Shown one piece after another: positions 1 to 64,000 of a stretch of DNA of 64,000 nt. A program made the translations under genes and the position numbers. A model generated the notes under the pieces. It saw nothing but the letters and a program-made list of their open reading frames with translations, was not told the origin of the DNA and searched no databases. This DNA comes from Myxococcota bacterium (lineage in GTDB: Bacteria; Myxococcota_C; UBA6777). The stretch spans positions 1 through 64,000 of the forward strand of contig JAKLKB010000020.1 of the NCBI GenBank assembly GCA_023150835.1, read 5' to 3'. Positions within the stretch are counted from its first letter, which is position 1; each line of letters opens with the position of its first letter.

Positions 1-46
1 AGTATGCTTTTCTCGCATATTCGATGCAAATTTTCTGAGATAGGAA

Positions 47-150
47 TTACGCAGTTGAAAAGGGAAACCGTGAAGAATCAACCCGTTGTAGGGGCGGTTC
101 GCGAACCGCCCGCGCCCGAACATGGGCCTTTTTCGTATCGAACTGCGTAA
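47..150. repeat. MITE-like palindromic element, copy A
   Basis: A 104-base element is bounded by a perfect 10-base terminal inverted repeat, TTACGCAGTT at 47-56 and AACTGCGTAA at 141-150. Its centre holds the 18-base palindrome GGCGGTTCGCGAACCGCC at 93-110. Both ends read TA-CG...CG-TA, as expected for insertion at a TA dinucleotide. The GTAGGGGC core resembles the other elements in this window, but the terminal repeat differs from theirs, so it may be a related subfamily. No transposase is encoded in it. Confidence 0.7.
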
Positions 151-201
151 GTCTTATGAGAATAAACTTCGTTCATTGCATCAAACATTCGGAGAATTTC
201 A

Positions 202-2598
202 ATGACAAAGATTACGCCTTCCGCCTCGCAAGTCGCCCAAAAGTACCAAATCGAGACCCAAAAGCTTTCGCCCGAACAACTCCAAAAGCTTGACACCGAC
301 AAAAGCGGGCAGATCGAAGCAGGGGAGATGGAGGCGGCCCGAAAGCTGACGGATACCAACAACGACGGAATGATCGATCAGCGCGAAAACAAGATTCTTC
401 AAACGCTCCTTGGAAAAGAAGACAGGCCTCAAGACATCGCACCTTTTTTGGAAGCCAATCTCTCACAAAGAGCGGCGACGCTTGCCAAAGACAGCGAGGG
501 CGCAGAGCAAAAAGCCATGAGCCATCTACAACACTCGGAGACCAAGCTCCATACAGCGCGCAGCGAGATGACCAAAGCTCTCAATCAGGCCCCTCTCTCG
601 CTTGAAGGGACCCCCGAACCTTCGAGCGATCTCAAAACCCTTCAAAGCGAGCGAGCCAAGAAACCCTCCGCAGAGGCGATCCAAGTCGAAGAAAAAAAGC
701 TTTCTCAAAACGAAGAGCGACTTCAGACACTTGAGCAAGGCTACAAAGAAGCCGGAGCCACCGTCGAAAAGATCCGTCATTCTCTTGGTAGAAGCCGAGC
801 TTCGGTGGACGATCTGCTCAAAACCAAAGAAAAGCACGTCAAGCATTTCCAAGAAGAAATCGAAAAACTCCCTAGACTTTCTCAAGATTACCCGACATCA
901 GCAGCCAAAACAGAGGGACTCAAAAAGCTCCGCACGCAGATCGAGCAGATCGACAAAGACATCAGCAAGCTCAACAAAAGCAACCCAAAAAACGAGGCAG
1001 AGAGGACGGCCAAAAAAGAAAAACTCGAACATTTAAAGACGGCTGAAAAAGAAGCCACCGCTGCCCGTGACGAGTTGAAAAGCTTTGATCCAGCCTCTGC
1101 AGAACGCGATATCAGGCACGCCACAAAGCGACTCAAGGAGCTCGAAGGCGATATCGCTGAACTGAAGGGGGCCAAGAACACACTCGACGCCTACCCGATA
1201 GCCAAGGCCGAGCTTCAAAAAGAGATCCAAACGAGCAAGGAGATCATTGAGCCGACAAAGGCCTTGGATCGGCAGATCGCCTACGCCCAAGCACTCGAAG
1301 GCCCAAAGCAAAACCTTCTCGCCGCAGAAACGGCTGTAAAAGACGCGAAAGGTAACGTCGGCCAAGTCAAACAAGAACGCCAAACGCTCCAGACACTCTT
1401 GTTGGAAAGCCAATCGAAGGAGTTCAATGCGATCCGACACCAAGAGGCCGAAGGCATGAAGGCTCTTGAAAAGGCCGAAGCCGCCCAGACAAACTTTGAG
1501 AGTCCAGCCGTCCAAGGGCAGATCAAAACTCTTATGACGGCCAAGCGTGTTGATTCGCTTGTCGATCAAGGCCATCTGAAAGCCAAAGACGTGAATTGGG
1601 ATGTTCTTGATCGCGATCTCAAGGTGTCCCAAAAGGCAGTGGATCGAGCTTCTTCAGAGATGGAAGAAGCCGCCAACGGAGTGATCCAAAAGCTCGAAGA
1701 TCCGGCCTTCCAAGCCGCCCTTCAAAAGATGCCCGAAGACAAACGCGACGACATCATGGGCCGAATGCTTCTTTCGATCTCCAAAACCCAAGCGGGACAA
1801 GCGTACTTCGACAAAAACGTCGCCCCAGCCCTCGAAGGCGATCCAAAAGCCCCGCCGCTGTGGAGAAATGCTTACGATGGACTCAAAAACGGACAAAAGA
1901 GCACCCTCAACCTCCTCGAAGCCTCGGGTGCGATGCTTGCTTCACGCGAAGTCGGAAAAGCCTCCAAGCTCCTTGATAGCGGGATGTCACGAGCCTTGGG
2001 AATCAAGCCTGATCAACTTGGTGTTGTTGAAGAAGCTGCCTCTCTTTACAACAAAGGCAACGAAACAGCAGCGAAAGAGCTTTTGAAAAGATCTGATCTT
2101 GGGCACCTCGGTTCGAACCTGACAAAGATTGCCGGAACCTTTACTGTCTTGACGGGCCTCGTTGCAGTCGCGGATCTTGTGCAAAATCCGAATCTCAAAA
2201 ACATTGCTTCGACGGGCAAGTCGGCACTCGAAGTCACTTCGTTGGCTGGAAAACTTGTTGAAGAAAGCACACGTTTTGGTCGGTTTGCAAAGATCGCAGG
2301 AAAAGCAGCACCACCCGTCGATATGGTTTTGGGAGCGGTCGGTTTGTTCGGCGAAAAAGGGGCGATTCATCGTGGAGACATCGGGGGTACGATCGGAAAC
2401 AGTCTTACGATGGCTGGAGGAACCGTCGCAGCAGCGGGTTTGGCCTTGTCAGCCACAGGCGTCGGCTCGGTTGGCGGCGTCCCCATCGCTGCGATCGGAG
2501 CGATCATCTCCGGTGTTGGCGGCCTCGTCGATTGGATCTGGGGCGATTCGAGTACCACCAAATGGCTCAAGGAAAATGCCCCCGAGTACGTTCGCTGA
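202..2598 (+). CDS. EF-hand coiled-coil protein with glycine-rich hydrophobic C-terminus
   Basis: This 798-residue protein is not recognised as a named family. Two canonical EF-hand loops lie at residues 31-42 (DTDKSGQIEAGE) and 51-62 (DTNNDGMIDQRE), with all liganding positions intact, so calcium binding is likely. Residues of about 90-490 are Lys/Glu/Ala/Gln-rich and predicted long coiled coil. The last 160 residues or so turn hydrophobic and Gly/Ala-rich, like a membrane-inserting helical hairpin, and end in a short charged tail. No signal peptide is visible. GGAG at 191-194 sets the ATG start. A coiled coil plus glycine-rich hairpin without a signal peptide recalls secreted effectors, translocators or pore-forming toxins, but that is only an architectural analogy. 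The gene stands alone and converges on the next gene. Confidence 0.8.
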   Translation: MTKITPSASQVAQKYQIETQKLSPEQLQKLDTDKSGQIEAGEMEAARKLTDTNNDGMIDQRENKILQTLLGKEDRPQDIAPFLEANLSQRAATLAKDSEGAEQKAMSHLQHSETKLHTARSEMTKALNQAPLSLEGTPEPSSDLKTLQSERAKKPSAEAIQVEEKKLSQNEERLQTLEQGYKEAGATVEKIRHSLGRSRASVDDLLKTKEKHVKHFQEEIEKLPRLSQDYPTSAAKTEGLKKLRTQIEQIDKDISKLNKSNPKNEAERTAKKEKLEHLKTAEKEATAARDELKSFDPASAERDIRHATKRLKELEGDIAELKGAKNTLDAYPIAKAELQKEIQTSKEIIEPTKALDRQIAYAQALEGPKQNLLAAETAVKDAKGNVGQVKQERQTLQTLLLESQSKEFNAIRHQEAEGMKALEKAEAAQTNFESPAVQGQIKTLMTAKRVDSLVDQGHLKAKDVNWDVLDRDLKVSQKAVDRASSEMEEAANGVIQKLEDPAFQAALQKMPEDKRDDIMGRMLLSISKTQAGQAYFDKNVAPALEGDPKAPPLWRNAYDGLKNGQKSTLNLLEASGAMLASREVGKASKLLDSGMSRALGIKPDQLGVVEEAASLYNKGNETAAKELLKRSDLGHLGSNLTKIAGTFTVLTGLVAVADLVQNPNLKNIASTGKSALEVTSLAGKLVEESTRFGRFAKIAGKAAPPVDMVLGAVGLFGEKGAIHRGDIGGTIGNSLTMAGGTVAAAGLALSATGVGSVGGVPIAAIGAIISGVGGLVDWIWGDSSTTKWLKENAPEYVR

Positions 2599-2621
2599 TC
2601 GCAAGAGGGAGGCTGATTTTG

Positions 2622-2638
2622 CCGTCCACTTAGGACGG
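2622..2638. other. Hairpin between convergent genes
   Basis: A perfect 6-base stem CCGTCC/GGACGG with loop ACTTA lies between the convergent stops at 2598 and 2689. There is no U-rich tract on either strand, so an intrinsic terminator is not supported. It may still be a transcript-end structure. Confidence 0.3.
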
Positions 2639-2688
2639 GGTGTAGGGGGCATTTCGTAGGATTGCGGATGAAACAGCACAATTACCCT

Positions 2689-4518
2689 CTAGGGACGGGG
2701 TGGGGGGGCAGGTGTGCGTCGTCGTGGGGTGGGTGGGGTATCTTCTTTAAGTCGGCGCTGACGGCGGCGCTTGATCATGGCTCGAATGCGCGCAGCATCG
2801 GGGCTTTTTGGATCGAGCGTCATGAATTTTTTATAGCTACGCTCAGCGTCCATACATGAATCGTATTGGTAGGTCGGATTCGTGGGGGGAAGATTGCAAT
2901 GGCCCATCTTGTCGTAAGCATCGCCGATCAGCGCATGGATCTTGTGTTGGTCGGGTTCTTTGGAGAGCCAGCGTTCGTAGCATTTGATGGCTTCTTTGTG
3001 GCGATTGCGTCGGAGATGGCTCGCGCAAATTTGTTGGAGAGAATAACGGCGCTTGGGAGGGGAAGATGCTTTGGTTTTTTTAGGGCGACGTTTGGGTTCG
3101 GTATCTTCGGGGGTTTGGCCGAGTTGTTGTTGGAGGCTTTTGTGGATCTCTTGGGCTTCGGAGTATTCGGGGTCTAATTCTAAGATCGCGGCGCTAAATT
3201 GGATGGCTTCGTTGGGTCGGTTGTTTGCGGTGGCTGCTTTCAATCGGATCATCAAGGCGTTGATCGCACGAGGCGTAAGGCGTTGGCGATCTTTTTGGAC
3301 TTGTTCGATGTAACGGCTGGCTTTGTGAACTTCTTTGAGGCGATTGAGCGCCGCGTAATAATCGTTCTTTTCTTCGAGATCATAGGCTTCTTGAAGGATC
3401 TTTCGCTGTTTCTTTTCAAAGAAGATCTTGTCTCGGAGTTCTTCGGCTTCTTTCCAACCTGCGCGTTTTTGTAAGGCTTCTTCGACAAGACGTTGGCTCA
3501 TCTCGTAGTTCTGGTGTTCGTACAGATCGCGGGCGCGTTGAAAGAGCAGTTCGGCCCCTGTTGCGGAGGGTGATTTTTTGGGATCGACTTGGCGGACTTC
3601 GATCGGGGAAGGCGGGCGGGGTTCGGTTTTTTTCCCCATCACAGGGGTTGTTCGGCCCGCTTGAAGAAGGTACACGATCGCAAGGATGCACACCAAAAGC
3701 ATCCCCGTGACGACTCCCGCCAAGACCATCCAACGAGAGCTTTGTTGGGCCTCGTTGGCGGCAACCGCAGCGATCATCATGTTGGGATCATCGGGGAAAT
3801 GAAGTTCAACTTGGTTAGATTCGCTTGCGGAGGCGAAGCGGATCCGAACGTGTCCAAGCTCGACGATATCGCCAAGCCGCAGATCACAACGCTCAAAGTC
3901 TTCACCGTTGACACGGACACCGTTGGCGCTGTTGAGATCTTTGATCTGGAACGTACCGTCTTGAAAGGAAAGTTCGGCGTGTGCGCGAGAGACGGACACA
4001 TGGTCGATACAGATATCGTTGTCATCCGTCCGACCGATCGTCACCTTGTCTTTCTTCATTGGAAACCGCTGTCCCGCAAAAGATGTGCTGATCACGATCA
4101 GTCGGATGTCTTGGGGCTGGAGTCCATGTTTCCCCGAGATAGCGGGGATCTCATGGGCGGGGGTTTCTTTTTCCGAAGACTTTTTGGGGGGAGCCGAAGG
4201 TCGGGCATCGACCTCTTCTTCTTGAGAGGCGTCTCGCAGCGTAAGGTGATAATCGCCGATTTCCACAAGGTCGCCTGCTTTTAGCGGGGATTGGGAGTCG
4301 ATCATCTCACCGTTGAGAAAGATGCCGTTGTAGCTGTTGGCGTCTTCGATGCGGATGATCCCGTCTTCCACAACAAGACGTGCATGGACCCGTGAGATGT
4401 TGCGCTCGTTAAGGCGGATCGCGTTGCCCTCGCCACGACCGATGGTGATCTGGTTGCGGATGAGAGGAACAACGGTGGTTTTCCCTTCGTCATCTTCGAT
4501 GATCAGCTTGTACATCAT
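2689..4518 (-). CDS. Membrane protein with two FHA domains and TPR-like repeats
   Basis: The 609-residue product has two N-terminal forkhead-associated domains (about residues 3-97 and 137-231). Each has the phosphothreonine-binding GR...SR.H...N.NG pattern (G27-R28, S42-R43, H45, N64-G65 in the first; G162-R163, S177-R178, H180, N199-G200 in the second). A single membrane helix follows at about 264-286, then a long TPR-like helical region and a Pro/Arg-rich tail. The topology suggests cytoplasmic FHA domains reading phosphothreonine and an extracytoplasmic TPR domain, a scaffold type seen in Ser/Thr-kinase-rich myxobacteria. The kinase at 21908-23695 is a possible partner by inference only. 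The start is the first of two adjacent ATGs; the ribosome binding site is weak (GGGA). Confidence 0.85.
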   Translation of the reverse strand: MMYKLIIEDDEGKTTVVPLIRNQITIGRGEGNAIRLNERNISRVHARLVVEDGIIRIEDANSYNGIFLNGEMIDSQSPLKAGDLVEIGDYHLTLRDASQEEEVDARPSAPPKKSSEKETPAHEIPAISGKHGLQPQDIRLIVISTSFAGQRFPMKKDKVTIGRTDDNDICIDHVSVSRAHAELSFQDGTFQIKDLNSANGVRVNGEDFERCDLRLGDIVELGHVRIRFASASESNQVELHFPDDPNMMIAAVAANEAQQSSRWMVLAGVVTGMLLVCILAIVYLLQAGRTTPVMGKKTEPRPPSPIEVRQVDPKKSPSATGAELLFQRARDLYEHQNYEMSQRLVEEALQKRAGWKEAEELRDKIFFEKKQRKILQEAYDLEEKNDYYAALNRLKEVHKASRYIEQVQKDRQRLTPRAINALMIRLKAATANNRPNEAIQFSAAILELDPEYSEAQEIHKSLQQQLGQTPEDTEPKRRPKKTKASSPPKRRYSLQQICASHLRRNRHKEAIKCYERWLSKEPDQHKIHALIGDAYDKMGHCNLPPTNPTYQYDSCMDAERSYKKFMTLDPKSPDAARIRAMIKRRRQRRLKEDTPPTPRRRTPAPPPRP

Positions 4519-4622
4519 TTTCCCGTTATGGTCCCGCAGCGTGGGCGCAAGCGATCAATTAAATTCTGCTCTTGGCCGTCTTCACGACAAAGAGTGCCGT
4601 TCCAACGGCCACTTTGCCAAAG

Positions 4623-4651
4623 AGCCTATGTTGGTTGCGTCGCCTTGTCAA
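4623..4651 (-). promoter_or_regulatory. Candidate sigma-70-type promoter for the dual-FHA gene
   Basis: Read leftward there is a perfect TTGACA (4646-4651), a 17-base spacer and TAGGCT (4623-4628, weak -10). It lies about 105 bases upstream of the ATG at 4518 in the 257-base gap after rseP. The -10 is poor, so this is tentative. Confidence 0.3.
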
Positions 4652-4775
4652 GAACATCAACCGACAGGCAGGAAAAGCATCAAAAAGGAAGGGGTGAGGT
4701 GGTCTTGTGGCGGGGCTGCGAGAAGAAAAGGCCGATGGAAAAAGCGCAAGTTCAAAGACAGCGAATCGTGCGTTG

Positions 4776-6719
4776 CTATCGAGAGAACAGATTGCGGATA
4801 TCACCAGCGGTCGCCCAGATCAGCAAAGAGAAGATCAAGACGAAGCCGACGATGTGTGCGTATGTTTCGATCTTGAGGCTCCACTTTTCGTCCACACCGA
4901 CGGCACGAAAGCCTTGTTGAAGAACCAAAAAGACGATCCGACCGCCATCAAGCGCAGGGATCGGTAGTAAGTTAAAAAACGCAAGATGGATGCTGATGAC
5001 CGAAACAAAGATCAAGAAAAAGAACGCGCCTTGGCGGACGGCTTGGTTCGCCATATTGACGATCCCAACGGGGCCTGTGAGATTGGCTTGCTCTTTTCCA
5101 CGAAATATCCGCGACAAGCCTTGCCAGATCCGCACATTCCACGTCCACGTTTGCTGTAAAGCCCGAGAAGAAGCCTCGCGAAGCCCCGAACGTGCAAGAG
5201 GAAAGTCTAACTGTGGCTGAAAGCCTAGCTTCCAATCAGACGGCTTTTGTGCGACGGGTGCTTTTAGCGACAAACGCTGGCCTTTGCGCTCGACCTCGAT
5301 CGAAACATCCTTGTAGATACGAGCCCGCAGTGCCGCAAGCAGATGTTCGACGGTACTGATCTCGATGCCGTCGATGGCGAGGATGCGATCGCCTGCTTTC
5401 ATGCCGATCTGTTTGGCTGTTGAACCCGCTAAGGTCTGCATCACCAAGACCCATTGGGTTGGGCGCAAGTTCCATTGGAGATCGCTGACTTTGAGACCTT
5501 TGGGCCAATCGATCTGCACAGGCTTGTTGCCGCGCACCAACAAGACTTTAAGCGGCTTTTTCTCTGCACGACCAAGCAAGACCAAAAGCTGTTCGTTGGG
5601 CGAGATCTCAGGACGCGAGGCCAAGGGCGCACCCTCCACAGCAAGCACACGGTCCCCTTCGCGCAAGCCCATTTGATTCCCTTCGATCTTCACGGCCCCA
5701 AGCCACAGTTCTTCTTGCCCTTCGAGGCGCAGCCCTTTGCGCAAAGGAGCCGTCTGTTGGACTTTTGCGACATGCGTCTCAAAGGTTCGATCCGCCCGTC
5801 GAAAACGTACCGCGACTTTTTCTTTCGCATCGCCTTGGAGGTAGCGGAAAAGATAGTTGGGTTCGCTGGCTTCTTGCCCCGCGATCTCCAAGATCACATC
5901 GCCCTGCTGAAGGCCGGCCTTGGCGAGCGGATGTGCGCTGCCCACCGAACCAAGCAAGATCACTTGGCGCGGCTTGAAGGTGACAAGACTGAAAAAGGGC
6001 TGTTTCTTGGTATTGGGGATCTGGATCTCTTGCGTCCCCGCAAGCCCTTTTACCGACGAAACGGCAGGAGGGGCCACAGGCGCGGTGGGTGCGGGGCTTG
6101 AAGTCGCGCTTGGTTGAGATGCCGCAGAAGACGTTTGTTTGGGCGGCTGTTCTTTCGAGTGAGAAACGCGCTGTATCGTCAAGCGAAAGGGCTTGCCTTC
6201 GCCTTGTTGGTGTATCCTCTCCGTGAGGTGTTGGCCCAAAGATCGCGCAGGGTGTCCTGTAATCGCCGTCCCATCGACCGCAGCAACATAGTCCCCTTGT
6301 TTGATCCCCAAGGTGCTTGCTTGGCCTTTGGCTTCGACCTGTCGGATCTGCACATGGCGATCAGGAACGCCCCAGTATCCGAAGACAAAGAGGAAAAGCG
6401 CAAACGCAGTGATGTAATTGGCCAACGGACCGGCAAAGATGGTCGCAAATCGCTTCCACGGTGCGCTCATCAGAAAGCCTTGTGGATCGTTGGCGTCTTC
6501 TTCTTCGGGGTGCATCCCAGCGATACGGACGTATCCGCCTAGAGGGATCGCACGAACAGAGTACTCGACCTCTTTGTGTTTGAATTGAAACAGCAACGGA
6601 CCAAAGCCGATCGCAAACTCGTACACCTTCATCCCACACCAACGGGCCACAAAAAAATGACCCGCTTCGTGCAAGACGATCAACAAACCCAGAGCAAGTA
6701 TCGCGTACAAATAATTCAT
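4776..6719 (-). CDS. rseP: RseP-type site-2 zinc metalloprotease with multiple PDZ domains
   Basis: This is an intramembrane zinc protease of the S2P/RseP family, which cleaves membrane-anchored anti-sigma factors and cleared signal peptides. Residues 17-21 are HEAGH in the first membrane helix (zinc ligands and catalytic Glu), and NLLPIPALDGG near the C-terminus supplies the Asp ligand. Helices occur at both ends. At 647 residues it is much longer than typical RseP (about 450). It has four PDZ-like segments (GIKQGDYV, GLQQGDVI, GLREGDRV, GMKAGDRI) and a Ser/Pro/Ala linker after the first. A GGGAG site precedes the ATG. An ECF sigma/anti-sigma pair sits about 2 kb upstream on the same strand and is a plausible substrate system, which is inference. 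Confidence 0.93.
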   Translation of the reverse strand: MNYLYAILALGLLIVLHEAGHFFVARWCGMKVYEFAIGFGPLLFQFKHKEVEYSVRAIPLGGYVRIAGMHPEEEDANDPQGFLMSAPWKRFATIFAGPLANYITAFALFLFVFGYWGVPDRHVQIRQVEAKGQASTLGIKQGDYVAAVDGTAITGHPARSLGQHLTERIHQQGEGKPFRLTIQRVSHSKEQPPKQTSSAASQPSATSSPAPTAPVAPPAVSSVKGLAGTQEIQIPNTKKQPFFSLVTFKPRQVILLGSVGSAHPLAKAGLQQGDVILEIAGQEASEPNYLFRYLQGDAKEKVAVRFRRADRTFETHVAKVQQTAPLRKGLRLEGQEELWLGAVKIEGNQMGLREGDRVLAVEGAPLASRPEISPNEQLLVLLGRAEKKPLKVLLVRGNKPVQIDWPKGLKVSDLQWNLRPTQWVLVMQTLAGSTAKQIGMKAGDRILAIDGIEISTVEHLLAALRARIYKDVSIEVERKGQRLSLKAPVAQKPSDWKLGFQPQLDFPLARSGLREASSRALQQTWTWNVRIWQGLSRIFRGKEQANLTGPVGIVNMANQAVRQGAFFFLIFVSVISIHLAFFNLLPIPALDGGRIVFLVLQQGFRAVGVDEKWSLKIETYAHIVGFVLIFSLLIWATAGDIRNLFSR

Positions 6720-6908
6720 TTTTTAGAAAAACTCCCGAGTGACGGGGACTTTGGGTCCACCAAACCAAAAAGCGCGATTTGTTCTAGCAAATGCCTTCCC
6801 CCCGCGCAAGGCACGACTTTTCGCCCACTTCGCCAAATAGCGATCCTGTTGCACACGACGGCATACCACACCGATCCTTCAAACCCCCAAGGCACCCGCC
6901 CTTTTGCA

Positions 6909-7793
6909 TCATCTCGCAACGATCTCCACTCGCGTTTGTGGAGCGAGGCAGTTGTAGAGAGACACCGCGTGGTGTGGAAACAAGGTGAGACAACCCGCCG
7001 AACCATCGAGATGATACGAGGCATGGATCTCAATGCAGCTTCCTGTACGCCCGCTTTTTTGGTCGGATTCGTTCGGATAATCCAAGGCCATCACCGTAGC
7101 ATAACGCCCACCATACGGGCGCAACCACAGTCGCTCATCGCGTGGCCCTTTGTCACGGCGAAATTCGCTCAAACGGGTGACGCGGTTGTGCATACAAAAA
7201 GCCCGACGAGCCACGATCCGATAACGCTGTCGCTGTCGCTCGATCTTGTCGGATAGTCGGGGTTCATGGCGAGCCGCCATCCACGTGATGCGGTACGTGC
7301 CAAGCGGCGTCTTTTTGTCCCCTTCACGCTGTTTGCCGAAGCCCTTTCGCCCATGCCCCACAGGCCACGTTCGCAAAACACGATCACCTCGACAAAGTCG
7401 CATCGTCTTCTCGCTTGCCACCACCACCAAAAACACGTCGTTGTTCTTCGCTTTGTTTGCATAACGACGACATCGCTTCGAAGGTTTCCCTTTGGCTTTT
7501 TCCCACAAACATCGGCGTTGTTGTTGCCACATGCGCGCTTTTTGCTCCCATCCTTTGGGCAAGAGGCGTTTGCGTGTAGTTTCTTTCGAGCCATCCGACA
7601 AGATCCGCTCGCTCTTTTTGGGGTCTCGTCCCTTCGACGGAGCCCGTGTCTCTGGAAGAGACTCTGCAGACGCTTGTTGTCCGCTTCCCCCCACCCAGAC
7701 GATTCCCCCGTACACGACCCAACACCCGAACCACCCGAACCATCCGCGCCATCCGCGCCACCCGAACCATCCGCGCCATCGCCTCTGCGACAT
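6909..7793 (-). CDS. L,D-transpeptidase (YkuD domain)
   Basis: The C-terminal half is a YkuD domain, which forms 3-3 peptidoglycan cross-links or attaches proteins to peptidoglycan. The catalytic signature is present as IHASYHLDGSAGC near the end (His about 257, Cys about 268), so Cys and His are intact although the usual SHGC reads SAGC. The start chosen is the ATG at 7793 (294 residues), six bases after GGGAG; an upstream GTG at 7820 is in frame but lacks a site. The N-terminal membrane or signal segment is odd: it is built almost wholly from Trp-Arg-Gly and Trp-Phe-Gly triplets encoded by a 9-base repeat, then a hydrophobic stretch ending QQASA. A basic, Lys/Arg-rich linker precedes the catalytic domain. 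Confidence 0.85.
   Translation of the reverse strand: MSQRRWRGWFGWRGWRGWFGWFGCWVVYGGIVWVGGSGQQASAESLPETRAPSKGRDPKKSERILSDGSKETTRKRLLPKGWEQKARMWQQQRRCLWEKAKGKPSKRCRRYANKAKNNDVFLVVVASEKTMRLCRGDRVLRTWPVGHGRKGFGKQREGDKKTPLGTYRITWMAARHEPRLSDKIERQRQRYRIVARRAFCMHNRVTRLSEFRRDKGPRDERLWLRPYGGRYATVMALDYPNESDQKSGRTGSCIEIHASYHLDGSAGCLTLFPHHAVSLYNCLAPQTRVEIVAR
7726..7779 (-). repeat. 9-base tandem repeat inside the L,D-transpeptidase signal region
   Basis: Six consecutive 9-base units alternate between CCGAACCAY and CCGCGCCAY on the + strand. On the coding strand they give WRG and WFG triplets. The period is a multiple of three, so length changes keep the frame. Confidence 0.85.
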
Positions 7794-7823
7794 CCACATC
7801 TCCCTTGCCTCACAACCCACACA

Positions 7824-7946
7824 GATGATATCCGAAAAAAGTGTGCTCGAAACATCGTTGCGGTTCGCTGTGATGGCCCTATTTTTGGGCAGCCACCGAG
7901 GCTGCCCCTACATATACCGATCACACGGATGGGCGGATCTCGTAGG
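7824..7946 (+). repeat. MITE-like palindromic element, copy B
   Basis: The left end GATGATATCCG and right end CGGATCTCGTAG match the terminal repeat of copies D and E. The core stem GGGCAGCC/GGCTGCCC has loop ACCGA. It lies just upstream of the L,D-transpeptidase ribosome binding site, in the 287-base gap before the 8081 gene, where nothing else is evident. Confidence 0.75.
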
Positions 7947-8080
7947 GCCTACGCAAGCATCGCTGGCTGCGGGTTCGCACCCTCCGCAAGATATCGCCCA
8001 AAGATAGACGCTCCCTTGATAAAAAGCAAAATGGAATGTTTGGTGGTGGGGCCGAAACGAGAGATGGCGCGGAGGGCGGA

Positions 8081-8881
8081 CTAGGGTCGATGGACAGCGT
8101 GGAGGATCAGCATCGCTCGTCCATTTTTGTGCAAAGGCCCCATCAAAGCGAGCTTGCCGCCATTTTGGAGGCGAAACAGAGTCGTCGCATAACGGACGAA
8201 GCGCTTTGTCTGAGGGAGATCGGATGCTTTTTGGGGATCGGATGCTTTTTGGGGATCGGATGCTTTTTGGGGATCGGATGCTTTTTGGGGATCGGATGCT
8301 TTTTGAGAAGAGTTCGGTGTGGTTTGGGAAGGCTTGCGTTCAAGGCGAAGAAAGGTCGCACGGATGCTGATCTTGCGTTCGCGTTTGTTGTAGGTTTGGG
8401 GAGTCAGTTGGATGGCGTAACGCGAGTTGACTTGGATGTGGACGGCGTTTTTGTAAGAGATCTGGTGGTTTTTTTGTTCAATCAAATGGTAGTTGTTGAA
8501 GTCGTAGAGTCCGAGGCTTGGGATATCTTTGCGCAAAGCAGGATCAAGGTACTTGTGTTCGCTGGTGTACGCATAAACCAGCTTGGCGCGAAGAGAAACG
8601 GTGGGGGATCCATACGTTTGAAACAAACGGATCTGCGCAAACAGCGGCTGCATCGCGGTGTACCACATCTGAATCGTTGACTGAGTGATGTGCAACGAGG
8701 CAGGGTGGGAAAAGAAAGAGGCTGCGTTGTTCGTGTCTGCCGAACGAAGCGGGGCGATCGAGTCCGTCGAAAGCGTCGTAGGGGTGGGGAGAATGGAGTG
8801 CAAAGGTTTGGCACGAACGGGGAGAGGAAGGAGCAAGCCCACAACAAGCACCAAAGCCATCGGGAAGCGCGTAGCGATCAC
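8081..8881 (-). CDS. Putative secreted protein with a hexapeptide repeat linker
   Basis: The function is not recognised. The 266-residue product begins with a clear signal peptide (hydrophobic ALVLVVGLLLPLPVRA, then KPLHS). The middle region is probably beta-rich. A linker of five near-identical ASDPQK hexapeptides precedes a conserved-looking C-terminus (FVRYATTLFRLQNGGKLALM). The start is taken as GTG at 8881, eight bases after AAGGA; a TTG at 8887 overlaps the upstream stop as TTGA. The tight junction with the anti-sigma gene suggests a sigma/anti-sigma/secreted-protein operon, so the protein may feed information on the envelope into the sigma factor. That role is inference. Confidence 0.7.
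   Translation of the reverse strand: MIATRFPMALVLVVGLLLPLPVRAKPLHSILPTPTTLSTDSIAPLRSADTNNAASFFSHPASLHITQSTIQMWYTAMQPLFAQIRLFQTYGSPTVSLRAKLVYAYTSEHKYLDPALRKDIPSLGLYDFNNYHLIEQKNHQISYKNAVHIQVNSRYAIQLTPQTYNKRERKISIRATFLRLERKPSQTTPNSSQKASDPQKASDPQKASDPQKASDPQKASDLPQTKRFVRYATTLFRLQNGGKLALMGPLHKNGRAMLILHAVHRP
8218..8307 (-). repeat. Five tandem 18-base repeats in coding sequence
   Basis: GATCGGATGCTTTTTGGG is repeated four times exactly, with a fifth imperfect copy. It encodes the DPQKAS hexapeptide linker of the secreted protein on the minus strand. Confidence 0.95.
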
Positions 8882-8883
8882 GA

Positions 8884-9582
8884 TCAATGTCCTTGTGTTT
8901 TTGGGGGAACGGGTGCTTTGTTTGAGTTGGAGATACGAGGTGTTTTTTTGGTGGAGGCGTTGGGTTCGGTGTCTTGCTCATCGAGAGCATCGGGTTCATC
9001 GACCACGATGACGGTCATTTCTTGGCCGGTGGCCTTGTTTTGGGTTTGCAATACAGCCACTTGCGAGCGTTTGCTGCCGGCGGCTTCGTCGACAACGCAA
9101 TCGTTGGGGGCGGGGCCGGGATCCATCCAGAAGGGAACCGCGACAACCAACAACACCACGGCAAAAGAACCTGCTGCGACAGACACGACAGGGTGGGCGC
9201 GCAGCCATAAGATCACACTTTCCCAAAGGCTTGGGCGAGGTTCTTCTTGGGTTGCGGGGGTGGCCTTCCAAAGGGCGACAGGAGCGACAGGGACGGCGAT
9301 CGGTGCTTCTTCTTTTGCGGGCGCAACAACGGGCTTTTGGATGCCTTGCATAATGCGTCGAGTCAAGCGGTCAAAGTCGACGTTGGCTGCGGCTTCTTCG
9401 GCTTTTTGATTCACCGATTGGCGGATCCATTGACGCATTTGACGTTGTTGTTCGAGGAGTTGTTGGGCCTCGCGATGTTCTGCGAGATGCGCTTCGACTG
9501 CGGAGCGTTCGACAGGGGAAAGCTCCCCGTCGAGGAATCCATCAAGTTGTTCTGGGGGTGGGATGCGATCTTGAGCAGACAT
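8884..9582 (-). CDS. Putative anti-sigma factor, single-pass membrane protein
   Basis: The 232-residue protein starts with the anti-sigma N-terminal pattern LDGFLDGELSPVERSAVEAHL, typical of zinc anti-sigma domains. The usual H-x3-C-x2-C is replaced by H32-x3-H36-x2-A39, so the zinc site is degenerate. One membrane helix lies at about 132-153, followed by an extracytoplasmic tail of about 80 residues. It follows the ECF sigma gene on the same strand. The ATG at 9582 is preferred (AGGTG eight bases upstream) over an in-frame extension to 9726 whose 48 residues look unlike the family. It probably sequesters the sigma factor at the membrane. Confidence 0.8.
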   Translation of the reverse strand: MSAQDRIPPPEQLDGFLDGELSPVERSAVEAHLAEHREAQQLLEQQRQMRQWIRQSVNQKAEEAAANVDFDRLTRRIMQGIQKPVVAPAKEEAPIAVPVAPVALWKATPATQEEPRPSLWESVILWLRAHPVVSVAAGSFAVVLLVVAVPFWMDPGPAPNDCVVDEAAGSKRSQVAVLQTQNKATGQEMTVIVVDEPDALDEQDTEPNASTKKTPRISNSNKAPVPPKTQGH

Positions 9583-9830
9583 AATAACACCTAAAATCCT
9601 TCCTTGGTTGTTTGGGTGGCTCCCGATGGAACGTGGCTTCTCCCGTGCGTGGGAGGTTGTTTGATCAAAAAGGCCCTGATCGAAAACAAGAGGATCAAGA
9701 GGGCAGCAAGGGAGCGCCGAGGACACACAAGCCTTCGAAATCTCGTTCGTATGGGGTGATGTTGCAAGCTGTTTTTGCGATCGCGGTGATCACCTTGGCG
9801 AAATAGACCGAAAGACAAACCGTATAGACG

Positions 9831-10517
9831 CTACTTTTTGCCAGATGCTTCAACTGCGTGTGAAAGTTTTTGTGGAGGGGTGTGGATCGGGGTTTCTGAG
9901 GCGGGTTTTCGGTGGTTGGGGATATGACGTCCTGCTTGAAGATAGCCTTCGAGCAAGCGACGCATGTGGGCGCGGGCGTGATGCAAGCGGCTCATCACCG
10001 TGCCTTTGGAACATTGGAGGGTTTGGGCGATATCTTCGTAGCTCATGCCTTCGATCTCGCGCAAAAGGATCACGGCACGATGATTTTCGGAAAGGCAACG
10101 GATCGCGGTCCAGATCTGTTCTCCGAGTTCTTTGTTGTTGAGGGCGCGTACAGGATCTTCGGGGGGGAGGGCGCTAATGCTTCCGTGATCTTCGGAGGCG
10201 TTGTCGAGGTTATGTTGAAAAGTGTCGTTGTAGTCGAGGGTTTGGTGCTTTCCTTCGCGGCGGATAAAGTCAATACAAAGGTTGATCACGATCCGATACA
10301 TCCATGTGTAGAAGCTCGAGTTCCCTTGAAAATTGCCGAGATAACGGTGGGCTTTCAGGAAGGCTTCTTGGACGATATCGAGGGCATCTTCGGTGTTGTG
10401 GAGCATTCCATAAGCTGCGGAGAAGAGTTTTTTTTGGTAGCGTTGGACAAGGCAGCAAAAAGCTTCTTCGTTGCCATCACGGCAGCTTTGGACGAGTGTG
10501 TCGTCGTCAAGTTCCAC
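9831..10517 (-). CDS. ECF (RpoE-type) sigma-70 factor
   Basis: Region 2 is clear (AFCCLVQRYQKKLFSAAYGM, DIVQEAFLKAHRYL, FYTWMYRIVINLCIDFIRR). So is the region 4 helix-turn-helix (LREIEGMSYEDIAQTLQCSKGTVMSRLHHAR). An acidic linker of about 45 residues separates them. The start is set at GTG 10517 (228 residues), seven bases after GGAG and just before ELDDDTLVQSCRDG. An in-frame TTG at 10607 would add 30 unfamily-like residues. The anti-sigma gene follows after about 250 bases with no other gene in between. It is transcribed divergently from the FHA/sigma-54 activator. Confidence 0.92.
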   Translation of the reverse strand: MELDDDTLVQSCRDGNEEAFCCLVQRYQKKLFSAAYGMLHNTEDALDIVQEAFLKAHRYLGNFQGNSSFYTWMYRIVINLCIDFIRREGKHQTLDYNDTFQHNLDNASEDHGSISALPPEDPVRALNNKELGEQIWTAIRCLSENHRAVILLREIEGMSYEDIAQTLQCSKGTVMSRLHHARAHMRRLLEGYLQAGRHIPNHRKPASETPIHTPPQKLSHAVEASGKK

Positions 10518-10821
10518 GTCGGCGCTCCGCAGGGAGGAAAGCAAGGAGGACGGTTGTGTGGATGTTGTATACACTTGGTCATCCTGTGGTGCAAAAGAAA
10601 CAAACAAAAGGCTCGGGGATCATAGCACCCTTGTTGATCCGATTCAAGTATCGAGTGAAAGACGAGCGAACAAGGCTAGGGTTGACTTTTTTGTGGCCTC
10701 TTGTAGGTTGACGGTCGAGATCTGTACATCGCAAAGGTTTGTGGAGTGCGTTGGTATCGACGAGATATCCGCGAAGGTTCTTTGTGTCTGAGAAGGTTGT
10801 TGTGTAGAGGAGAGGACGAGC
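10518..10821. other. Divergent intergenic region
   Basis: About 300 bases separate the divergent ECF sigma and FHA-activator genes and must hold both promoters. No convincing -24/-12 or -35/-10 pair was found by eye. TTGACT at 10682-10687 has no good -10 partner. Confidence 0.5.
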
Positions 10822-12675
10822 ATGGCGGAGTTGGTGTTTCTTCGTCGAGGCGAAGAGGTAATGCGCTACCAGTTGGACGGGATGATCACAACGATCGGGC
10901 GGGGAGGGCGGAATGACATCGCGTTTCCCGAACACGAGCCCTATATCTCACGCGAACACGCAAGCGTCGAAAAACGCGGGGGTGGTTTTTGGTTGCGGGA
11001 TCTCAGCCATGACGGGATTCTTCTTGACGGGTTGAGCGTCAAAGAGGGGCTTTTGCGGGATGGTGCGCTGTTTAGTCTTGGGAAATGGCAAGTGCGTTTT
11101 CAAGCCAAGTCCGCCGGGATGGATCTCGGGACGTTGACGCGTGGGGGGGGAACTCTGCCTGTTTTTGATCGCGATCAACAAGGTGAGGCGGGCAAGGCGT
11201 TTTTGTGTTTCGAGATCGACGGTGAGCGTTTCGAGCGCCCCTTCACATCGAGCGCGTTGACGATCGGAAGCTCACCCAACAATGAGCTCCGCTTGTCGAT
11301 GCCCTATATATCGAGCTTTCATTGTCGGATCTACCAACGCGACGGGCGCTACTTCTTGCGCGATTTGGAAAGCAAGAATGGTTCGTGGATCAACGGCTTG
11401 CGCACCATCGAAGGGGAGATCCCCGAAGGGGCGGAGTTGTATCTTGGCAAGTTTCCGATGCGGTTTGTGATCCGAAAAGAGTCGCAAAATGCGGAGTATC
11501 CGGGATTTGCGGGGATCATTAGCCGTGATCCTGTGATGGAGCCGATATTTGAGTTGATCCGCCGCGTGGCTTCGCATGATGCAACGGTCTTGATCTTGGG
11601 TGAATCGGGGAGTGGAAAAGAGCTTGTAGCCCGCGCCATCCACGATGTCAGCAATCGCCAGCGCGAGTCATTTCGTGCGCTAAACTGCGGTGTGATCTCC
11701 AAAGAATTGATCGGAAGCGAGTTGTTTGGTCACGAAAGAGGCGCATTTACGGGGGCTGTACAGTCCCACCAAGGCGCATTCGAAGAAGCGGGCGCGGGTA
11801 CGTTGTTTTTGGATGAGATCGGCGATCTGCCTTTGGAGCAACAAGTGGCCTTTCTGCGCGTTCTTGAGGTCGGAAGCTACCGTCGATTGGGCGGAGCCAA
11901 GGACTTGGCCAACCAAGCTCGCATTGTCACAGCCACCCACCGCGATCTTTGGCAATTGATCCGCGCAGGAACCTTCCGCGAAGACCTCTATCATCGGATC
12001 AGTGTCTTGCCGATCGCGCTGCCTCCCCTGCGTGCTCGGGTGCAAGATATCCCCTTGCTTGCGCAGTTTTTTATCCAACGCTTTGCGCAGCATCGCGATC
12101 TACGCCTCAGCGACGAGGCTTTGTTGGCCTTACAGACGTATTCTTGGCCCGGCAACGTCCGTGAACTTCGCAACGTGATCCAACGCGCCATCGTGATGGT
12201 CAACGGTCGCGAGATCAACGCTGCGGATCTACTCATCCGCCCCGAGTATACAGACAACGCACTTCACTCTACCGCCTCAGGATATCCGAGCGGATCCGTT
12301 CCGTACCACGCTGCGGGTTCGGGTGGACACACCTATTACCCCAGCCACCTCTCCCCCCCTGCTCATCCCTATCCTTCGGCCCAACCGCATCCTGCGATGA
12401 GCGGGATGCTACCAAACGCTGCAACAGCCCATCCATCCGCGCACTACGGAGATATCAACACACACAGCCCCTCGGGTGGCGTCGCCTTACAAGATCACAC
12501 GGCCAATTCCGCGACCTCTCTTGACGAGACGGAACGCCAAGCGATCGTGCAAGCCCTTGAGGGTTGTCGAGGAAACGTGACCGAGGCCGCAAGACGCCTT
12601 GGCATCGGACGTTCGAGCCTTTACAGTAAAATGAATCGTCATGGTATCGTGTCTGTCCACTACAAGTCTCGTTGA
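10822..12675 (+). CDS. FHA-domain sigma-54-dependent transcriptional activator
   Basis: This 617-residue enhancer-binding protein activates RNA polymerase with sigma-54. It has two FHA domains (about 3-97 and 130-222; both show GR/GS, SR.H or SSFH and N.NG or DG elements, and the first has D.S.DG in place of NG). A full AAA+ domain follows, with Walker A GESGSGKE at about 260, the sigma-54 contact loop GAFTGA at about 307-312 and Walker [10 protein letters not shown] His/Pro/Ser-rich linker leads to a Fis-type helix-turn-helix ([24 protein letters not shown]). The FHA domains imply input by Ser/Thr phosphorylation, a regulator class common in myxobacteria. GAGGA precedes the ATG. A 38-base duplication spans its stop codon. 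Confidence 0.95.
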
Positions 12676-12727
12676 GTCAAGATGTTCTTGTGTCTGTCCA
12701 CTACAAGTCTCGTTGAGTCAAGATGTT
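12649..12727 (+). repeat. 38-base direct duplication over the activator stop codon
   Basis: The identical 38-base sequence starting GTGTCTGTCCACTACAAG occurs at 12649-12686 and 12690-12727, a period of 41. The first copy contains the activator TGA stop; the second ends in the ATG of the BamA-like gene. The duplication also creates a 15-codon ORF (12682-12729) whose TAA overlaps that ATG. Confidence 0.97.
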
Positions 12728-15458
12728 AAAAAAGACGTTGGTATTTTGTGGCTTGTTTTTGTGGTGTGGGATGTTTGGTGTGGTCGTATTCAACGAGCCA
12801 ACAGCCTTCGCCAAACCAAAGATGCCTCGCGGCTCACGCCTCTATTCGTTGCGCCTGACCTTTCCCGTACAGCAACGCCTGCCTTATACGGATGGCCCGA
12901 AGACGACACGCTTTCGGCTCATTGCACAAAAGCCCGAACCGCCGCGTACGTCGCCCCCGCCTCGCGATATCCCTGCATCCAAACCCGCTGCATCCAAACC
13001 CGCAAAGACCGATCCGCTCGACGATATCGAAGAGCCGCCCTCCCCCACGCCAACACACCTCACACCGCCACCACGAACAGCCGCACCGCCCTCCTCTGCT
13101 CCTGCACCGACCTCGCGCCCTCGACCCAAAAACACGCAACCGCCCGTACAGAGGGAAGAAGCACCTCTGATCACCACCATCCACATCCTCGGACTACAGC
13201 GCGTCACCCGCACAGAAGTCAACCGCTACTTGTTTTCTCAAGAAGGCGATTTTTTTTCCCGCGAAAAGCTCGACAAAGACACCGCCCGCTTGCAGCGAAG
13301 CGGCCTGTTTGAAACCGTACGCGCCTCTTTTCAGATCAAACAAGGACTCGCGGAGATCACCTTCGCCCTCAAAGAGCGCGAGCTGATCTTGATCCGAGAG
13401 ATCGCGTTTGTTGGAAACCGCATTCTCCAAGCCCCCGATCTTCAAAAGCCACTCGAATTAAAGGTGGGGGGCTACTTTGAAAACGCCGCCCTCAAGCGCG
13501 ACGCCCACCGCATCCTTAAAGCCTACAGCCAGATCGGTTATTTTCGTGCGCGATTGTATGTGCAAGGCTACTGGGGAACTCAAGCAGGACGACGCACCGT
13601 CAAATTGGAGTATGTGATCCACGAGGATCTTCCCGCTCGGATCCGACGTGTGGAGATCCTCGGCAATCAGATCACCAAGACAGCGGATATCTTGGCTGCG
13701 TTGGCCTCCAAACCTGCCGACTTTTTGACCAACTTTACAGGGCAAGGGATCTACCATCCCTATTATGTGGCTCAAGATCGTTATGTTCTGGACAATTTCT
13801 TTATGGATCGGGGATTTTTGGAGCGCGAGATCAAAGGGCCGTATCTGTTTGTTTCGCGAGATCGACGGCAAGTGGATCTGCGCTACCACATCAAAGAAGG
13901 CCCGATCTATCGGTACAATGCGATCGCATTGCGCGGTGAATTGTTGGGAGGAGAAGCTGCGGTTCGAAAGATCTTGACGATCCACCTCGGCAAGATCTTT
14001 GATCGCAGCGAACTGCTCGACAAGACCGTGGCGAGTCTGCGGCGACATTACCAAGATGCCGGATACGCCTTCGCAAAGATCGAACCGATCCCCTTGGTCG
14101 ATCAACAGCGCAAAGCCTTGGGGATCGTCTTTCGCTTTCAAAAAGGGCCATTGGTACGCATCGCAAACATCGAGATCGTCGGGAACGCAGAGACCCAAGA
14201 TCATGTGATACGCCGCCGTTTGTCACTCAAAGAAGGCGATCTGTACAGCGACACGCGATTGCGACAAAGCCAACGTCGGATCTTTGCGCTCGGTTACTTC
14301 GAGAAAAACGACGACACCTATGGCGTACAAGTCCAAGTAGAAAAAACCTTGGACCCCGATCAAGTCAATCTGCGGTTTGTGGTCCGAGAACGATGGACTT
14401 GGACGATCCTTCCGAGTTTTACGTATCTTCCGGGCTACGAAGCGATCTTTTTGGCGCGTGTAGGCAAAGAGAATTTTCTTGGATTGGGGCAATCTCTGTC
14501 CTTGACGGGTGTTGCGGCAACTTCGGGGCGCTTGTTTTCGCTTTCACTGGTGTTTTTCGATCCGTCGATCGCGAATAGTCCGCTGAGTTTGTCTTTTTCT
14601 GGCTATTTTTCGTACAACGCGATCCCAAACCTTGGCTATGCGATCGAGCGGCTGGGCGGGACGTTGGGCTTGGGGATCGCTCTCGGGACGCCTGCGCTTC
14701 GTTTTCATTTATCCTACAGCATCGGGCGTTATGGACTCAGCCCACAGGAAAACTTCGGTTTGCAGATCCAAGGATTTTCGGCGGGGAGTTGGTTGCGCAG
14801 CGGTGTCGGTGGGCAGCTAATCTACGACGATCAGGGATTGCGGCCCCATGCGTTTTTGCAGATGCGCCACAGCGTCTCGTTCTTTCATATCGCGCCCTAT
14901 CTTGGGGCTAATTACAGCCTCAACCAACTGGATATCCAGCTGCGTTTTTTTCTGCAATTTCACAAACGTGTGACGCTGAAACTGGCGGGAACGCTTGGGT
15001 GGATGTTTAGCTTTGATCCGTTCGGTCCCCCGTCCTTTGAGCGTTATCGGCTTGGTGGAGATCGAGATATGCGAGGCTATCCGATCCAATCGTTGGCTCC
15101 TTTGCGCGTCGTGCCTTCGCGTGCGGAGGCGACGTTTACACCCGTCAGGGTCAACTGGGGCGGATCGAAGACAGTGATGGGAAATGCTGAGTTAGAGATC
15201 GTGTTGGCGCGTCGAGCGGGCGTTTCGATGGTGCTGTTTTACGATGCCGGAAACACCTACGACGATCGAGAAGCCTTCTTCCAAGATCTGCGCAACAACG
15301 GGCTTCCTCTCGGGCTGTTTATGGACGTCGGCTTTGGCATACGCTGGCGGATCTTGGGGGCTGGATTGTTTCGCTTTGAATTTGGTTTCCCCCTCAACCC
15401 TCGCCCGGGCGATCCACCCGTACAGTTCTGGGTGACGATCGGCGAATCCGTATTTTAA
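12723..15458 (+). CDS. bamA: BamA/Omp85-family outer-membrane assembly protein
   Basis: BamA inserts beta-barrel proteins into the outer membrane. The 911-residue product has a signal peptide (to about residue 30) and an unusual Pro/Ala/Lys-rich linker of about 110 residues. Five POTRA-like modules follow (beginning near IHILGLQRV, IREIAFVGN, IRRVEILGN, YNAIALRGE and IANIEIVGN), then a C-terminal 16-strand-type barrel. The Omp85 signature loop reads DMRGYPIQSL, in place of VRGF/Y, and the chain ends in aromatic Phe (GESVF). Five POTRAs favour BamA over TamA. The start ATG overlaps the second copy of the upstream duplication and lacks a strong ribosome site. Whether this is the main BamA or a paralogue cannot be told from here. 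Confidence 0.85.
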   Translation: MLKKTLVFCGLFLWCGMFGVVVFNEPTAFAKPKMPRGSRLYSLRLTFPVQQRLPYTDGPKTTRFRLIAQKPEPPRTSPPPRDIPASKPAASKPAKTDPLDDIEEPPSPTPTHLTPPPRTAAPPSSAPAPTSRPRPKNTQPPVQREEAPLITTIHILGLQRVTRTEVNRYLFSQEGDFFSREKLDKDTARLQRSGLFETVRASFQIKQGLAEITFALKERELILIREIAFVGNRILQAPDLQKPLELKVGGYFENAALKRDAHRILKAYSQIGYFRARLYVQGYWGTQAGRRTVKLEYVIHEDLPARIRRVEILGNQITKTADILAALASKPADFLTNFTGQGIYHPYYVAQDRYVLDNFFMDRGFLEREIKGPYLFVSRDRRQVDLRYHIKEGPIYRYNAIALRGELLGGEAAVRKILTIHLGKIFDRSELLDKTVASLRRHYQDAGYAFAKIEPIPLVDQQRKALGIVFRFQKGPLVRIANIEIVGNAETQDHVIRRRLSLKEGDLYSDTRLRQSQRRIFALGYFEKNDDTYGVQVQVEKTLDPDQVNLRFVVRERWTWTILPSFTYLPGYEAIFLARVGKENFLGLGQSLSLTGVAATSGRLFSLSLVFFDPSIANSPLSLSFSGYFSYNAIPNLGYAIERLGGTLGLGIALGTPALRFHLSYSIGRYGLSPQENFGLQIQGFSAGSWLRSGVGGQLIYDDQGLRPHAFLQMRHSVSFFHIAPYLGANYSLNQLDIQLRFFLQFHKRVTLKLAGTLGWMFSFDPFGPPSFERYRLGGDRDMRGYPIQSLAPLRVVPSRAEATFTPVRVNWGGSKTVMGNAELEIVLARRAGVSMVLFYDAGNTYDDREAFFQDLRNNGLPLGLFMDVGFGIRWRILGAGLFRFEFGFPLNPRPGDPPVQFWVTIGESVF

Positions 15459-15526
15459 CGTATAGCGTTTGCAGAGTGGGGTGACGATCAGCGGATCTGT
15501 GTTTGAGCGTCTAGCGTTTGGCAGGC
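15430..15526 (+). repeat. Imperfect about 49-base tandem duplication over the bamA stop
   Basis: The segment from about 15430 (GGTGACGATCGGCGAATCCG, through the TAA, to TAGCGTTTGCAG) is repeated from about 15480 with several substitutions (GGTGACGATCAGCGGATCTG...TAGCGTTTGGCAG). The second copy runs into the 3' end of the convergent nuclease gene. Confidence 0.75.
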
Positions 15527-16824
15527 CGAAACCCCGCATTGACGGCGTCTTGTACGTTGCAAAAGAAGACGGTGTTTTTGCTTTTGCTGCTGAGCGCTCG
15601 GGCGTAGCCTTTGTTTGTGGGGGTGCGGTAGATCTTGCTGCGAAGATTGCCGACGATCGGTTGTTCGACACGACAGCGTTCTGCAAGAGCACGTTTGCTG
15701 CGTGCGTAAGTTCCGGTCGATGGGGCGGGTGTGGGTTCGGGTGTGGAAGTAGCGGTGTATTCGCCTCTTCGCCCCGAGCGTCGGTATCCTGCGGCTTCGG
15801 CTTCTTGAACGGATTGAAAGATACGATATCGACCGGGACGCAAGACGCGGTAGGTTTTGCGGGTGGGATGGCCCAAGATCAAGGAACCTTGGGGATTTGA
15901 AGCGACGCCGCTTGGGGAGGGATCTGAAGAGTGGGTGGGAGCAGGTGGAGGAAGATCACGCGGCCCGATGCGATCTTGTGGAGAGGCCGAAGATTGGATC
16001 TCGGAGGAAGTTTTGGGGTGCGCGTTGGGGTCGAAGGGAACGCGGTAATCGGAAGGAGCCGCTCGAAAGCCCGCAGATTCGGCCTCGTTGGAGGAGCAAA
16101 ACAAACGACGGGTTCGATAATCGGTACGAAAGAAAGCGCGATGGCCTTTGGTAAAGTAGTAGCGTGTGCGTTGATCGCCGATCACCCAGTCAAAACGACG
16201 AACACCCAAGCGTTGGTTGCAGGCGCTACGCAATTGACGGTAGCGTTCGTCTTCGGCTTGCATCGCTGTCACTTTTTCGGGGTGCGCCCACATCCCCCGT
16301 CTTGCGGCCTTTGCGGCTTGTTCGAGCTGAACAAACCGCTCCATGTAAGTGTGCGGATAGCGCGTCATCGCAAAGGCATAGCCTTCTTCGATCATCTGCG
16401 TGTTAAACATCCGACCATTGGGCATAAATATGTACACAAGCAAGCGACCGTAAACACCGCGCTGTTGGCCTTTTCGGCCTCTGCCGCTCGGACGGCCTTG
16501 AAGGGCCAAGATCACGTTGTCGCCGATACGCAACAATTGCTTGGCGCGACTTGAGGCTTCGGGTCCGTAAAACTCGACAGGTTTGAAGGGATGTTTGGTT
16601 TCGGGCGTGTCGATGCCGACAAGTCGGAGCTTTTCGAGTTTATCGCCACAAAAGACGTGAGCGGTATCGCCGTCGACGACTTTGTGAACGCGGCAAGGGG
16701 TGCGCATAAACCAAAGCAAAGGCCACTCGCGCTTGAGCTGGTGCCATGAGGTTTCTGCGTGAGAGTGAGGAGGAACGAAGCAGAAGAGGGTGCAAAAGAA
16801 GACGCCGACAAACAAGCGAAGCAT
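15511..16824 (-). CDS. Secreted thermonuclease (SNase)-like protein with C-terminal repeat modules
   Basis: A signal peptide (residues 1-23) precedes a staphylococcal-nuclease fold at about 40-190. Family motifs include VDGDTAHV, LRLVGIDTPET and YGRLLVYIF, which carry the usual Asp and Arg catalytic positions. The C-terminal half has three related modules of about 45 residues, each with (V/I)(I/L)G(N/D/H)..(R/T)..Y and ending EAxxAG(F/Y)R, similar to the Ada metal-binding-like modules often attached to secreted nucleases. The zinc cysteines are largely missing, so metal binding is doubtful. It probably degrades extracellular or periplasmic nucleic acid. A GGGAG site precedes the ATG. Confidence 0.85.
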   Translation of the reverse strand: MLRLFVGVFFCTLFCFVPPHSHAETSWHQLKREWPLLWFMRTPCRVHKVVDGDTAHVFCGDKLEKLRLVGIDTPETKHPFKPVEFYGPEASSRAKQLLRIGDNVILALQGRPSGRGRKGQQRGVYGRLLVYIFMPNGRMFNTQMIEEGYAFAMTRYPHTYMERFVQLEQAAKAARRGMWAHPEKVTAMQAEDERYRQLRSACNQRLGVRRFDWVIGDQRTRYYFTKGHRAFFRTDYRTRRLFCSSNEAESAGFRAAPSDYRVPFDPNAHPKTSSEIQSSASPQDRIGPRDLPPPAPTHSSDPSPSGVASNPQGSLILGHPTRKTYRVLRPGRYRIFQSVQEAEAAGYRRSGRRGEYTATSTPEPTPAPSTGTYARSKRALAERCRVEQPIVGNLRSKIYRTPTNKGYARALSSKSKNTVFFCNVQDAVNAGFRPAKR

Positions 16825-16927
16825 GATTGCTTTCTCCCTTGTACTGGGGTGAAACGAAGGCCATGCGACGAGGCACGGCGCATCAAGCTAATGCGCAAAG
16901 AGGTTGGGCGTCAAGAGAGAGACGGTG

Positions 16928-17740
16928 TTAGCGATTCCCACCACGAGGCGCTTTGTCATCGGAGCTTGGTTGCAGATAAGCGCGGATCGAGCGCATGACT
17001 TGGTTGATCTCGTTGAGTTCGCGTTCGGGGATAACGGCGATGCTACGGGCTTCACGGGTGAAACCATCAAGGCGTTTGCGGACGCGTTCGAGCGTTTCGT
17101 TGGTGTGTTGCTCGACGATATCGAGACGTGCGCAGATATCGATCCATTCGGATCGAGAGATGGAGGTGGCTTGAAGACGATCGATGCGCTGTTCGATCTG
17201 GTCCAGTCGTTCTTCGATCAGGGAAAGGCGCTGTTCTAGGGCGTCGAGACGTGGATTTTCCGTTTGCACGCGTTCCTCTTGTTTGCGACGGCTGGCTTGG
17301 AGGTTGGCATTTCGTTGCATATTGACCTCGTGTTGGTCGGGAGTATCGGTGATCTCGATCGTCGCACCATCAAGGGTGGTCAATCGCCGAGGTGCTGGGA
17401 CAGAGAAGCGAGGCGTCTTTTCAGATGTCGCATGAATCATCGGAGTATAAGCGGGCATCGGCAACGAGTCAAGTAATGCGCTATCTTGGTACGTTTGTGT
17501 GCGTGAGATATGCGAGTGGGTATCTTCGGATGGTGCGGGTTCTGCGACCAATTCCATCATCGCAGCGATGGCTTGATCATCGGGGACGTTGTTCGGCTGG
17601 TTGGGGTCGACAAACCCCCAAGGATAGCGTGGAGGACGCGAAGAACAGATACCGCATTTTTGGCGAGGACGGCCTCCCGGACGTGGGTCGACGTACCAAA
17701 AGGTTTTTTTACAGTCTTGGCATTCAGTGAGCTTTTTCAT
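16928..17740 (-). CDS. Zinc-ribbon and coiled-coil protein of unknown function
   Basis: The 270-residue protein begins with a four-Cys zinc-ribbon motif (C7-x2-C10 ... C29-x2-C32) and has a low-complexity middle. A coiled-coil stretch follows at about residues 150-245 with heptads such as LEQRLSLIEERLDQIEQRIDR. No signal peptide or enzyme motif is seen. GGAG lies 11 bases before the ATG. It could be an adaptor or nucleic-acid-associated protein, but neither is demonstrated. Confidence 0.75.
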   Translation of the reverse strand: MKKLTECQDCKKTFWYVDPRPGGRPRQKCGICSSRPPRYPWGFVDPNQPNNVPDDQAIAAMMELVAEPAPSEDTHSHISRTQTYQDSALLDSLPMPAYTPMIHATSEKTPRFSVPAPRRLTTLDGATIEITDTPDQHEVNMQRNANLQASRRKQEERVQTENPRLDALEQRLSLIEERLDQIEQRIDRLQATSISRSEWIDICARLDIVEQHTNETLERVRKRLDGFTREARSIAVIPERELNEINQVMRSIRAYLQPSSDDKAPRGGNR

Positions 17741-18119
17741 CGAAAAAATCTCCAGATGGATAAAGAGTGGTACGCGCTCAAAGGAGGATGGGGCTTCGAG
17801 TAAAAAGCCCGAGGGTTCGAGTGTTTTGCGATTTTGTGCTGAATGTTCGCCGCCAAAGCAGAAGCCAACAACGGGAAGATTTGACGAGCAGTTTCAACGA
17901 GCCTCGGGCTCTTTGATGACAGGATCGCAAGGTGGTATGGATCACAAAGCATAAGATTCATTGGGGGTTGTTTTGGTTGCGAACGAGTAGAAAAAAATTC
18001 TGTGCAACCAAGGTGATGCAAAGACAGGCGAGGCAAGACGTCAAACCTTTAAGGGCAAAAGGAAAAGCAATGAAGCGTTGGGAACAACGCGAATGATCTC
18101 GAAAAAAACTGAGGTGTGA
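17741..18119. other. Non-coding stretch upstream of the zinc-ribbon gene
   Basis: No gene is supported here. Short ORFs lack ribosome sites and family features. It should hold the promoter of the leftward 16928-17740 gene, but no clear promoter pair was found. Confidence 0.5.
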
Positions 18120-18314
18120 TGCGAAATCCGCCCATCGTGCGATCACAAAACATAGGGGAAGCCCCCTGTGGCTGCCCAAGAATCGGGCCGCTGCTGCTTT
18201 TTGGGTGTCGACTCAAATTGGCGGCGTATCTCCGCATCAGCCCCCTGTGACTGCGCAAGAATCGGGTCGCCACAGAGGATCGCATCCGCGATCACGCATC
18301 ACTCGGAACCGCAT
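18120..18314 (-). repeat. MITE-like palindromic element, copy C (internally duplicated)
   Basis: The left end TGCGAAATCCGCCC matches the terminus of copies D-F. The core GCCCCCTGTGGCTGCCC...AATCGGG (about 18161-18188) is repeated imperfectly at 18240-18269, making this copy longer (195 bases). Its right end, CATCACTCGG at 18298-18307, matches copy F. It stops at 18314, directly against the stop codon of the leftward gene at 18315. Confidence 0.75.
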
Positions 18315-19748
18315 TTAGGGGGCTGTGCAGAAGCGCCCGTTACCACAAACAAGACCTTTTGGACAGTCCTCATTTTTGGCACATGAATATCCGCACAGGC
18401 GGATACCATCTTGGCGGTTCAAGTTGCAAGAGGCGTTGAAAGGCATCGAAGCGCAGTCTTCGTTGGTCAGACACTGCGCGCCACAGTAACCGCGCCGTTC
18501 TGCGCCAGCCGTTGTTGTGGGGACGCAATTGAAGGGATGTTCGCAGGCTTGGGCGGGGGTAGTGTTACAGAGTTCTCCCGCTTTTCGAGTGCCTTCGGGC
18601 GGAAGAGGAAAGCAGATCTTGGACTGATCGGTGAGCGTCGAACACTCTTTGCTGTGCCCTTCCAATTTGCAGTCTGCTTGGGACTTGCAATCGCGTTCAA
18701 CACAGTATCCCGCAGGGCCAAAGGCGCGGCAGATCATGTTGGCCCCTTGTTTGTGAAGACAAGTTCCGAGCGGATCGCTGAGTTTGCAGTCTTTCAGGCA
18801 GATCTCGATGGATTGGCCGTTGTTGGTGAATCCGACACAGCTATGAGCGCGCTCACACACACGACGAACGCCGCTGCTTGGGTTGTTTCGGTCGCAACGA
18901 TCTCCTTCAAAAGCAGGTACGCCTTTGACGCATTTGTTGGTGCTTGGGTCACAAGCGAGTCCTGCATCAGCGTTGCACTCGACGGGCGGAGACTGGCCAT
19001 CAGAACAATCCTCCCCTTCAAGATTGAGGATGCGCGCCGCTGAACAAGTGGCGCTGATGCAGATCAGGTGGGGGTTTTGGTTTCTGGCGCAAAGAACGGC
19101 CTGACGGGGATCACAGTTTTCGTCTTTCTGTGCGAACTTCGCACAAACACGGATCGCGGAAAGCGCATAGCGTTCGTAACTGACGCGAGTGCATTCGTTT
19201 CGACCATCCGTATTGGTCGCACAAACAGACGCATTGTCGGTGCAATCTTGCAAACATCGCGATTCAAGGCTGTTGACCCGAACGCAGACCAGCCCTGTTC
19301 GGCAACGATCCTTGGGGGCTGCGCCACGCAACGAGAGGCAGGGTTCGAAAAGTGCGCGTAAACCATCTTGAACAGGAGTCGTGTCGGGTTCGATCACCTG
19401 CTCGGGTCCGATCACCTGCTCGGGTTCGATCACCTGCTCGGGTTGGGGTTCGGGTTCGGGGTTGGGTTCGTCGGGTGGGATCTCAAACTTTGGTTTTTCC
19501 GGAAGCTTCGAGCGATCGATACATTTGGAAACAAAGCAAGCGTACGAAGATCCGAGGCGTTCGACGCAATCGCGATCTCCTTTGCATTCGGGAGGATGGG
19601 CGCAGGTAAACGCCAACAGCGGCAACACAAAGGAGCCGAAAAAAACCAAAAAAAGACCGAGAGGAAGGACGTGCTCCGTACGATTCGGCTGAGTATGATT
19701 CGGATGAGTTTGGTGATGGTGTCTCACTGGCATACCCCGTTGACGCAT
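18315..19748 (-). CDS. Secreted Cys-rich protein
   Basis: The 477-residue extracytoplasmic protein has an N-terminal hydrophobic segment (VLPLGLFLVFFGSFVLPLLAFTCAH) that could be a lipoprotein signal, although FTC is a poor lipobox. An acidic/Pro linker with EQVI repeats follows, then many Cys pairs in repeating C-x(4-8)-C modules of about 50 residues, the style of myxobacterial surface proteins. The ATG at 19748 follows a strong AGGGGGG site and overlaps the upstream gene by 25 bases, so the two are translationally linked. It is the last gene of the kinase operon. The biochemical role is unknown. Confidence 0.8.
   Translation of the reverse strand: MRQRGMPVRHHHQTHPNHTQPNRTEHVLPLGLFLVFFGSFVLPLLAFTCAHPPECKGDRDCVERLGSSYACFVSKCIDRSKLPEKPKFEIPPDEPNPEPEPQPEQVIEPEQVIGPEQVIEPDTTPVQDGLRALFEPCLSLRGAAPKDRCRTGLVCVRVNSLESRCLQDCTDNASVCATNTDGRNECTRVSYERYALSAIRVCAKFAQKDENCDPRQAVLCARNQNPHLICISATCSAARILNLEGEDCSDGQSPPVECNADAGLACDPSTNKCVKGVPAFEGDRCDRNNPSSGVRRVCERAHSCVGFTNNGQSIEICLKDCKLSDPLGTCLHKQGANMICRAFGPAGYCVERDCKSQADCKLEGHSKECSTLTDQSKICFPLPPEGTRKAGELCNTTPAQACEHPFNCVPTTTAGAERRGYCGAQCLTNEDCASMPFNASCNLNRQDGIRLCGYSCAKNEDCPKGLVCGNGRFCTAP
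19384..19437 (-). repeat. Three tandem 18-base repeats in coding sequence
   Basis: TCGGGTTCGATCACCTGC occurs three times with one substitution. It encodes the PEQVIE/PEQVIG hexapeptide linker of the Cys-rich protein. Degenerate GGGTTC units follow. Confidence 0.9.
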
Positions 19749-21031
19749 TGTTTCCCCCCTGAACAGGCGTTATCGTCGATCTTGCCGTTGCAATCGTCGT
19801 CTTCGTTGTTGCATATTTCGGGGTTGTTTTGGGTGGGTTTGCAAGAGAGTTGGCCCTGTTCGCAAGCCCATTTTCCGGCACGACAAGCACCCGTAAGCGA
19901 AGTCGTACAATTGTTTCCGATGCGGTTGTCTGCGTCGTCGATCTTGCCGTTGCAGTTGTCGTCCTTGCCGTTACAAGAATCCGCCCCGTTGGCGTCTGGA
20001 GTGGGCTTGATCTCGTTGATGCAAGCGGCTTCCCAGCTTTTCAGATCTTTGCTGCATTTTTGCGCGCCGCCTCGACAGATCCCTTTGCATTCGTAGGCAC
20101 TCGTTTGTGGATTGAGGCTACAACCCGTTGCGCCTGTGTAGCAGGAGCGTGTAAGGGTATAGTCTTCGCCAAGCGGGTTGTTGTCGATCTTGCCGTCGCA
20201 GTCGTCGTCGATGCCGTTGCATTCTTCGGGCTTGGGCTGCACCGTTTGCTTGCATTGAATGCGACCATTGAGGCACTCGGAGATCCCCTTTTGACAGGGG
20301 CCACCTTTGACGCTTGAGACATTGCACTCTTTGCCGATGTCTGTAAGCTTGTTGTCGACTTGGCCGTCGCAATCGTCGTCTTTTCCGTTGCAGGTTTCAA
20401 GCGCAGGGATGACCTCGCCTTTGCATTCACCGATCCATTGGCCGTCTTTGTTGCAGGTTTCGAGTCCGTCCTTGCAGATCCCGCGATTGCGAAAGCCGGG
20501 AAGCGCAGAAAAACAAGCTCTCGTCTCGCCCGGATTGCACGCGCAATTCACGCCGTTGTCGACTTGGCCGTCGCAATCGTCGTCTTGTTGGTTGCAGATC
20601 TCGGTGCGTGGTAGGGTCTCGCCAAGACACGGTCCCCAGATCTGTTGGGCACTACAAGTCTGTTTTCCTTTTTTGCATATCCCCGTCGCTTCGCGCCCTG
20701 CGGGACCCGTAAAGCAATCTCGGATCTCTCCATCCCGACAGGGCGGCATGCAGACTTGCGCGAGGACTTCTTCTTTGGTGGTTTTTTCGACACATTCTTC
20801 GTTGAGAGCTTCTTGACAATCGGCTTTTTCTGTGCATGTCCCACGACAAACCCCTTCGACGCAAAGCAGGCCGGGGGTACATTCGCTTGTGGTTTCGCAA
20901 CCCCATCCACGCGTTTCGGGAACAGCCGTGATAAAACAGGCCGAAAAAAAGAACGGGCTGAAAAGAAGCATCACAGCAGCCGAGTAGATCGGGCGTTTCG
21001 CGGGGTGGGCACGTTGGGTGGATGGCTTCAA
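19724..21031 (-). CDS. MopE-like Cys-rich lipoprotein with DDDCDG repeats
   Basis: A lipoprotein signal (MLLFSPFFFSAC, lipobox FSAC) precedes EGF-like Cys clusters and five copies of the C-N-x2-D-D-D/N-C-D/N-G-x-(V/I)-D motif. That motif is the metal-binding repeat found in MopE and many myxobacterial surface proteins, and here it probably binds calcium or another divalent metal. The start is TTG at 21031, overlapping the upstream TGA and preceded by AGGTG, so translation is coupled; an internal ATG at 20971 would leave a signal peptide with no basic N-terminus. It sits in the kinase operon and is probably an outer-membrane-attached structural or binding protein. Confidence 0.85.
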   Translation of the reverse strand: MKPSTQRAHPAKRPIYSAAVMLLFSPFFFSACFITAVPETRGWGCETTSECTPGLLCVEGVCRGTCTEKADCQEALNEECVEKTTKEEVLAQVCMPPCRDGEIRDCFTGPAGREATGICKKGKQTCSAQQIWGPCLGETLPRTEICNQQDDDCDGQVDNGVNCACNPGETRACFSALPGFRNRGICKDGLETCNKDGQWIGECKGEVIPALETCNGKDDDCDGQVDNKLTDIGKECNVSSVKGGPCQKGISECLNGRIQCKQTVQPKPEECNGIDDDCDGKIDNNPLGEDYTLTRSCYTGATGCSLNPQTSAYECKGICRGGAQKCSKDLKSWEAACINEIKPTPDANGADSCNGKDDNCNGKIDDADNRIGNNCTTSLTGACRAGKWACEQGQLSCKPTQNNPEICNNEDDDCNGKIDDNACSGGKQCVNGVCQ

Positions 21032-21855
21032 AAGGCACCTCCCACAGAAGAAAAAAGCGTTTGGCCCGAGCTTTTGCTGTTTGGAGGTGCTGTGGGAGCA
21101 GGAGCACGACCGATCGTGATCGCGAGGATCACGCCCGTTGCAGCGACCACACCGCCAGCGATGTAAAGAATGTTTGCAGTGATGGCGTATGTGTCGGCTT
21201 GGCTATGGAGAGTGTTGATCTCTTTGGCGTTCGGGGGATTGTTTAGATTGAACTGCCCGTTGGGTGCGATCTCTTGATGACGGGCATCACGAGCCGACGC
21301 GGTGCTTGAGGCCAAAAAGCCCACGACTCCGCCCGCGATCACGGCGGCCACCCCGAGCCCAAGGACAACAAAGGGGAGGGGACGCAAAGGCCCTTCTTTC
21401 GGGATCACAGGTTTTTTCGGACGCGAGGCGATCACTTTTCGCGCAAGAACCAACATCCCCTCCACTTCTTTGACGCGCTCTTCAGGGCCGCGCAACGCAG
21501 CGCTTTGCGTTCCTGCGCGCAGATATTCTTCGAGCAGAGGCTGTGCTTTTTCGTGTTGATCGCTTTTGACGTAGCTTTTGCCGAGAAAGTAGCGCAAGCG
21601 TTGAAGAGCAAGGGCTTTGCGCTCAGGCGTCAGTTTGGGGTCTTGCGCGATCAAGCCGTAGGCAAGGGCCAATTGGATGGAGGCTTCTTTGTACCGTTGG
21701 GCGTTGTAAAAGCGCATCCCTTCGACGTAGATACGGCGAGCGGTGGGGAACTCTGTTTGGTCTTGAGCCGTGGCATGGCGAGCGAAAGAGATCGTCCCCA
21801 AAAACACAAGCCCGAGAAAAAAGACTGGGGATCTCAAAAAAAACACAGATCGCAT
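21028..21855 (-). CDS. Exported TPR protein with two C-terminal membrane helices
   Basis: The 275-residue protein has a signal peptide ending near TAQ-DQTEF. TPR-like helices follow at about 40-150 (RRIYVEGMRFYNAQRYKEAS, YFLGKSYVKSDQHEKAQPLL), then a basic/Pro hinge and two Gly/Ala/Val-rich membrane helices (about 163-185 and 230-252). This compact TPR-plus-two-helix architecture recurs beside PEGA-type Ser/Thr kinases in myxobacteria, as it does here. It probably links the kinase to envelope proteins, which is inference from context. Confidence 0.8.
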   Translation of the reverse strand: MRSVFFLRSPVFFLGLVFLGTISFARHATAQDQTEFPTARRIYVEGMRFYNAQRYKEASIQLALAYGLIAQDPKLTPERKALALQRLRYFLGKSYVKSDQHEKAQPLLEEYLRAGTQSAALRGPEERVKEVEGMLVLARKVIASRPKKPVIPKEGPLRPLPFVVLGLGVAAVIAGGVVGFLASSTASARDARHQEIAPNGQFNLNNPPNAKEINTLHSQADTYAITANILYIAGGVVAATGVILAITIGRAPAPTAPPNSKSSGQTLFSSVGGAF

Positions 21856-21907
21856 GAATGTACTATCCCTACAAAAAACCCTTCAACGTTTGAGGTTGAG
21901 GGGGTGA

Positions 21908-23695
21908 TCACAACAAGTCCTCGATCAACTTGAGACTACGCTGTTCGTTTTGATTGGCTTGCCAGCGGAACTGGAGATCGACATACCCTTGCTTTTTGAG
22001 TTTGATAAAAGCGTGCTTTCCCAAAGGGATCTTCGCTGTATAGGGGGTTGTGCCTTTCAGTTCACCGTTGACGAAGACTTGAGCACCGTTGGGTTGACTG
22101 ACAAGACGAATGGTGCGGATCTCCGAAGGAGAAGCGACTCGAACCGTCGGAGCATTTCGGGGGGGGGTTCGCTGTTCGGGTTGAGAGCGTTGTTCGGGTT
22201 GAGAGGTTTGGCGATTGGCGACGGAAACGCGGCGCTTGCGCCTTCGTGTAGAGCGGCGCTTTTTGCGAAGGCGACGGCGTGTCGGGGATTTCTTGACTTC
22301 GTTATTGTCTTCATCGCCGCCGTTTTTGGGTTCTTGGGTGGGTGGATTGGTGGGTGTTTGGGGTTCAGTCGTGCGTGTTTGGGGTTCGGTGGTGCGCGTT
22401 TGCGTGCCATGAAGAGAGGAAAGCGCGGGAGGACGGGGTTGAGAAGCGACGGGCTGCGTGGGTTGAGCCGTCTGGACGAGGCTGGTTTTGAGAGGCTGCG
22501 ACGGATTCGGAGGAAGCGCAAAGAGTCCGATCACAAGGGCAAGCAACAAACCAATCCCCACCCCGCTCCAAAGAGGCCAGCGATTTTTGGGAGGTGAGGC
22601 CGGCACAGCGGGGAGATCCGTCATCGAGGCAAGCTCTTCGGGAGAGATCTTTTGCCCCAAGACCTGAGAGGCCGTACTGTTGGCCGTTTCAGCGACCTCA
22701 CTTGCGCTAACGCCCGTCATCAGGGTCAGGAGGTTTGTAGAAGTCGCGGTGAGGTTTTCGTTCCATGTGGTTTCTTGATCATCGGGCTGGATGCCTGCAT
22801 CGCGCATGGCGCGTTCGAGATCGTCGTAGAACTCGCTCGCGGAGGCGTAACGTTCGGAAGGCCGCTTGGCAAGGGCACGATCGACGACAGATTGCAGCAT
22901 CGGAGGATATTCGCGTTTGGGATTGAGTTCGATCAGCGTGGGCGGAGGCGTGTCGATCTGTTGGCGTAAGATCTCTTTGGGATCTTTGGTTTGGAAGAGC
23001 CTTCGGCCCGTAAGAAGTTCGACAAGGATCACTCCGCAAGCATAGATATCGGCCCGATGATCGACGAGGCGTTCTTGTCCGGCGGCTTGTTCAGGAGACA
23101 TGTAATAAGGCGTGCCGATCGCAAGGCCGCTGCTTTGCGCACTTTGGCCGACGATCTTGGCGATACCAAAGTCCACGATCTTGACGATGGTACGGCCTCT
23201 TCCGCCTTTGGTCATCATCAAGTTTTCGGGCTTCATATCGCGGTGAACTACCCCCCGACCATGCGCCAGTTCAAGCGCATCGAGCAACTGCGAAAACAAC
23301 GCAAAGACTTGACCTGCGGGAAGAACACGCTTTTTTCGCCAATAACGGTGCAGCGTCGAGCCTTCGATCCACTCCATCACAAGGTAAAAACCGATACCTT
23401 CGATCTCACCAAAGTCGACGACTTGGACGACGTTCTCATGGCGCAATCCCGCAAGGACCATCGCTTCGTGACGAAAGCGTTCGACAAACTGGACGTCCGC
23501 AGAAAAACGCGGATGAAGGACTTTGACTGCAAAAGGGTTTCCGAGCTCGACGTGCTCGGCGCGATAGACATCGCCAAAACCCCCTCCACCGATGCGGTTG
23601 ACCAACTGGTAGTTCCCTACGCGCTGTCCAAGCAAAGAAGCCCCAAGACCTGCACCGACTTGGGGAGCCAAAAGGTGGGGAGAATGGTCACTCAT
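21908..23695 (-). CDS. Ser/Thr protein kinase with PEGA domain
   Basis: This is a Hanks-type kinase. The glycine loop GGGGFGDVY, the ATP-anchoring Lys in FAVKVL, the catalytic loop HRDMKPEN, the DFG motif and the SPEQAAGQ segment are all present (about residues 25-285). A membrane helix lies at about 370-392. The extracytoplasmic region is Thr/Gln/Pro-rich and Arg-rich, and a C-terminal PEGA domain ends the chain (SQPNGAQVFVNGELKGTTPY). The ATG at 23695 (595 residues) is preferred; upstream in-frame TTG and ATG codons are poorly placed relative to GGAG. It heads a four-gene operon with the TPR, MopE-like and Cys-rich genes. Its phosphothreonine products could be read by the FHA proteins elsewhere in the window. 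Confidence 0.93.
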   Translation of the reverse strand: MSDHSPHLLAPQVGAGLGASLLGQRVGNYQLVNRIGGGGFGDVYRAEHVELGNPFAVKVLHPRFSADVQFVERFRHEAMVLAGLRHENVVQVVDFGEIEGIGFYLVMEWIEGSTLHRYWRKKRVLPAGQVFALFSQLLDALELAHGRGVVHRDMKPENLMMTKGGRGRTIVKIVDFGIAKIVGQSAQSSGLAIGTPYYMSPEQAAGQERLVDHRADIYACGVILVELLTGRRLFQTKDPKEILRQQIDTPPPTLIELNPKREYPPMLQSVVDRALAKRPSERYASASEFYDDLERAMRDAGIQPDDQETTWNENLTATSTNLLTLMTGVSASEVAETANSTASQVLGQKISPEELASMTDLPAVPASPPKNRWPLWSGVGIGLLLALVIGLFALPPNPSQPLKTSLVQTAQPTQPVASQPRPPALSSLHGTQTRTTEPQTRTTEPQTPTNPPTQEPKNGGDEDNNEVKKSPTRRRLRKKRRSTRRRKRRVSVANRQTSQPEQRSQPEQRTPPRNAPTVRVASPSEIRTIRLVSQPNGAQVFVNGELKGTTPYTAKIPLGKHAFIKLKKQGYVDLQFRWQANQNEQRSLKLIEDLL

Positions 23696-23739
23696 GGAAA
23701 AAAACATCTCCAACGCGAAAGAGAAAACAATCAAACGCT

Positions 23740-23768
23740 ATGATAAGCGCCTTTGCGGGCCTTCGCAA
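23740..23768 (-). promoter_or_regulatory. Candidate promoter of the kinase operon
   Basis: Read leftward: TTGCGA (23763-23768), a 17-base spacer, then TATCAT (23740-23745, five of six matches to the -10 consensus). The expected transcript start is about 40 bases before the kinase ATG at 23695. Confidence 0.45.
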
Positions 23769-23953
23769 CTTCTTGGTTTGGTCTCGCCGCGAGGCTGTGT
23801 TATAGACACAACGACATCAAGGTCTTTTCGATCTGGTTTGGAATGGTGCATCGTTTGGGGTGCCGTACCATGAAAGTCGTGTAATCAAGCATATTTCGGC
23901 TGATTTTGCAAGCCTTTTTTGTTTGCGAAAGAAAAAGCCAAGAGAGGGAAACA

Positions 23954-26608
23954 GTGGACATCTCGTCAAAAGTGCCAGTCGAACGTTTTGGATGGCGTGC
24001 AAGTATCGGAGTAGGTGCTTTTTCTTGCGGCGTCTTGCTTTACGAACTGTGTTTAACACGCGTACTTTCGGTGGTGTTCTATTACCACACCGCATTCCTT
24101 GCCCTGTCTTTGGCGATGTTGGGGTTAGGAGCGGGCGCGGTGTGGGTATATTTGCGCGATGCAGCACTCTCGATCGAACCGACAACAGAAACGAAACCAG
24201 AATCTCCAACGAAGGATCTGTTTTCTGTTCGGGCTTGGTTATTGGGAGCGGCATGGGGGATGGCGTTGATGCCGCTCCTTTTGGGTTGGCTGCGTTTTTC
24301 GACAGATCTGTTGGAGTCTCCATTTCAGCCACAATTTTTGCTGATCTTTTCGATGGTTGCGCTGGCTGCGCTGATTCCATTTGTGTGTTGTGGAGTCGTG
24401 TTGTCGCGGTGGTTCGTGGTGTATCGAAGGGATGTACCGCGCTTGTATGGTTGGGATCTTGCGGGAGCAGCGCTTGGAGCGTTGTTGTTGGTGCCTTGGA
24501 TGGGCTGGTTGGGTGGCCCGATGGGGTTGCTGGGTTGTGCGGCTTTGATGGTGGCGGTTCATTGGTGGATGTTCGCCGAGCAAGGAGGCTTGTTATGGCG
24601 ATGGGCCGCGACATTGGGCATCGGCGGCTTGTTGATGCTCCAAGGATTTTTCGCGATCTGGACGATTCAAATCGACTTTAGCCCCGACGCCAAAGAGCGC
24701 AGAATCCTTTACAAGAAATGGAATGCCTTTTCGCGTGTGGTGTTGCTGCCGCCTCAGTCATGGGATAGAGCGATCTCCGATCAACAACGTGATGCTTGGC
24801 AAGGCCGCCTTCCTGAACAACGCGAGGCGCTGATCGATATCAACGCTTACGCGCCATATTTGGCGTTTGATGGTGATCTGCGGAAGGTTCGTTATCTTGG
24901 AGAGTTGGTGTCGAACGCAGCCTATCACCTTTTGCCACAAGGCCAACGCGTCGTCGTACTCGGGCCGGGGGGCGGCAAAGATATCTTAGGGGCCTTGCTG
25001 TTTGCACCCAAGAAAGTGACCGGGATCGAGTTGAATCCGCTCTTGATCCACGACATCCTCAAACACCGCCTGCGCAAATTTTCGGGAAACTTGATCGAGC
25101 ATCCAAAAGTCCGATGGATCGTGGGAGAAGGGCGTTCTGAACTAGAACGCCTTCACGAGACATTCGACGTGATCGTCGCAAACTCTGTAGTCACGTGGGC
25201 TGCCCATAGCTCGGGGGGAATGAACCTCGCAGAACACAGCTTGTACACACGCGAAGCCTGTGGGCTGTACATGGATCGATTAAGTGAGCAGGGGATCTTG
25301 TCTGTTTCGCTGTGGGATCTTGGCAATCATGCGCTGATCTTGCGATGGATCCGAACTTGCGAGCAAGCCGCCAAACAACGCGGCATCGCTTCGCTTGCCG
25401 ATCACACGATCGTCTTGAGCAACGCATGGTCTCCCAGAGCGATGTTTTCAACGGTGCTGATCAGCAAATCTCCGTTTTCGCCCGAACAGCGGCTTACAGC
25501 AAAAATGTTCGCAGAACAGTACGGATTTGTGGCCTCTTATCTTCCTCCCGAAGCATCCGAACCCACCGAGCCTTGTCCCCCCCCAACAAGCACGTCCCAA
25601 CCCACAAGCAAACTCACCACAACTGCGCCCACACACGCAACTGCGCCCACACACGCAAATGCGCCCACACACGCAAATGCCGCTCCTCCCACACGGATGC
25701 AAGGTAACGAAAAAGAAGAACAAGAAGCGCATCAACGAAAACGCATGGAACGCCAAGCCAGCGAACGCAAGCTACAAGCCTTGTACGAGCGATACTTTCG
25801 CGATAGCGATGCGATGGTTCATACTTTTCCCGGCGCGATCGACGCCGCAACGGACGATCGACCCTTCTTTTTGTACACGGCCCGCCTGCGTGACCTCTTT
25901 GGTGGAGATTCAAGCCGATGGCTCGGAGAAAACGCAGCCATCATCAGCCTTGGGATCAGTTTGTTGGTTGTCAGCTTGTTGTTGCTGGTGATGATCTTTG
26001 GGCCGCTGTGGTGGAGTTCTCGCCACGCGATCCACACGCTTCCTTGGGGGGCTTTAGCGTTTTTTCTGTGCCTCGGCTTGGGCTTTATGTTCCTCGAAGT
26101 CCCGATATTACAACGGCTCTCACTTTTTCTCGGACACCCGACCTACGCCCTTACGGTGGGATTGTCGTCGCTGTTGCTTTGGAGTGGGCTTGGTAGTCTG
26201 TGGATCGGGCGATGGAAGGATCCCACCGATCTTCTGCGTTGGATGCGGATCTTCTGGGGGGTGTTGTTGCTGATCTTCGTCATCGTCGGGATCGGATTGG
26301 ATCCGCTGTTGCAAGCGACGATGGGATGGCCGCTTTGGGGCCGCATCCTGTTGGCTTTCGCACTCTTGGGAGCGTGCGGTTTTGGCATGGGCATGCCTTT
26401 GCCTGCGGGGATGTCTTTGTTGGCGGCGCGGATGCCTCATGCCGTTGCGTGGGCGTGGGGATTGAACGGTGCAGCGGGTGTTGTGGCCTCCGTCAGCATC
26501 TTGTGGGTCGCCGCAGAATGGGGCTTTTCCATCGCCTTTGTGATGGCTTGGTTCTGCTACCTTTGCGCGGCCTACCTGTTTTGGCGGATGGTGCGCACAC
26601 TCCCCTAA
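23954..26608 (+). CDS. Membrane-embedded spermidine-synthase-like protein
   Basis: The 884-residue protein has about seven N-terminal membrane helices, a cytoplasmic Rossmann domain of the spermidine synthase/methyltransferase type (VVVLGPGGGKDI, TGIELNPLLI, FDVIVANS) at about 310-470, a low-complexity linker of repeated PTHA units, and about five to six more helices. Fused membrane spermidine-synthase-like proteins are widespread; most have no proven substrate. GTG at 23954 is the start, preceded by GAGGG; the in-frame TTG at 23906 has no site. It lies 219 bases before the graspetide precursor on the same strand, but nothing shows a functional link. The substrate is unknown. Confidence 0.8.
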   Translation: MDISSKVPVERFGWRASIGVGAFSCGVLLYELCLTRVLSVVFYYHTAFLALSLAMLGLGAGAVWVYLRDAALSIEPTTETKPESPTKDLFSVRAWLLGAAWGMALMPLLLGWLRFSTDLLESPFQPQFLLIFSMVALAALIPFVCCGVVLSRWFVVYRRDVPRLYGWDLAGAALGALLLVPWMGWLGGPMGLLGCAALMVAVHWWMFAEQGGLLWRWAATLGIGGLLMLQGFFAIWTIQIDFSPDAKERRILYKKWNAFSRVVLLPPQSWDRAISDQQRDAWQGRLPEQREALIDINAYAPYLAFDGDLRKVRYLGELVSNAAYHLLPQGQRVVVLGPGGGKDILGALLFAPKKVTGIELNPLLIHDILKHRLRKFSGNLIEHPKVRWIVGEGRSELERLHETFDVIVANSVVTWAAHSSGGMNLAEHSLYTREACGLYMDRLSEQGILSVSLWDLGNHALILRWIRTCEQAAKQRGIASLADHTIVLSNAWSPRAMFSTVLISKSPFSPEQRLTAKMFAEQYGFVASYLPPEASEPTEPCPPPTSTSQPTSKLTTTAPTHATAPTHANAPTHANAAPPTRMQGNEKEEQEAHQRKRMERQASERKLQALYERYFRDSDAMVHTFPGAIDAATDDRPFFLYTARLRDLFGGDSSRWLGENAAIISLGISLLVVSLLLLVMIFGPLWWSSRHAIHTLPWGALAFFLCLGLGFMFLEVPILQRLSLFLGHPTYALTVGLSSLLLWSGLGSLWIGRWKDPTDLLRWMRIFWGVLLLIFVIVGIGLDPLLQATMGWPLWGRILLAFALLGACGFGMGMPLPAGMSLLAARMPHAVAWAWGLNGAAGVVASVSILWVAAEWGFSIAFVMAWFCYLCAAYLFWRMVRTLP
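25622..25675 (+). repeat. Three tandem 18-base repeats in coding sequence
   Basis: ACTGCGCCCACACACGCA occurs twice, then once more with one change. It encodes the THATAP/THANAP linker between the two membrane halves of the spermidine-synthase-like protein. Confidence 0.9.
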
Positions 26609-26827
26609 ACGCCCACAAGCCACTCCTAGCGCAAAGATCGTGGGGGTAGCGTTTGCGAAAAAACGATGGATAAAGCGTCGCTCTTGCGCGTCAACCTGCC
26701 TCGAAAGCAACCTTTGGGCAAGTCCGCCCGATAACTGTGAACGATGTCACAACAGATCGCCCACATCGCGCAAATGCCGATAAACACAACGCCGATGTGG
26801 CCCTACTATCCCGATGGAGAACGAACG

Positions 26828-28057
26828 ATGAAGATCGAACGCAAGCCACATCAACCCCCACAACCGACCCCAAGCAAAACCCCCGCAGCCAAACCCCCCG
26901 CCGCACAACCCGCCGAACAAAAAAGCGCTTTCCAAAGCAACGACAACCGCGCACAACAACGCGACAACTTGCTTGGAACCCAAAAACAACCGACCCAACA
27001 ACCTTTCTTCGAGCGTTTTCTTGAAGATCAAAATCGCCTCCCCAAACCCGGCGGTGAGATGACCACCATGCGCTATCCTTCCGACAACGAAGGCGGCGAA
27101 GTTCAGCCCGGAAAACCCGGTGGTGAGATGACCACCATGCGCTACCCCTCCGACAACGAAGGCGGCGAAGTTCAGCCCGGAAAACCCGGTGGTGAGATGA
27201 CCACCATGCGCTACCCCTCCGACAACGAAGGCGGCGAAGTTCAGCCCGGAAAACCCGGCGGAAATGAAGTCACCACCAAGCGCTATCCTTCCGATTCGGA
27301 AGGCATGGAAACCCCTGTCAAGCCCGGCGGAAATGAAGTCACCACCAAGCGCTATCCTTCCGATTCGGAAGGCATGGAAACTCCAGGGAAACCCGGTGGC
27401 GGCGAGATGACGACCATGCGCTATCCTTCTGACAACGAAGGCAGCGAAGTTCAGCCCGGAAACCCCGGTGGTGGCGGCATGACCACCATGCGCTATCCTT
27501 CCGACAACGAAGGCAGCGAAGTTCAGCCCGGAAACCCCGGTGGTGGCGGCATGACCACCATGCGCTATCCTTCCGACAACGAAGGTGCAGAAACACCGAT
27601 CCAGTCGGGTGGTCCGGGACGTGAAGCTGTGACGATGGCCTATCCCTCCGATGCTGAAGGTACAGAAACCCCCATCAAGCCCGGTGGTCCGGGACGCGAA
27701 GCTGTGACGATGGCCTATCCCTCCGATGCTGAAGGTGCAGAAACTCCCGTCAAGCCCGGTGGTCCGGGACGCGAAGCTGTGACGATGGCCTATCCCTCCG
27801 ATGCTGAAGGTGCAGAAACCCCTGTGAAACCGGGAGGTGGCGAGATGACCACCATGCGTTATCCTTCCGACAACGAAGGGAACGAAGTCCAACCCGGAAA
27901 CCCCGGAGGTGGCGAGATGACCACCATGCGTTATCCTTCCGACAACGAAGGCAGCGAAACAACAGAAAACACGGGTGCTGCGGGCGGTGCGAAACAAAAG
28001 AAAGCTCTCCCTGCATGGGAATTGTTGGCACAACTCGCAAGCAAAGACAAAACATGA
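26828..28057 (+). CDS. Multi-core microviridin/marinostatin-type graspetide precursor
   Basis: This is a ribosomal precursor peptide of 409 residues. Residues 1-58 are a Pro/Gln/Lys-rich leader extension. Residues 59-66 read PFFERFLE, one change from the microviridin leader helix PFFARFLE that recruits the ATP-grasp ligase. Thirteen tandem cores follow, spaced 22-25 residues apart: eight TTMRYPSDNEG, two TTKRYPSDSEG and three VTMAYPSDAEG, in the order AAA BB AAA CCC AA. Gly/Pro-rich linkers such as EVQPGKPGG join them, and a 34-residue C-terminal tail ends the protein. The conserved T..YPSD.E fits Thr-Asp and Ser-Glu ester rings as in microviridins and marinostatin, where the products inhibit serine proteases. 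No core has Lys at the microviridin lactam position (it is Arg or Ala), so only esters are expected. ATG 26828 has GGAG eight bases upstream; ATG 26744 has no site. Confidence 0.93.
   Translation: MKIERKPHQPPQPTPSKTPAAKPPAAQPAEQKSAFQSNDNRAQQRDNLLGTQKQPTQQPFFERFLEDQNRLPKPGGEMTTMRYPSDNEGGEVQPGKPGGEMTTMRYPSDNEGGEVQPGKPGGEMTTMRYPSDNEGGEVQPGKPGGNEVTTKRYPSDSEGMETPVKPGGNEVTTKRYPSDSEGMETPGKPGGGEMTTMRYPSDNEGSEVQPGNPGGGGMTTMRYPSDNEGSEVQPGNPGGGGMTTMRYPSDNEGAETPIQSGGPGREAVTMAYPSDAEGTETPIKPGGPGREAVTMAYPSDAEGAETPVKPGGPGREAVTMAYPSDAEGAETPVKPGGGEMTTMRYPSDNEGNEVQPGNPGGGEMTTMRYPSDNEGSETTENTGAAGGAKQKKALPAWELLAQLASKDKT
27050..27960 (+). repeat. Thirteen-unit core array of the graspetide precursor
   Basis: Tandem units of 66-75 bases (mostly 69-72) each encode one core plus linker. 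Units 1-3, 4-5, 6-8, 9-11 and 12-13 form blocks of near-identical DNA, which points to repeated unit and block duplication. The first core Thr codons start at 27062 and the last core ends at 27952. This is a coding array, not a CRISPR. Confidence 0.97.
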
Positions 28058-28104
28058 TCGATTGCGGATGAGCGGAGAGGATCGAGATTGGAGGGGAGAA
28101 CGCT

Positions 28105-29103
28105 TTGTCGAAGCCGCAAGTTCTTTTGATCACCCACACAAAAGATAACCAGAGCATCCCGATGGTCGAAGAAGCGATCCGACGGCGTGGAGGCGAGCCG
28201 ATCCGCCTCGATACGGATCGCTATCCGTTGGAGGTCAAGATCAACACCCGTTACGAAAACAGCGGTTGGTCGCAACGGCTGAAAACGCCGAACGGAGACA
28301 TCGATTTGACCCAGTTGACGGCGGTGTGGTATCGGCGTTTCTATGCAGGTCACGGTTTGCCCGAAACACTCGGAGATCTGTACGATCCTTCGATTCAAGA
28401 GTCACGAAGGACGTTGTGGGGGAGCATCGCCTCTTTGTCGTGTTTCCAACTCGATCCGCTGTCGAGTGTACGCCGCGCTGATCACAAAGAAGTCCAAACC
28501 CGCAAAGCGATCGAGCTTGGATTGGATATCCCTCGCAGCTTATTCACCAACGATCCAGACGAAGCCCGCGCATTTATCGAATCCATTGATGGACCCGTGA
28601 TCACCAAGATGCAACATCCGTTTGCCGTATACCGCCAAGGCATCGAGAATGTGGTATTTACAACGCGCATTCAGCCCGATGATCTAAGTGCATTGGAAGG
28701 ATTGCGTTTTTGCCCGATGATCTTCCAAGAAGAGATCGTCAAGACCTTGGATGTGCGTGTCACGATCGTCGGCAAGCAGATCTTTTCTGCTGCGGTCGAT
28801 GCGCAAACCAAAGCTGAGACGCAAGTGGACTGGCGTCGCGATGGCGTCGGGCTGATCCGCTCTTGGAAACCGTACACCCTGCCCGAAGATATCCCCCCCA
28901 AGCTCCTTGCGCTCCAAAATTTTTTGGGGCTGAATTATGGGGCCATCGACTTTGTTGTTTCTCCTGAGGGTCGCCACGCCTTCCTTGAGGTGAACGCAGT
29001 GGGTGAGTTCTTTTGGCTTGTTGATACCCCCGGCCTTCCGATCCCTGACGCGCTCGCTGACACGCTTTTGGGCCGCGTCGAACGTATCCCCGCCGTTGTT
29101 TAA
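28105..29103 (+). CDS. ATP-grasp graspetide ligase (MvdD/MdnC/MstB type)
   Basis: The 332-residue protein matches the ATP-grasp family that activates Asp/Glu side chains as acyl phosphates and joins them to Thr/Ser hydroxyls in precursor peptides. Visible landmarks are the N-terminal strand VLLITHTKDNQSIPMVEEAI and YRR after the first domain (substrate-binding part). The central RADHKEVQTRKAIELGLDIP and GPVITKM carry the ATP-site Lys, IFQEEIVKTLDVRVTIVG the metal/ATP strand, and GAIDFVV...HAFLEVNAVGEF the metal-binding Glu-x-Asn. TTG is the start, six bases after GGAGGGGAG. It follows the precursor by 47 bases, so the two are co-transcribed. Only one ligase is present, consistent with ester rings and no lactam. 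Confidence 0.93.
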   Translation: MSKPQVLLITHTKDNQSIPMVEEAIRRRGGEPIRLDTDRYPLEVKINTRYENSGWSQRLKTPNGDIDLTQLTAVWYRRFYAGHGLPETLGDLYDPSIQESRRTLWGSIASLSCFQLDPLSSVRRADHKEVQTRKAIELGLDIPRSLFTNDPDEARAFIESIDGPVITKMQHPFAVYRQGIENVVFTTRIQPDDLSALEGLRFCPMIFQEEIVKTLDVRVTIVGKQIFSAAVDAQTKAETQVDWRRDGVGLIRSWKPYTLPEDIPPKLLALQNFLGLNYGAIDFVVSPEGRHAFLEVNAVGEFFWLVDTPGLPIPDALADTLLGRVERIPAVV

Positions 29104-29372
29104 GTCCGACTGAACTTCTCTCCCTTAACTTCTCTTTAAGTCTTTTGCCCCCACCTAAACCACACCGAGCATGGCGTATGTTGGCCGAGTTGTGGCGTGC
29201 GGCCCCACACCCCGCAAGGGAGCTTTGGCCCCTTGACCTCGTATTATCGGGGTGTTCCGACGATTTTCAAACCAACGAAGAATCTGCTTGGAGTACCGCG
29301 AACACGAGCGTTTTTGTCAACGAGTTTCGCTTCTGTTTTCAAGCAAGTCTTCTTTTTTGTTCGGAGGCTCCG

Positions 29373-30932
29373 ATGTCTGCTCGACGTGCGTTATTTCAAA
29401 TGGTTTCTTGTGCCTTGTTTTTGTTGGTGAGTCCTTTTCTCGCGGGGTGCGGCAACACGCCGCTGTGCCAATCCGAAAAGGATTGCATGGGCGATCAATA
29501 CTGCTACCAAGGGACTTGCGCTCCGTTGTGCAAAAACAGCGGAGACTGCTTGGGCAACGATCAGTGCAATACAACATCCAGCCGTTGCGCCCCCAACGGC
29601 TCCATCGAAAAAGCCCCTTCAGAGCAAGCTCCCGCCGAACAAACCACCGCCGAGACATCCGAACAAGAAAACACCGCAGATGCCCATGACTCCGAGCCTA
29701 CGGCGGAAAACGATCAAGAAAAAGAAACCATCGCAGAGCCTCTTCCCGAAACAACGCAAGAATCGGCTCCAGAATCGCTTTGTGGGAACGGTCAAATCGA
29801 TGCAAACGAAGCATGCGATGGGACCAACTTTGGCGAAAAAACGTGCGAAAAGCTCGGATTTTCGGGAGGCTTGCTGAAGTGCAATGCTTGTGCAATCGAC
29901 ACATCGGCTTGCACCAAGACCAACACCTCGAACTTTGGGAAAACTTGTCCAAGCAGCGGATGTGGAAGCGGTCTTGTTTGTGTAAAATTCGATACAGACC
30001 TTTCGATCTGCACAGCTTACTGCGACGCCAACACCCCCTGCCCGACGCAACCGGCGGGGGCATCGTGTCGTTTTACGCTCGAAGGTAGCGGAAAAGAGAT
30101 CTGTGGGTGGGCCACAGAGTCAGGCGCTCCGCCCGTTTGCGGAAACAACCAAACCGATGCAGGCGAAGATTGCGATGGGAACTCGGTGTTTGCGACGTGC
30201 AAAGGTCTCGGTTATACAGGCGGAACACTCAAATGCGATGCTTCGTGCAAATACGATACATCCGCATGTAGCGGACAAACCCTCTGCACGAGCCTCCCTC
30301 CCCGCCACTGCACCGATCCAAGCTGCTCACAGATCATCGCTTTTACACCGACCGCTGATAACGGATACATCGCGCTTCACGGCAACACCTTTAGCTGGCT
30401 GCGCCGAGATGCAGTGACGTTCGTCAAATATGCCACCGCGATCGTCAGTTGCGTCTTCCCCAACACACCGCCCCTTGGACTTGGGGACATGAGTATGCAA
30501 AACGGCCAAACACCCGCCGAAAACGGCCAGCTACGCCACCCCCAAGGAACACACGTCTACGGAACCGATATCGATCTCGCCTACTATCAAACAAACACCG
30601 CGAACAACCATCTACGGGCCGTTTGCGAACACTACACCAACGGGCAAGATCAATATCACTGCGTCTCACAACCCACCCTGCTCGAACCCAAACGAACGGC
30701 CTTTTTCCTCGCAAACATCCTTGCTTCTGCAAGAGTCCGTGTCATCGGCGTCGATGGAAAAGTCGGTCCCAAGCTTTTAACTGCGATCGATGAGTTGGCG
30801 CGTGATGGCCTGATCTCACCTGCCGCCCAACAACGCTTCAAAAGCGGCACCGTGACGTGGGAGGAAACCGACACCAAACGCGGCTGGTTCTATTTCCACC
30901 ACCACCACACGCACATCAGCTTTACGCGCTAA
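29373..30932 (+). CDS. Cys-rich lipoprotein with LAS-type metallopeptidase domain
   Basis: The 519-residue lipoprotein (lipobox FLAGC) has Cys clusters, a Glu/Ala/Thr linker of about 80 residues and two CGN-x-Q-x-DA-x-E-x-CDG modules. A C-terminal domain ends the chain, with H-x6-D (HVYGTDID) and H-x-H (HTHISF) zinc-ligand motifs typical of LAS/MepA-type D,D-endopeptidases that cut peptidoglycan cross-links. ATG 29373 follows GGAGG; longer in-frame starts back to 29145 have no site and no signal peptide. It lies 270 bases after the ATP-grasp gene with its own likely promoter. A role in graspetide processing is unlikely but not excluded. The substrate is inferred from motifs only. Confidence 0.75.
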   Translation: MSARRALFQMVSCALFLLVSPFLAGCGNTPLCQSEKDCMGDQYCYQGTCAPLCKNSGDCLGNDQCNTTSSRCAPNGSIEKAPSEQAPAEQTTAETSEQENTADAHDSEPTAENDQEKETIAEPLPETTQESAPESLCGNGQIDANEACDGTNFGEKTCEKLGFSGGLLKCNACAIDTSACTKTNTSNFGKTCPSSGCGSGLVCVKFDTDLSICTAYCDANTPCPTQPAGASCRFTLEGSGKEICGWATESGAPPVCGNNQTDAGEDCDGNSVFATCKGLGYTGGTLKCDASCKYDTSACSGQTLCTSLPPRHCTDPSCSQIIAFTPTADNGYIALHGNTFSWLRRDAVTFVKYATAIVSCVFPNTPPLGLGDMSMQNGQTPAENGQLRHPQGTHVYGTDIDLAYYQTNTANNHLRAVCEHYTNGQDQYHCVSQPTLLEPKRTAFFLANILASARVRVIGVDGKVGPKLLTAIDELARDGLISPAAQQRFKSGTVTWEETDTKRGWFYFHHHHTHISFTR

Positions 30933-31045
30933 TACGATATCCGTAAGAAGCGTACACAAAGCATCATTCGGAGACGCCCGATTATCGGGCAGCCACAGGG
31001 GGCTGCCCCTACATTTTGACGATCACACTATGGGCGGATTTCGTA
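30933..31045 (+). repeat. MITE-like palindromic element, copy D
   Basis: The element runs from TACGATATCCG to CGGATTTCGTA with core stem GGGCAGCC/GGCTGCCC. It begins at the first base after the TAA stop of the metallopeptidase gene (30930-30932). TA occurs at both ends. Confidence 0.85.
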
Positions 31046-31209
31046 TAATCTACCACCACGCGCACATCAGCCCAACCCGCCAATCCACGACAACCACGTA
31101 CACATCCGTTTTAAGACACGGGGTTTTTTTGAGAAAAAAGAATAAGGGGGAAGGATTGTTGATTAGCGAAGGACAAAAAACAAAGGGTGGGAAAATGGGG
31201 GGATTTGTA

Positions 31210-31282
31210 AGCGGGAGACGGGGATCGAACCCGCGACCTTCAGCTTGGGAAGCTGACGCTCTACCAATTGAGCTACTCCCGC
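31210..31282 (-). tRNA. tRNA-Gly (anticodon CCC)
   Basis: The complement folds as a cloverleaf: acceptor GCGGGAG/CTCCCGC, D-arm GCTCAATTGGTAGAGC, anticodon stem TCAGC/GCTGA with loop TTCCCAA, and T-arm CGGGTTCGATCCCCG. The loop gives anticodon CCC, reading GGG (Gly). The discriminator base is U, and no CCA is encoded. Confidence 0.95.
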
Positions 31283-31294
31283 AGATAGGGCTAG

Positions 31295-31323
31295 GGTGTA
31301 GCGCAAGCAGCGCAGGTTGTCAA
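31295..31323 (-). promoter_or_regulatory. Candidate promoter of tRNA-Gly
   Basis: Read leftward: perfect TTGACA (31318-31323), a 17-base spacer and TACACC (31295-31300). The tRNA 5' end is 12 bases downstream of the -10, giving a leader of about five bases. Confidence 0.55.
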
Positions 31324-31713
31324 GAGCAAAGATCAGCCGCTGCAAGACTGAGCAAGGATTCATTGTTTTTGAAAGAGTGGGCGGAGCGGATCAAGCTAGA
31401 CGGATGGGGAGAGAAGAGAAGAAGGGCAAGGAGAACAGAGCAAGCGGAGCAAAAACCAGTCTTGACTTTCTGCGGGAGTCTTGGTAAGAGCGCTTGCGTT
31501 TACGGGCTTGGATGTTTTTTGCAAAAGAGACGGATCGCGCAAGCGCATCGGTTTCAGGGTGCGGAGCATCAAGGGAAGCCGAAAGAGTCCATGAAGAGAA
31601 GCGAATGTTCGACGGGCGAAAGATCGCCTGCCTTTTGGAAGCTCTGAAACCACGATCCGTTGGGGTGGATGGGCCAGAGCGATAGACAACACCAGCGATT
31701 GAGGAGAGTGCAG
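31324..31713. other. Non-coding region upstream of aclB
   Basis: About 390 bases hold no supported gene. They should carry the aclB promoter. TTGACT (31462-31467), a 17-base spacer and TAAGAG (31485-31490) is the best pair seen, but the -10 is poor. Confidence 0.4.
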
Positions 31714-32994
31714 ATGGCACGCAAAGGTATTCGTGAATACGACGCCAAGCGGATGTTGGCCACAGCCCTGACCGGTTACGATGGTCGGGTTGCCTTGGTG
31801 GGTCCCGGTGAAGATCTCAGAAAGAAAGCGGAAGAGTACCCTTGGTTGAAGACCGAGAAGCTGGTGGCGAAACCGGATCAACTTTTCGGAAAGCGCGGAA
31901 AGAACGGTCTGATCTGTTTGAACAAAGGTCTCGAAGAAACAGCGGCTTGGATCAACGAGCGCATGAACAAAGAAGTGACGCTGTTGAGCGGCGTGAAGGG
32001 CGTGTTGACGCACTTTATCGTGGAAGTGTTCACTCCGTTTGACGCGGATACACGCGAATATTACTTGTCTCTCGATCTGGATGTGAACGGCGATATCCTT
32101 CGCTTGTCCAATTCGGGCGGCATCGATGTGGAAGAGTACATGGGCGACGAGAACAAATTCGTCGAAGTGATGCTCAACGGTGACAAAGCCTTTGATCCCC
32201 AAGATGTCGATGCAGCGGTGAAAAAGCTGTTTCCTGCAAATCACCACGCTTCCGTGCATCGCTTTATCAAAGAAACCTACAGCCACTTTGTGGCGGGTGG
32301 TTACACGCTGTTGGAGATCAACCCCTTTGTGGTGTTGGGCGATGGTCGTGCGCAACCGCTCGATATGGTCGCGAAAGTGGACGACACCGCAGCGTTCGAG
32401 ACCCGCAAGATGTGGGGCGACAATCTGGAGTTTCCTGCTGCGTTCGGTGAACACCTGACGCCCGCCGAAGAATTCGTGCGCGAGTTGGACTCCAAGACAG
32501 GCGCATCGTTGAAACTGCGTATCCTGAACCCGAAAGGCCGTGTGTGGAACATGGTTGCGGGTGGTGGTGCATCGGTGATCTATGCGGACACCGTGTGCGA
32601 CTTGGGCTTTGCCAACGAGCTTGCGATGTATGGCGAATACTCGGGCAACCCCGACACCAACAACACCTACCTATACGCCAAGACGGTTCTTGAGCAGATG
32701 ACCGCAGAGAAAGATCCCCAAGGACGGCCCAAGTTCCTGCTTTTGGGCGGTGGTATCGCGAACTTTACGGACGTGGCCAAGACGTTTACGGGCATCATCA
32801 TGGCGATGCAAGAGTTGGCAGAAAAGATGAAAGAGGTCGATGTGCGCGTGTTTGTGCGTCGTGCAGGTCCCAACTACAAGGAAGGTCTCATCAAATTGAA
32901 GGCCGCCGGCCAGCGTTTGGGGATCCCCATCGAAGTGCATGGCCCTGAAACACACATGACTCAGATCGTGGCTGATGCGCTGTTGCGCAAATAA
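31714..32994 (+). CDS. aclB: ATP-citrate lyase, small (beta) subunit
   Basis: With AclA this enzyme cleaves citrate with ATP and CoA to acetyl-CoA and oxaloacetate. The 426-residue protein aligns from memory with the N-terminal half of eukaryotic ATP-citrate lyase and with green-sulfur-bacterial AclB: KPDQL..KRGK.GL, LEINP.VV..DG, DAK/DSKTGASLKL, NPKGRVW.MVAGGGASVIYADT, ANYGEYSG-like LAMYGEYSG and ETHMTQIV near the end. It has an ATP-grasp fold plus a CoA-ligase domain, like a succinyl-CoA synthetase beta subunit, but the NPKGR/GGGASV segment is specific to the lyase. ATG 31714 follows GAGGAG; an in-frame extension to 31660 is not supported. It is 62 bases before aclA. Confidence 0.95.
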   Translation: MARKGIREYDAKRMLATALTGYDGRVALVGPGEDLRKKAEEYPWLKTEKLVAKPDQLFGKRGKNGLICLNKGLEETAAWINERMNKEVTLLSGVKGVLTHFIVEVFTPFDADTREYYLSLDLDVNGDILRLSNSGGIDVEEYMGDENKFVEVMLNGDKAFDPQDVDAAVKKLFPANHHASVHRFIKETYSHFVAGGYTLLEINPFVVLGDGRAQPLDMVAKVDDTAAFETRKMWGDNLEFPAAFGEHLTPAEEFVRELDSKTGASLKLRILNPKGRVWNMVAGGGASVIYADTVCDLGFANELAMYGEYSGNPDTNNTYLYAKTVLEQMTAEKDPQGRPKFLLLGGGIANFTDVAKTFTGIIMAMQELAEKMKEVDVRVFVRRAGPNYKEGLIKLKAAGQRLGIPIEVHGPETHMTQIVADALLRK

Positions 32995-33056
32995 TGGCTG
33001 CGCTGCTTCGAAACGACACAGCGAATCGCAAATCGCGCACATAAGGGAGAAAACAG

Positions 33057-34901
33057 ATGAGCCGACCCAGTTACCAGCTCTTCGATAAAAATACCACCGC
33101 GCTGATCTACGGGATGCAGACCGCAGCGGTGCAACGTATGCTTGACTTTGACTTTGCTTGCCGTCGCGCCAAGCCCTCCGTTTCCGCGTTGATCAACCCG
33201 GGTAGCGAAGGCTACGAGAAGATCTTTTGGGGCACAAAAGAGATCCTTCTACCCGTGTTTCCTGATATCGCCTCGGCTGCCAAAGCCTGCCCTGAATCCG
33301 ATGTGTTGATCAACTTCGCCTCGTATCGTTCGGCCTATCCGACGACGCTCGAAGCGATGGCGATCCCCCAACTCCGCACGCTCGTGATCATCGCCGAAGG
33401 CGTTCCCGAGCGCCGCGCCCGTCATCTGCGCGGTCTCGCCCGTGAGAAGGGTATCAACATCATCGGTCCCGCGACCGTTGGTGGGATCAAAGCAGGTGTG
33501 TTCCGTATCGCCAACACGGGCGGAACCATCGAAAACATCGTCAGCTCCAAACTGCATCGCCCGGGTTCTGTGGGCTTTGTGTCCAAATCAGGCGGGATGT
33601 CCAACGAGTCCTACAACGTGATCGCCCAATGCACCGACGGCGTCAACGAAGGGATCGCGATCGGTGGCGATGCGTTCCCCTGTTCGACGTTGCTTGATCA
33701 CCTGCTGCGTTTCCAAGACAACCCTGACATCAAGATGATGGTGTGTCTCGGTGAAGTGGGCGGCGAAGAAGAATACCGTATCGCCGAGGCCATCGCGAGC
33801 GGACGCATCACCAAACCCGTTGTGGCATGGGTGACAGGAACCTCGCTCGAACACCTGCCCCAAGGCGTACAGTTCGGACACGCCGGCGCAAAAGCCGATG
33901 TCAAGCGCGAAACCGCACCCGCCAAAAACGAGGCACTGCGCAAAGCCGGTGCGATCGTTCCCGAGTCTTTCAACGACTACGGCAAAGCGATCAAAGACAC
34001 CTTCGACAAACTCGTTGCCGAAGGCAAACACACGCCGATCGCAGATGTCGAACCACAAAACGTCCCGATGGACTTCAAAAGCGCTGTGGCGCTCAAGATG
34101 GTTCGCCGTCCCACCAACTTCATCTGCACGATCACCGATGATGCGGGTGATGAACTCAACTACGCAGGCCACAAGATCAGCAAGGTGATCAGCGAAAACT
34201 ACAGCATCGGCGATGTCTTGTCGCTGTTGTGGTTCCGCGAGCGCCTTCCCAAGTGGGCCACCGACTTCTTGGAGATGGTGATCAAGTTGACTGCGGATCA
34301 CGGCCCCGCAGTATCGGGCGCACACAACGCGATCGTCACGGCTCGCGCAGGACGCGATCTGATGAGCGCGGTGGCGTCGGGTATCTTGACCATCGGTCCG
34401 CGTTTTGGGGGTGCTGTCGCAGGTGCCGCAGTGATGTTCAAAGATGCGTACGACCGCAAGCTCAATGCCGTCCAATTCATCGATGAAAAGAAAAAGCAAA
34501 ACGTCAACGTTCAAGGGATCGGCCACCGCATCAAGTCGCTGCGCAATCCCGACATGCGCGTTGTCTTGCTCAAAAAATATGCAGACGAACATTTCCCCCA
34601 ACATCCCCTGCTTGACTTTGCTCTCGAAGTCGAACAAGTGACGACACAGAAAAAAGATACCTTGATCCTCAACGTGGACGGTGCCATCGGCGTGTTGTGC
34701 GTCGATATGATGTACGCATGCGGCTTCTCCGAGCGTCGCGTGCAAGACGTTGTCGATGCAGGCGCACTCAACGGCTTGTTCTTGCTTGGCCGTACCATCG
34801 GCATGGTCGGTCACTTTATGGATCAACACCGCCTCAAAGCGCCGCTCTATCGCCATCCTTGGGACGATATCCTCTACGACTTGCCCGCAGACGCAGAATA
34901 A
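33057..34901 (+). CDS. aclA: ATP-citrate lyase, large (alpha) subunit
   Basis: The 614-residue protein corresponds to the C-terminal half of eukaryotic ATP-citrate lyase. It has a succinyl-CoA-synthetase-alpha-like domain with the phosphohistidine motif FGHAGA (H275) and a C-terminal citrate-synthase-like domain (DHGPAVSGAHN, GIGHRIKSLRNPDMRV, NVDGAIG). The length is normal for bacterial AclA. GGGAG precedes the ATG. It is in an operon with aclB, and a good intrinsic terminator follows at 34921. Split aclBA is a marker of the reductive TCA cycle but is also found where acetyl-CoA is made from citrate, and this window alone does not decide which. Confidence 0.96.
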   Translation: MSRPSYQLFDKNTTALIYGMQTAAVQRMLDFDFACRRAKPSVSALINPGSEGYEKIFWGTKEILLPVFPDIASAAKACPESDVLINFASYRSAYPTTLEAMAIPQLRTLVIIAEGVPERRARHLRGLAREKGINIIGPATVGGIKAGVFRIANTGGTIENIVSSKLHRPGSVGFVSKSGGMSNESYNVIAQCTDGVNEGIAIGGDAFPCSTLLDHLLRFQDNPDIKMMVCLGEVGGEEEYRIAEAIASGRITKPVVAWVTGTSLEHLPQGVQFGHAGAKADVKRETAPAKNEALRKAGAIVPESFNDYGKAIKDTFDKLVAEGKHTPIADVEPQNVPMDFKSAVALKMVRRPTNFICTITDDAGDELNYAGHKISKVISENYSIGDVLSLLWFRERLPKWATDFLEMVIKLTADHGPAVSGAHNAIVTARAGRDLMSAVASGILTIGPRFGGAVAGAAVMFKDAYDRKLNAVQFIDEKKKQNVNVQGIGHRIKSLRNPDMRVVLLKKYADEHFPQHPLLDFALEVEQVTTQKKDTLILNVDGAIGVLCVDMMYACGFSERRVQDVVDAGALNGLFLLGRTIGMVGHFMDQHRLKAPLYRHPWDDILYDLPADAE

Positions 34902-34920
34902 TCGTCGTTATCTTCTTTTA

Positions 34921-34957
34921 CAGCGCGCTCCGCTCGGGGCGCGCTGTTCTGCTTTTC
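34921..34957 (+). terminator. Intrinsic terminator after aclBA
   Basis: Stem CAGCGCGC/GCGCGCTG (34921-34946, inner pairs TCCG/CGGG) is followed by the T-rich TTCTGCTTTTC. It lies 20 bases after the aclA stop. Confidence 0.8.
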
Positions 34958-35151
34958 TCCCACAACATCGCTGCTTTTCGCACCCTTCGGATGTACACCA
35001 CCACGATACTTTTGCGAAAAGAGCGATCTTCAAAAAAATCAACAAGCGACACCCTAGAACAACATTCTATCCAACACACGATAGCGCCCGTCGCATCGAG
35101 TCAACGAGCCTCGATCGCTGACGACGGCCTGACAGTACAGAGGAGACGAGT

Positions 35152-36891
35152 ATGTCCCAAATCGATGTCTTGTATTTTCCCGGTGATGATCGTGCAGAAG
35201 ATGCCAGCGAAGTCGCCAAAGACGTTGCCAACGCTGCACTTGCGCGTGCCAACGAGATCGTGGGTTCGAGCCACAAGTTCAACTGGATCTCTGAGAACGA
35301 AGATCCCCGACTGACCGTGGGTTTGCGCCTGTGGTTGCGGTTGAAAAACCAATTTGACCTGCCCGTTCTCAACGAAAACGACGCACGCGATAAAGAAGTC
35401 CTCAACTTCATCTTGAAGTCCGATATCACGGACATTCAGGCCAAGTACCCCAAAGTTCAGGCGTCTGATCTGGCCTTCATCCGCGACGCGGCGCAATCGT
35501 TGTTGGACATGAACGTGTTGGTGCCTTCGGATGGCGTACTCGAAGCGTTGAATCGCGTGGGCTACTCCTACAAAGGCGCGACCGGCACGCTCTCTGGCAA
35601 AGGCACCCCCGCAAGCATCAACGTGTTTATTCGCCAAAAACTCGAATCCGACGCTTGTGTGCGCGATTTCAAAAACGTGGCCCCTCGCAAACACAAATCC
35701 GTGGATGTCGATATGGCCGTATTTGTGGGCTGTGAAGGCGTGACCTCCGAGTCTGAACACCTCGTCGGAACGGGCTACACCGACGCCAAGATCATCACCA
35801 AAAAATCGGCAGCGGTGATCCAAAAAGCCTTTGAATACGCCAAAGCCAAAGGCATCGACAAGGTCTATGTTGCGGAAAAAGGCAACATCTTGAAAGAGTC
35901 GGACAACGCCTTCATCGATCTGGCAAAAGCCGCAGAAGCCGAAACAGGCGTGAAGATGGAATACATCATCTTCGACAACTTCTTGCAACGCATCACCAAA
36001 AACCCCGATTGGTTCAAGGTGGTCGTCACTTCTCGCTTCAATGGCGAAGAGTTCTTGGTTCCCCTTGCCGTCGCCATGTTCAACGAAGTCGAACGCGAAG
36101 ATCTCGGAAAAGATGTGGGCGTCTTCTCCCGCTACGTCGGCAAAAACATCGACTACACCAAAACCAAGATCGACACCCGCTGCTATCGCCAAAACAACGA
36201 GTGTTTCTACATCGGCGAAGACAAACGAACCGAAACCGAATCCATCAACTTCCGCCGCATCACCCGCAAGATGTCCGAAAATATCATCCGCTACTCGCTC
36301 GATGATACGCTTGTGCGCGGTGCAAAACGCTTGTTCATCCTGTATTCACCGTACCTCGCAGGCGACAAGCTCTTCCTCCAAGTGGGCCGAGAGATCGCCC
36401 GCGAAGAAAAGTACAAATCCATCGATGTGGTGTTTATGACCATCGGCGACTACTGCTGGTACACCGTCCATCGCCCCGAATCGGTCGAAGGCGTGGTGGG
36501 AACCAACTTGACGATGGACTTTTTGACCGACGCAGAAGCCTCGAAGATCGGTGGGATCGGGATGATGCCCAGCTTCAATTACACCCTTGAGACGGGCATT
36601 ATGGTGTCCGAACCCGGCCACGGGACTGCTCCCGACCTCCAGCCCAACCAGATCAACCCCGGTGCTTCGATCTGGGCGATGGCTGCGTTGCTTGAGCGTA
36701 TGAGCGACGACCTCAGCGGTCGGATCACTCCCGACCAAAAGAAAACACTCGCCAAAGCCGCAGAACTCGTCTACAAAGCCACCACGCAATTCTACTCCGC
36801 AGGCCAAAACTTGACGGGTGATCTCGGCGGAACCGGCACCACCACAGGCGTCGGCGATGGCATCAAAACCATCCTCCATTCCCTCCAATAG
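35152..36891 (+). CDS. Isocitrate/isopropylmalate dehydrogenase-family protein with a large insertion
   Basis: The 579-residue protein has family landmarks: TPASINVFIRQKLE (substrate Ser-x-Asn and Arg), KKSAAVIQKAFEYAKAKGIDKVYVAEKGNI, DNFLQRITKNPDWFKVVVTSRFNGE, and the C-terminal GGIGMMPSFNY and EPGHGTAPDLQPNQINP nucleotide-binding segments. Unlike ordinary isocitrate dehydrogenases (about 400-420 residues) there are about 130 extra residues between the VVVTSRFNG segment, which lacks the metal Asp, and a second TNLTMDFLTDAEA segment at about 453-465, which has it. There is also an N-terminal extension of about 100 residues. It lies 250 bases after aclA, past a terminator, with its own AGAGGAG site. 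An isocitrate-forming or -oxidising role beside ATP-citrate lyase is plausible but unproven. Confidence 0.8.
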   Translation: MSQIDVLYFPGDDRAEDASEVAKDVANAALARANEIVGSSHKFNWISENEDPRLTVGLRLWLRLKNQFDLPVLNENDARDKEVLNFILKSDITDIQAKYPKVQASDLAFIRDAAQSLLDMNVLVPSDGVLEALNRVGYSYKGATGTLSGKGTPASINVFIRQKLESDACVRDFKNVAPRKHKSVDVDMAVFVGCEGVTSESEHLVGTGYTDAKIITKKSAAVIQKAFEYAKAKGIDKVYVAEKGNILKESDNAFIDLAKAAEAETGVKMEYIIFDNFLQRITKNPDWFKVVVTSRFNGEEFLVPLAVAMFNEVEREDLGKDVGVFSRYVGKNIDYTKTKIDTRCYRQNNECFYIGEDKRTETESINFRRITRKMSENIIRYSLDDTLVRGAKRLFILYSPYLAGDKLFLQVGREIAREEKYKSIDVVFMTIGDYCWYTVHRPESVEGVVGTNLTMDFLTDAEASKIGGIGMMPSFNYTLETGIMVSEPGHGTAPDLQPNQINPGASIWAMAALLERMSDDLSGRITPDQKKTLAKAAELVYKATTQFYSAGQNLTGDLGGTGTTTGVGDGIKTILHSLQ

Positions 36892-37005
36892 TACGAGATC
36901 CGAGTGATCTGTGATCGAAGGGGAGCGCGGAGACGCCCGATTGTAGGGGCAGACCCCTGTGTCTGCCCCCACGTCCTTACGATCACACAACGGGCGGATC
37001 TCGTA
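36892..37005 (+). repeat. MITE-like palindromic element, copy E
   Basis: The element runs from TACGAGATCCG (36892) to CGGATCTCGTA (37005), a perfect 11-base terminal inverted repeat. The central stem GGGGCAGAC/GTCTGCCCC lies at 36946-36969. It fills exactly the space between two convergent genes: the left end touches the TAG at 36889-36891 and the right end touches the complementary TGA at 37006-37008. Confidence 0.9.
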
Positions 37006-38847
37006 TCACAACAAGATCGAAAAACTCAACACGATGCTTTGATCAAAAGACCACTTGTCTAAGCCCGCAGCAACGGGCGTTGCAGGGTCGCGTCGAACAC
37101 GTAGCCGATAGAACAACGACGCATAATGCGACAAACGCAGAGTGATCGTCGTGCGCCATGTGATATCGAAATCATCGAAGGCTGTAAACGGCGCAAGCAT
37201 ATCGAATTCGGTGGTGAAGGTCAGAAATCGGGTGATCTGTCCTGTCGCAACGACGGCCAATTCGATGCCTTCGCGGTGAGACCACGTTTTGCGAAAAAAA
37301 CGCAAATGGATGTGTTGTTCTTGGTTCGCGGTGTTGGGGCAGCGCGAAGTGTTCCAAGGAGCCGAAGGATCGCGCAGATCGGGATCACGACAACGCGCAG
37401 AATAGTCACTCGTCGTCGTCGATCCGCCCTGAAACACGGCTCGCGCCACTTCTTGGCGAAACCCAACCCCCACCAAGATCCGCAGATCCAACCAAGAATA
37501 CTGCAAAGCTTGAAGATTCACCCCAAGCCCTTGCTTGATCAACAAGGGATCCCAAAAGTCACTCAAATCGATCCGATCCGCTGCGCTTCCCTTGGCGTCT
37601 GTCAAAAGAGAACAAGCTGCCTCTGTTTCGCATCGAAAGATCGATGCTCCGATCGAACGTTCTAGATCAGAGATGTAGTACGTCCCCGGAAAGATATTGC
37701 TCTCCAACCCCACCCGCGCATAAGGCCCCAAAAAGCTCAAGATCCGATAGATATAGATCGCTTCTAGCTCCACACGATCCGCGCTTTTTCGCAGATCGAT
37801 CTGATCGATCCGCGAAAAGTTGGGGATCGTAAAACCCAGCTCGACGTTTAAAAAGCTCCGAAAGAAGTGACGCTCCGTGTTGTACGTTGCACGGCCTGTA
37901 AAAAACGTCGTCAAGCTAAAGCGATGCCCGGGCGTTGTCGCAGGTACATTTTCCACATTGTTCCACAAAAAGTTTCCCGACAACTGCAAACTCCACGTCC
38001 ACGCCCCTTGTCGCTCCAGACCCAACTGGCGCAACAACAACACCCCTCCCCCTCGCACACGACCATCGTTGCGGTCTTTGATTAGCCGAAAAAAAGTCAC
38101 TTCTCCTTCGTTTACTTGTACGGTCAGAAAGTCTGTCCGCGCCAGATAAGTATCCCCCACTTGAACGATCATATAAAGTCCGGGTGGCAACAACCACGGT
38201 CGCACTTTCTCGCCGATCCGCTCGTCTGCGCCGATCCCCGTCCCGATACCACGCCGCGATTCAAGGTGGATCAAGTCGTACGTTCCGCGAAACTGCACCA
38301 ACGATTCATCCTGCACCAAGATCACCAACGCCGCCCAAAGCGCCCGAATGATCGTCAGTTGCGAGGCATACACGCGAACATGATAACGCGGCAACACCGT
38401 ACCTGCACGTGAGCCGATCTGCACCGTGTAGCGACCGGGATAAACGAAGGCTTTCTTGCCTGTCGGGTTGGTTGCGACTTGGCGACCTTTGGTATCATAA
38501 ACAATGTAAGAGGTTTGCGAGACATTTTGCTGCTGGATAATACGCGGAACAAAGATCGCGCCCAAACGCGGAGGGATCGGCACAGGGTCGCTACCGATTT
38601 GACGGCGCAACTCGTCCATCTCGTCTGATTTCACGAGAGAACGGATATCTTCGCGCAATCCGGCCATCCCTTTCTCTAGCTGTTGGGGTGTCAAGACCAA
38701 GACGTTCTGAGGCGTGGCTTCGCGATCGGAAAAGATCCCGCCCCCCGGGATCGCTTGGGGAGGCGCTGCAATACTCTCTCGCAGACCTCCCCACACGACG
38801 CCGCTCACGATCAAACACACCCACCAACACCGTGCAAAAGCATCCAT
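37006..38847 (-). CDS. Putative outer-membrane protein with N-terminal periplasmic domain
   Basis: The 613-residue protein is not assigned to a named family. A signal peptide (residues 1-28) is followed by a short helical segment. Beta-sandwich-like modules come next (SYIVYDTKGRQVATNPTGKK, FVYPGRYTVQIG, WLLPPGLYMIVQVGD resemble carbohydrate-binding or PEGA-like folds). The C-terminal half of about 300 residues has alternating aromatic/polar strands (WTWSLQLSGNFLWN, RVELEAIYIYRILSFLGPYARVGLE, TTITLRLSHYASLFYRLRVR) consistent with a beta-barrel. ATG 38847 follows GGAG by seven bases; the upstream TTG at 38985 lies inside a mobile repeat and is rejected. Whether it belongs with the lipid-transport operon, across copy F, is unclear. 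Confidence 0.7.
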   Translation of the reverse strand: MDAFARCWWVCLIVSGVVWGGLRESIAAPPQAIPGGGIFSDREATPQNVLVLTPQQLEKGMAGLREDIRSLVKSDEMDELRRQIGSDPVPIPPRLGAIFVPRIIQQQNVSQTSYIVYDTKGRQVATNPTGKKAFVYPGRYTVQIGSRAGTVLPRYHVRVYASQLTIIRALWAALVILVQDESLVQFRGTYDLIHLESRRGIGTGIGADERIGEKVRPWLLPPGLYMIVQVGDTYLARTDFLTVQVNEGEVTFFRLIKDRNDGRVRGGGVLLLRQLGLERQGAWTWSLQLSGNFLWNNVENVPATTPGHRFSLTTFFTGRATYNTERHFFRSFLNVELGFTIPNFSRIDQIDLRKSADRVELEAIYIYRILSFLGPYARVGLESNIFPGTYYISDLERSIGASIFRCETEAACSLLTDAKGSAADRIDLSDFWDPLLIKQGLGVNLQALQYSWLDLRILVGVGFRQEVARAVFQGGSTTTSDYSARCRDPDLRDPSAPWNTSRCPNTANQEQHIHLRFFRKTWSHREGIELAVVATGQITRFLTFTTEFDMLAPFTAFDDFDITWRTTITLRLSHYASLFYRLRVRRDPATPVAAGLDKWSFDQSIVLSFSILL

Positions 38848-38924
38848 CCAAGCACTCCAATCCATCCGCAATTCCGTCGTTTGGCCAACAAAGGCTCGGA
38901 CACCCAAGATCCGACCACAGCTTG

Positions 38925-39037
38925 TACGAAATCCGCAGTGCGCGTGATCGCCAAGAGGTCGGGGCAGACAGGTGTGGCTGCCCAATAATCGGGCGTTTAC
39001 GTACTCTCCTTTGTGGATACATCACTCGGATATCGTG
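38925..39037 (-). repeat. MITE-like palindromic element, copy F
   Basis: The element runs from TACGAAATCCG to CGGATATCGTG, with core stem GGGCAG/CTGCCC and AATCGGGCGT as in copy D. Its right end (39037) touches the TAA stop of the leftward MCE gene (39038-39040). Confidence 0.85.
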
Positions 39038-40276
39038 TTATTCCTTGACAATCAGACCGCCTTTTTTGTTTTCATCCCGCGAGATCACAAGGCGAATCAA
39101 AGAACGAAAGATCCGAGAACGCTTGACTTGGCCCAAGATCGCTTTGAAGTCCTCAAACGCTGTTGGGTCGTTGATCAATGCCCCCAAAGAGCCTTTCCCT
39201 GTGCGGATATCCCGTAAGATCGTGCGGATATCGTCGGTGGATCGGTTGAGATTGGTGAGGATCTGGCTGGTTTCTGGATCAAACAACAGCTTGTTTAACA
39301 ACGTTCCAGACTTGCGCGGCGCTGAAAGCAAAACTTTGAGCGCTCGCGTGATATCTGCCGCTCCCTTCGCGGTGTCTTCGAGCGAAGTCAGTAACACGCG
39401 GCCTTCCTTGGACAACAACATCCGATGCAGCATCGTCCCGGGACGCTGAACACCTCGCAAAAAGCGAGAGACCTGCGCCCCCGTATCTGCGAGTCCTTGG
39501 ATGGTTCGGCGCACCTCCACAACAGAACCTTGGACGCTGCGGGAAAGCTCTTTGGAAAACAACAGATCGTGCGCAAGGCCCGGACCTGTGCGCACCTTGC
39601 TCATCATCCCATCCACCGAAGCAACGATGCCTTTGATATTTGCCGTAAGCTGTTGGTCTTTGTATTGACCAAGGATATCGTTGATCAAAGACACGGTCTT
39701 TCCCGCATCTTTGGCGATATCCTTGACCTGCACAAGGATCTCCGAAAGCCCTTTGGGTGTTTCACCTTGGACATCTCCTTCTTCTTTCAGGTTCGATCCC
39801 TTCGTACCGATCGAGATATCCACCAAGGAGTCCCCTAACAGCCCTTTTCCTTTGACGTTCGCAACAGAATCTGCCCGAATCTTGGACAAGATCGAAGAGT
39901 CGATCTTCATCCGAACGCGGATACTACGAGGGTTAACCTTCGGTGTGCTTTGAAGCTCTTTGGGGATGGCCTGTCCAGCATCTTTCAACAACGCGATCAT
40001 CTCTTGGTTTCGCTTGGTTTCGCGCTCAAGATCTTTTTGCTTTTCTTCTGTAGACATCAGCCAGATCTTATCGACTACGCCGATCTTGAATCCCGAAAGC
40101 GTCACCATCGATCCCACGCTCAAGCCTGCGACGTTCTCAAACGACGAGTACACCGAGACTTGCTTGTCAAAGGCTCGGTTGGCGGTCCCCACAATAAAAA
40201 TGATCACCCCGCCGATCAATAGCGCAGCGATCAAGAAGACACCCACGCGGATCTCTATGGTTCTTTCCGAAGCCAT
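39038..40276 (-). CDS. MCE-family (MlaD-like) lipid-transport protein, second of two
   Basis: MlaD/MCE proteins form hexameric rings that carry phospholipids through the periplasm for the MlaEF ABC transporter. This one has an N-terminal anchor helix (residues 11-31) and an MCE core (YSSFENVAGLSVGSMVTLSGFKIGVV...VANVKGKGLLGDSLVDIS). The core is interrupted by a charged insertion of about 55 residues. An alpha-helical C-terminal region follows, of the kind that forms tubes in larger MCE proteins. An AGGAG site precedes the ATG. It lies six bases after the other MCE gene. The chain ends Glu/Lys-rich. Confidence 0.9.
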   Translation of the reverse strand: MASERTIEIRVGVFLIAALLIGGVIIFIVGTANRAFDKQVSVYSSFENVAGLSVGSMVTLSGFKIGVVDKIWLMSTEEKQKDLERETKRNQEMIALLKDAGQAIPKELQSTPKVNPRSIRVRMKIDSSILSKIRADSVANVKGKGLLGDSLVDISIGTKGSNLKEEGDVQGETPKGLSEILVQVKDIAKDAGKTVSLINDILGQYKDQQLTANIKGIVASVDGMMSKVRTGPGLAHDLLFSKELSRSVQGSVVEVRRTIQGLADTGAQVSRFLRGVQRPGTMLHRMLLSKEGRVLLTSLEDTAKGAADITRALKVLLSAPRKSGTLLNKLLFDPETSQILTNLNRSTDDIRTILRDIRTGKGSLGALINDPTAFEDFKAILGQVKRSRIFRSLIRLVISRDENKKGGLIVKE

Positions 40277-40282
40277 CTCGGA

Positions 40283-41671
40283 TTACTCCTTGTCTTTTTG
40301 GGCATCGCCCTTGCGTTGAGAACGCTCTTTGTTTTCGGAGCCGATGAAAAAATGCACCGCCGAAGCCCATCCTTGTAGGTTCTTAAGCATGATCACCAGA
40401 TCCGCGTACGCACTTGCATCGTAAAGAAGCGCTCCGATCGATCCGCGACCGTTCCGTAATTTTCGGATGATCCGACGCATCTCGTTGCTTGCGATGCGGA
40501 TGTTCGCAAGCATCTTGGCGGCTTCGGGATCAAACAGCATACGATTCACAAAAGTGCCTTGCCGCTGCGGTGCTTTGAGCAACAGATGGACTTCTTGTAA
40601 CACCAACGCCGCCAACGCCAACAGTTCTTGTGAGAGCGCCAACAAACGGCGACCATCCGACGAAAGCAGCAGGTGTTGAATCAATGTCCCGCGTTCTTGC
40701 GCACCTTTCAAGATCTGACTGACTCCGCCACCGAGATCCGCCAGATGACGGATCGCAAAACGCACATCGTTTAATAAGACCCGTGCATCGCGTGCCAAGC
40801 GACGAGAGGTCAGCAGATCATGAACCAGACCCGAACCACGATTGCCTTGTGCAAGCATCTGATCCGTATGTTCCAAGATGCCCTTGAGATGGCGCCAAAG
40901 CACAGGATCACCCAACTCAGCGAGAAAATAATTGATCAATTTCAGACTGCGCCGAAGCTGATCCGCGATCCGATTGATATCACCGATCACTTCGACCACT
41001 TGGGCATCTGAGGCCCCTTCCAGCTCTGCATCACGCGGTAGATCCATCGATGGCACCACACCACGCAAGAGGCTCGTCGAGATATCGACCACCGCACGCC
41101 CCAACATCCCCTTGCCTCGGATGGTGGCCACCGAATCTTTGCCTAGCCACGAAAAAAAAGAACGCGACACACGCACGCGCACACGCAAAGAACGCGCAAT
41201 CATCGGCACTTCCCAACGTACATCCGTCCCTTTGGACGTCTTCACCCGCGCCTTACGCAAAAACTTGGGCAAAGCTTGCTCCAAAGCAGCCTCGATCTTG
41301 CCCTCACGTTCGGCAAGATCAACGATATCTTTGAACTTCTTTTGGATGCCTTCGAGATGCAGTACACGCACACGCCGCAACATCAAGGGCCGCAGATGCT
41401 CTCGTCGTTGCGCTTGTTGCGCAAGATCTCTTTCTTGCTCATCAGGCCGAAGTAGCCGAACACTTTCGACCACCCCCACATTCATCCCCGCGATGGTCGC
41501 AAAAGCGCCTTCGTAGATCCCCTCCACAGAGCGGTAGTTTGCGCTGATGTAGCCGCGTTCCTCGAATAACTTTGTTGCCGAACCGATCAAATAGACTACC
41601 CATGCCGTACACAACAACGAAGCGAGACAAAACAAAAACACCCGGATGTACACGGATATCGATAGCTGCAT
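40283..41671 (-). CDS. MCE-family (MlaD-like) lipid-transport protein, first of two
   Basis: The 462-residue protein has an N-terminal anchor helix (about 8-28) and an MCE core (ANYRSVEGIYEGAFATIAGMNVGVVESV...VATIRGKGMLGRAVVDIS) split by an Arg/Glu-rich insertion of about 100 residues. A long helical C-terminal region with hydrophobic heptads follows. It is similar in plan to its neighbour, so the two may form mixed or stacked rings. It sits between the ATPase gene (11 bases upstream) and the second MCE gene (six bases downstream). Confidence 0.9.
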   Translation of the reverse strand: MQLSISVYIRVFLFCLASLLCTAWVVYLIGSATKLFEERGYISANYRSVEGIYEGAFATIAGMNVGVVESVRLLRPDEQERDLAQQAQRREHLRPLMLRRVRVLHLEGIQKKFKDIVDLAEREGKIEAALEQALPKFLRKARVKTSKGTDVRWEVPMIARSLRVRVRVSRSFFSWLGKDSVATIRGKGMLGRAVVDISTSLLRGVVPSMDLPRDAELEGASDAQVVEVIGDINRIADQLRRSLKLINYFLAELGDPVLWRHLKGILEHTDQMLAQGNRGSGLVHDLLTSRRLARDARVLLNDVRFAIRHLADLGGGVSQILKGAQERGTLIQHLLLSSDGRRLLALSQELLALAALVLQEVHLLLKAPQRQGTFVNRMLFDPEAAKMLANIRIASNEMRRIIRKLRNGRGSIGALLYDASAYADLVIMLKNLQGWASAVHFFIGSENKERSQRKGDAQKDKE

Positions 41672-41682
41672 CTTGCCCTCGC

Positions 41683-42489
41683 TTATTCTTCTTCGTCTGG
41701 AATTCCACGAAGAAAGTTTTGTAAGATCTCATCCTCCGCGTTGCGCATCTCTTGAACTGTACCGATGCGATGGATACGCCGACCAGAAAGAAACGCGATC
41801 CTATCGGAAAAATAAAAGGCCCCTCCCATATCGTGCGTGATCACCATCGCGGTCACGCCCCGTTCTTGTTGTACGGTACGGATCAGCTTGTTGACACGAA
41901 CCGTACTTTCGGGATCGAGACCCGTCGTGGGTTCATCGTACAAAATAACCTCGGGCTGCATGACGATCGAACGCGCCAGACCGACCAGTTTGCGCATCCC
42001 CCCCGATAATTCGGAAGGATAACGCGCAGCAAACGAGCGCGGAAGATTGATCAGATCGAGTTGCGCTTCCACGCGCTCGCGGATCGCCGTCTCTTCCAAG
42101 CGTAGATGTTCGCGCAATGGATAGGCGATATTCTCGAAGACTGTAAGCGAATCGAAAAGAGCCGCCAACTGAAACACCATCGAGATCCGCTTGCGCACTT
42201 CGATGAGCTGAAACTCCGACAGATGGGTCAGATCCACCCCCCTATACAAGATCTGCCCCGTATCTGCGGTCAGCAAACCGATCAAGATCTTGATCATCAC
42301 GCTCTTGCCTTGCCCCGATCCCCCAAGGATGGTCAGCGTCTCCCCCGACAAGACATCGAAATGCAGATCTTCGTAGATGCGCTTGCTGCCGAAAGCTTTT
42401 TGCACGTGAACATAACGGATCAGCGGTTCTCCCGCAGGAACGGGCGTTTCATCAAATTGAACTGCGAAGCCTGCACACATACATCCCAC
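41683..42489 (-). CDS. mlaF: ABC transporter ATPase, MlaF type
   Basis: All ABC motifs are visible: Walker A GGSGQGKS, Q-loop VFQLAALF, signature LSGGMRK, Walker B VILYDEPTTGLDP and switch His in ITHD. The FQLAALFDSLTVFENIAYPLREH segment is typical of MlaF/Mkl ATPases that power phospholipid movement by MlaE. GTG 42489 is the start, close behind AAGG; an ATG three codons later is possible. It is in an operon between the permease (six-base gap) and the MCE genes. Confidence 0.93.
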   Translation of the reverse strand: MGCMCAGFAVQFDETPVPAGEPLIRYVHVQKAFGSKRIYEDLHFDVLSGETLTILGGSGQGKSVMIKILIGLLTADTGQILYRGVDLTHLSEFQLIEVRKRISMVFQLAALFDSLTVFENIAYPLREHLRLEETAIRERVEAQLDLINLPRSFAARYPSELSGGMRKLVGLARSIVMQPEVILYDEPTTGLDPESTVRVNKLIRTVQQERGVTAMVITHDMGGAFYFSDRIAFLSGRRIHRIGTVQEMRNAEDEILQNFLRGIPDEEE

Positions 42490-42495
42490 CCAGCC

Positions 42496-43290
42496 TTAGC
42501 GAAAAACCACCAACAAGATCTGCGTCAAAAAGAAATCGCTGATCAACACACTGATGCTAATCAATTCAACGGTTCCCGTTGTGGAAAGCCCCACGCCTTG
42601 GGTGCCGCCTTGGGTGTTGAAACCTTGGTAACAACCGATCACAGCCACCAAAAAGCCGAATACAACAGCCTTAATCAAGCCCGTAAAAAAGTCACCTAGA
42701 TCCACAACGTCCAACGACGATTGATAGAAAAACAAGGGGGGGATATTAAACTGACTGGACGAAAGTCCTTGGGCAGCCAAAAACCCCGTAATATCGGCAA
42801 AAACAGTCAGCATCGGCATGATAATCAAACTGGCCGCAAGACGGGGTACGATCAGCTTTCGGATCGGGTCCGCACCCAACGCACGGATCGCGTCGATCTG
42901 CTCCCCGACCTTCATCGAACCCAACTCCGCTGCCATCCCACTACCGATCCGCCCTCCCACGATCAAAGCCGTCAACACAGGAGCCAACTCACGAAACAAA
43001 GAAACCGCAACCACCGGCCCCACATAATCTTGCGCACCAAACTTCCCAAGGCCGTAGGCAAATTGAAGCGCCATCACGCCACCGATCGCCGCAGCCGTCA
43101 ACAAACCGATCCGCAAAGAGCGAACTCCCAAAAGCTCGATCTGAGCGATCACTGCGCGTAGATCATACGGCGGCAAGACCATGCGCCACGCCGCCAAGTA
43201 CGACAACCGCGTGATCGAACCCATAAACCAGATGTATTCGATGGCACGCGCACCGACCGTTTGAAACAAAGAAACAAACCAAGCGCTCAT
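42496..43290 (-). CDS. mlaE: Phospholipid ABC transporter permease, MlaE type
   Basis: The 264-residue inner-membrane protein has the MlaE-family core: FRELAPVLTALIVGGRIGSGMAAELGSMKVGEQIDAIRALGADP, then PRLAASLIIMPMLTVFADITG and five to six hydrophobic helices. It forms the membrane pore of the Mla/MCE transporter with MlaF and the MCE proteins downstream. Its ATG overlaps the stop of the lipoprotein gene by four bases (ATGA on the coding strand). Confidence 0.94.
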   Translation of the reverse strand: MSAWFVSLFQTVGARAIEYIWFMGSITRLSYLAAWRMVLPPYDLRAVIAQIELLGVRSLRIGLLTAAAIGGVMALQFAYGLGKFGAQDYVGPVVAVSLFRELAPVLTALIVGGRIGSGMAAELGSMKVGEQIDAIRALGADPIRKLIVPRLAASLIIMPMLTVFADITGFLAAQGLSSSQFNIPPLFFYQSSLDVVDLGDFFTGLIKAVVFGFLVAVIGCYQGFNTQGGTQGVGLSTTGTVELISISVLISDFFLTQILLVVFR

Positions 43291-43835
43291 TGTGACAACA
43301 CCCGAAATCCCGCGATCACACGATAAAAATCACCCACACCAAGGCCAAAATTCCACGGAAGCGTCACATAAGCCATGTCATAGATGCAGCGGTTTTTTTT
43401 CATCACCAAAAGCGCCGCTTTGACGGGACGACCATCCATGCGCGCAGTCATCTCTGTGTACAAAGCATCGCGAGCATCGATACGACGGCGCTCTTGCACC
43501 AGCACCTTGCGATGCGTCAGCCCGTAAAACAGGTGATCCGTCAAGATCCGCAACGGCACATCTTCGTAATCTTTCCGACAAGTCGAGTTGATCTGAATGG
43601 CGGCATTATAACCCTCATGGATGTAAGCGATGTTGTTCTCACTCACCCGCACAAAGCGCCAGTCTTTTCCGATCTCGCCCACCCGATAACGCATATCACC
43701 GTCATAATAAACGCTTCCTTTGAGGCCCGTAGCAGGGCATCCCCCCAAACAAAACCATCCCCCCGCCAAGATCGCCGCCACCCCCATACGCACCAAACAC
43801 CTCAACCAAACCAACAAGCGAAGAGACCGCAACAT
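43287..43835 (-). CDS. Lipoprotein at the head of the Mla operon
   Basis: The 182-residue lipoprotein has an Arg-rich n-region and the lipobox LGGC. The mature part of about 145 residues (VYYDGDMRYRVGEIGKDWRFV, YIHEGYNAAIQINSTC) is like small PsbP/DUF1795-type folds. ATG 43835 is preferred; an in-frame GTG at 43880 would add 15 residues before the signal peptide. Its four-base overlap with mlaE suggests an accessory role in lipid transport, perhaps outer-membrane side, but the function is unknown. Confidence 0.7.
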   Translation of the reverse strand: MLRSLRLLVWLRCLVRMGVAAILAGGWFCLGGCPATGLKGSVYYDGDMRYRVGEIGKDWRFVRVSENNIAYIHEGYNAAIQINSTCRKDYEDVPLRILTDHLFYGLTHRKVLVQERRRIDARDALYTEMTARMDGRPVKAALLVMKKNRCIYDMAYVTLPWNFGLGVGDFYRVIAGFRVLSQ

Positions 43836-44072
43836 ACTTCCATTCCTATCCAAACAACACCGCTTGAGCGCGCAAACCACAACATGCCTTTACCTTTCAA
43901 GCGAAAAAGCAACGAAGAAGACGAAGGCAAGGCGATGTGCAACACACGAAGGCAATTCTCCGAAAGACACTAGCGAAAAACGCCACAGCGCGTCAAGCAC
44001 CACACAAAGCCACCCCAACCGTGAGTCCTCTCCTCCCCCCCCCCAACGCCCCCGTCGATCTTCGTTGAAAGG

Positions 44073-45515
44073 TTACCAATCTTCTTCGGGTTCATCGCCT
44101 CGACGGCGTGGGGGAGGACGACGGCGGGAAGTCGTGCGTGCGTCGGGTTGGACGCGTGCGCCGGGTTGGGTGCGTGCGGCAGGTTCGGTCTTGGTCGTTG
44201 CAGCGGGTTCTTCTTCGGGTTCTCCGCTCCCTGCATCCACGCGCAAGATCGTGGGCGGCGGCAATTCGCCTGTGGTCGGCGATAATGGACGGCCCTTCAG
44301 CTTTCGGGCAGCAGAGAACTTCATCCCAATCCGCGCAGCGATGGCTTTGATCTCAGGATTTCCGCGAACAAACGCATCGCGGATCACCCCACCACCCGTT
44401 TGAAAACCAAGCGCAAGCAAGGCTTCTGCGGCATACAAACGCACCAAGAGATGCGGATCGCGCAGTGCCGCTTCAAGCGCTTCTTGTGTCTCTGGGTCTT
44501 TGACTTCGACAAGCGCTTGCGCAGCATCAACCCGTGTATTGGGGTTGCTGTCTTTTAACAGACCTGCAAGCACACTTCCGCCCTCGCGCCGACCGAGCCG
44601 ACCGAGCGCATAACCCGCAGCGATCTGCACTTCTTTCGAGCCATCCTTGAGCAAGCCAACCAGTTTGTCTCTCGCGGATTTACCGCCAAGATCGCCAAGT
44701 GTCGTGGCTGCGATCTTGCGGGAGCTTGCAGTATCCGAAGACAAATCCGCAGTAAACAGCTTGATCCAGCTTTTATCGCCCAATTGCTTGAGCGATTGCG
44801 CCAATTGAGCGCGCACACGGCGGTTGTTGTTGCTGGCCATCTGCTCGCGCAAAAACTCCGCCACACCGCGATCTTTGACCTCGCCAAGAAAGCGAGCGCA
44901 CATCAGCTTCGATCCGCCCGTTTCTTTTTGATAGCATGTTTGTAACGCTTCCATTCCGCCCTTGTCACGGAGTTGAGCAAGCGCCAATGCCGCTTGGTAG
45001 CGCACAAAAGGACGACGCTCTTCGAGCAGCTTGCGCAACGGCTTCACGGCGCTCTTGTCGCCCAGTTCACCGAGTGCTTCGGCGGCTTTCATGCGCGTCA
45101 AAAAGTTCGGCGAGGACAACAACGGCAGCAGTGCCTTCACCGCTTCTTTTTTCTTCATCTTGCCCAAAAACTCGGCGGTCACTTGTTGGCCTTTTCCATC
45201 CGAGCCCCCCAGCAGATCGCGGGTGTACGACCAAACCAGCTTGCCCAAGACTTCGGGGTCTTCGCTGTCGTTCATCGCCACCAACACTTCGTACGCACGC
45301 AGCGCCTTTTCCACTTGGCCGAGCTGCGCAAGCGCATCCACCCGCAGGGCCACAGCCTGTTTCATGTACTTGTCGAGCTGTTTGAGCGCAGCTTTCGCTT
45401 GCCCTTTTTTGAGCTGTCCTTTGAGCGTGTCCAGTTCTCCCGCATGGGCCGGAACCCACGCGCACAAACCCCAAAGAATCCATGTCGCAAAACCAATCGC
45501 GGTGTGTCTCTGCAT
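44073..45515 (-). CDS. Exported HEAT-repeat protein
   Basis: A signal peptide (ending near AHA-GEL) is followed by a TPR-like start and about eight HEAT-type repeats (LLPLLSSPNFLTRMKAAEALGELGD, LRKLLEERRPFVRYQAALALAQLRD, LLKDSNPNTRVDAAQALVEVKD). The C-terminal tail is disordered and rich in Pro, Arg and Thr. HEAT solenoids mediate protein binding; no catalytic motif is present. It starts 15 bases after the upstream metallopeptidase-like gene, so the two are co-transcribed. The choice of ATG 45515 over the adjacent TTG 45518 is uncertain. Confidence 0.85.
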   Translation of the reverse strand: MQRHTAIGFATWILWGLCAWVPAHAGELDTLKGQLKKGQAKAALKQLDKYMKQAVALRVDALAQLGQVEKALRAYEVLVAMNDSEDPEVLGKLVWSYTRDLLGGSDGKGQQVTAEFLGKMKKKEAVKALLPLLSSPNFLTRMKAAEALGELGDKSAVKPLRKLLEERRPFVRYQAALALAQLRDKGGMEALQTCYQKETGGSKLMCARFLGEVKDRGVAEFLREQMASNNNRRVRAQLAQSLKQLGDKSWIKLFTADLSSDTASSRKIAATTLGDLGGKSARDKLVGLLKDGSKEVQIAAGYALGRLGRREGGSVLAGLLKDSNPNTRVDAAQALVEVKDPETQEALEAALRDPHLLVRLYAAEALLALGFQTGGGVIRDAFVRGNPEIKAIAARIGMKFSAARKLKGRPLSPTTGELPPPTILRVDAGSGEPEEEPAATTKTEPAARTQPGARVQPDARTTSRRRPPPRRRGDEPEEDW

Positions 45516-45530
45516 CAAGTCTTGTCTCCT

Positions 45531-46499
45531 TTATGGTCTCAAGTGAACGGCGGGGAGATTGCCTTCTCTCGTTGTGGGATGCAAGGAGCAAGCTCCATGC
45601 GTCGAAAAAACGGATGCGGATCGTACAGATCGGGGAGTTTCTTTGAAGACGGGTGGAAGGGGATATCGGAACAAAGACAGCGAAGCGGCCTGCAAGTATT
45701 TGCGCGCAAAGTCATCAAGAAAGCCTTGCACGCTGCTTCCGACCTGCTGCACAAAAGCTTGCTCGAATGTGTTTCCAGTGCGCATCGACCGCAACAATCG
45801 GCTCACCCCTTCTTGCTTAATCCGTTGCTGAAGTTCATCAAACAGCCAGTGACCAAGGCTATACAGCTCGTTTTGATAAAAGCGCAACGCCTCCACAGAT
45901 TCAAGCGCACGCCAAACCCGCTTGCCTTGGGGACTCGCAAAAAAAGAAGCCAAGCGCTCCACCGACAAACGGACATAACCTTGCTGCGCGGTCACAGAAG
46001 CCATTCCTTCCCGAAACCACAGGGGTATCGAGCGATTGTCCCAATCTTTTTGCTCGCAGCACATCTGAAACATCGCAACATGCGCGATCTCGTGCGTCAA
46101 CAGCTCTGTCAAAGGCCACTGATAAAACTGCCTGCGCCACGTACGAGGACTTTGCAACCAGATATCTCCATAACGCGCCCAAGCCCGTACCCATGGCAAA
46201 CGAAGCTGCAACGCTTCCTCAAGCGACTGATGCGTCGGAAAGATCCGCAGATGCAGCGGAGCTTCTAAGGTCGTCCAACGCTGATTCTCTCGCAAAGCGT
46301 ACAGTGTGGCTTTGAGCGTGTCCGAAACAACAGCGGCATCTCGCTCAAAAAACGAAAGACGCACCGAATTGGGAGCCTCACGCGGAGTCGCTCGCACTTC
46401 CAGCGGAAAATCGGGGATGATCGCCTCACGATAACAACCCACCAGCCCCAGCACCCACCCCAAGCACCACAACAACAGCATCCTCGCCTTTTTTTGCAT
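45531..46499 (-). CDS. Lipoprotein with gluzincin-type metallopeptidase motif
   Basis: The 322-residue lipoprotein (lipobox LVGC) has LTHEIAHVAMF (HExxH zinc-binding helix) and, about 35 residues later, PLWFREGMASV, the Glu third-ligand motif of peptidase-MA-like gluzincins. The rest is helical, with an apparently disordered C-terminus. It is probably a periplasmic or outer-membrane-attached zinc peptidase; the substrate is unknown. ATG 46499 has GGAG six bases upstream; longer in-frame starts put 25 residues before the signal peptide. Confidence 0.75.
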   Translation of the reverse strand: MQKKARMLLLWCLGWVLGLVGCYREAIIPDFPLEVRATPREAPNSVRLSFFERDAAVVSDTLKATLYALRENQRWTTLEAPLHLRIFPTHQSLEEALQLRLPWVRAWARYGDIWLQSPRTWRRQFYQWPLTELLTHEIAHVAMFQMCCEQKDWDNRSIPLWFREGMASVTAQQGYVRLSVERLASFFASPQGKRVWRALESVEALRFYQNELYSLGHWLFDELQQRIKQEGVSRLLRSMRTGNTFEQAFVQQVGSSVQGFLDDFARKYLQAASLSLFRYPLPPVFKETPRSVRSASVFSTHGACSLHPTTREGNLPAVHLRP

Positions 46500-46592
46500 C
46501 CATCGCTCCAAAAAAATCACCCGACCCACATCCATCGGACCAACACAATATCGTCGACGGATGTGATGGGGCATTGCTTAGAAGCTGCGCGT

Positions 46593-47756
46593 CTAAAGCC
46601 CCCAAGAGACCGACAGGATCGGAACAATCGGGTCATTGGGGTTTAACATCTCTTGAAGATTCAAAAACACGCCAATCGAAAACTGCCCAATGATCGAGAA
46701 AAAGCGCAGACCGAACCAAAAACTCAGCCGAAAGTCCGAAGTGAACGTGTTGTCATCAACTTTCGCTCCTTGGGGCAAAGCCACCTTCAACGAAACGCCC
46801 ATCGCTCCGAACCCAAGGCTGAGATAATTCAAGTAAGGACGAGCTTGTCGGGGCATCAAAAATCGGTAAGATATCTCGGCTCCAAACAACAACGAGAGGT
46901 CGAGGTTTGTTTGAAAAGAAAACAGATCAAACCCAACGTAGGCCGAGATCAGCCACTGATCCCGAAACAAAAAATCAAGCCGAACTTCTTGACTTGTTGG
47001 CGTGATCGAATTGTTTTTGTCTGCGGCCTTGCTTCCGAGCGCAAACGAAAAGCGCGCCAAGAGATGTACTTCAAATTGAAAATAAGGCCAACCCTCCCGT
47101 TTGGCGGGCTTGCTGTGAAAAAGCGACTCGATCAGATGCCTTCGTGCCACAAGGCCGATCGGATGGCGGCGTGGCCCAAGCTCCGTCATCACCCCGATCA
47201 CACGGCCTTCTTCGTCCAACAAGGGCGCCCCCGCATACCCCCGCATCAACGGCATATTGACTTGCACGAAGTCCTTCGTGACGCGCCCAATCGCACCTTG
47301 CACAAAACTCCAGCTCAAGGCCGTTTGCGTCAGCCTTTGCACCAACCCTTCGCTGGGAAAAGGATGTCCGACCGCACCCACTTGGACGCCAACATCGACC
47401 TGTTCGACAGGCGAAAACACCAACGGTCGACCAGCCATCCGTCCCATAACACGCAAGATCGCTGTGTCGTGGGTCTTATTAAAAGCCCAGAGATCCGCAC
47501 GAATCCATTGATGATCTTCTGCGTCTCGCTGGATCCAGATATCTCGACCGCATCCCGCAACGCTCACACTTGTCACGATATGGTGACGATCAAATGCCAA
47601 AAACCCCGACCCTTTGCGCGTTCCGCAATGCACGATGTAGATCTGCGTCACGGTGGCCTTGTACACCCGCTGCCAACGCTTGTTCCCATACTCCATCGCA
47701 GGAGCCGTCATCGACAACCACACCGACGCCAACATCACCGAAACAACCGATGTCAT
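46593..47756 (-). CDS. Trypsin-like pseudoprotease fused to a beta-barrel-like domain
   Basis: After a short signal-like segment, residues of about 32-205 have a DegP/trypsin-like pattern: KGSGFLAFDRHHIVTSVSV, HDTAILRV and MRGYAGAPLLDEEGRVIGVMT. At the triad positions the His is Ser (S65), the Asp is kept (D97) and the Ser is Ala (A175), so it should be catalytically dead. The remaining 180 residues are amphipathic strands with aromatic girdles (FQFEVHLLARFSFALG, LISAYVGFDLFSFQTNLDLSLLFG, FRLSFWFGLRFF), likely a small outer-membrane barrel. AAGG precedes the ATG. It may bind peptides at the outer membrane. Confidence 0.75.
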   Translation of the reverse strand: MTSVVSVMLASVWLSMTAPAMEYGNKRWQRVYKATVTQIYIVHCGTRKGSGFLAFDRHHIVTSVSVAGCGRDIWIQRDAEDHQWIRADLWAFNKTHDTAILRVMGRMAGRPLVFSPVEQVDVGVQVGAVGHPFPSEGLVQRLTQTALSWSFVQGAIGRVTKDFVQVNMPLMRGYAGAPLLDEEGRVIGVMTELGPRRHPIGLVARRHLIESLFHSKPAKREGWPYFQFEVHLLARFSFALGSKAADKNNSITPTSQEVRLDFLFRDQWLISAYVGFDLFSFQTNLDLSLLFGAEISYRFLMPRQARPYLNYLSLGFGAMGVSLKVALPQGAKVDDNTFTSDFRLSFWFGLRFFSIIGQFSIGVFLNLQEMLNPNDPIVPILSVSWGL

Positions 47757-48165
47757 CGAGTAAACCTTCCATCAAACGAGGCTTTGTTCTCCATCGATGC
47801 CGCTTGTGGACAAAACCCCCCGCGTTCGCCCCGTTGCGAGCGACAGGATCGTTGTCTTGAAAAACCATCGTTCTCTTCGCCAAATTTATGGGGTCAAGGG
47901 GCAAAAGTCCCTTGTGGAGTGTGGGGTTTCACCCCACCAAAACCATCCACATCGCGCAAGTTCCATAACCAAAAAAGAACGCCGCCGATGCGTGGCGTTG
48001 CAGACTACCACAATCGCCTTCAAAAGAAAGCGGATGTTTCGATCCAGTTGACATCGGTACGTGTCTTTTGCAAAGCTGCGCGAGGGTTCAACGTCCGTCC
48101 TTTGCGCAGACAAGAACCCAACATGCACCTGCACAACCTCGAAAGCCCAAGCGGTAGGGGCCATC
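47757..48165. other. Divergent intergenic region with a short hairpin
   Basis: About 410 bases between divergent genes have no supported gene. A perfect stem GTGGGG/CCCCAC with loop TTTCA lies at 47921-47937. It lacks a T tract. Confidence 0.5.
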
Positions 48166-50589
48166 ATGAGATCATCGTTCTTTGTTAAGCCATTCTTTGT
48201 CGCACTCCTCGTCATCTTGCTGTTGATCGTCGCCAAGTTCGTGATCGGCACAGATTACCTCGCAGACTTCGAACAACAACAACTTCGTCAACAATTTCTC
48301 GGACGCACCCAAACTCCTGTCCGCTTTCCCAAAGACATCGTACTTGTCGAGATCAACGAAGCCAACACAGAAGCCAGCTTGCGCTGGCCTTGGGATCCCG
48401 GCAAAGTCGCGACCCTGATCAAAACACTGCGCGAAGCCAAAGCCAAAGTAATCGCGCTCTCTCTACCGTTGGTTTCGATGAGTCGAGCGTCCTACATACA
48501 AAGCCTAAAAGACGCCCTCGAACAACTCAACAAAGCCTTCCCCCCGCTTGAAAAGCTCGATCCCAACAAGACCAAAGGCATGAACCGCCGCCAAAAAGCA
48601 GACTTCCAAAAAAAGCGTGCAAAACAAGAAGCCGAAGAAGAGCGCGTTAAAGAACTCCGCAAAAAACTAGAAGAACTCACCAAAACGGACGGATACGGCG
48701 AGCTTATCAAAGAAGTCCAAGCCACCAAAAACCTTGTGATCGGTTACTACTACTACAAAACTGAAGACAACATCCCCGGGGTAGAAGCCACTTATCTCAA
48801 ACAAAAACAGCAGATACTCCACGAACAAAAGCACAACAAAGACAAGAAAAAAACCAAAAAAGACGATCGACTTGTCGATCTCTATCGCCTCGATCCACCG
48901 CAGTTTTTGCTTGGGGCGACCGTCGAGCCCGCCACCGAAGTGGCCGCTTTGCGTGAACAAGGCGATCTCGCTCGTCACCTCCGCTATCACGGCTTCCTCA
49001 ACCTCACAGAGAACCCTGACAATCCCCTTTACCAAGTCCCCTTCTTTGCCAAAAACGAACAGAAGATCTATCCGAGCTTTGCACTTGCCACGTACATCGC
49101 AGCCCACCCAGACAGCCCGCCCAAACGCCTCGTTGCAAGCAGCGGATACACGGGCCTTGAGATCAACGTCAAAGGAACCAAGAAGCTTCTGCCCTTGGAT
49201 CGCGACGGCCTATACCGCTTGAATTATTACGGGCCTGTTCAAAGCATCCCCCGCAATCAGCGCGCTCTTGCAAGCACGGTGACAGAAACCAAAGGCTTTG
49301 CCGACGGATTCTTTGAAGGCAAGATCGTATTCGTCGGGATCAATCACCCACAAAAAGGGTTACGCATCCAAACTCCCTTCCCACGATCTTTTTCGGAAGT
49401 CGAACTCCACGCGATGGTCCTTGCAAACCTGCTCCAAGGAAACCCGCTGCTCCAAGGTTCCGCGATGGTCGAGATCGCTGGGTTGCTGATCTTTGGCCTA
49501 CTGTTGGGCTTTTTGCTCAGCCTATTTCGGTACCTCCTTGGTTTCATCGCAACGATCGGCCTCAGCGTTACCTTGATCTTTTTGGATCGCTTCTACTTGT
49601 TCCCCGACAACGTCTGGTATCAATGGAGCTACACCATCCTCGGACTGGGCTTGATCTACCTCAGCGTCAGTCTAGTTCGCCGCCTCACAACCGATCGTGA
49701 TCGCAGCCTCACCATCGGCCGCTTTCGTGAACACGTCCACCCAGACGACCTCGCCAAGATCCTCAAAGATCCAAAAAGCCTCCCCACCCAAGGAACATGG
49801 CGCCCGATCGCCTTCCTTTCCGCCTATGCCCATCCCGTCGGAGACAACCTCAGCGAAGAAAAAAATGCAGCCCGCATCAGCGAGATGTTCGCACACCTCG
49901 TCACCCCCATGGGCGAAGCCATCCGCAACGCACGCGGGATCGTGACCCAGATATCCAGCCATAATTGCCAAGGACTTTTTAACGCTCCCCTTCCCCTCGG
50001 CAACTACGAAGAACAAGCCGCACTCGCCGCCCTCCAGATCCAATTTGCTTGGAATGACTTTGTTCACAAATACTGGATCGCCGAAGGGCTGTCGGAACCC
50101 AACTTTGGGATCGGACTGGATAGCGGATCGGCAGTAATCGGGAATTTTGGAGGCGAAAGCAACTACATCTTTACAGCAGTGGGCAAGCCTGTGACCTACA
50201 GCGAGATCCTACAAGACCTGACCAGCACCTACAAATGCCAAGTGCTGGTGTCCGAGAATATGCAGCAAAAGCTCCAAGCAACCGGGCAATTTGTCATCCG
50301 CGAACTCGATTGGGTGCAGATCAGCGATGCACACCCCAACATGACGCTGTACGAACTGCTCGGAAAAGCCCCCGCAAGCAGCCCGCTCCCAGAAGCCGTC
50401 GAATGGTATCAACAAGGTCTTTCTTACTACCGCTCGCGAAACTTCCAAGAAGCCCAACGCTACTTCGAAGAGATCTTGCAACGCCGCCCCCAAGATGGCC
50501 CTGCTCAAGTGATGTTGGCACGCTGCAAACAATACCTCTCCTATCCCCCCAACTTTAACTGGGACGGGACTTGGAAGCTCAAAGCCTGA
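48166..50589 (+). CDS. CHASE2-domain protein with degenerate nucleotide cyclase domain
   Basis: The 807-residue membrane sensor has a first helix (about 5-27) and an extracytoplasmic CHASE2 domain (about 45-410) that contains a highly charged coiled insertion (about 125-185). Three closely spaced helices follow (about 430-505). A class III cyclase-like domain comes next (about 540-745; WRPIAFLSAYAHP...GLFNAPLPL...GIGLDSGSAVIGNFGG...YIFTAVGKPVTYSEILQDL), then a C-terminal TPR-like pair. Both metal-binding Asp positions of active cyclases and the Asn/Arg transition-state pair appear substituted, so enzyme activity is unlikely and a regulatory or nucleotide-sensing role is inferred. ATG 48166 follows AGGGG; an upstream GTG at 48061 precedes residues unlike the family. 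Confidence 0.85.
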   Translation: MRSSFFVKPFFVALLVILLLIVAKFVIGTDYLADFEQQQLRQQFLGRTQTPVRFPKDIVLVEINEANTEASLRWPWDPGKVATLIKTLREAKAKVIALSLPLVSMSRASYIQSLKDALEQLNKAFPPLEKLDPNKTKGMNRRQKADFQKKRAKQEAEEERVKELRKKLEELTKTDGYGELIKEVQATKNLVIGYYYYKTEDNIPGVEATYLKQKQQILHEQKHNKDKKKTKKDDRLVDLYRLDPPQFLLGATVEPATEVAALREQGDLARHLRYHGFLNLTENPDNPLYQVPFFAKNEQKIYPSFALATYIAAHPDSPPKRLVASSGYTGLEINVKGTKKLLPLDRDGLYRLNYYGPVQSIPRNQRALASTVTETKGFADGFFEGKIVFVGINHPQKGLRIQTPFPRSFSEVELHAMVLANLLQGNPLLQGSAMVEIAGLLIFGLLLGFLLSLFRYLLGFIATIGLSVTLIFLDRFYLFPDNVWYQWSYTILGLGLIYLSVSLVRRLTTDRDRSLTIGRFREHVHPDDLAKILKDPKSLPTQGTWRPIAFLSAYAHPVGDNLSEEKNAARISEMFAHLVTPMGEAIRNARGIVTQISSHNCQGLFNAPLPLGNYEEQAALAALQIQFAWNDFVHKYWIAEGLSEPNFGIGLDSGSAVIGNFGGESNYIFTAVGKPVTYSEILQDLTSTYKCQVLVSENMQQKLQATGQFVIRELDWVQISDAHPNMTLYELLGKAPASSPLPEAVEWYQQGLSYYRSRNFQEAQRYFEEILQRRPQDGPAQVMLARCKQYLSYPPNFNWDGTWKLKA

Positions 50590-50635
50590 CCTTCCACCTC
50601 CGCCCCTTCACCCCAAACTCTCATGGGGACGTACC

Positions 50636-51331
50636 ATGCGTACAAACACCAGTTCTTGGCTTTCCCGATCTCTCGTATACATCGGGCTATGCGGCGCTTT
50701 ACTGCTTTCCAATTGCGAGTGTAGCGCTCCCGTCCGCCCTCAAGACCGCTTCAACAACGGACTGGTGTGTACAGGTGTAAGCGGAGACAACCAATGCAAG
50801 GGACTTTTCTGTTGGCGATTCAAAAAAGATCCCCCCAACGGCGATGGCGTCTGCACCACAGTCTGCACCAACGAAGAAGAAGCTTGTGCGAACGGCGGTA
50901 TCTGCCGTAAAGGCTTCCAGCCCGAGTCGCCTGATCGCGGATACTGCGTCGTCCCCTGCACCTCCGAAAAAGATTGCGCCCCCACACTTGGCTGCCAACA
51001 AATCAACAACCAAGGCGACAAATACTGCTGGCGAACAGACCCCACCACCAAACAAAACACCAACGGCAGCAAATGCACCGATGCCCGCGAGTGCTTGGGT
51101 GGACACTGCATCAAAGGCTTGTTTGAAAGCGGGTTGGCTCTATGCAGCGAGACCTGTACGAAACTCGGCGATCCGTGCAAACATCGCGGTGTTTGCGCTA
51201 TCCAAGACACACTCGGCGGCACAGCAACACTGTTTTGCTTGGTCGAATGCCAGCAAAACAGCGACTGTTCTGACAACCTTTCCTGCAACGCTTCCCCAAG
51301 CAAGCGCAAGTACTGCGGCCTCGCCCCTTAA
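50636..51331 (+). CDS. Secreted Cys-rich (probable lipo-) protein
   Basis: The 231-residue protein has a signal peptide ending LLLSNCECS (lipobox-like, with an unusual Asn before Cys). The mature part has about 20 Cys in repeating C-x(3-12)-C modules (CTTVCTNEEEACANGGICRKGF, CTSEKDCAPTLGC). It resembles the larger Cys-rich protein at 18315-19748. The function is unknown; a surface or matrix role is typical of such proteins. It lies 46 bases after the CHASE2 gene and is probably co-transcribed. GGGGA precedes the ATG. Confidence 0.8.
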   Translation: MRTNTSSWLSRSLVYIGLCGALLLSNCECSAPVRPQDRFNNGLVCTGVSGDNQCKGLFCWRFKKDPPNGDGVCTTVCTNEEEACANGGICRKGFQPESPDRGYCVVPCTSEKDCAPTLGCQQINNQGDKYCWRTDPTTKQNTNGSKCTDARECLGGHCIKGLFESGLALCSETCTKLGDPCKHRGVCAIQDTLGGTATLFCLVECQQNSDCSDNLSCNASPSKRKYCGLAP

Positions 51332-51365
51332 ACAGACTCTTCTGCGGCCTCGCCCCTTGAACAGA
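51313..51365 (+). repeat. 24-base tandem duplication over a stop codon
   Basis: CTGCGGCCTCGCCCCTTAAACAGA (51313-51336) recurs at 51342-51365 with one change (A to G), a period of 29. The first copy contains the TAA stop of the Cys-rich gene; in the second the same position reads TGA. Confidence 0.9.
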
Positions 51366-51378
51366 TCCGTCTTTGCTC

Positions 51379-51407
51379 TTGACGTCCGACGCGGATACTC
51401 GTAGAGT
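51379..51407 (+). promoter_or_regulatory. Candidate promoter of the TPR lipoprotein gene
   Basis: TTGACG (51379-51384), a 17-base spacer and TAGAGT (51402-51407) lie about 35 bases before the ATG at 51442. The pair is also flanked by the inverted repeat CTTGAC/GTCAAG (51378-51383 and 51405-51410), a possible operator. Confidence 0.5.
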
Positions 51408-51441
51408 CAAGCGGTCTTTTTGCTAGGATAGAGAGGTTTGT

Positions 51442-52227
51442 ATGCTTTGGACAGATCGTATCCGTTGTTGGCTTCCTTTCTTTGGCGTGTGGATGCTCAG
51501 CGTTGCCCTCCTTCAAGGCTGCCCCAACGCCAAGATCCACGAACGTGCCAAGTTTCTACATGACCGAGGACTTCTACTGCTTCAACAAGACAAATTGGAA
51601 CTTGCAGAAGAAAGCTTCAAAGCAGCCCTTGAGTACGACGCCCGCTTTAAACAGGCCCTCAATAGCCTCGGTCTGCTCGCCGTCCGTAAAGGCAAACTCA
51701 AAAAAGCCGAAACCCTCTTCAAACAAGCCCTTGCGATCGACTCCAATTTCGCCAACGCACGCGGTAACCTTGGGTATGTGTACTTCCAATACAAAGACTA
51801 CCCCAAATCCATCCAGCTCAATCTCTCGGCTTTACAGATCGAACCCGCCCTTCACGACGCACGCTACAACCTCTCGCTTGCTTATTTTTATACCCGCGAC
51901 TTCAAAAACGCACGCAAACACCTCGTCCGATTGTTGCTCTACGATCCGAACCACGTCAACGCACACTTTGTCCTGAGTTCCATCGAGTTCGAGCGGAAAA
52001 ACTACAAGCAAGCCGCTCAACACGCCATCCGCGCCGCTCAGATCGATCGCAACCACAAACGCGCTTACGAAGTCCTTTGCAAATCCTTCTATCACCTCGG
52101 TCAATACAAGATCTCCTGCCAACAGTGCAAGCAGATCGTTCGCATCGATCCCGAAGACCCCATCGGCAAAACACTCGTCGATGTCGTCCACAAAAAGCTC
52201 CAAGAAACTGGGGAATCTTGCCAATAA
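51442..52227 (+). CDS. TPR lipoprotein (PilF/PilW-like architecture)
   Basis: The 261-residue lipoprotein (lipobox LLQGC) has about six TPR motifs (LLLQQDKLELAEESFKAALEYD, LAVRKGKLKKAETLFKQALAID, and so on). The overall plan matches outer-membrane TPR lipoproteins such as the type IV pilus pilotin PilF/PilW, but no pilus genes are nearby, so only the TPR lipoprotein call is firm. It has an AGAGAGG site and its own likely promoter. A 290-base gap without a clear gene separates it from the giant TPR gene. Confidence 0.85.
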   Translation: MLWTDRIRCWLPFFGVWMLSVALLQGCPNAKIHERAKFLHDRGLLLLQQDKLELAEESFKAALEYDARFKQALNSLGLLAVRKGKLKKAETLFKQALAIDSNFANARGNLGYVYFQYKDYPKSIQLNLSALQIEPALHDARYNLSLAYFYTRDFKNARKHLVRLLLYDPNHVNAHFVLSSIEFERKNYKQAAQHAIRAAQIDRNHKRAYEVLCKSFYHLGQYKISCQQCKQIVRIDPEDPIGKTLVDVVHKKLQETGESCQ

Positions 52228-52518
52228 ACCTTTGTTATCCGCTGATTTCCTTTGGTATGTATGTCGTTGTTGTGTCTCTCTCTCTCGAAAACGTGGTTGC
52301 CTTTCCTCGAAGGCCTGTGCTAATAGAAAGGCCCAACATTTTCGTCTGTGCGGACTTCTCATACAAAGCGCGAACGTCTCTGTGAGGAAATCAAACTACA
52401 CCCAAAGCCTTCTTCATCAAAGACCTCACGCAACGCATGGTAGCATTCGTTTTTTTTGTGGTTGGATACTGAAACGCGAGTGAGCATTGAAACTTCAGCA
52501 CGCAGGAGCGGTGAGTCT

Positions 52519-55500
52519 ATGTCGGTAGAAGAAATTCAGAATTATTTGCGGATCCTAGAGGCCGTTCCAACGAACGTGCCTGCTTTCGAAGCCCTCAAGC
52601 AGATCTACACAGAACACCAACGTTGGGAAGAACTGGCCCAACTCGTAGAAGACCGTGCGGAACGCTTGCCTGATCGCAGTCAAGCCCCTGCGCTTTATCT
52701 ACAAGCGGCCAACACTTGGTTCCACAAGGAGCAAAACACCGAACGCGCCAAAAAGACCATCACCAAAGTGTTGGAGTTGATCCCCAACGAACGCAACGCC
52801 CTCGCTCTCTGGCGCGAACTCGCCACTTTTGAAGGGGACTTTGCAACCGCGATCAAGATCTTGCGCCAAGAGATCCAGATCACCGAAGACGCCCGCGAAA
52901 AAAGCAAGCGTTTTGTGGATATCGCCAAGATCTTCGAAGAACACATGGACAACCAAGAACACGCTGCGATGGCCTACCATCAAGCCTTCTTGCAAGACCC
53001 CGAGAATTTGGGGCCGATGGAGCAAGCGCTTCGACTCTACCGCAGCCGAGGCGATTGGCAACGTGTGATCGCAGTCCTGCGAGCGCGGCTCGAAAAAGTC
53101 TCCGAAGCCTCGAACAAAGCGCGCCTGATGTTCCAAATCGGCCAAATCTTTATCCAACATCTTGATGAAGGCAAAACTCCCGAAGGACTCGCCAAAGCCG
53201 CTCAACTTTTCCGCGAAGCCCTTAACCTTGATCCCGATCTCGATGACTTTGACAACGCACTCGAACTCTACAAAGACAACAAAGAGTGGTCTCAAGTCAC
53301 CGCACTCTTGCGCGCAAAACTCGAGGTTGTCACCGAAAACACCAAAAAAGCGCGGCTGCTGCTTGAGCTTGGAAACGTCATTCTTCAACACCTCGAAGAA
53401 GGACAAACCCCCGAAGGTCAACAAAAAGCCTCGCAATTCTTTCAAAAAGCCCTTGAGTTCGACCCCAGCCTCAACGAAGCCAAAGAAGCCATCGAAGAAC
53501 TTTCCTACGCAACGGAAGATTGGTCTTCTCTGCTCAAGCGTTTGAAGAAAGACATCCGTGACGCGGGCAAAGACGAAGATCGCGCCGCCTTCTTGAACTA
53601 CAAGATCGCAGAAGGCTATCTCCTCCGAGAAGACAAACCTGCTTACGCTGTCCGTTATTGCAAACAAGCCCTCGAACTCCAACCCAACCACACCAAGTCT
53701 CAAGACCTGTTGCAGCGCTTGTACGCGGATTTGGAACGATGGGAAGCCTTGGCGGACTTCTTTAACGATTGCACCAAAACGGCCCTTGATGCCCCGGCAA
53801 AAGTCAAGTGGCTCAAAAAACTCGCTCGCCTTTACCGCGAACAAACCAAAGAACGCGAACGCGAGATCGAAACCCTTGAACGCATCCTTGATATCCTTCC
53901 CACCGAGCGCGAAACCCTCCAACACCTCGAGAACATCTACCGCGACAACGGCCAATACAGCCGCGCACTCGAAGTGATGGACAAGCGTCTCAAAACCTTT
54001 GAAGAATCCGCAGCGAAAAAAACCCTGCTCTACGAGATGGCCACCCTCGCCAACAAGGAACTCCAAGACTCAACGCGAGCCGCCGGATACTACGAGCGGA
54101 TCTTGTCTCTTGATCCCGACGAGATGGACGCGATCGATGCGTTGCTGCCGCTATATGAAGCCGAAGCCCGTTGGGAAAACCTGATCCAAGGACTCAAGCG
54201 AAAGCTCGAACGCACCGAAGATCGGCACGCTCGCGCAACCATGCTGACACGTGTCGGCGACATCTACGCGCAACGCCTTGCTCTCTCCAAAGAAGCCTTC
54301 GATGCCTACACACAAGCCCTTCGTGAAAACCCCCAAGACAGCGATCTGACCCAAAAACTCGAAGCCCTCGCACGTCAGATCGGTAACTGGGAAGAGATGG
54401 TCGCGCTCTACCGCAACACCTTGGAAAGCGCAAACGATCCTGCCGATCAAGCCGCCCTCTACTTCCGCATCGGCGACATCTACGAACGCGAACTCCAAGA
54501 TGTCGAGCAAGCCAAAGCATCCTACGAAGAGGCTCTCGAACGCGCCCCACAACTCGGCGCAATGAACGCCCTTCAACGCCTCTATCGCCAAAGCGAAGAC
54601 TGGACCTCCTTGGCAGAGCTTCTCCAAGAAAAGTCCAAAAACGACAACCTCGATGAAGACCAACGCATCGAAGTCTTCGAAGAACTCGCTCGCATTCAAC
54701 TCAACTACATCGACGATGCCGACGGTGCAGCCGAGACTTACGAAAAGCTGCTCGACGCAAGCCCTTCGTATGGCCCAGCCCTCGAAGCCTTGGAGCGTGT
54801 CTACAAACAAAACGAAAATTGGGCCAAACTGCGTGGTGTCTACCAGCGCCGCGTGGACAACCCCAACAGCGAGTCCGAACTCAAATCGACGCTACATATC
54901 CTCGGTAGCCTTTTGATCGAACAGCTCGATGCTTTCGAAGATGCCGTCCAAGTCTACCAACAATTGCGCGTCCTTGATCCCAACGACTTGAGCATCTTGA
55001 CCCGACTCGAAGGTCTCTATCGCGACTTGGGCCAATGGGAACAATGGGTGGACACTGCGCGCCAACGCGCTGAAAGTATCCGTCGCCCCGAGCAAAAGAA
55101 AGAAGTCTTGCTGGAGATCGCCAAGATCCAAGAAGAAGAACTCGATGATTCTGTCGGAGCGATCGCTGTTTTGCGCGAACTTCACGAGATCGACAGCCAA
55201 GATATCAAGATCCTCGATGAACTTGAGCGACTTCTCGAAGTCGAAGACGATAAAGCCGGTCAGTTGGAGATCCTTCGCAAAAAGGTGAACCTCCAACAAA
55301 ATGCCAACGAGAAAAAAGTCCTGCTCTTCCGCGTCGCAGACCTCCACCGTGCGCTTGATAACGAAAGCGATATGGCCGAAGCCTACCGCGAGATCTTGGA
55401 TATCGATCCCCGCGACCTTCGATCCTTGCGCTCCCTCCAAGCCTACAACCAACTCCAAGGCGATCACGAAGGCGTCCTCGATCTCTTGCTGCGCGAACGC

Positions 55501-58500
55501 GATATCGTCACCGAAGACGCCGATCGCAGCCGCCTCACTCAACGCATTGCTCAACTTCAAGCAAACTTGGGCCGTTACGAAGACGCGATCATCGAATATC
55601 GCCAGATCCTCGCCCAAAACAACAACGACAACCAAGCCCGCACGGCGCTGGAAGAGATCGCAACCAAACACGCTGGCTGGCGCGTTGAAGCCCTCCAAGT
55701 CCTCGAACCGATCTACCGCGCAGCCCAAGACTGGGAAGCCTTGGTCAAGGCACTCGAAGCTCGCTTCCAAGTGGTGCATGACAAAGCACAACGCCTCGAT
55801 ATGGCCCGTGAACTCGAAGAGATCTATCGCCGCCTGAGTGACGATGAAAAAGCTTTCTATTGGAGTTGCCAACTCCTACGCGAAGACTTCGCGGATACCG
55901 AGATGCGCGAACGTGTCGAGATGATGGCCGATGAGATGGAGCGTTGGGACGAATTGCTCGTAGTCTACGAAGATATCGTTCGCAGCTTTGTTGATCGCCA
56001 ACAGATCGTCGAAACCTACCTGTTTATCGCACGCAATTATCAAGATCGCCTCAGCCAACCCGAAAATGCCCTGCGTAACTATCGCCGCGTGTTGGACTAC
56101 GATTCCAATAACCCCGAAGCCATCGACGCGCTCGAAGAACTGTATCGTGCGCTCGGACAATGGCGCGATCTGATCGATATCTTGCGTATGCGCGTCGAGA
56201 TGACCGCCGCCGTCGACGAAAAGAAAGAACTCCTGTTTGAAGTCGCCGATCTATGGGAAGACAAACTCCAAGATCCCCCCGAAGCCATCCAAGTCTTCAA
56301 CGATATCTTGGAACTTCAAAACAACAACCTGACCGCGATCCGTCGTCTTGCTGCGTTGTATGAGCGAGAGTCCCGATACACCGACCTCGCAGAAACATGG
56401 GAAAAAGAACTCTCCCTACTCGACAACGAAGAAGAACTTCTTTCCTTGCGCTTCAACCTTGGGCAACTGTATGCGGATCATCTCAACCGCATCGAAGACT
56501 CCCTCAAGATGATGCAGCAAGTCCTCGAAGTGGATCCCGAGCACCAAGAAGCCATCCAGCGCGTCCATGCTCTTCGCGAAGAAGACGCTTACCGCTTGAT
56601 CTGCGCCCGCATCTTGGAGCCGATCTATCTCCACCAAGAAAACTATCCCGAACTCAAAGCCATCTACAAGATCCAACTCGAAGACGCTTCACAAAACGCA
56701 AACGACCGTCGCAAGGCCCTGATGCGCCTTGGCCAGTTGCACGAAGAAAAGCTCGGCGAATTCCGCGAGGCTTTTGACCGCTACCTCCAAGTGTTCAAAG
56801 AAACCCCCGGCCAACACGGTACCCGAAAAGCCCTGTTGCGTATGAGCGAAAAGCTCGATGCTTGGCGCGAATTGGCTCTGAACTTTGAAAACGGTGTCGA
56901 TGCTTGCGAAGACTCCGAAGAAAAGATCCAAATCCACCTCGATTTGGCGCGGATCTACCGCGAACGCCTCCACGATCCAGATCGCGGAATGAATCACGAC
57001 CGCCGTGTCGTGGACGATCTTGATTCCAAAAACCTCCAAGCCATCGAAGCCTTGGAAGACTTTTATCAAGAGCGCGAAAACTGGCATTCGCTGATCGACA
57101 TCCTCTTCCAAAAAGAACAAGCCCTCCACGATGAAGTCCTCAAAAAGGGCGTGTTCAATCAGATCGCCAATATCTATGAGAACCAACTCTCCGACAAATA
57201 CCAAGCGATCTTGATCTTGCGCCAATACCTCAGCCGACTTGAAACCCAAGATCCCGGCCCTGCCCCTGTTGAAATCGCCTTGCGCGAAGCAAAAGAGCGC
57301 GAAACCAAGCTCCAACAGGAAAACCAAGAACTGATCGATGCCGTCGAGATGGCTCGCGAACAGCTTTCCAGCCTCGAAAACCAAGCCGAAGAGGCCGAAG
57401 CTTCGCTCAAAGAGTACCGTGACATCGTCGCAGAATCCATGCGCACCCCCGAAGAAGACGCCGAAGTCGAGCGCACTGAGGCCGCATGGAAACAAACGCA
57501 AGCCGCGCTTGCAAAAGCCGAAGAATCGGCGGCTGCACGCATCGCACATGCCAACGCGCTCGCTGCTGAACTTCAATCTCTCGAAGAAGCCGCTGAACCC
57601 GATGTAGACGCCATCGCAGTCAAAACAGGCGAAGTGGCCGATGCCACCGAAGCTGTGGAAGCTGCCGATCACCAGATCGAAGAAGCCCGATACATCGCCC
57701 AAGCCGCACGCACCGCCTACGAAGACGCTCAAACCGCAAAAGCCGCAGCATCCGCAGCCGGCCCCAGTTCGGATCAAGCGTCCGAACTCAAACGTCTTGA
57801 ATCGATGCACCGAATGGTTCAGCAAGCCCAAGAAGCCAAAGCTGCCGAACTGCGCGAGATGCAAGAACAACTCGATCAAGCAGAAGTCAAAGAAGCCGAA
57901 GCTGCCGAAGCCGTCCGCACCGCCGAACAAGCCATGGAAGCAGCGGCGGAGCAGATCCAAACTATCCTTGAGCAACGCACCGCCTTCAAACTCGACACCA
58001 TCCAAGAACTCGCTCGGCTCTTTGAAGAAGAAGAGCGTTGGGCTGATCTCGTCGAGATCTTGGAAAAAGAAGTCGAATTGCTCGCAGAACCCGAAGAAGC
58101 CCTGCGCCTGCGCTTCCGCATCGCTCAGCTCTGGCAGGATCAATTGCACGATGTCCCCCGTTCTATCCGCCTTTATCGTGAGATCCTCAACGACGATCCC
58201 GACTTTGAATCCGCCCTCCAAGTCATGGAAGAACTCAGCGAAAATGAAGATTACCAACTCATGGTCGCCGAATCGCTCGAAAGCTATTTCCGCGAAGGCC
58301 GCCAAGATTGGACTCGCTTGATCGAGATGGTCGAGATCCAACTCAACCACACCGCTGAAAGCGAAAAACGCTTGGCCTTCCTCAAAGAGATCGTGGCTCT
58401 CTACGAACTCGAACTCGACAACACCGATATGGCCTTCGTCTATCTGTGCCGTGCTTTCCGCGAAGCCCCCACCGATCGCGATGTCATCTCCGAACTCGAA

Positions 58501-61500
58501 CGCCTCGCCGAAGAAAACGATGCGTGGGAAGAACTCGTCGGTGTCTACGAAGACAAGGTCGAAGACATCGGCGATATCCAACTCGCCCTGCGGATGTACC
58601 TCAAGATCGCCAACATCTACGACGAAGCGCTTCAAGATCCCGAAGAAGCCATCAAAAACTACTGCAACGCCCTGAAACTCGACGAGCACAACAACGTCGC
58701 TCTCAACGCCTTGGATCGCCTCTATCGCCAAGAGCGCCAATGGGAACAACTCGTCGATATCCTTCAACGCAAGGTCTACACCAGCGCAGACACCCGCGAA
58801 CAAGTCACCTTGCTTTCTCGCGTCGCGCAGATCTGGGAACGTGAACTCGAAAACCCCAGCGAGGCCATCGGCGCATACCGCCGTATCCTCGAAGTCGACA
58901 GCCAAAACGCAAACGCCCTCTCCTCGCTCCAACGGCTCTACGAAGAAGACCAACAATGGGAAAACCTCTTCGAGATCTGCCAACGAAAAGTCGGCCTTGT
59001 CGACGCCGTCTCCGAACGCGCCAAGCTCACCAAACAAATGGCGCAGATCTGTGCCCTACATCTCGGTCGAACTGCCGAAGCCATCGAGCTTCACGAAAGT
59101 GTCCTAGCGACCTCCGAGCGCGACGAAGAGAGCTTGACAGCCCTCCACACCCTCTATGAACAAACCGAACGATGGGATGCGTTGGTCAACATCGTGCAGC
59201 GTCTTCTCAAAGTCGTGTCGGGTGTGGAAAAGAAAAAAGACTTTTACCGAACCCTCGGCCGTACCTACGGCGAACGCCTGTTTGAAGAAGAAAAAGCCAT
59301 TGAAGGCTGGCAAAAAGTCCTTGAACTCGATCCCAAAGATCGAGATGCCCTCGAAGCCCTCCAACGTATCTACGCCAACCGCGAAGAGTGGCAAAACCTC
59401 GTGGGGATCTTGCGCCGCCTGATCCCGCTTCAAACCGAACCCGCCCAAACCTTGGAGATCTACCTGCGCCTTGCCTCGATCTACCAAGAAAAAATGAACC
59501 GCCTTGAAGACGCGATCGCCTCTTGGCGCCGCGTCTTGGAGATCGATCCAACCCACTGGCAAGCCCTTGATACGTTGGAAAATCTGTTGATCGAGCGCAA
59601 CGATTGGCGCGCAGTCCTCGGCATCTTGGAAAAGAAGGAAGCTGTGGTTCAAGACAACTTCTCCAAGATCGAACTCTTGATGCGCGCCGCACAGATCTGC
59701 CAAGAGCGCCTGCGCGAGATCAACCGCTCCACACCTTACTACGAACGCATCCTCGAGTTCGATCCCACTTACCTCCGAGCCGTCGAAGCCTTGGGCTCGA
59801 TCTACACGCGCAACCAAGATTGGAAAAAGCTGGTCAACATCTTCAACATCGAAGTCAACTTGTTTGAAGAGAAAAGCCAAAAGCTTGAAAAGCTGAAAGC
59901 CATCGCAGAGTTGTACGAAAATCGCCTCTTCAACAAGGCCGAATCGTTCAACACGCTGTTGCGCGCCTTCCAGATCGATCCTGAACAAGACGAGATCCGC
60001 ACGCGCTTGGAACGTATCGCGGACGAAACCGACCGTTGGAACGACCTTGTTGGCGTCTTCGCCCAAGAGATCGATCGCATCGAATTCTTTGACACCAAGA
60101 TCGCTCTCCTGATGCGCATCGGCCACATCTACCACGTCGAGCTTCGCGAAAGCGAACCCGCGATCGTGGCCTACCAAAAGATCATGCTGATCGATGAAAA
60201 CCATCGCCAAAGCATTGAGGCGCTCGAAGAACTCTACGACGAAACTGAGCGCTGGCCCGAACTGATCGCCATATACAACAAAAAGCTCCAGATCACGCAC
60301 GAGATCGAAGAACAAAAAGATCTGCTCTTCCGCATCGCCGAGTTGCAAGAGTACCAACAAGGCGATCGCGTCGCAGCCATCGAGGCTTACCGTCAGATCC
60401 AAGCCCTCGATCCAAGCGATCGCGCTGCACTCGAAGCTCTCGAAAAACTCTACCGCGAAGAACAACGCTGGCCCGAACTGATCGACGTGTTGAATCGACG
60501 CATCCAACAAAGCACCGATCAAAAACAGATCTTCCGTATGAAGTTCGAGGTCGGTTCGATCTACGCCAACAAGCTCGAAGAACTCAATCTTGCGGTCGAT
60601 GCTTATCGCGACGTTCTCAGCATGGACCCCAACAACCTCGACGCGATGCACGCGCTTGAGCGGCTGTACACCGATCTCGAAGACTGGAATTCGCTTCTTC
60701 AGATCCTCCATCGCGAGCTTGAGATCAGTACCCGCCCCGAAGAAAAAGTCCCGCTGTATGGCCGCATGGGATTGATTTGGGAAGAAGAACTCGGTCAGCC
60801 CGGTCGCGCCATCGAATGCTTGACCTACATCCTCGAAGTCGATCGCTGGAATATCGGTGCCATCAAAGATCTCGAACGGCTTTATCGCCAAGCCCAAGAA
60901 TGGCAACGCTTGATCGAGATCTACGAACAACACATCCGCGCCATCAACGACCTCGAAGAGATGGCGATGCTCTACTACGAAGTGGGTTCGATCTACGAAA
61001 CCTACATGGGCGATGTAGACAAAGCCACAACCTACTACCTCCGCGTTCTTGATGCGGATCCGTACTACCAACCCGCACTCTCCTCGCTTGGAAAGATCTA
61101 CGAATCCGTCGGAAACTGGCCCAAATGCATCGAGATGAGAGAGCGCGAAGCCAAGGTCGCCAACGAACCCGAGCGCCTCGTCGAAGTGTACTTCAGCATC
61201 GGCAAGATCTACGAAGAGCGCCTCGTTCAAATCGACCGCGCCAAAGAAAGCTACCGCAAAGCACTCGAGATCCAACCCAACTATCTCCCCGCTCTGCGCG
61301 CACTCAAGGTGATCCACTTCTTGCAACGCGACTGGGAAGGCGTGATCCGACTTGCCCACATGCAAGAGCAATTCACCGATGCACCCGAAGAAAAAGCGAT
61401 CCTCTTCTGTGAAATCGGAAAGATCTCCCGAGAACGCCTCTCCAATATGCCCAACGCCATCCAAAGCTACGCCCAAGCCCTTCATTTGGTCCCGGGCTAC

Positions 61501-63663
61501 CTCAACGCTGCCAAGCCACTCGCCGAACTCTACATGGAAGCCAAGCGATGGGCAGAAGCAGAGCAAGTCTTGGATATCGTGGTACAAGTCCTCCAACAAA
61601 ACGAACTCAGCGAGGATCTCTATCTCTGGTATTACCAACTGGCCCTTGCTTCCGAGAAACAAGACAATATCCAAAAGGCACTCTACTACTACCAAGAGTC
61701 CTATAACCTCAACCCGACCCACTTCCCCACCCTCAACGGTCTTGGTCGGATCTACTACACCAAACAAGAGTGGGATCGTTCGCTCAAGGTCTACCAAACC
61801 ATCCTGTACCACCACCGCGCACAGCTTTCTGAACGCGATCTCAGCGAAGTGTATTATCGGATGGGTCTGGCTTTTGACCAAATGCAGCAGCCCGAACAAG
61901 CGATCGAGTACTACGAACAAGCCCTTGAGATCGACCCCGCCAACCCCCTCGTGTTGCGCCGCCTCTCCCAATACGCCGAATATCAGCAAGATTGGGAACG
62001 CACCCTCGAACTCAAAGAACGCCTCCTGCTCGTTCTCGAAGAAGAAGAAGAACGCTACCAAATCAATATTGAACTGGGTACTTTGTGCCAAGAACGCCTT
62101 GGCCGCTTGCACCAAGCTGTCGACTTCTTCCGTCAAGCCTTCAATCTCAAGCCCGAAGACCTCAATCTCCTCTACAAATTGCTCGGCCTCTACCAAGAAA
62201 CCGAACAATGGTACGAGATGATCGAGACTTTGGAGATCTTGATCCAAGCGACCCAAGAACTGGAGCAACAGCTTCAGTACGTCTATCAGATCGCCGAGAT
62301 CTACCAATCGCGTCTCCAAGACGTCGACAACGCGGTCGGATACTACAACAAAGCCTTGGATATGCACCCCGGCTATGATCCGGCCTTCCAAGCCCTCGAA
62401 CAGTTGTTGTTCCACATCCAAGACTGGGCCCGACTCGACGAAAACTACCGCCAGATGTTGCGACGCCTTCCCCAAGACGACAGCCAACCCGAGCGCAAGC
62501 TCGAGATCTGGCGCAAGTTGGGTGAGTTGTACCGCTACAAGCTCAACAATCTCGACAACGCCGTCATGGCCTATGAGATCGTCTACCAACTCGAACCCAA
62601 TGTCCCCAACTTGGAGATCCTCGCCGATCTTTACGGACAAAGCGAAAACTATCGCCCCAAAGCCGTCGAGATCCATCACAAGCTGTTGCTCCAAAACCCC
62701 GCACGCATCGATTCGTACAAATCGCTGATCCGACTCTACTACGAACTCCAACAATACGACCGTTCCTTCGCGGTTTGCTCGACACTCAAGTTCTTGCGCG
62801 AAACCTCTGCCGAAGAGGATCAGTTCTACAACAGCATGAAAGAGAAAGCCCCCGACCGCATCACTCGTGCCTTCCGCGAAGAAGAAACGTGGCGCGAACT
62901 CCTCTTCCATCCCAGCGCAAAAACACCGCTGGCCGATATCATGGCGATCCTTTACCAATTCTGCGGAACCAGCTTCGCCAAAAGCACCAAAGAATACAAA
63001 ATCAAAAAGACCGATCGCGTCGACCCAAGCCTCTTCTTCTCCCGTACCTACGACTACGTCGCCAAGGTACTCAACCTTCAGCCCCAAGAAGTCTACACAA
63101 GCACCCTTGTTTCGGGCTTGCGCGTGGTCAACACCTTCCCGCCTGTGATCTTGGCTGGCGAAGATATGTTCAAAGAACGCCATCCCAAAGAGCTTTTGTT
63201 CATGATCGCACGCCAGATCACGCTTTCTCGCCCTGAGTTCATCTTTGCATCTGTCCTCTCTTATCAAGAGTTCCGTGCGTTGCTGTCCTCGCTCTTCCAT
63301 ATGTACAACGCGAACTTCCCGCTCGAAGTCCCTCAAGACGTCGCGCAACAGATCCAAGGCCGCATCTCCAAAACCTTGCCCGCAGATCGCCAAGGGCAGC
63401 TCACCCAACTGATCCAAGCCTGTATGCAAGATCCCAACGCCATGAACCCAGACCGTTTCCTCGAAGGCATCGAGCATACCGCCAACCGCGTTGGTTTTGC
63501 CCTCGCTGGCGATATGAACATCTCCTCCAAAGTCTGCGAACGCGAAGGCCGCGATGACTTCAAAGTCGCCCACCGCGCCAAAGTCAAAGAGCTCGTCCTT
63601 TACTCGATCTCCGAAGAATACTTCACCTTCCGCGATCGCCAAGGACTTGCCGTCAAACTCTAA
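52519..63663 (+). CDS. Giant TPR protein (3714 residues)
   Basis: The protein is built almost wholly of degenerate TPR-like pairs with recurring patterns such as AL..L..LYR..E.W..L...L......EK..LL..IA.IYE..L.D...AI..Y..IL..DP. It has no signal peptide and no predicted membrane helix. At about residues 1580-1830 the solenoid is broken by an Ala/Glu/Gln-rich coiled coil. The last 260 residues or so (from about 3455) form a non-TPR domain (TPLADIMAILYQFCGTSF, HPKELLFMIARQITLSRPEFIF) of unknown function. It is probably a cytoplasmic scaffold; very long TPR proteins of this kind are found in myxobacteria. ATG 52519 is chosen (GGAG 11 bases upstream) over an in-frame TTG at 52456. Codon bias creates large antisense ORFs across it. 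Confidence 0.9.
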   Translation: MSVEEIQNYLRILEAVPTNVPAFEALKQIYTEHQRWEELAQLVEDRAERLPDRSQAPALYLQAANTWFHKEQNTERAKKTITKVLELIPNERNALALWRELATFEGDFATAIKILRQEIQITEDAREKSKRFVDIAKIFEEHMDNQEHAAMAYHQAFLQDPENLGPMEQALRLYRSRGDWQRVIAVLRARLEKVSEASNKARLMFQIGQIFIQHLDEGKTPEGLAKAAQLFREALNLDPDLDDFDNALELYKDNKEWSQVTALLRAKLEVVTENTKKARLLLELGNVILQHLEEGQTPEGQQKASQFFQKALEFDPSLNEAKEAIEELSYATEDWSSLLKRLKKDIRDAGKDEDRAAFLNYKIAEGYLLREDKPAYAVRYCKQALELQPNHTKSQDLLQRLYADLERWEALADFFNDCTKTALDAPAKVKWLKKLARLYREQTKEREREIETLERILDILPTERETLQHLENIYRDNGQYSRALEVMDKRLKTFEESAAKKTLLYEMATLANKELQDSTRAAGYYERILSLDPDEMDAIDALLPLYEAEARWENLIQGLKRKLERTEDRHARATMLTRVGDIYAQRLALSKEAFDAYTQALRENPQDSDLTQKLEALARQIGNWEEMVALYRNTLESANDPADQAALYFRIGDIYERELQDVEQAKASYEEALERAPQLGAMNALQRLYRQSEDWTSLAELLQEKSKNDNLDEDQRIEVFEELARIQLNYIDDADGAAETYEKLLDASPSYGPALEALERVYKQNENWAKLRGVYQRRVDNPNSESELKSTLHILGSLLIEQLDAFEDAVQVYQQLRVLDPNDLSILTRLEGLYRDLGQWEQWVDTARQRAESIRRPEQKKEVLLEIAKIQEEELDDSVGAIAVLRELHEIDSQDIKILDELERLLEVEDDKAGQLEILRKKVNLQQNANEKKVLLFRVADLHRALDNESDMAEAYREILDIDPRDLRSLRSLQAYNQLQGDHEGVLDLLLRERDIVTEDADRSRLTQRIAQLQANLGRYEDAIIEYRQILAQNNNDNQARTALEEIATKHAGWRVEALQVLEPIYRAAQDWEALVKALEARFQVVHDKAQRLDMARELEEIYRRLSDDEKAFYWSCQLLREDFADTEMRERVEMMADEMERWDELLVVYEDIVRSFVDRQQIVETYLFIARNYQDRLSQPENALRNYRRVLDYDSNNPEAIDALEELYRALGQWRDLIDILRMRVEMTAAVDEKKELLFEVADLWEDKLQDPPEAIQVFNDILELQNNNLTAIRRLAALYERESRYTDLAETWEKELSLLDNEEELLSLRFNLGQLYADHLNRIEDSLKMMQQVLEVDPEHQEAIQRVHALREEDAYRLICARILEPIYLHQENYPELKAIYKIQLEDASQNANDRRKALMRLGQLHEEKLGEFREAFDRYLQVFKETPGQHGTRKALLRMSEKLDAWRELALNFENGVDACEDSEEKIQIHLDLARIYRERLHDPDRGMNHDRRVVDDLDSKNLQAIEALEDFYQERENWHSLIDILFQKEQALHDEVLKKGVFNQIANIYENQLSDKYQAILILRQYLSRLETQDPGPAPVEIALREAKERETKLQQENQELIDAVEMAREQLSSLENQAEEAEASLKEYRDIVAESMRTPEEDAEVERTEAAWKQTQAALAKAEESAAARIAHANALAAELQSLEEAAEPDVDAIAVKTGEVADATEAVEAADHQIEEARYIAQAARTAYEDAQTAKAAASAAGPSSDQASELKRLESMHRMVQQAQEAKAAELREMQEQLDQAEVKEAEAAEAVRTAEQAMEAAAEQIQTILEQRTAFKLDTIQELARLFEEEERWADLVEILEKEVELLAEPEEALRLRFRIAQLWQDQLHDVPRSIRLYREILNDDPDFESALQVMEELSENEDYQLMVAESLESYFREGRQDWTRLIEMVEIQLNHTAESEKRLAFLKEIVALYELELDNTDMAFVYLCRAFREAPTDRDVISELERLAEENDAWEELVGVYEDKVEDIGDIQLALRMYLKIANIYDEALQDPEEAIKNYCNALKLDEHNNVALNALDRLYRQERQWEQLVDILQRKVYTSADTREQVTLLSRVAQIWERELENPSEAIGAYRRILEVDSQNANALSSLQRLYEEDQQWENLFEICQRKVGLVDAVSERAKLTKQMAQICALHLGRTAEAIELHESVLATSERDEESLTALHTLYEQTERWDALVNIVQRLLKVVSGVEKKKDFYRTLGRTYGERLFEEEKAIEGWQKVLELDPKDRDALEALQRIYANREEWQNLVGILRRLIPLQTEPAQTLEIYLRLASIYQEKMNRLEDAIASWRRVLEIDPTHWQALDTLENLLIERNDWRAVLGILEKKEAVVQDNFSKIELLMRAAQICQERLREINRSTPYYERILEFDPTYLRAVEALGSIYTRNQDWKKLVNIFNIEVNLFEEKSQKLEKLKAIAELYENRLFNKAESFNTLLRAFQIDPEQDEIRTRLERIADETDRWNDLVGVFAQEIDRIEFFDTKIALLMRIGHIYHVELRESEPAIVAYQKIMLIDENHRQSIEALEELYDETERWPELIAIYNKKLQITHEIEEQKDLLFRIAELQEYQQGDRVAAIEAYRQIQALDPSDRAALEALEKLYREEQRWPELIDVLNRRIQQSTDQKQIFRMKFEVGSIYANKLEELNLAVDAYRDVLSMDPNNLDAMHALERLYTDLEDWNSLLQILHRELEISTRPEEKVPLYGRMGLIWEEELGQPGRAIECLTYILEVDRWNIGAIKDLERLYRQAQEWQRLIEIYEQHIRAINDLEEMAMLYYEVGSIYETYMGDVDKATTYYLRVLDADPYYQPALSSLGKIYESVGNWPKCIEMREREAKVANEPERLVEVYFSIGKIYEERLVQIDRAKESYRKALEIQPNYLPALRALKVIHFLQRDWEGVIRLAHMQEQFTDAPEEKAILFCEIGKISRERLSNMPNAIQSYAQALHLVPGYLNAAKPLAELYMEAKRWAEAEQVLDIVVQVLQQNELSEDLYLWYYQLALASEKQDNIQKALYYYQESYNLNPTHFPTLNGLGRIYYTKQEWDRSLKVYQTILYHHRAQLSERDLSEVYYRMGLAFDQMQQPEQAIEYYEQALEIDPANPLVLRRLSQYAEYQQDWERTLELKERLLLVLEEEEERYQINIELGTLCQERLGRLHQAVDFFRQAFNLKPEDLNLLYKLLGLYQETEQWYEMIETLEILIQATQELEQQLQYVYQIAEIYQSRLQDVDNAVGYYNKALDMHPGYDPAFQALEQLLFHIQDWARLDENYRQMLRRLPQDDSQPERKLEIWRKLGELYRYKLNNLDNAVMAYEIVYQLEPNVPNLEILADLYGQSENYRPKAVEIHHKLLLQNPARIDSYKSLIRLYYELQQYDRSFAVCSTLKFLRETSAEEDQFYNSMKEKAPDRITRAFREEETWRELLFHPSAKTPLADIMAILYQFCGTSFAKSTKEYKIKKTDRVDPSLFFSRTYDYVAKVLNLQPQEVYTSTLVSGLRVVNTFPPVILAGEDMFKERHPKELLFMIARQITLSRPEFIFASVLSYQEFRALLSSLFHMYNANFPLEVPQDVAQQIQGRISKTLPADRQGQLTQLIQACMQDPNAMNPDRFLEGIEHTANRVGFALAGDMNISSKVCEREGRDDFKVAHRAKVKELVLYSISEEYFTFRDRQGLAVKL

Positions 63664-64000
63664 CCCTTCTCTCCACCCGCACTTCCTCCTCCCTTTTTGC
63701 TCTCTTTCCCCTCCTCAACAGAATGCTTGACAGCACACCTGCTCTGTCTATACTCTCATCCAACAAAAACAATGCCCCCCCCACGGTGGGCCTCTTGCTT
63801 TTTTGTTGAAGCAACGAGATCCTTGATTACGACACATCCACTCCAATCCATCGAAGGAACGGAGTTGACGAATACGGTTGACCAAGTTCCCCTGCCCGGT
63901 GCGTGATTGATGCAGAGAGTTTCGAACCAATGTGTAGAAAAAAGGGAGCGCAAGTTGGTTGAGAAGATGACACCACACGAAAGTGTTGGATGACGCCGAG
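63664..64000. other. Intergenic end of window with polypyrimidine tract
   Basis: The bases after the giant TPR stop (about 63664-63716) are almost all pyrimidine. A promoter and a short CCCAC/GTGGG hairpin (about 63779-63790) with a T6 run shortly after follow. No gene is supported before the window ends. Confidence 0.6.
63727..63754 (+). promoter_or_regulatory. Strong sigma-70-type promoter candidate
   Basis: Perfect TTGACA (63727-63732), a 16-base spacer and TATACT (63749-63754) form the best -35/-10 pair in the window. Transcription would run rightward from about 63761. A hairpin and T run at about 63779-63806 lie just downstream, so an attenuated leader is possible. Confidence 0.55.

Follow-up and report, generated by a model that had tools for sequence, protein, structure and literature searches.

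A probable two-gene graspetide locus with thirteen microviridin/marinostatin-type cores in a Myxococcota bacterium

A 64,000-nucleotide stretch of DNA from a Myxococcota bacterium (contig JAKLKB010000020.1; the whole stretch is referred to as the window) encodes a precursor protein with 13 tandem TxxYPSDxE cores and, in operon-like order, one ATP-grasp ligase. We consider it likely that the pair is a two-gene graspetide locus of the microviridin/marinostatin type, whose cores would become bicyclic di-esters and whose product would act as a multivalent inhibitor, a chain being somewhat favoured. The locus is real and conserved, and it probably functions as a member of a graspetide family that is already well known, with its core number expanded and its machinery reduced.

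The precursor, the ligase and their conservation

The precursor gene (26828–28057, plus strand) starts with ATG, is preceded by GGAG, and encodes 409 amino acids plus stop, arranged from N- to C-terminus as an N-terminal tag, a Pro-rich segment, a leader helix, 13 cores and a conserved tail. The protein matches NCBIfam model NF033738 (microviridin/marinostatin family; E = 3.6e-44, 149 bits, cut-off 26) and PF12559 (Inhibitor_I10; E = 1.1e-36). The NF033738 match begins at the leader helix PFFERFLE (27002–27025, plus strand; residues 59–66), the ligase recruitment motif, which was aligned with the MdnA leader in 5ig9, an alignment that is weak by itself.

Three types of core are present, all on the plus strand. 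TMRYPSDNE occurs eight times, as cores 1 (27065–27091), 2 (27134–27160), 3 (27203–27229), 6 (27413–27439), 7 (27485–27511), 8 (27557–27583), 12 (27851–27877) and 13 (27923–27949); TKRYPSDSE occurs twice, as cores 4 (27275–27301) and 5 (27344–27370); and TMAYPSDAE occurs three times, as cores 9 (27632–27658), 10 (27707–27733) and 11 (27782–27808). The cores are spaced 23–25 residues apart, with Gly/Pro-rich linkers in between. A six-frame search of the whole window for TxxYPSDxE returned exactly 13 matches, all in the precursor, and 2000 shuffles of the precursor gave none. The first-pass annotation, which had proposed a multi-core microviridin/marinostatin precursor with a PFFERFLE leader helix and 13 tandem T-x-x-Y-P-S-D-x-E cores between Gly/Pro linkers, is borne out on each of these points, with 13/13 cores fitting TxxYPSDx(D/E).

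The last core is followed by a 35-residue C-terminal tail, GSETTENTGAAGGAKQKKALPAWELLAQLASKDKT (27950–28054, plus strand), which by eye is probably helical near its end. The segment LPAWELLAQLA was considered as a second leader helix and dropped, because the Arg of PFFERFLE and the majority of its positions are missing there. A promoter scan gave nothing exceeding chance. Antisense to the array lies an open frame of 428 amino acids (window 26747–28033, minus strand), which most likely arises from the codon usage of the repeats.

The ligase gene (28105–29103, plus strand; 332 amino acids, TTG start) lies downstream of the precursor across an intergenic gap of 47 bp, with a strong ribosome site, GGAGGGGAG, upstream of its start. 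It scores 408 bits against TIGR04184 (MvdD; E = 2.9e-122) and far lower, 271 bits, against TIGR04185 (MvdC). The earlier reading of an MvdD-type ATP-grasp gene 47 bases downstream is therefore right in position, ribosome site and type, but the score misses the 475-bit equivalog cut-off. The nearest solved structures are MdnC (E = 2.1e-83 to 5ig9, which we take to be the MdnC structure) and then CdnC (7mgv, E = 3.4e-79); at the level of sequence comparison, these matches settle the fold. The search against graspetide family models that the annotation had proposed thus returned NF033738 for the precursor and TIGR04184 for the ligase, with MdnC and CdnC as the closest structures.

A tree of 15 ligases places the MvdC/MdnB lactam type in a separate clade (100/99) that excludes the window ligase; by path the window ligase is nearest to the MvdD-type ligases of Arenicellales and Nostoc, in a tree that does not resolve the MvdD side or the deeper order. 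The motif GEFFWL is common to the window ligase, MdnC and CdnC, whereas GEWGML takes its place in MdnB and in the MvdC of Nostoc. No second MvdC- or MvdD-type ligase was found in the genome, where the one other distant ATP-grasp match is not MvdC.

Further downstream on the plus strand are a Cys-rich lipoprotein-like protein (window 29145–30932), of which the segment RHPQGTHVYGTDIDLAYY recalls murein endopeptidases and which has no Pfam match, and two genes for ATP-citrate-lyase subunits with an isocitrate/isopropylmalate-dehydrogenase-like gene after them (window 31660–36891). Genes at 41.7–43.3 kb of the window look by eye like an ABC-type system; they lie at a great distance and are not counted as part of the locus.

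In KLAP109, a sister genome of the same genus, the gene order is unchanged and the precursor has 12 cores (L004); the genome's record is labelled Myxococcota bacterium, which fits the myxobacterium-like host proposed at first pass. Both genes are under purifying selection. Ten orthologous cores (90 codons) differ between the two genomes by 20 synonymous and 0 nonsynonymous changes, and dN/dS is 0.033 for the ligase, 0.032 for the linkers and 0.056 for the leader region. The linking T, S, D and E, together with Y and P, are invariant in the 25 cores of the two genomes, and most of their codons vary. The C-terminal tail shows 15 synonymous and 2 nonsynonymous changes. The difference in length between 13 and 12 cores falls among the first three cores, and window units 2 and 3 are identical in DNA.

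The pair was not found beside the conserved upstream spermidine-synthase-like gene in three other family members, and a ligase match at E = 1e-60 or better occurs in 2/399 sampled Pseudomonadota genomes. A plasmid search with the precursor gave one weak match only. An Inhibitor_I10 search of 98 genomes gave no match anywhere, the window's own genome included, and so says nothing on absence. One of the three other family members encodes an MvdD-like ligase (L006:1486–2613, minus strand; 36% identical) beside an acetyltransferase-like gene, with no recognisable microviridin core nearby. A horizontal origin was considered, given the absence of the pair in those three family members, and set aside; no donor is named because the deeper branches of the ligase tree do not resolve.

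Predicted cross-links and comparison with known systems

The PFFERFLE helix would recruit the single MvdD/MdnC-like ligase, which is predicted to form Thr–Asp and Ser–Glu links in every TxxYPSDxE core. Two omega-esters would thus form per core, amounting to at most 26 dehydrations and no amide over the whole array, and every cyclised core would become an inhibitor loop that resembles a serine-protease substrate. A marinostatin-like pair of esters in each core is the best prediction because position 3 is never Lys (Arg in 10/13, Ala in 3/13, Lys in 0/13) and the genome has no MvdC-type ligase. In microviridin TxKYPSD cores, that Lys makes an amide through a second ligase (PMC5934393), and the loci whose cores have position-3 Lys, in an Arenicellales genome and in Nostoc UHCC 0870, carry two ligases. 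Both marks of a tricyclic microviridin, position-3 Lys and an MvdC/MdnB ligase, are missing at the window locus, in agreement with the bicyclic cores of the first-pass annotation.

Marinostatin has one core, its sequence includes TMRYPSD, and its last linking residue is Asp. Eight window cores share TMRYPSD, and the likeness would extend to two esters, a Met at P1 and no need of a lactam ligase; unlike marinostatin, the window array has 13 copies, with Glu at the last linking position. As P1 of marinostatin is Met (PMC9623506), P1 should by analogy be Met in 11 window cores and Lys in 2.

Modification of a multi-core chain by one enzyme has precedent in AMdnC, which distributively cyclises several cores on a single chain (PMC5934393). 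Two published observations weigh against the proposed mechanism. AMdnC has been tried on up to four cores (the three natural cores of AMdnA, and four in an engineered chain; PMC5934393), compared with 13 over about 300 residues here, and one bicyclic microviridin proved about 100-fold weaker against elastase and underwent hydrolysis (PMC11672978).

Class II microviridin precursors are reviewed as having up to five cores (PMC7823629, PMC13039773). The counts found here run from 4 on the Nostoc UHCC 0870 plasmid, through 12 and 13 in the sister genome and the window respectively, to 15 in the Arenicellales genome. Twelve to 13 cores surpass the five of the reviews, and the array deserves the notice given to it at first pass in that respect, but it is unusual rather than unique. 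We claim no priority for 12–15 cores; a survey from 2026, covering 21,584 predicted graspetides, mentions that other groups include long precursors with repeats (PMC13097080).

The window locus shares one leader, tandem TxxxPSD cores and an MdnC-type ligase with the class II microviridins (AMdnA/AMdnC of Anabaena PCC 7120 and the Nostoc UHCC 0870 plasmid locus). Several cores stand behind one leader, as in that class, but its C39 peptidase/transporter is missing among the neighbours. The Nostoc locus differs further in its position-3 Lys, second MvdC ligase, and peptidase-domain ABC transporter and HlyD gene. Chryseoviridin (CdnA3/CdnC) is also multi-core, with CdnC the second-best solved homologue of the window ligase, and lactam losses are known among its relatives (PMC8939145); however, Chryseobacterium loci have several precursor genes, whereas the window has one long array. 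The Arenicellales locus (L003:3430–7008) has the closest non-sister ligase (56%), a single leader helix and 15 cores. It differs in having MvdC- and MvdD-like ligases, position-3 Lys, variable linkers and an N-terminal extension of about 145 residues, and in lacking the MKIxxKP start described below.

A second multi-repeat precursor with a shared start

A second graspetide-like locus lies in the same genome (L026:5874–8879, contig C172 of genome G000, minus strand). Its precursor of 274 amino acids carries seven IMKxRADxPxP repeats (7x KxRAD) and is followed by an ATP-grasp gene, whose best NCBIfam model is TIGR04187 at 74 bits, far under the 350-bit cut-off, and then by a 2OG-Fe(II) oxygenase gene (PF13640). 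The survey reports corallotide (group 15) from Corallococcus only, with a KIVAD-type KxxxD motif (PMC13097080). By gene set and KxxxD motif as described there, the second locus appears to resemble corallotide, although no counterpart of the beta-lactamase CorD was recognised near it. Corallotide is a large multi-repeat Myxococcota graspetide that has been studied at full length; its core chemistry, a KxxxD lactam plus hydroxylation, is unrelated to that of the 13-core array.

The N-terminal MKIERKPHQPP of the 13-core precursor (26828–26860, plus strand) fits a pattern, MKIxxKPxxPP, that is common only to the two multi-repeat precursors. It has exactly two sites in the 7.56 Mb genome and no more at one mismatch, and in the sister genome it is found only in the two counterpart precursors. 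After Met, the two starts share 8/19 identities, which 0/20000 shuffles reach, for a likeness noticed after the fact. In the sister genome the second precursor is cut short by the end of its contig, and the accompanying ligase and oxygenase genes lie on a different one. Between the two genomes, dN/dS at the second locus is 0.023 for the N-terminal 65 residues of the precursor and 0.107 for the ATP-grasp gene.

Form and role of the product

The product is predicted to be a multivalent inhibitor, with a long chain somewhat likelier than 13 cut monomers. Cutting would not be required for activity, because modified MdnA inhibits elastase with its leader still attached (PMC11672978) and plesiocin potency climbs with motif number (PMC13097080). 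All eight linker Lys residues (8/8) precede Pro, and an Arg in three of the linkers offers a potential trypsin site. Lys-Pro linkers, poorly cut by trypsin, are weak evidence for an intact chain, as the repeats are not independent.

The strongest competitor, to which we give somewhat less than an even chance, is that an unlinked or housekeeping protease cuts the linkers and releases 13 small bicyclic peptides that resemble marinostatin and fall into three kinds (8+2+3). A GG stands ahead of each core, although its surroundings lack the hydrophobic/acidic, leader-type character expected of C39 sites, and the genome has one C39-domain membrane protein, unlinked, on contig C151. Class II precursors carry double-glycine sites with C39 transporters (PMC7823629, PMC13039773), and biosynthetic gene clusters often lack their protease (PMC13039773). 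Release of 13 monomers is nevertheless unproven because no protease or transporter was found among the neighbours of the locus, unlike the Nostoc locus with its peptidase-domain ABC transporter and HlyD gene. The linkers are also conserved almost as strictly as the ligase, beyond the needs of a plain spacer, although repeat exchange may contribute. The multivalent chain is slightly favoured over the monomers, a choice that rests on absences.

Corallotide is collagen-like, and by extension the cross-linked array might serve chiefly in structure or as matrix material rather than as an inhibitor; we hold this to be improbable. The corallotide-like precursor with the identical N-terminal tag pattern in the same genome and the richness of the linkers in Gly and Pro are compatible with such a role, as is the report that corallotide aggregates and, in the test used, was not antibacterial (PMC13097080). 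The cores are, however, textbook inhibitor loops, and the two predicted P1 types are maintained separately in both genomes.

We regard it as similarly unlikely that the ligase modifies part of the array only, with copy number drifting by unequal recombination and most cores being passengers. The differing copy numbers of the sister genomes and the DNA-level identity of units 2 and 3 would fit drift, but the lack of any nonsynonymous change across the 90 core codons argues against passengers. Tandem repeats are common in proteins, but an unmodified repeat protein merely resembling a graspetide is very hard to reconcile with the leader helix, the adjoining cognate ligase, the family scores and the conservation of both genes.

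Returning to the multivalent inhibitor chain, its chemistry is itself of a known kind, and the main interest lies in the multivalency and in the second precursor with the shared start. With 26 esters predicted, the array is a natural test of the reach of one distributive ATP-grasp ligase along a chain. It likewise tests whether a multi-core graspetide is a source of many separate peptides or already the finished multivalent inhibitor, and the 12-core sister genome and the 15-core, two-ligase Arenicellales locus offer matched comparisons. The occurrence of MKIxxKPxxPP in two chemically different precursors suggests that they share a step of export or maturation, one that the cited papers do not describe. 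As a speculation that we hold with considerable doubt, the genus may make two large, uncut, multivalent cross-linked proteins, a 13-fold bicyclic inhibitor and a 7-fold KxxAD corallotide-like protein, which would share MKIxxKPxxPP as a sorting or maturation tag and act together extracellularly. If so, graspetide chemistry in these bacteria would build protein-sized polyvalent material and not small peptides.
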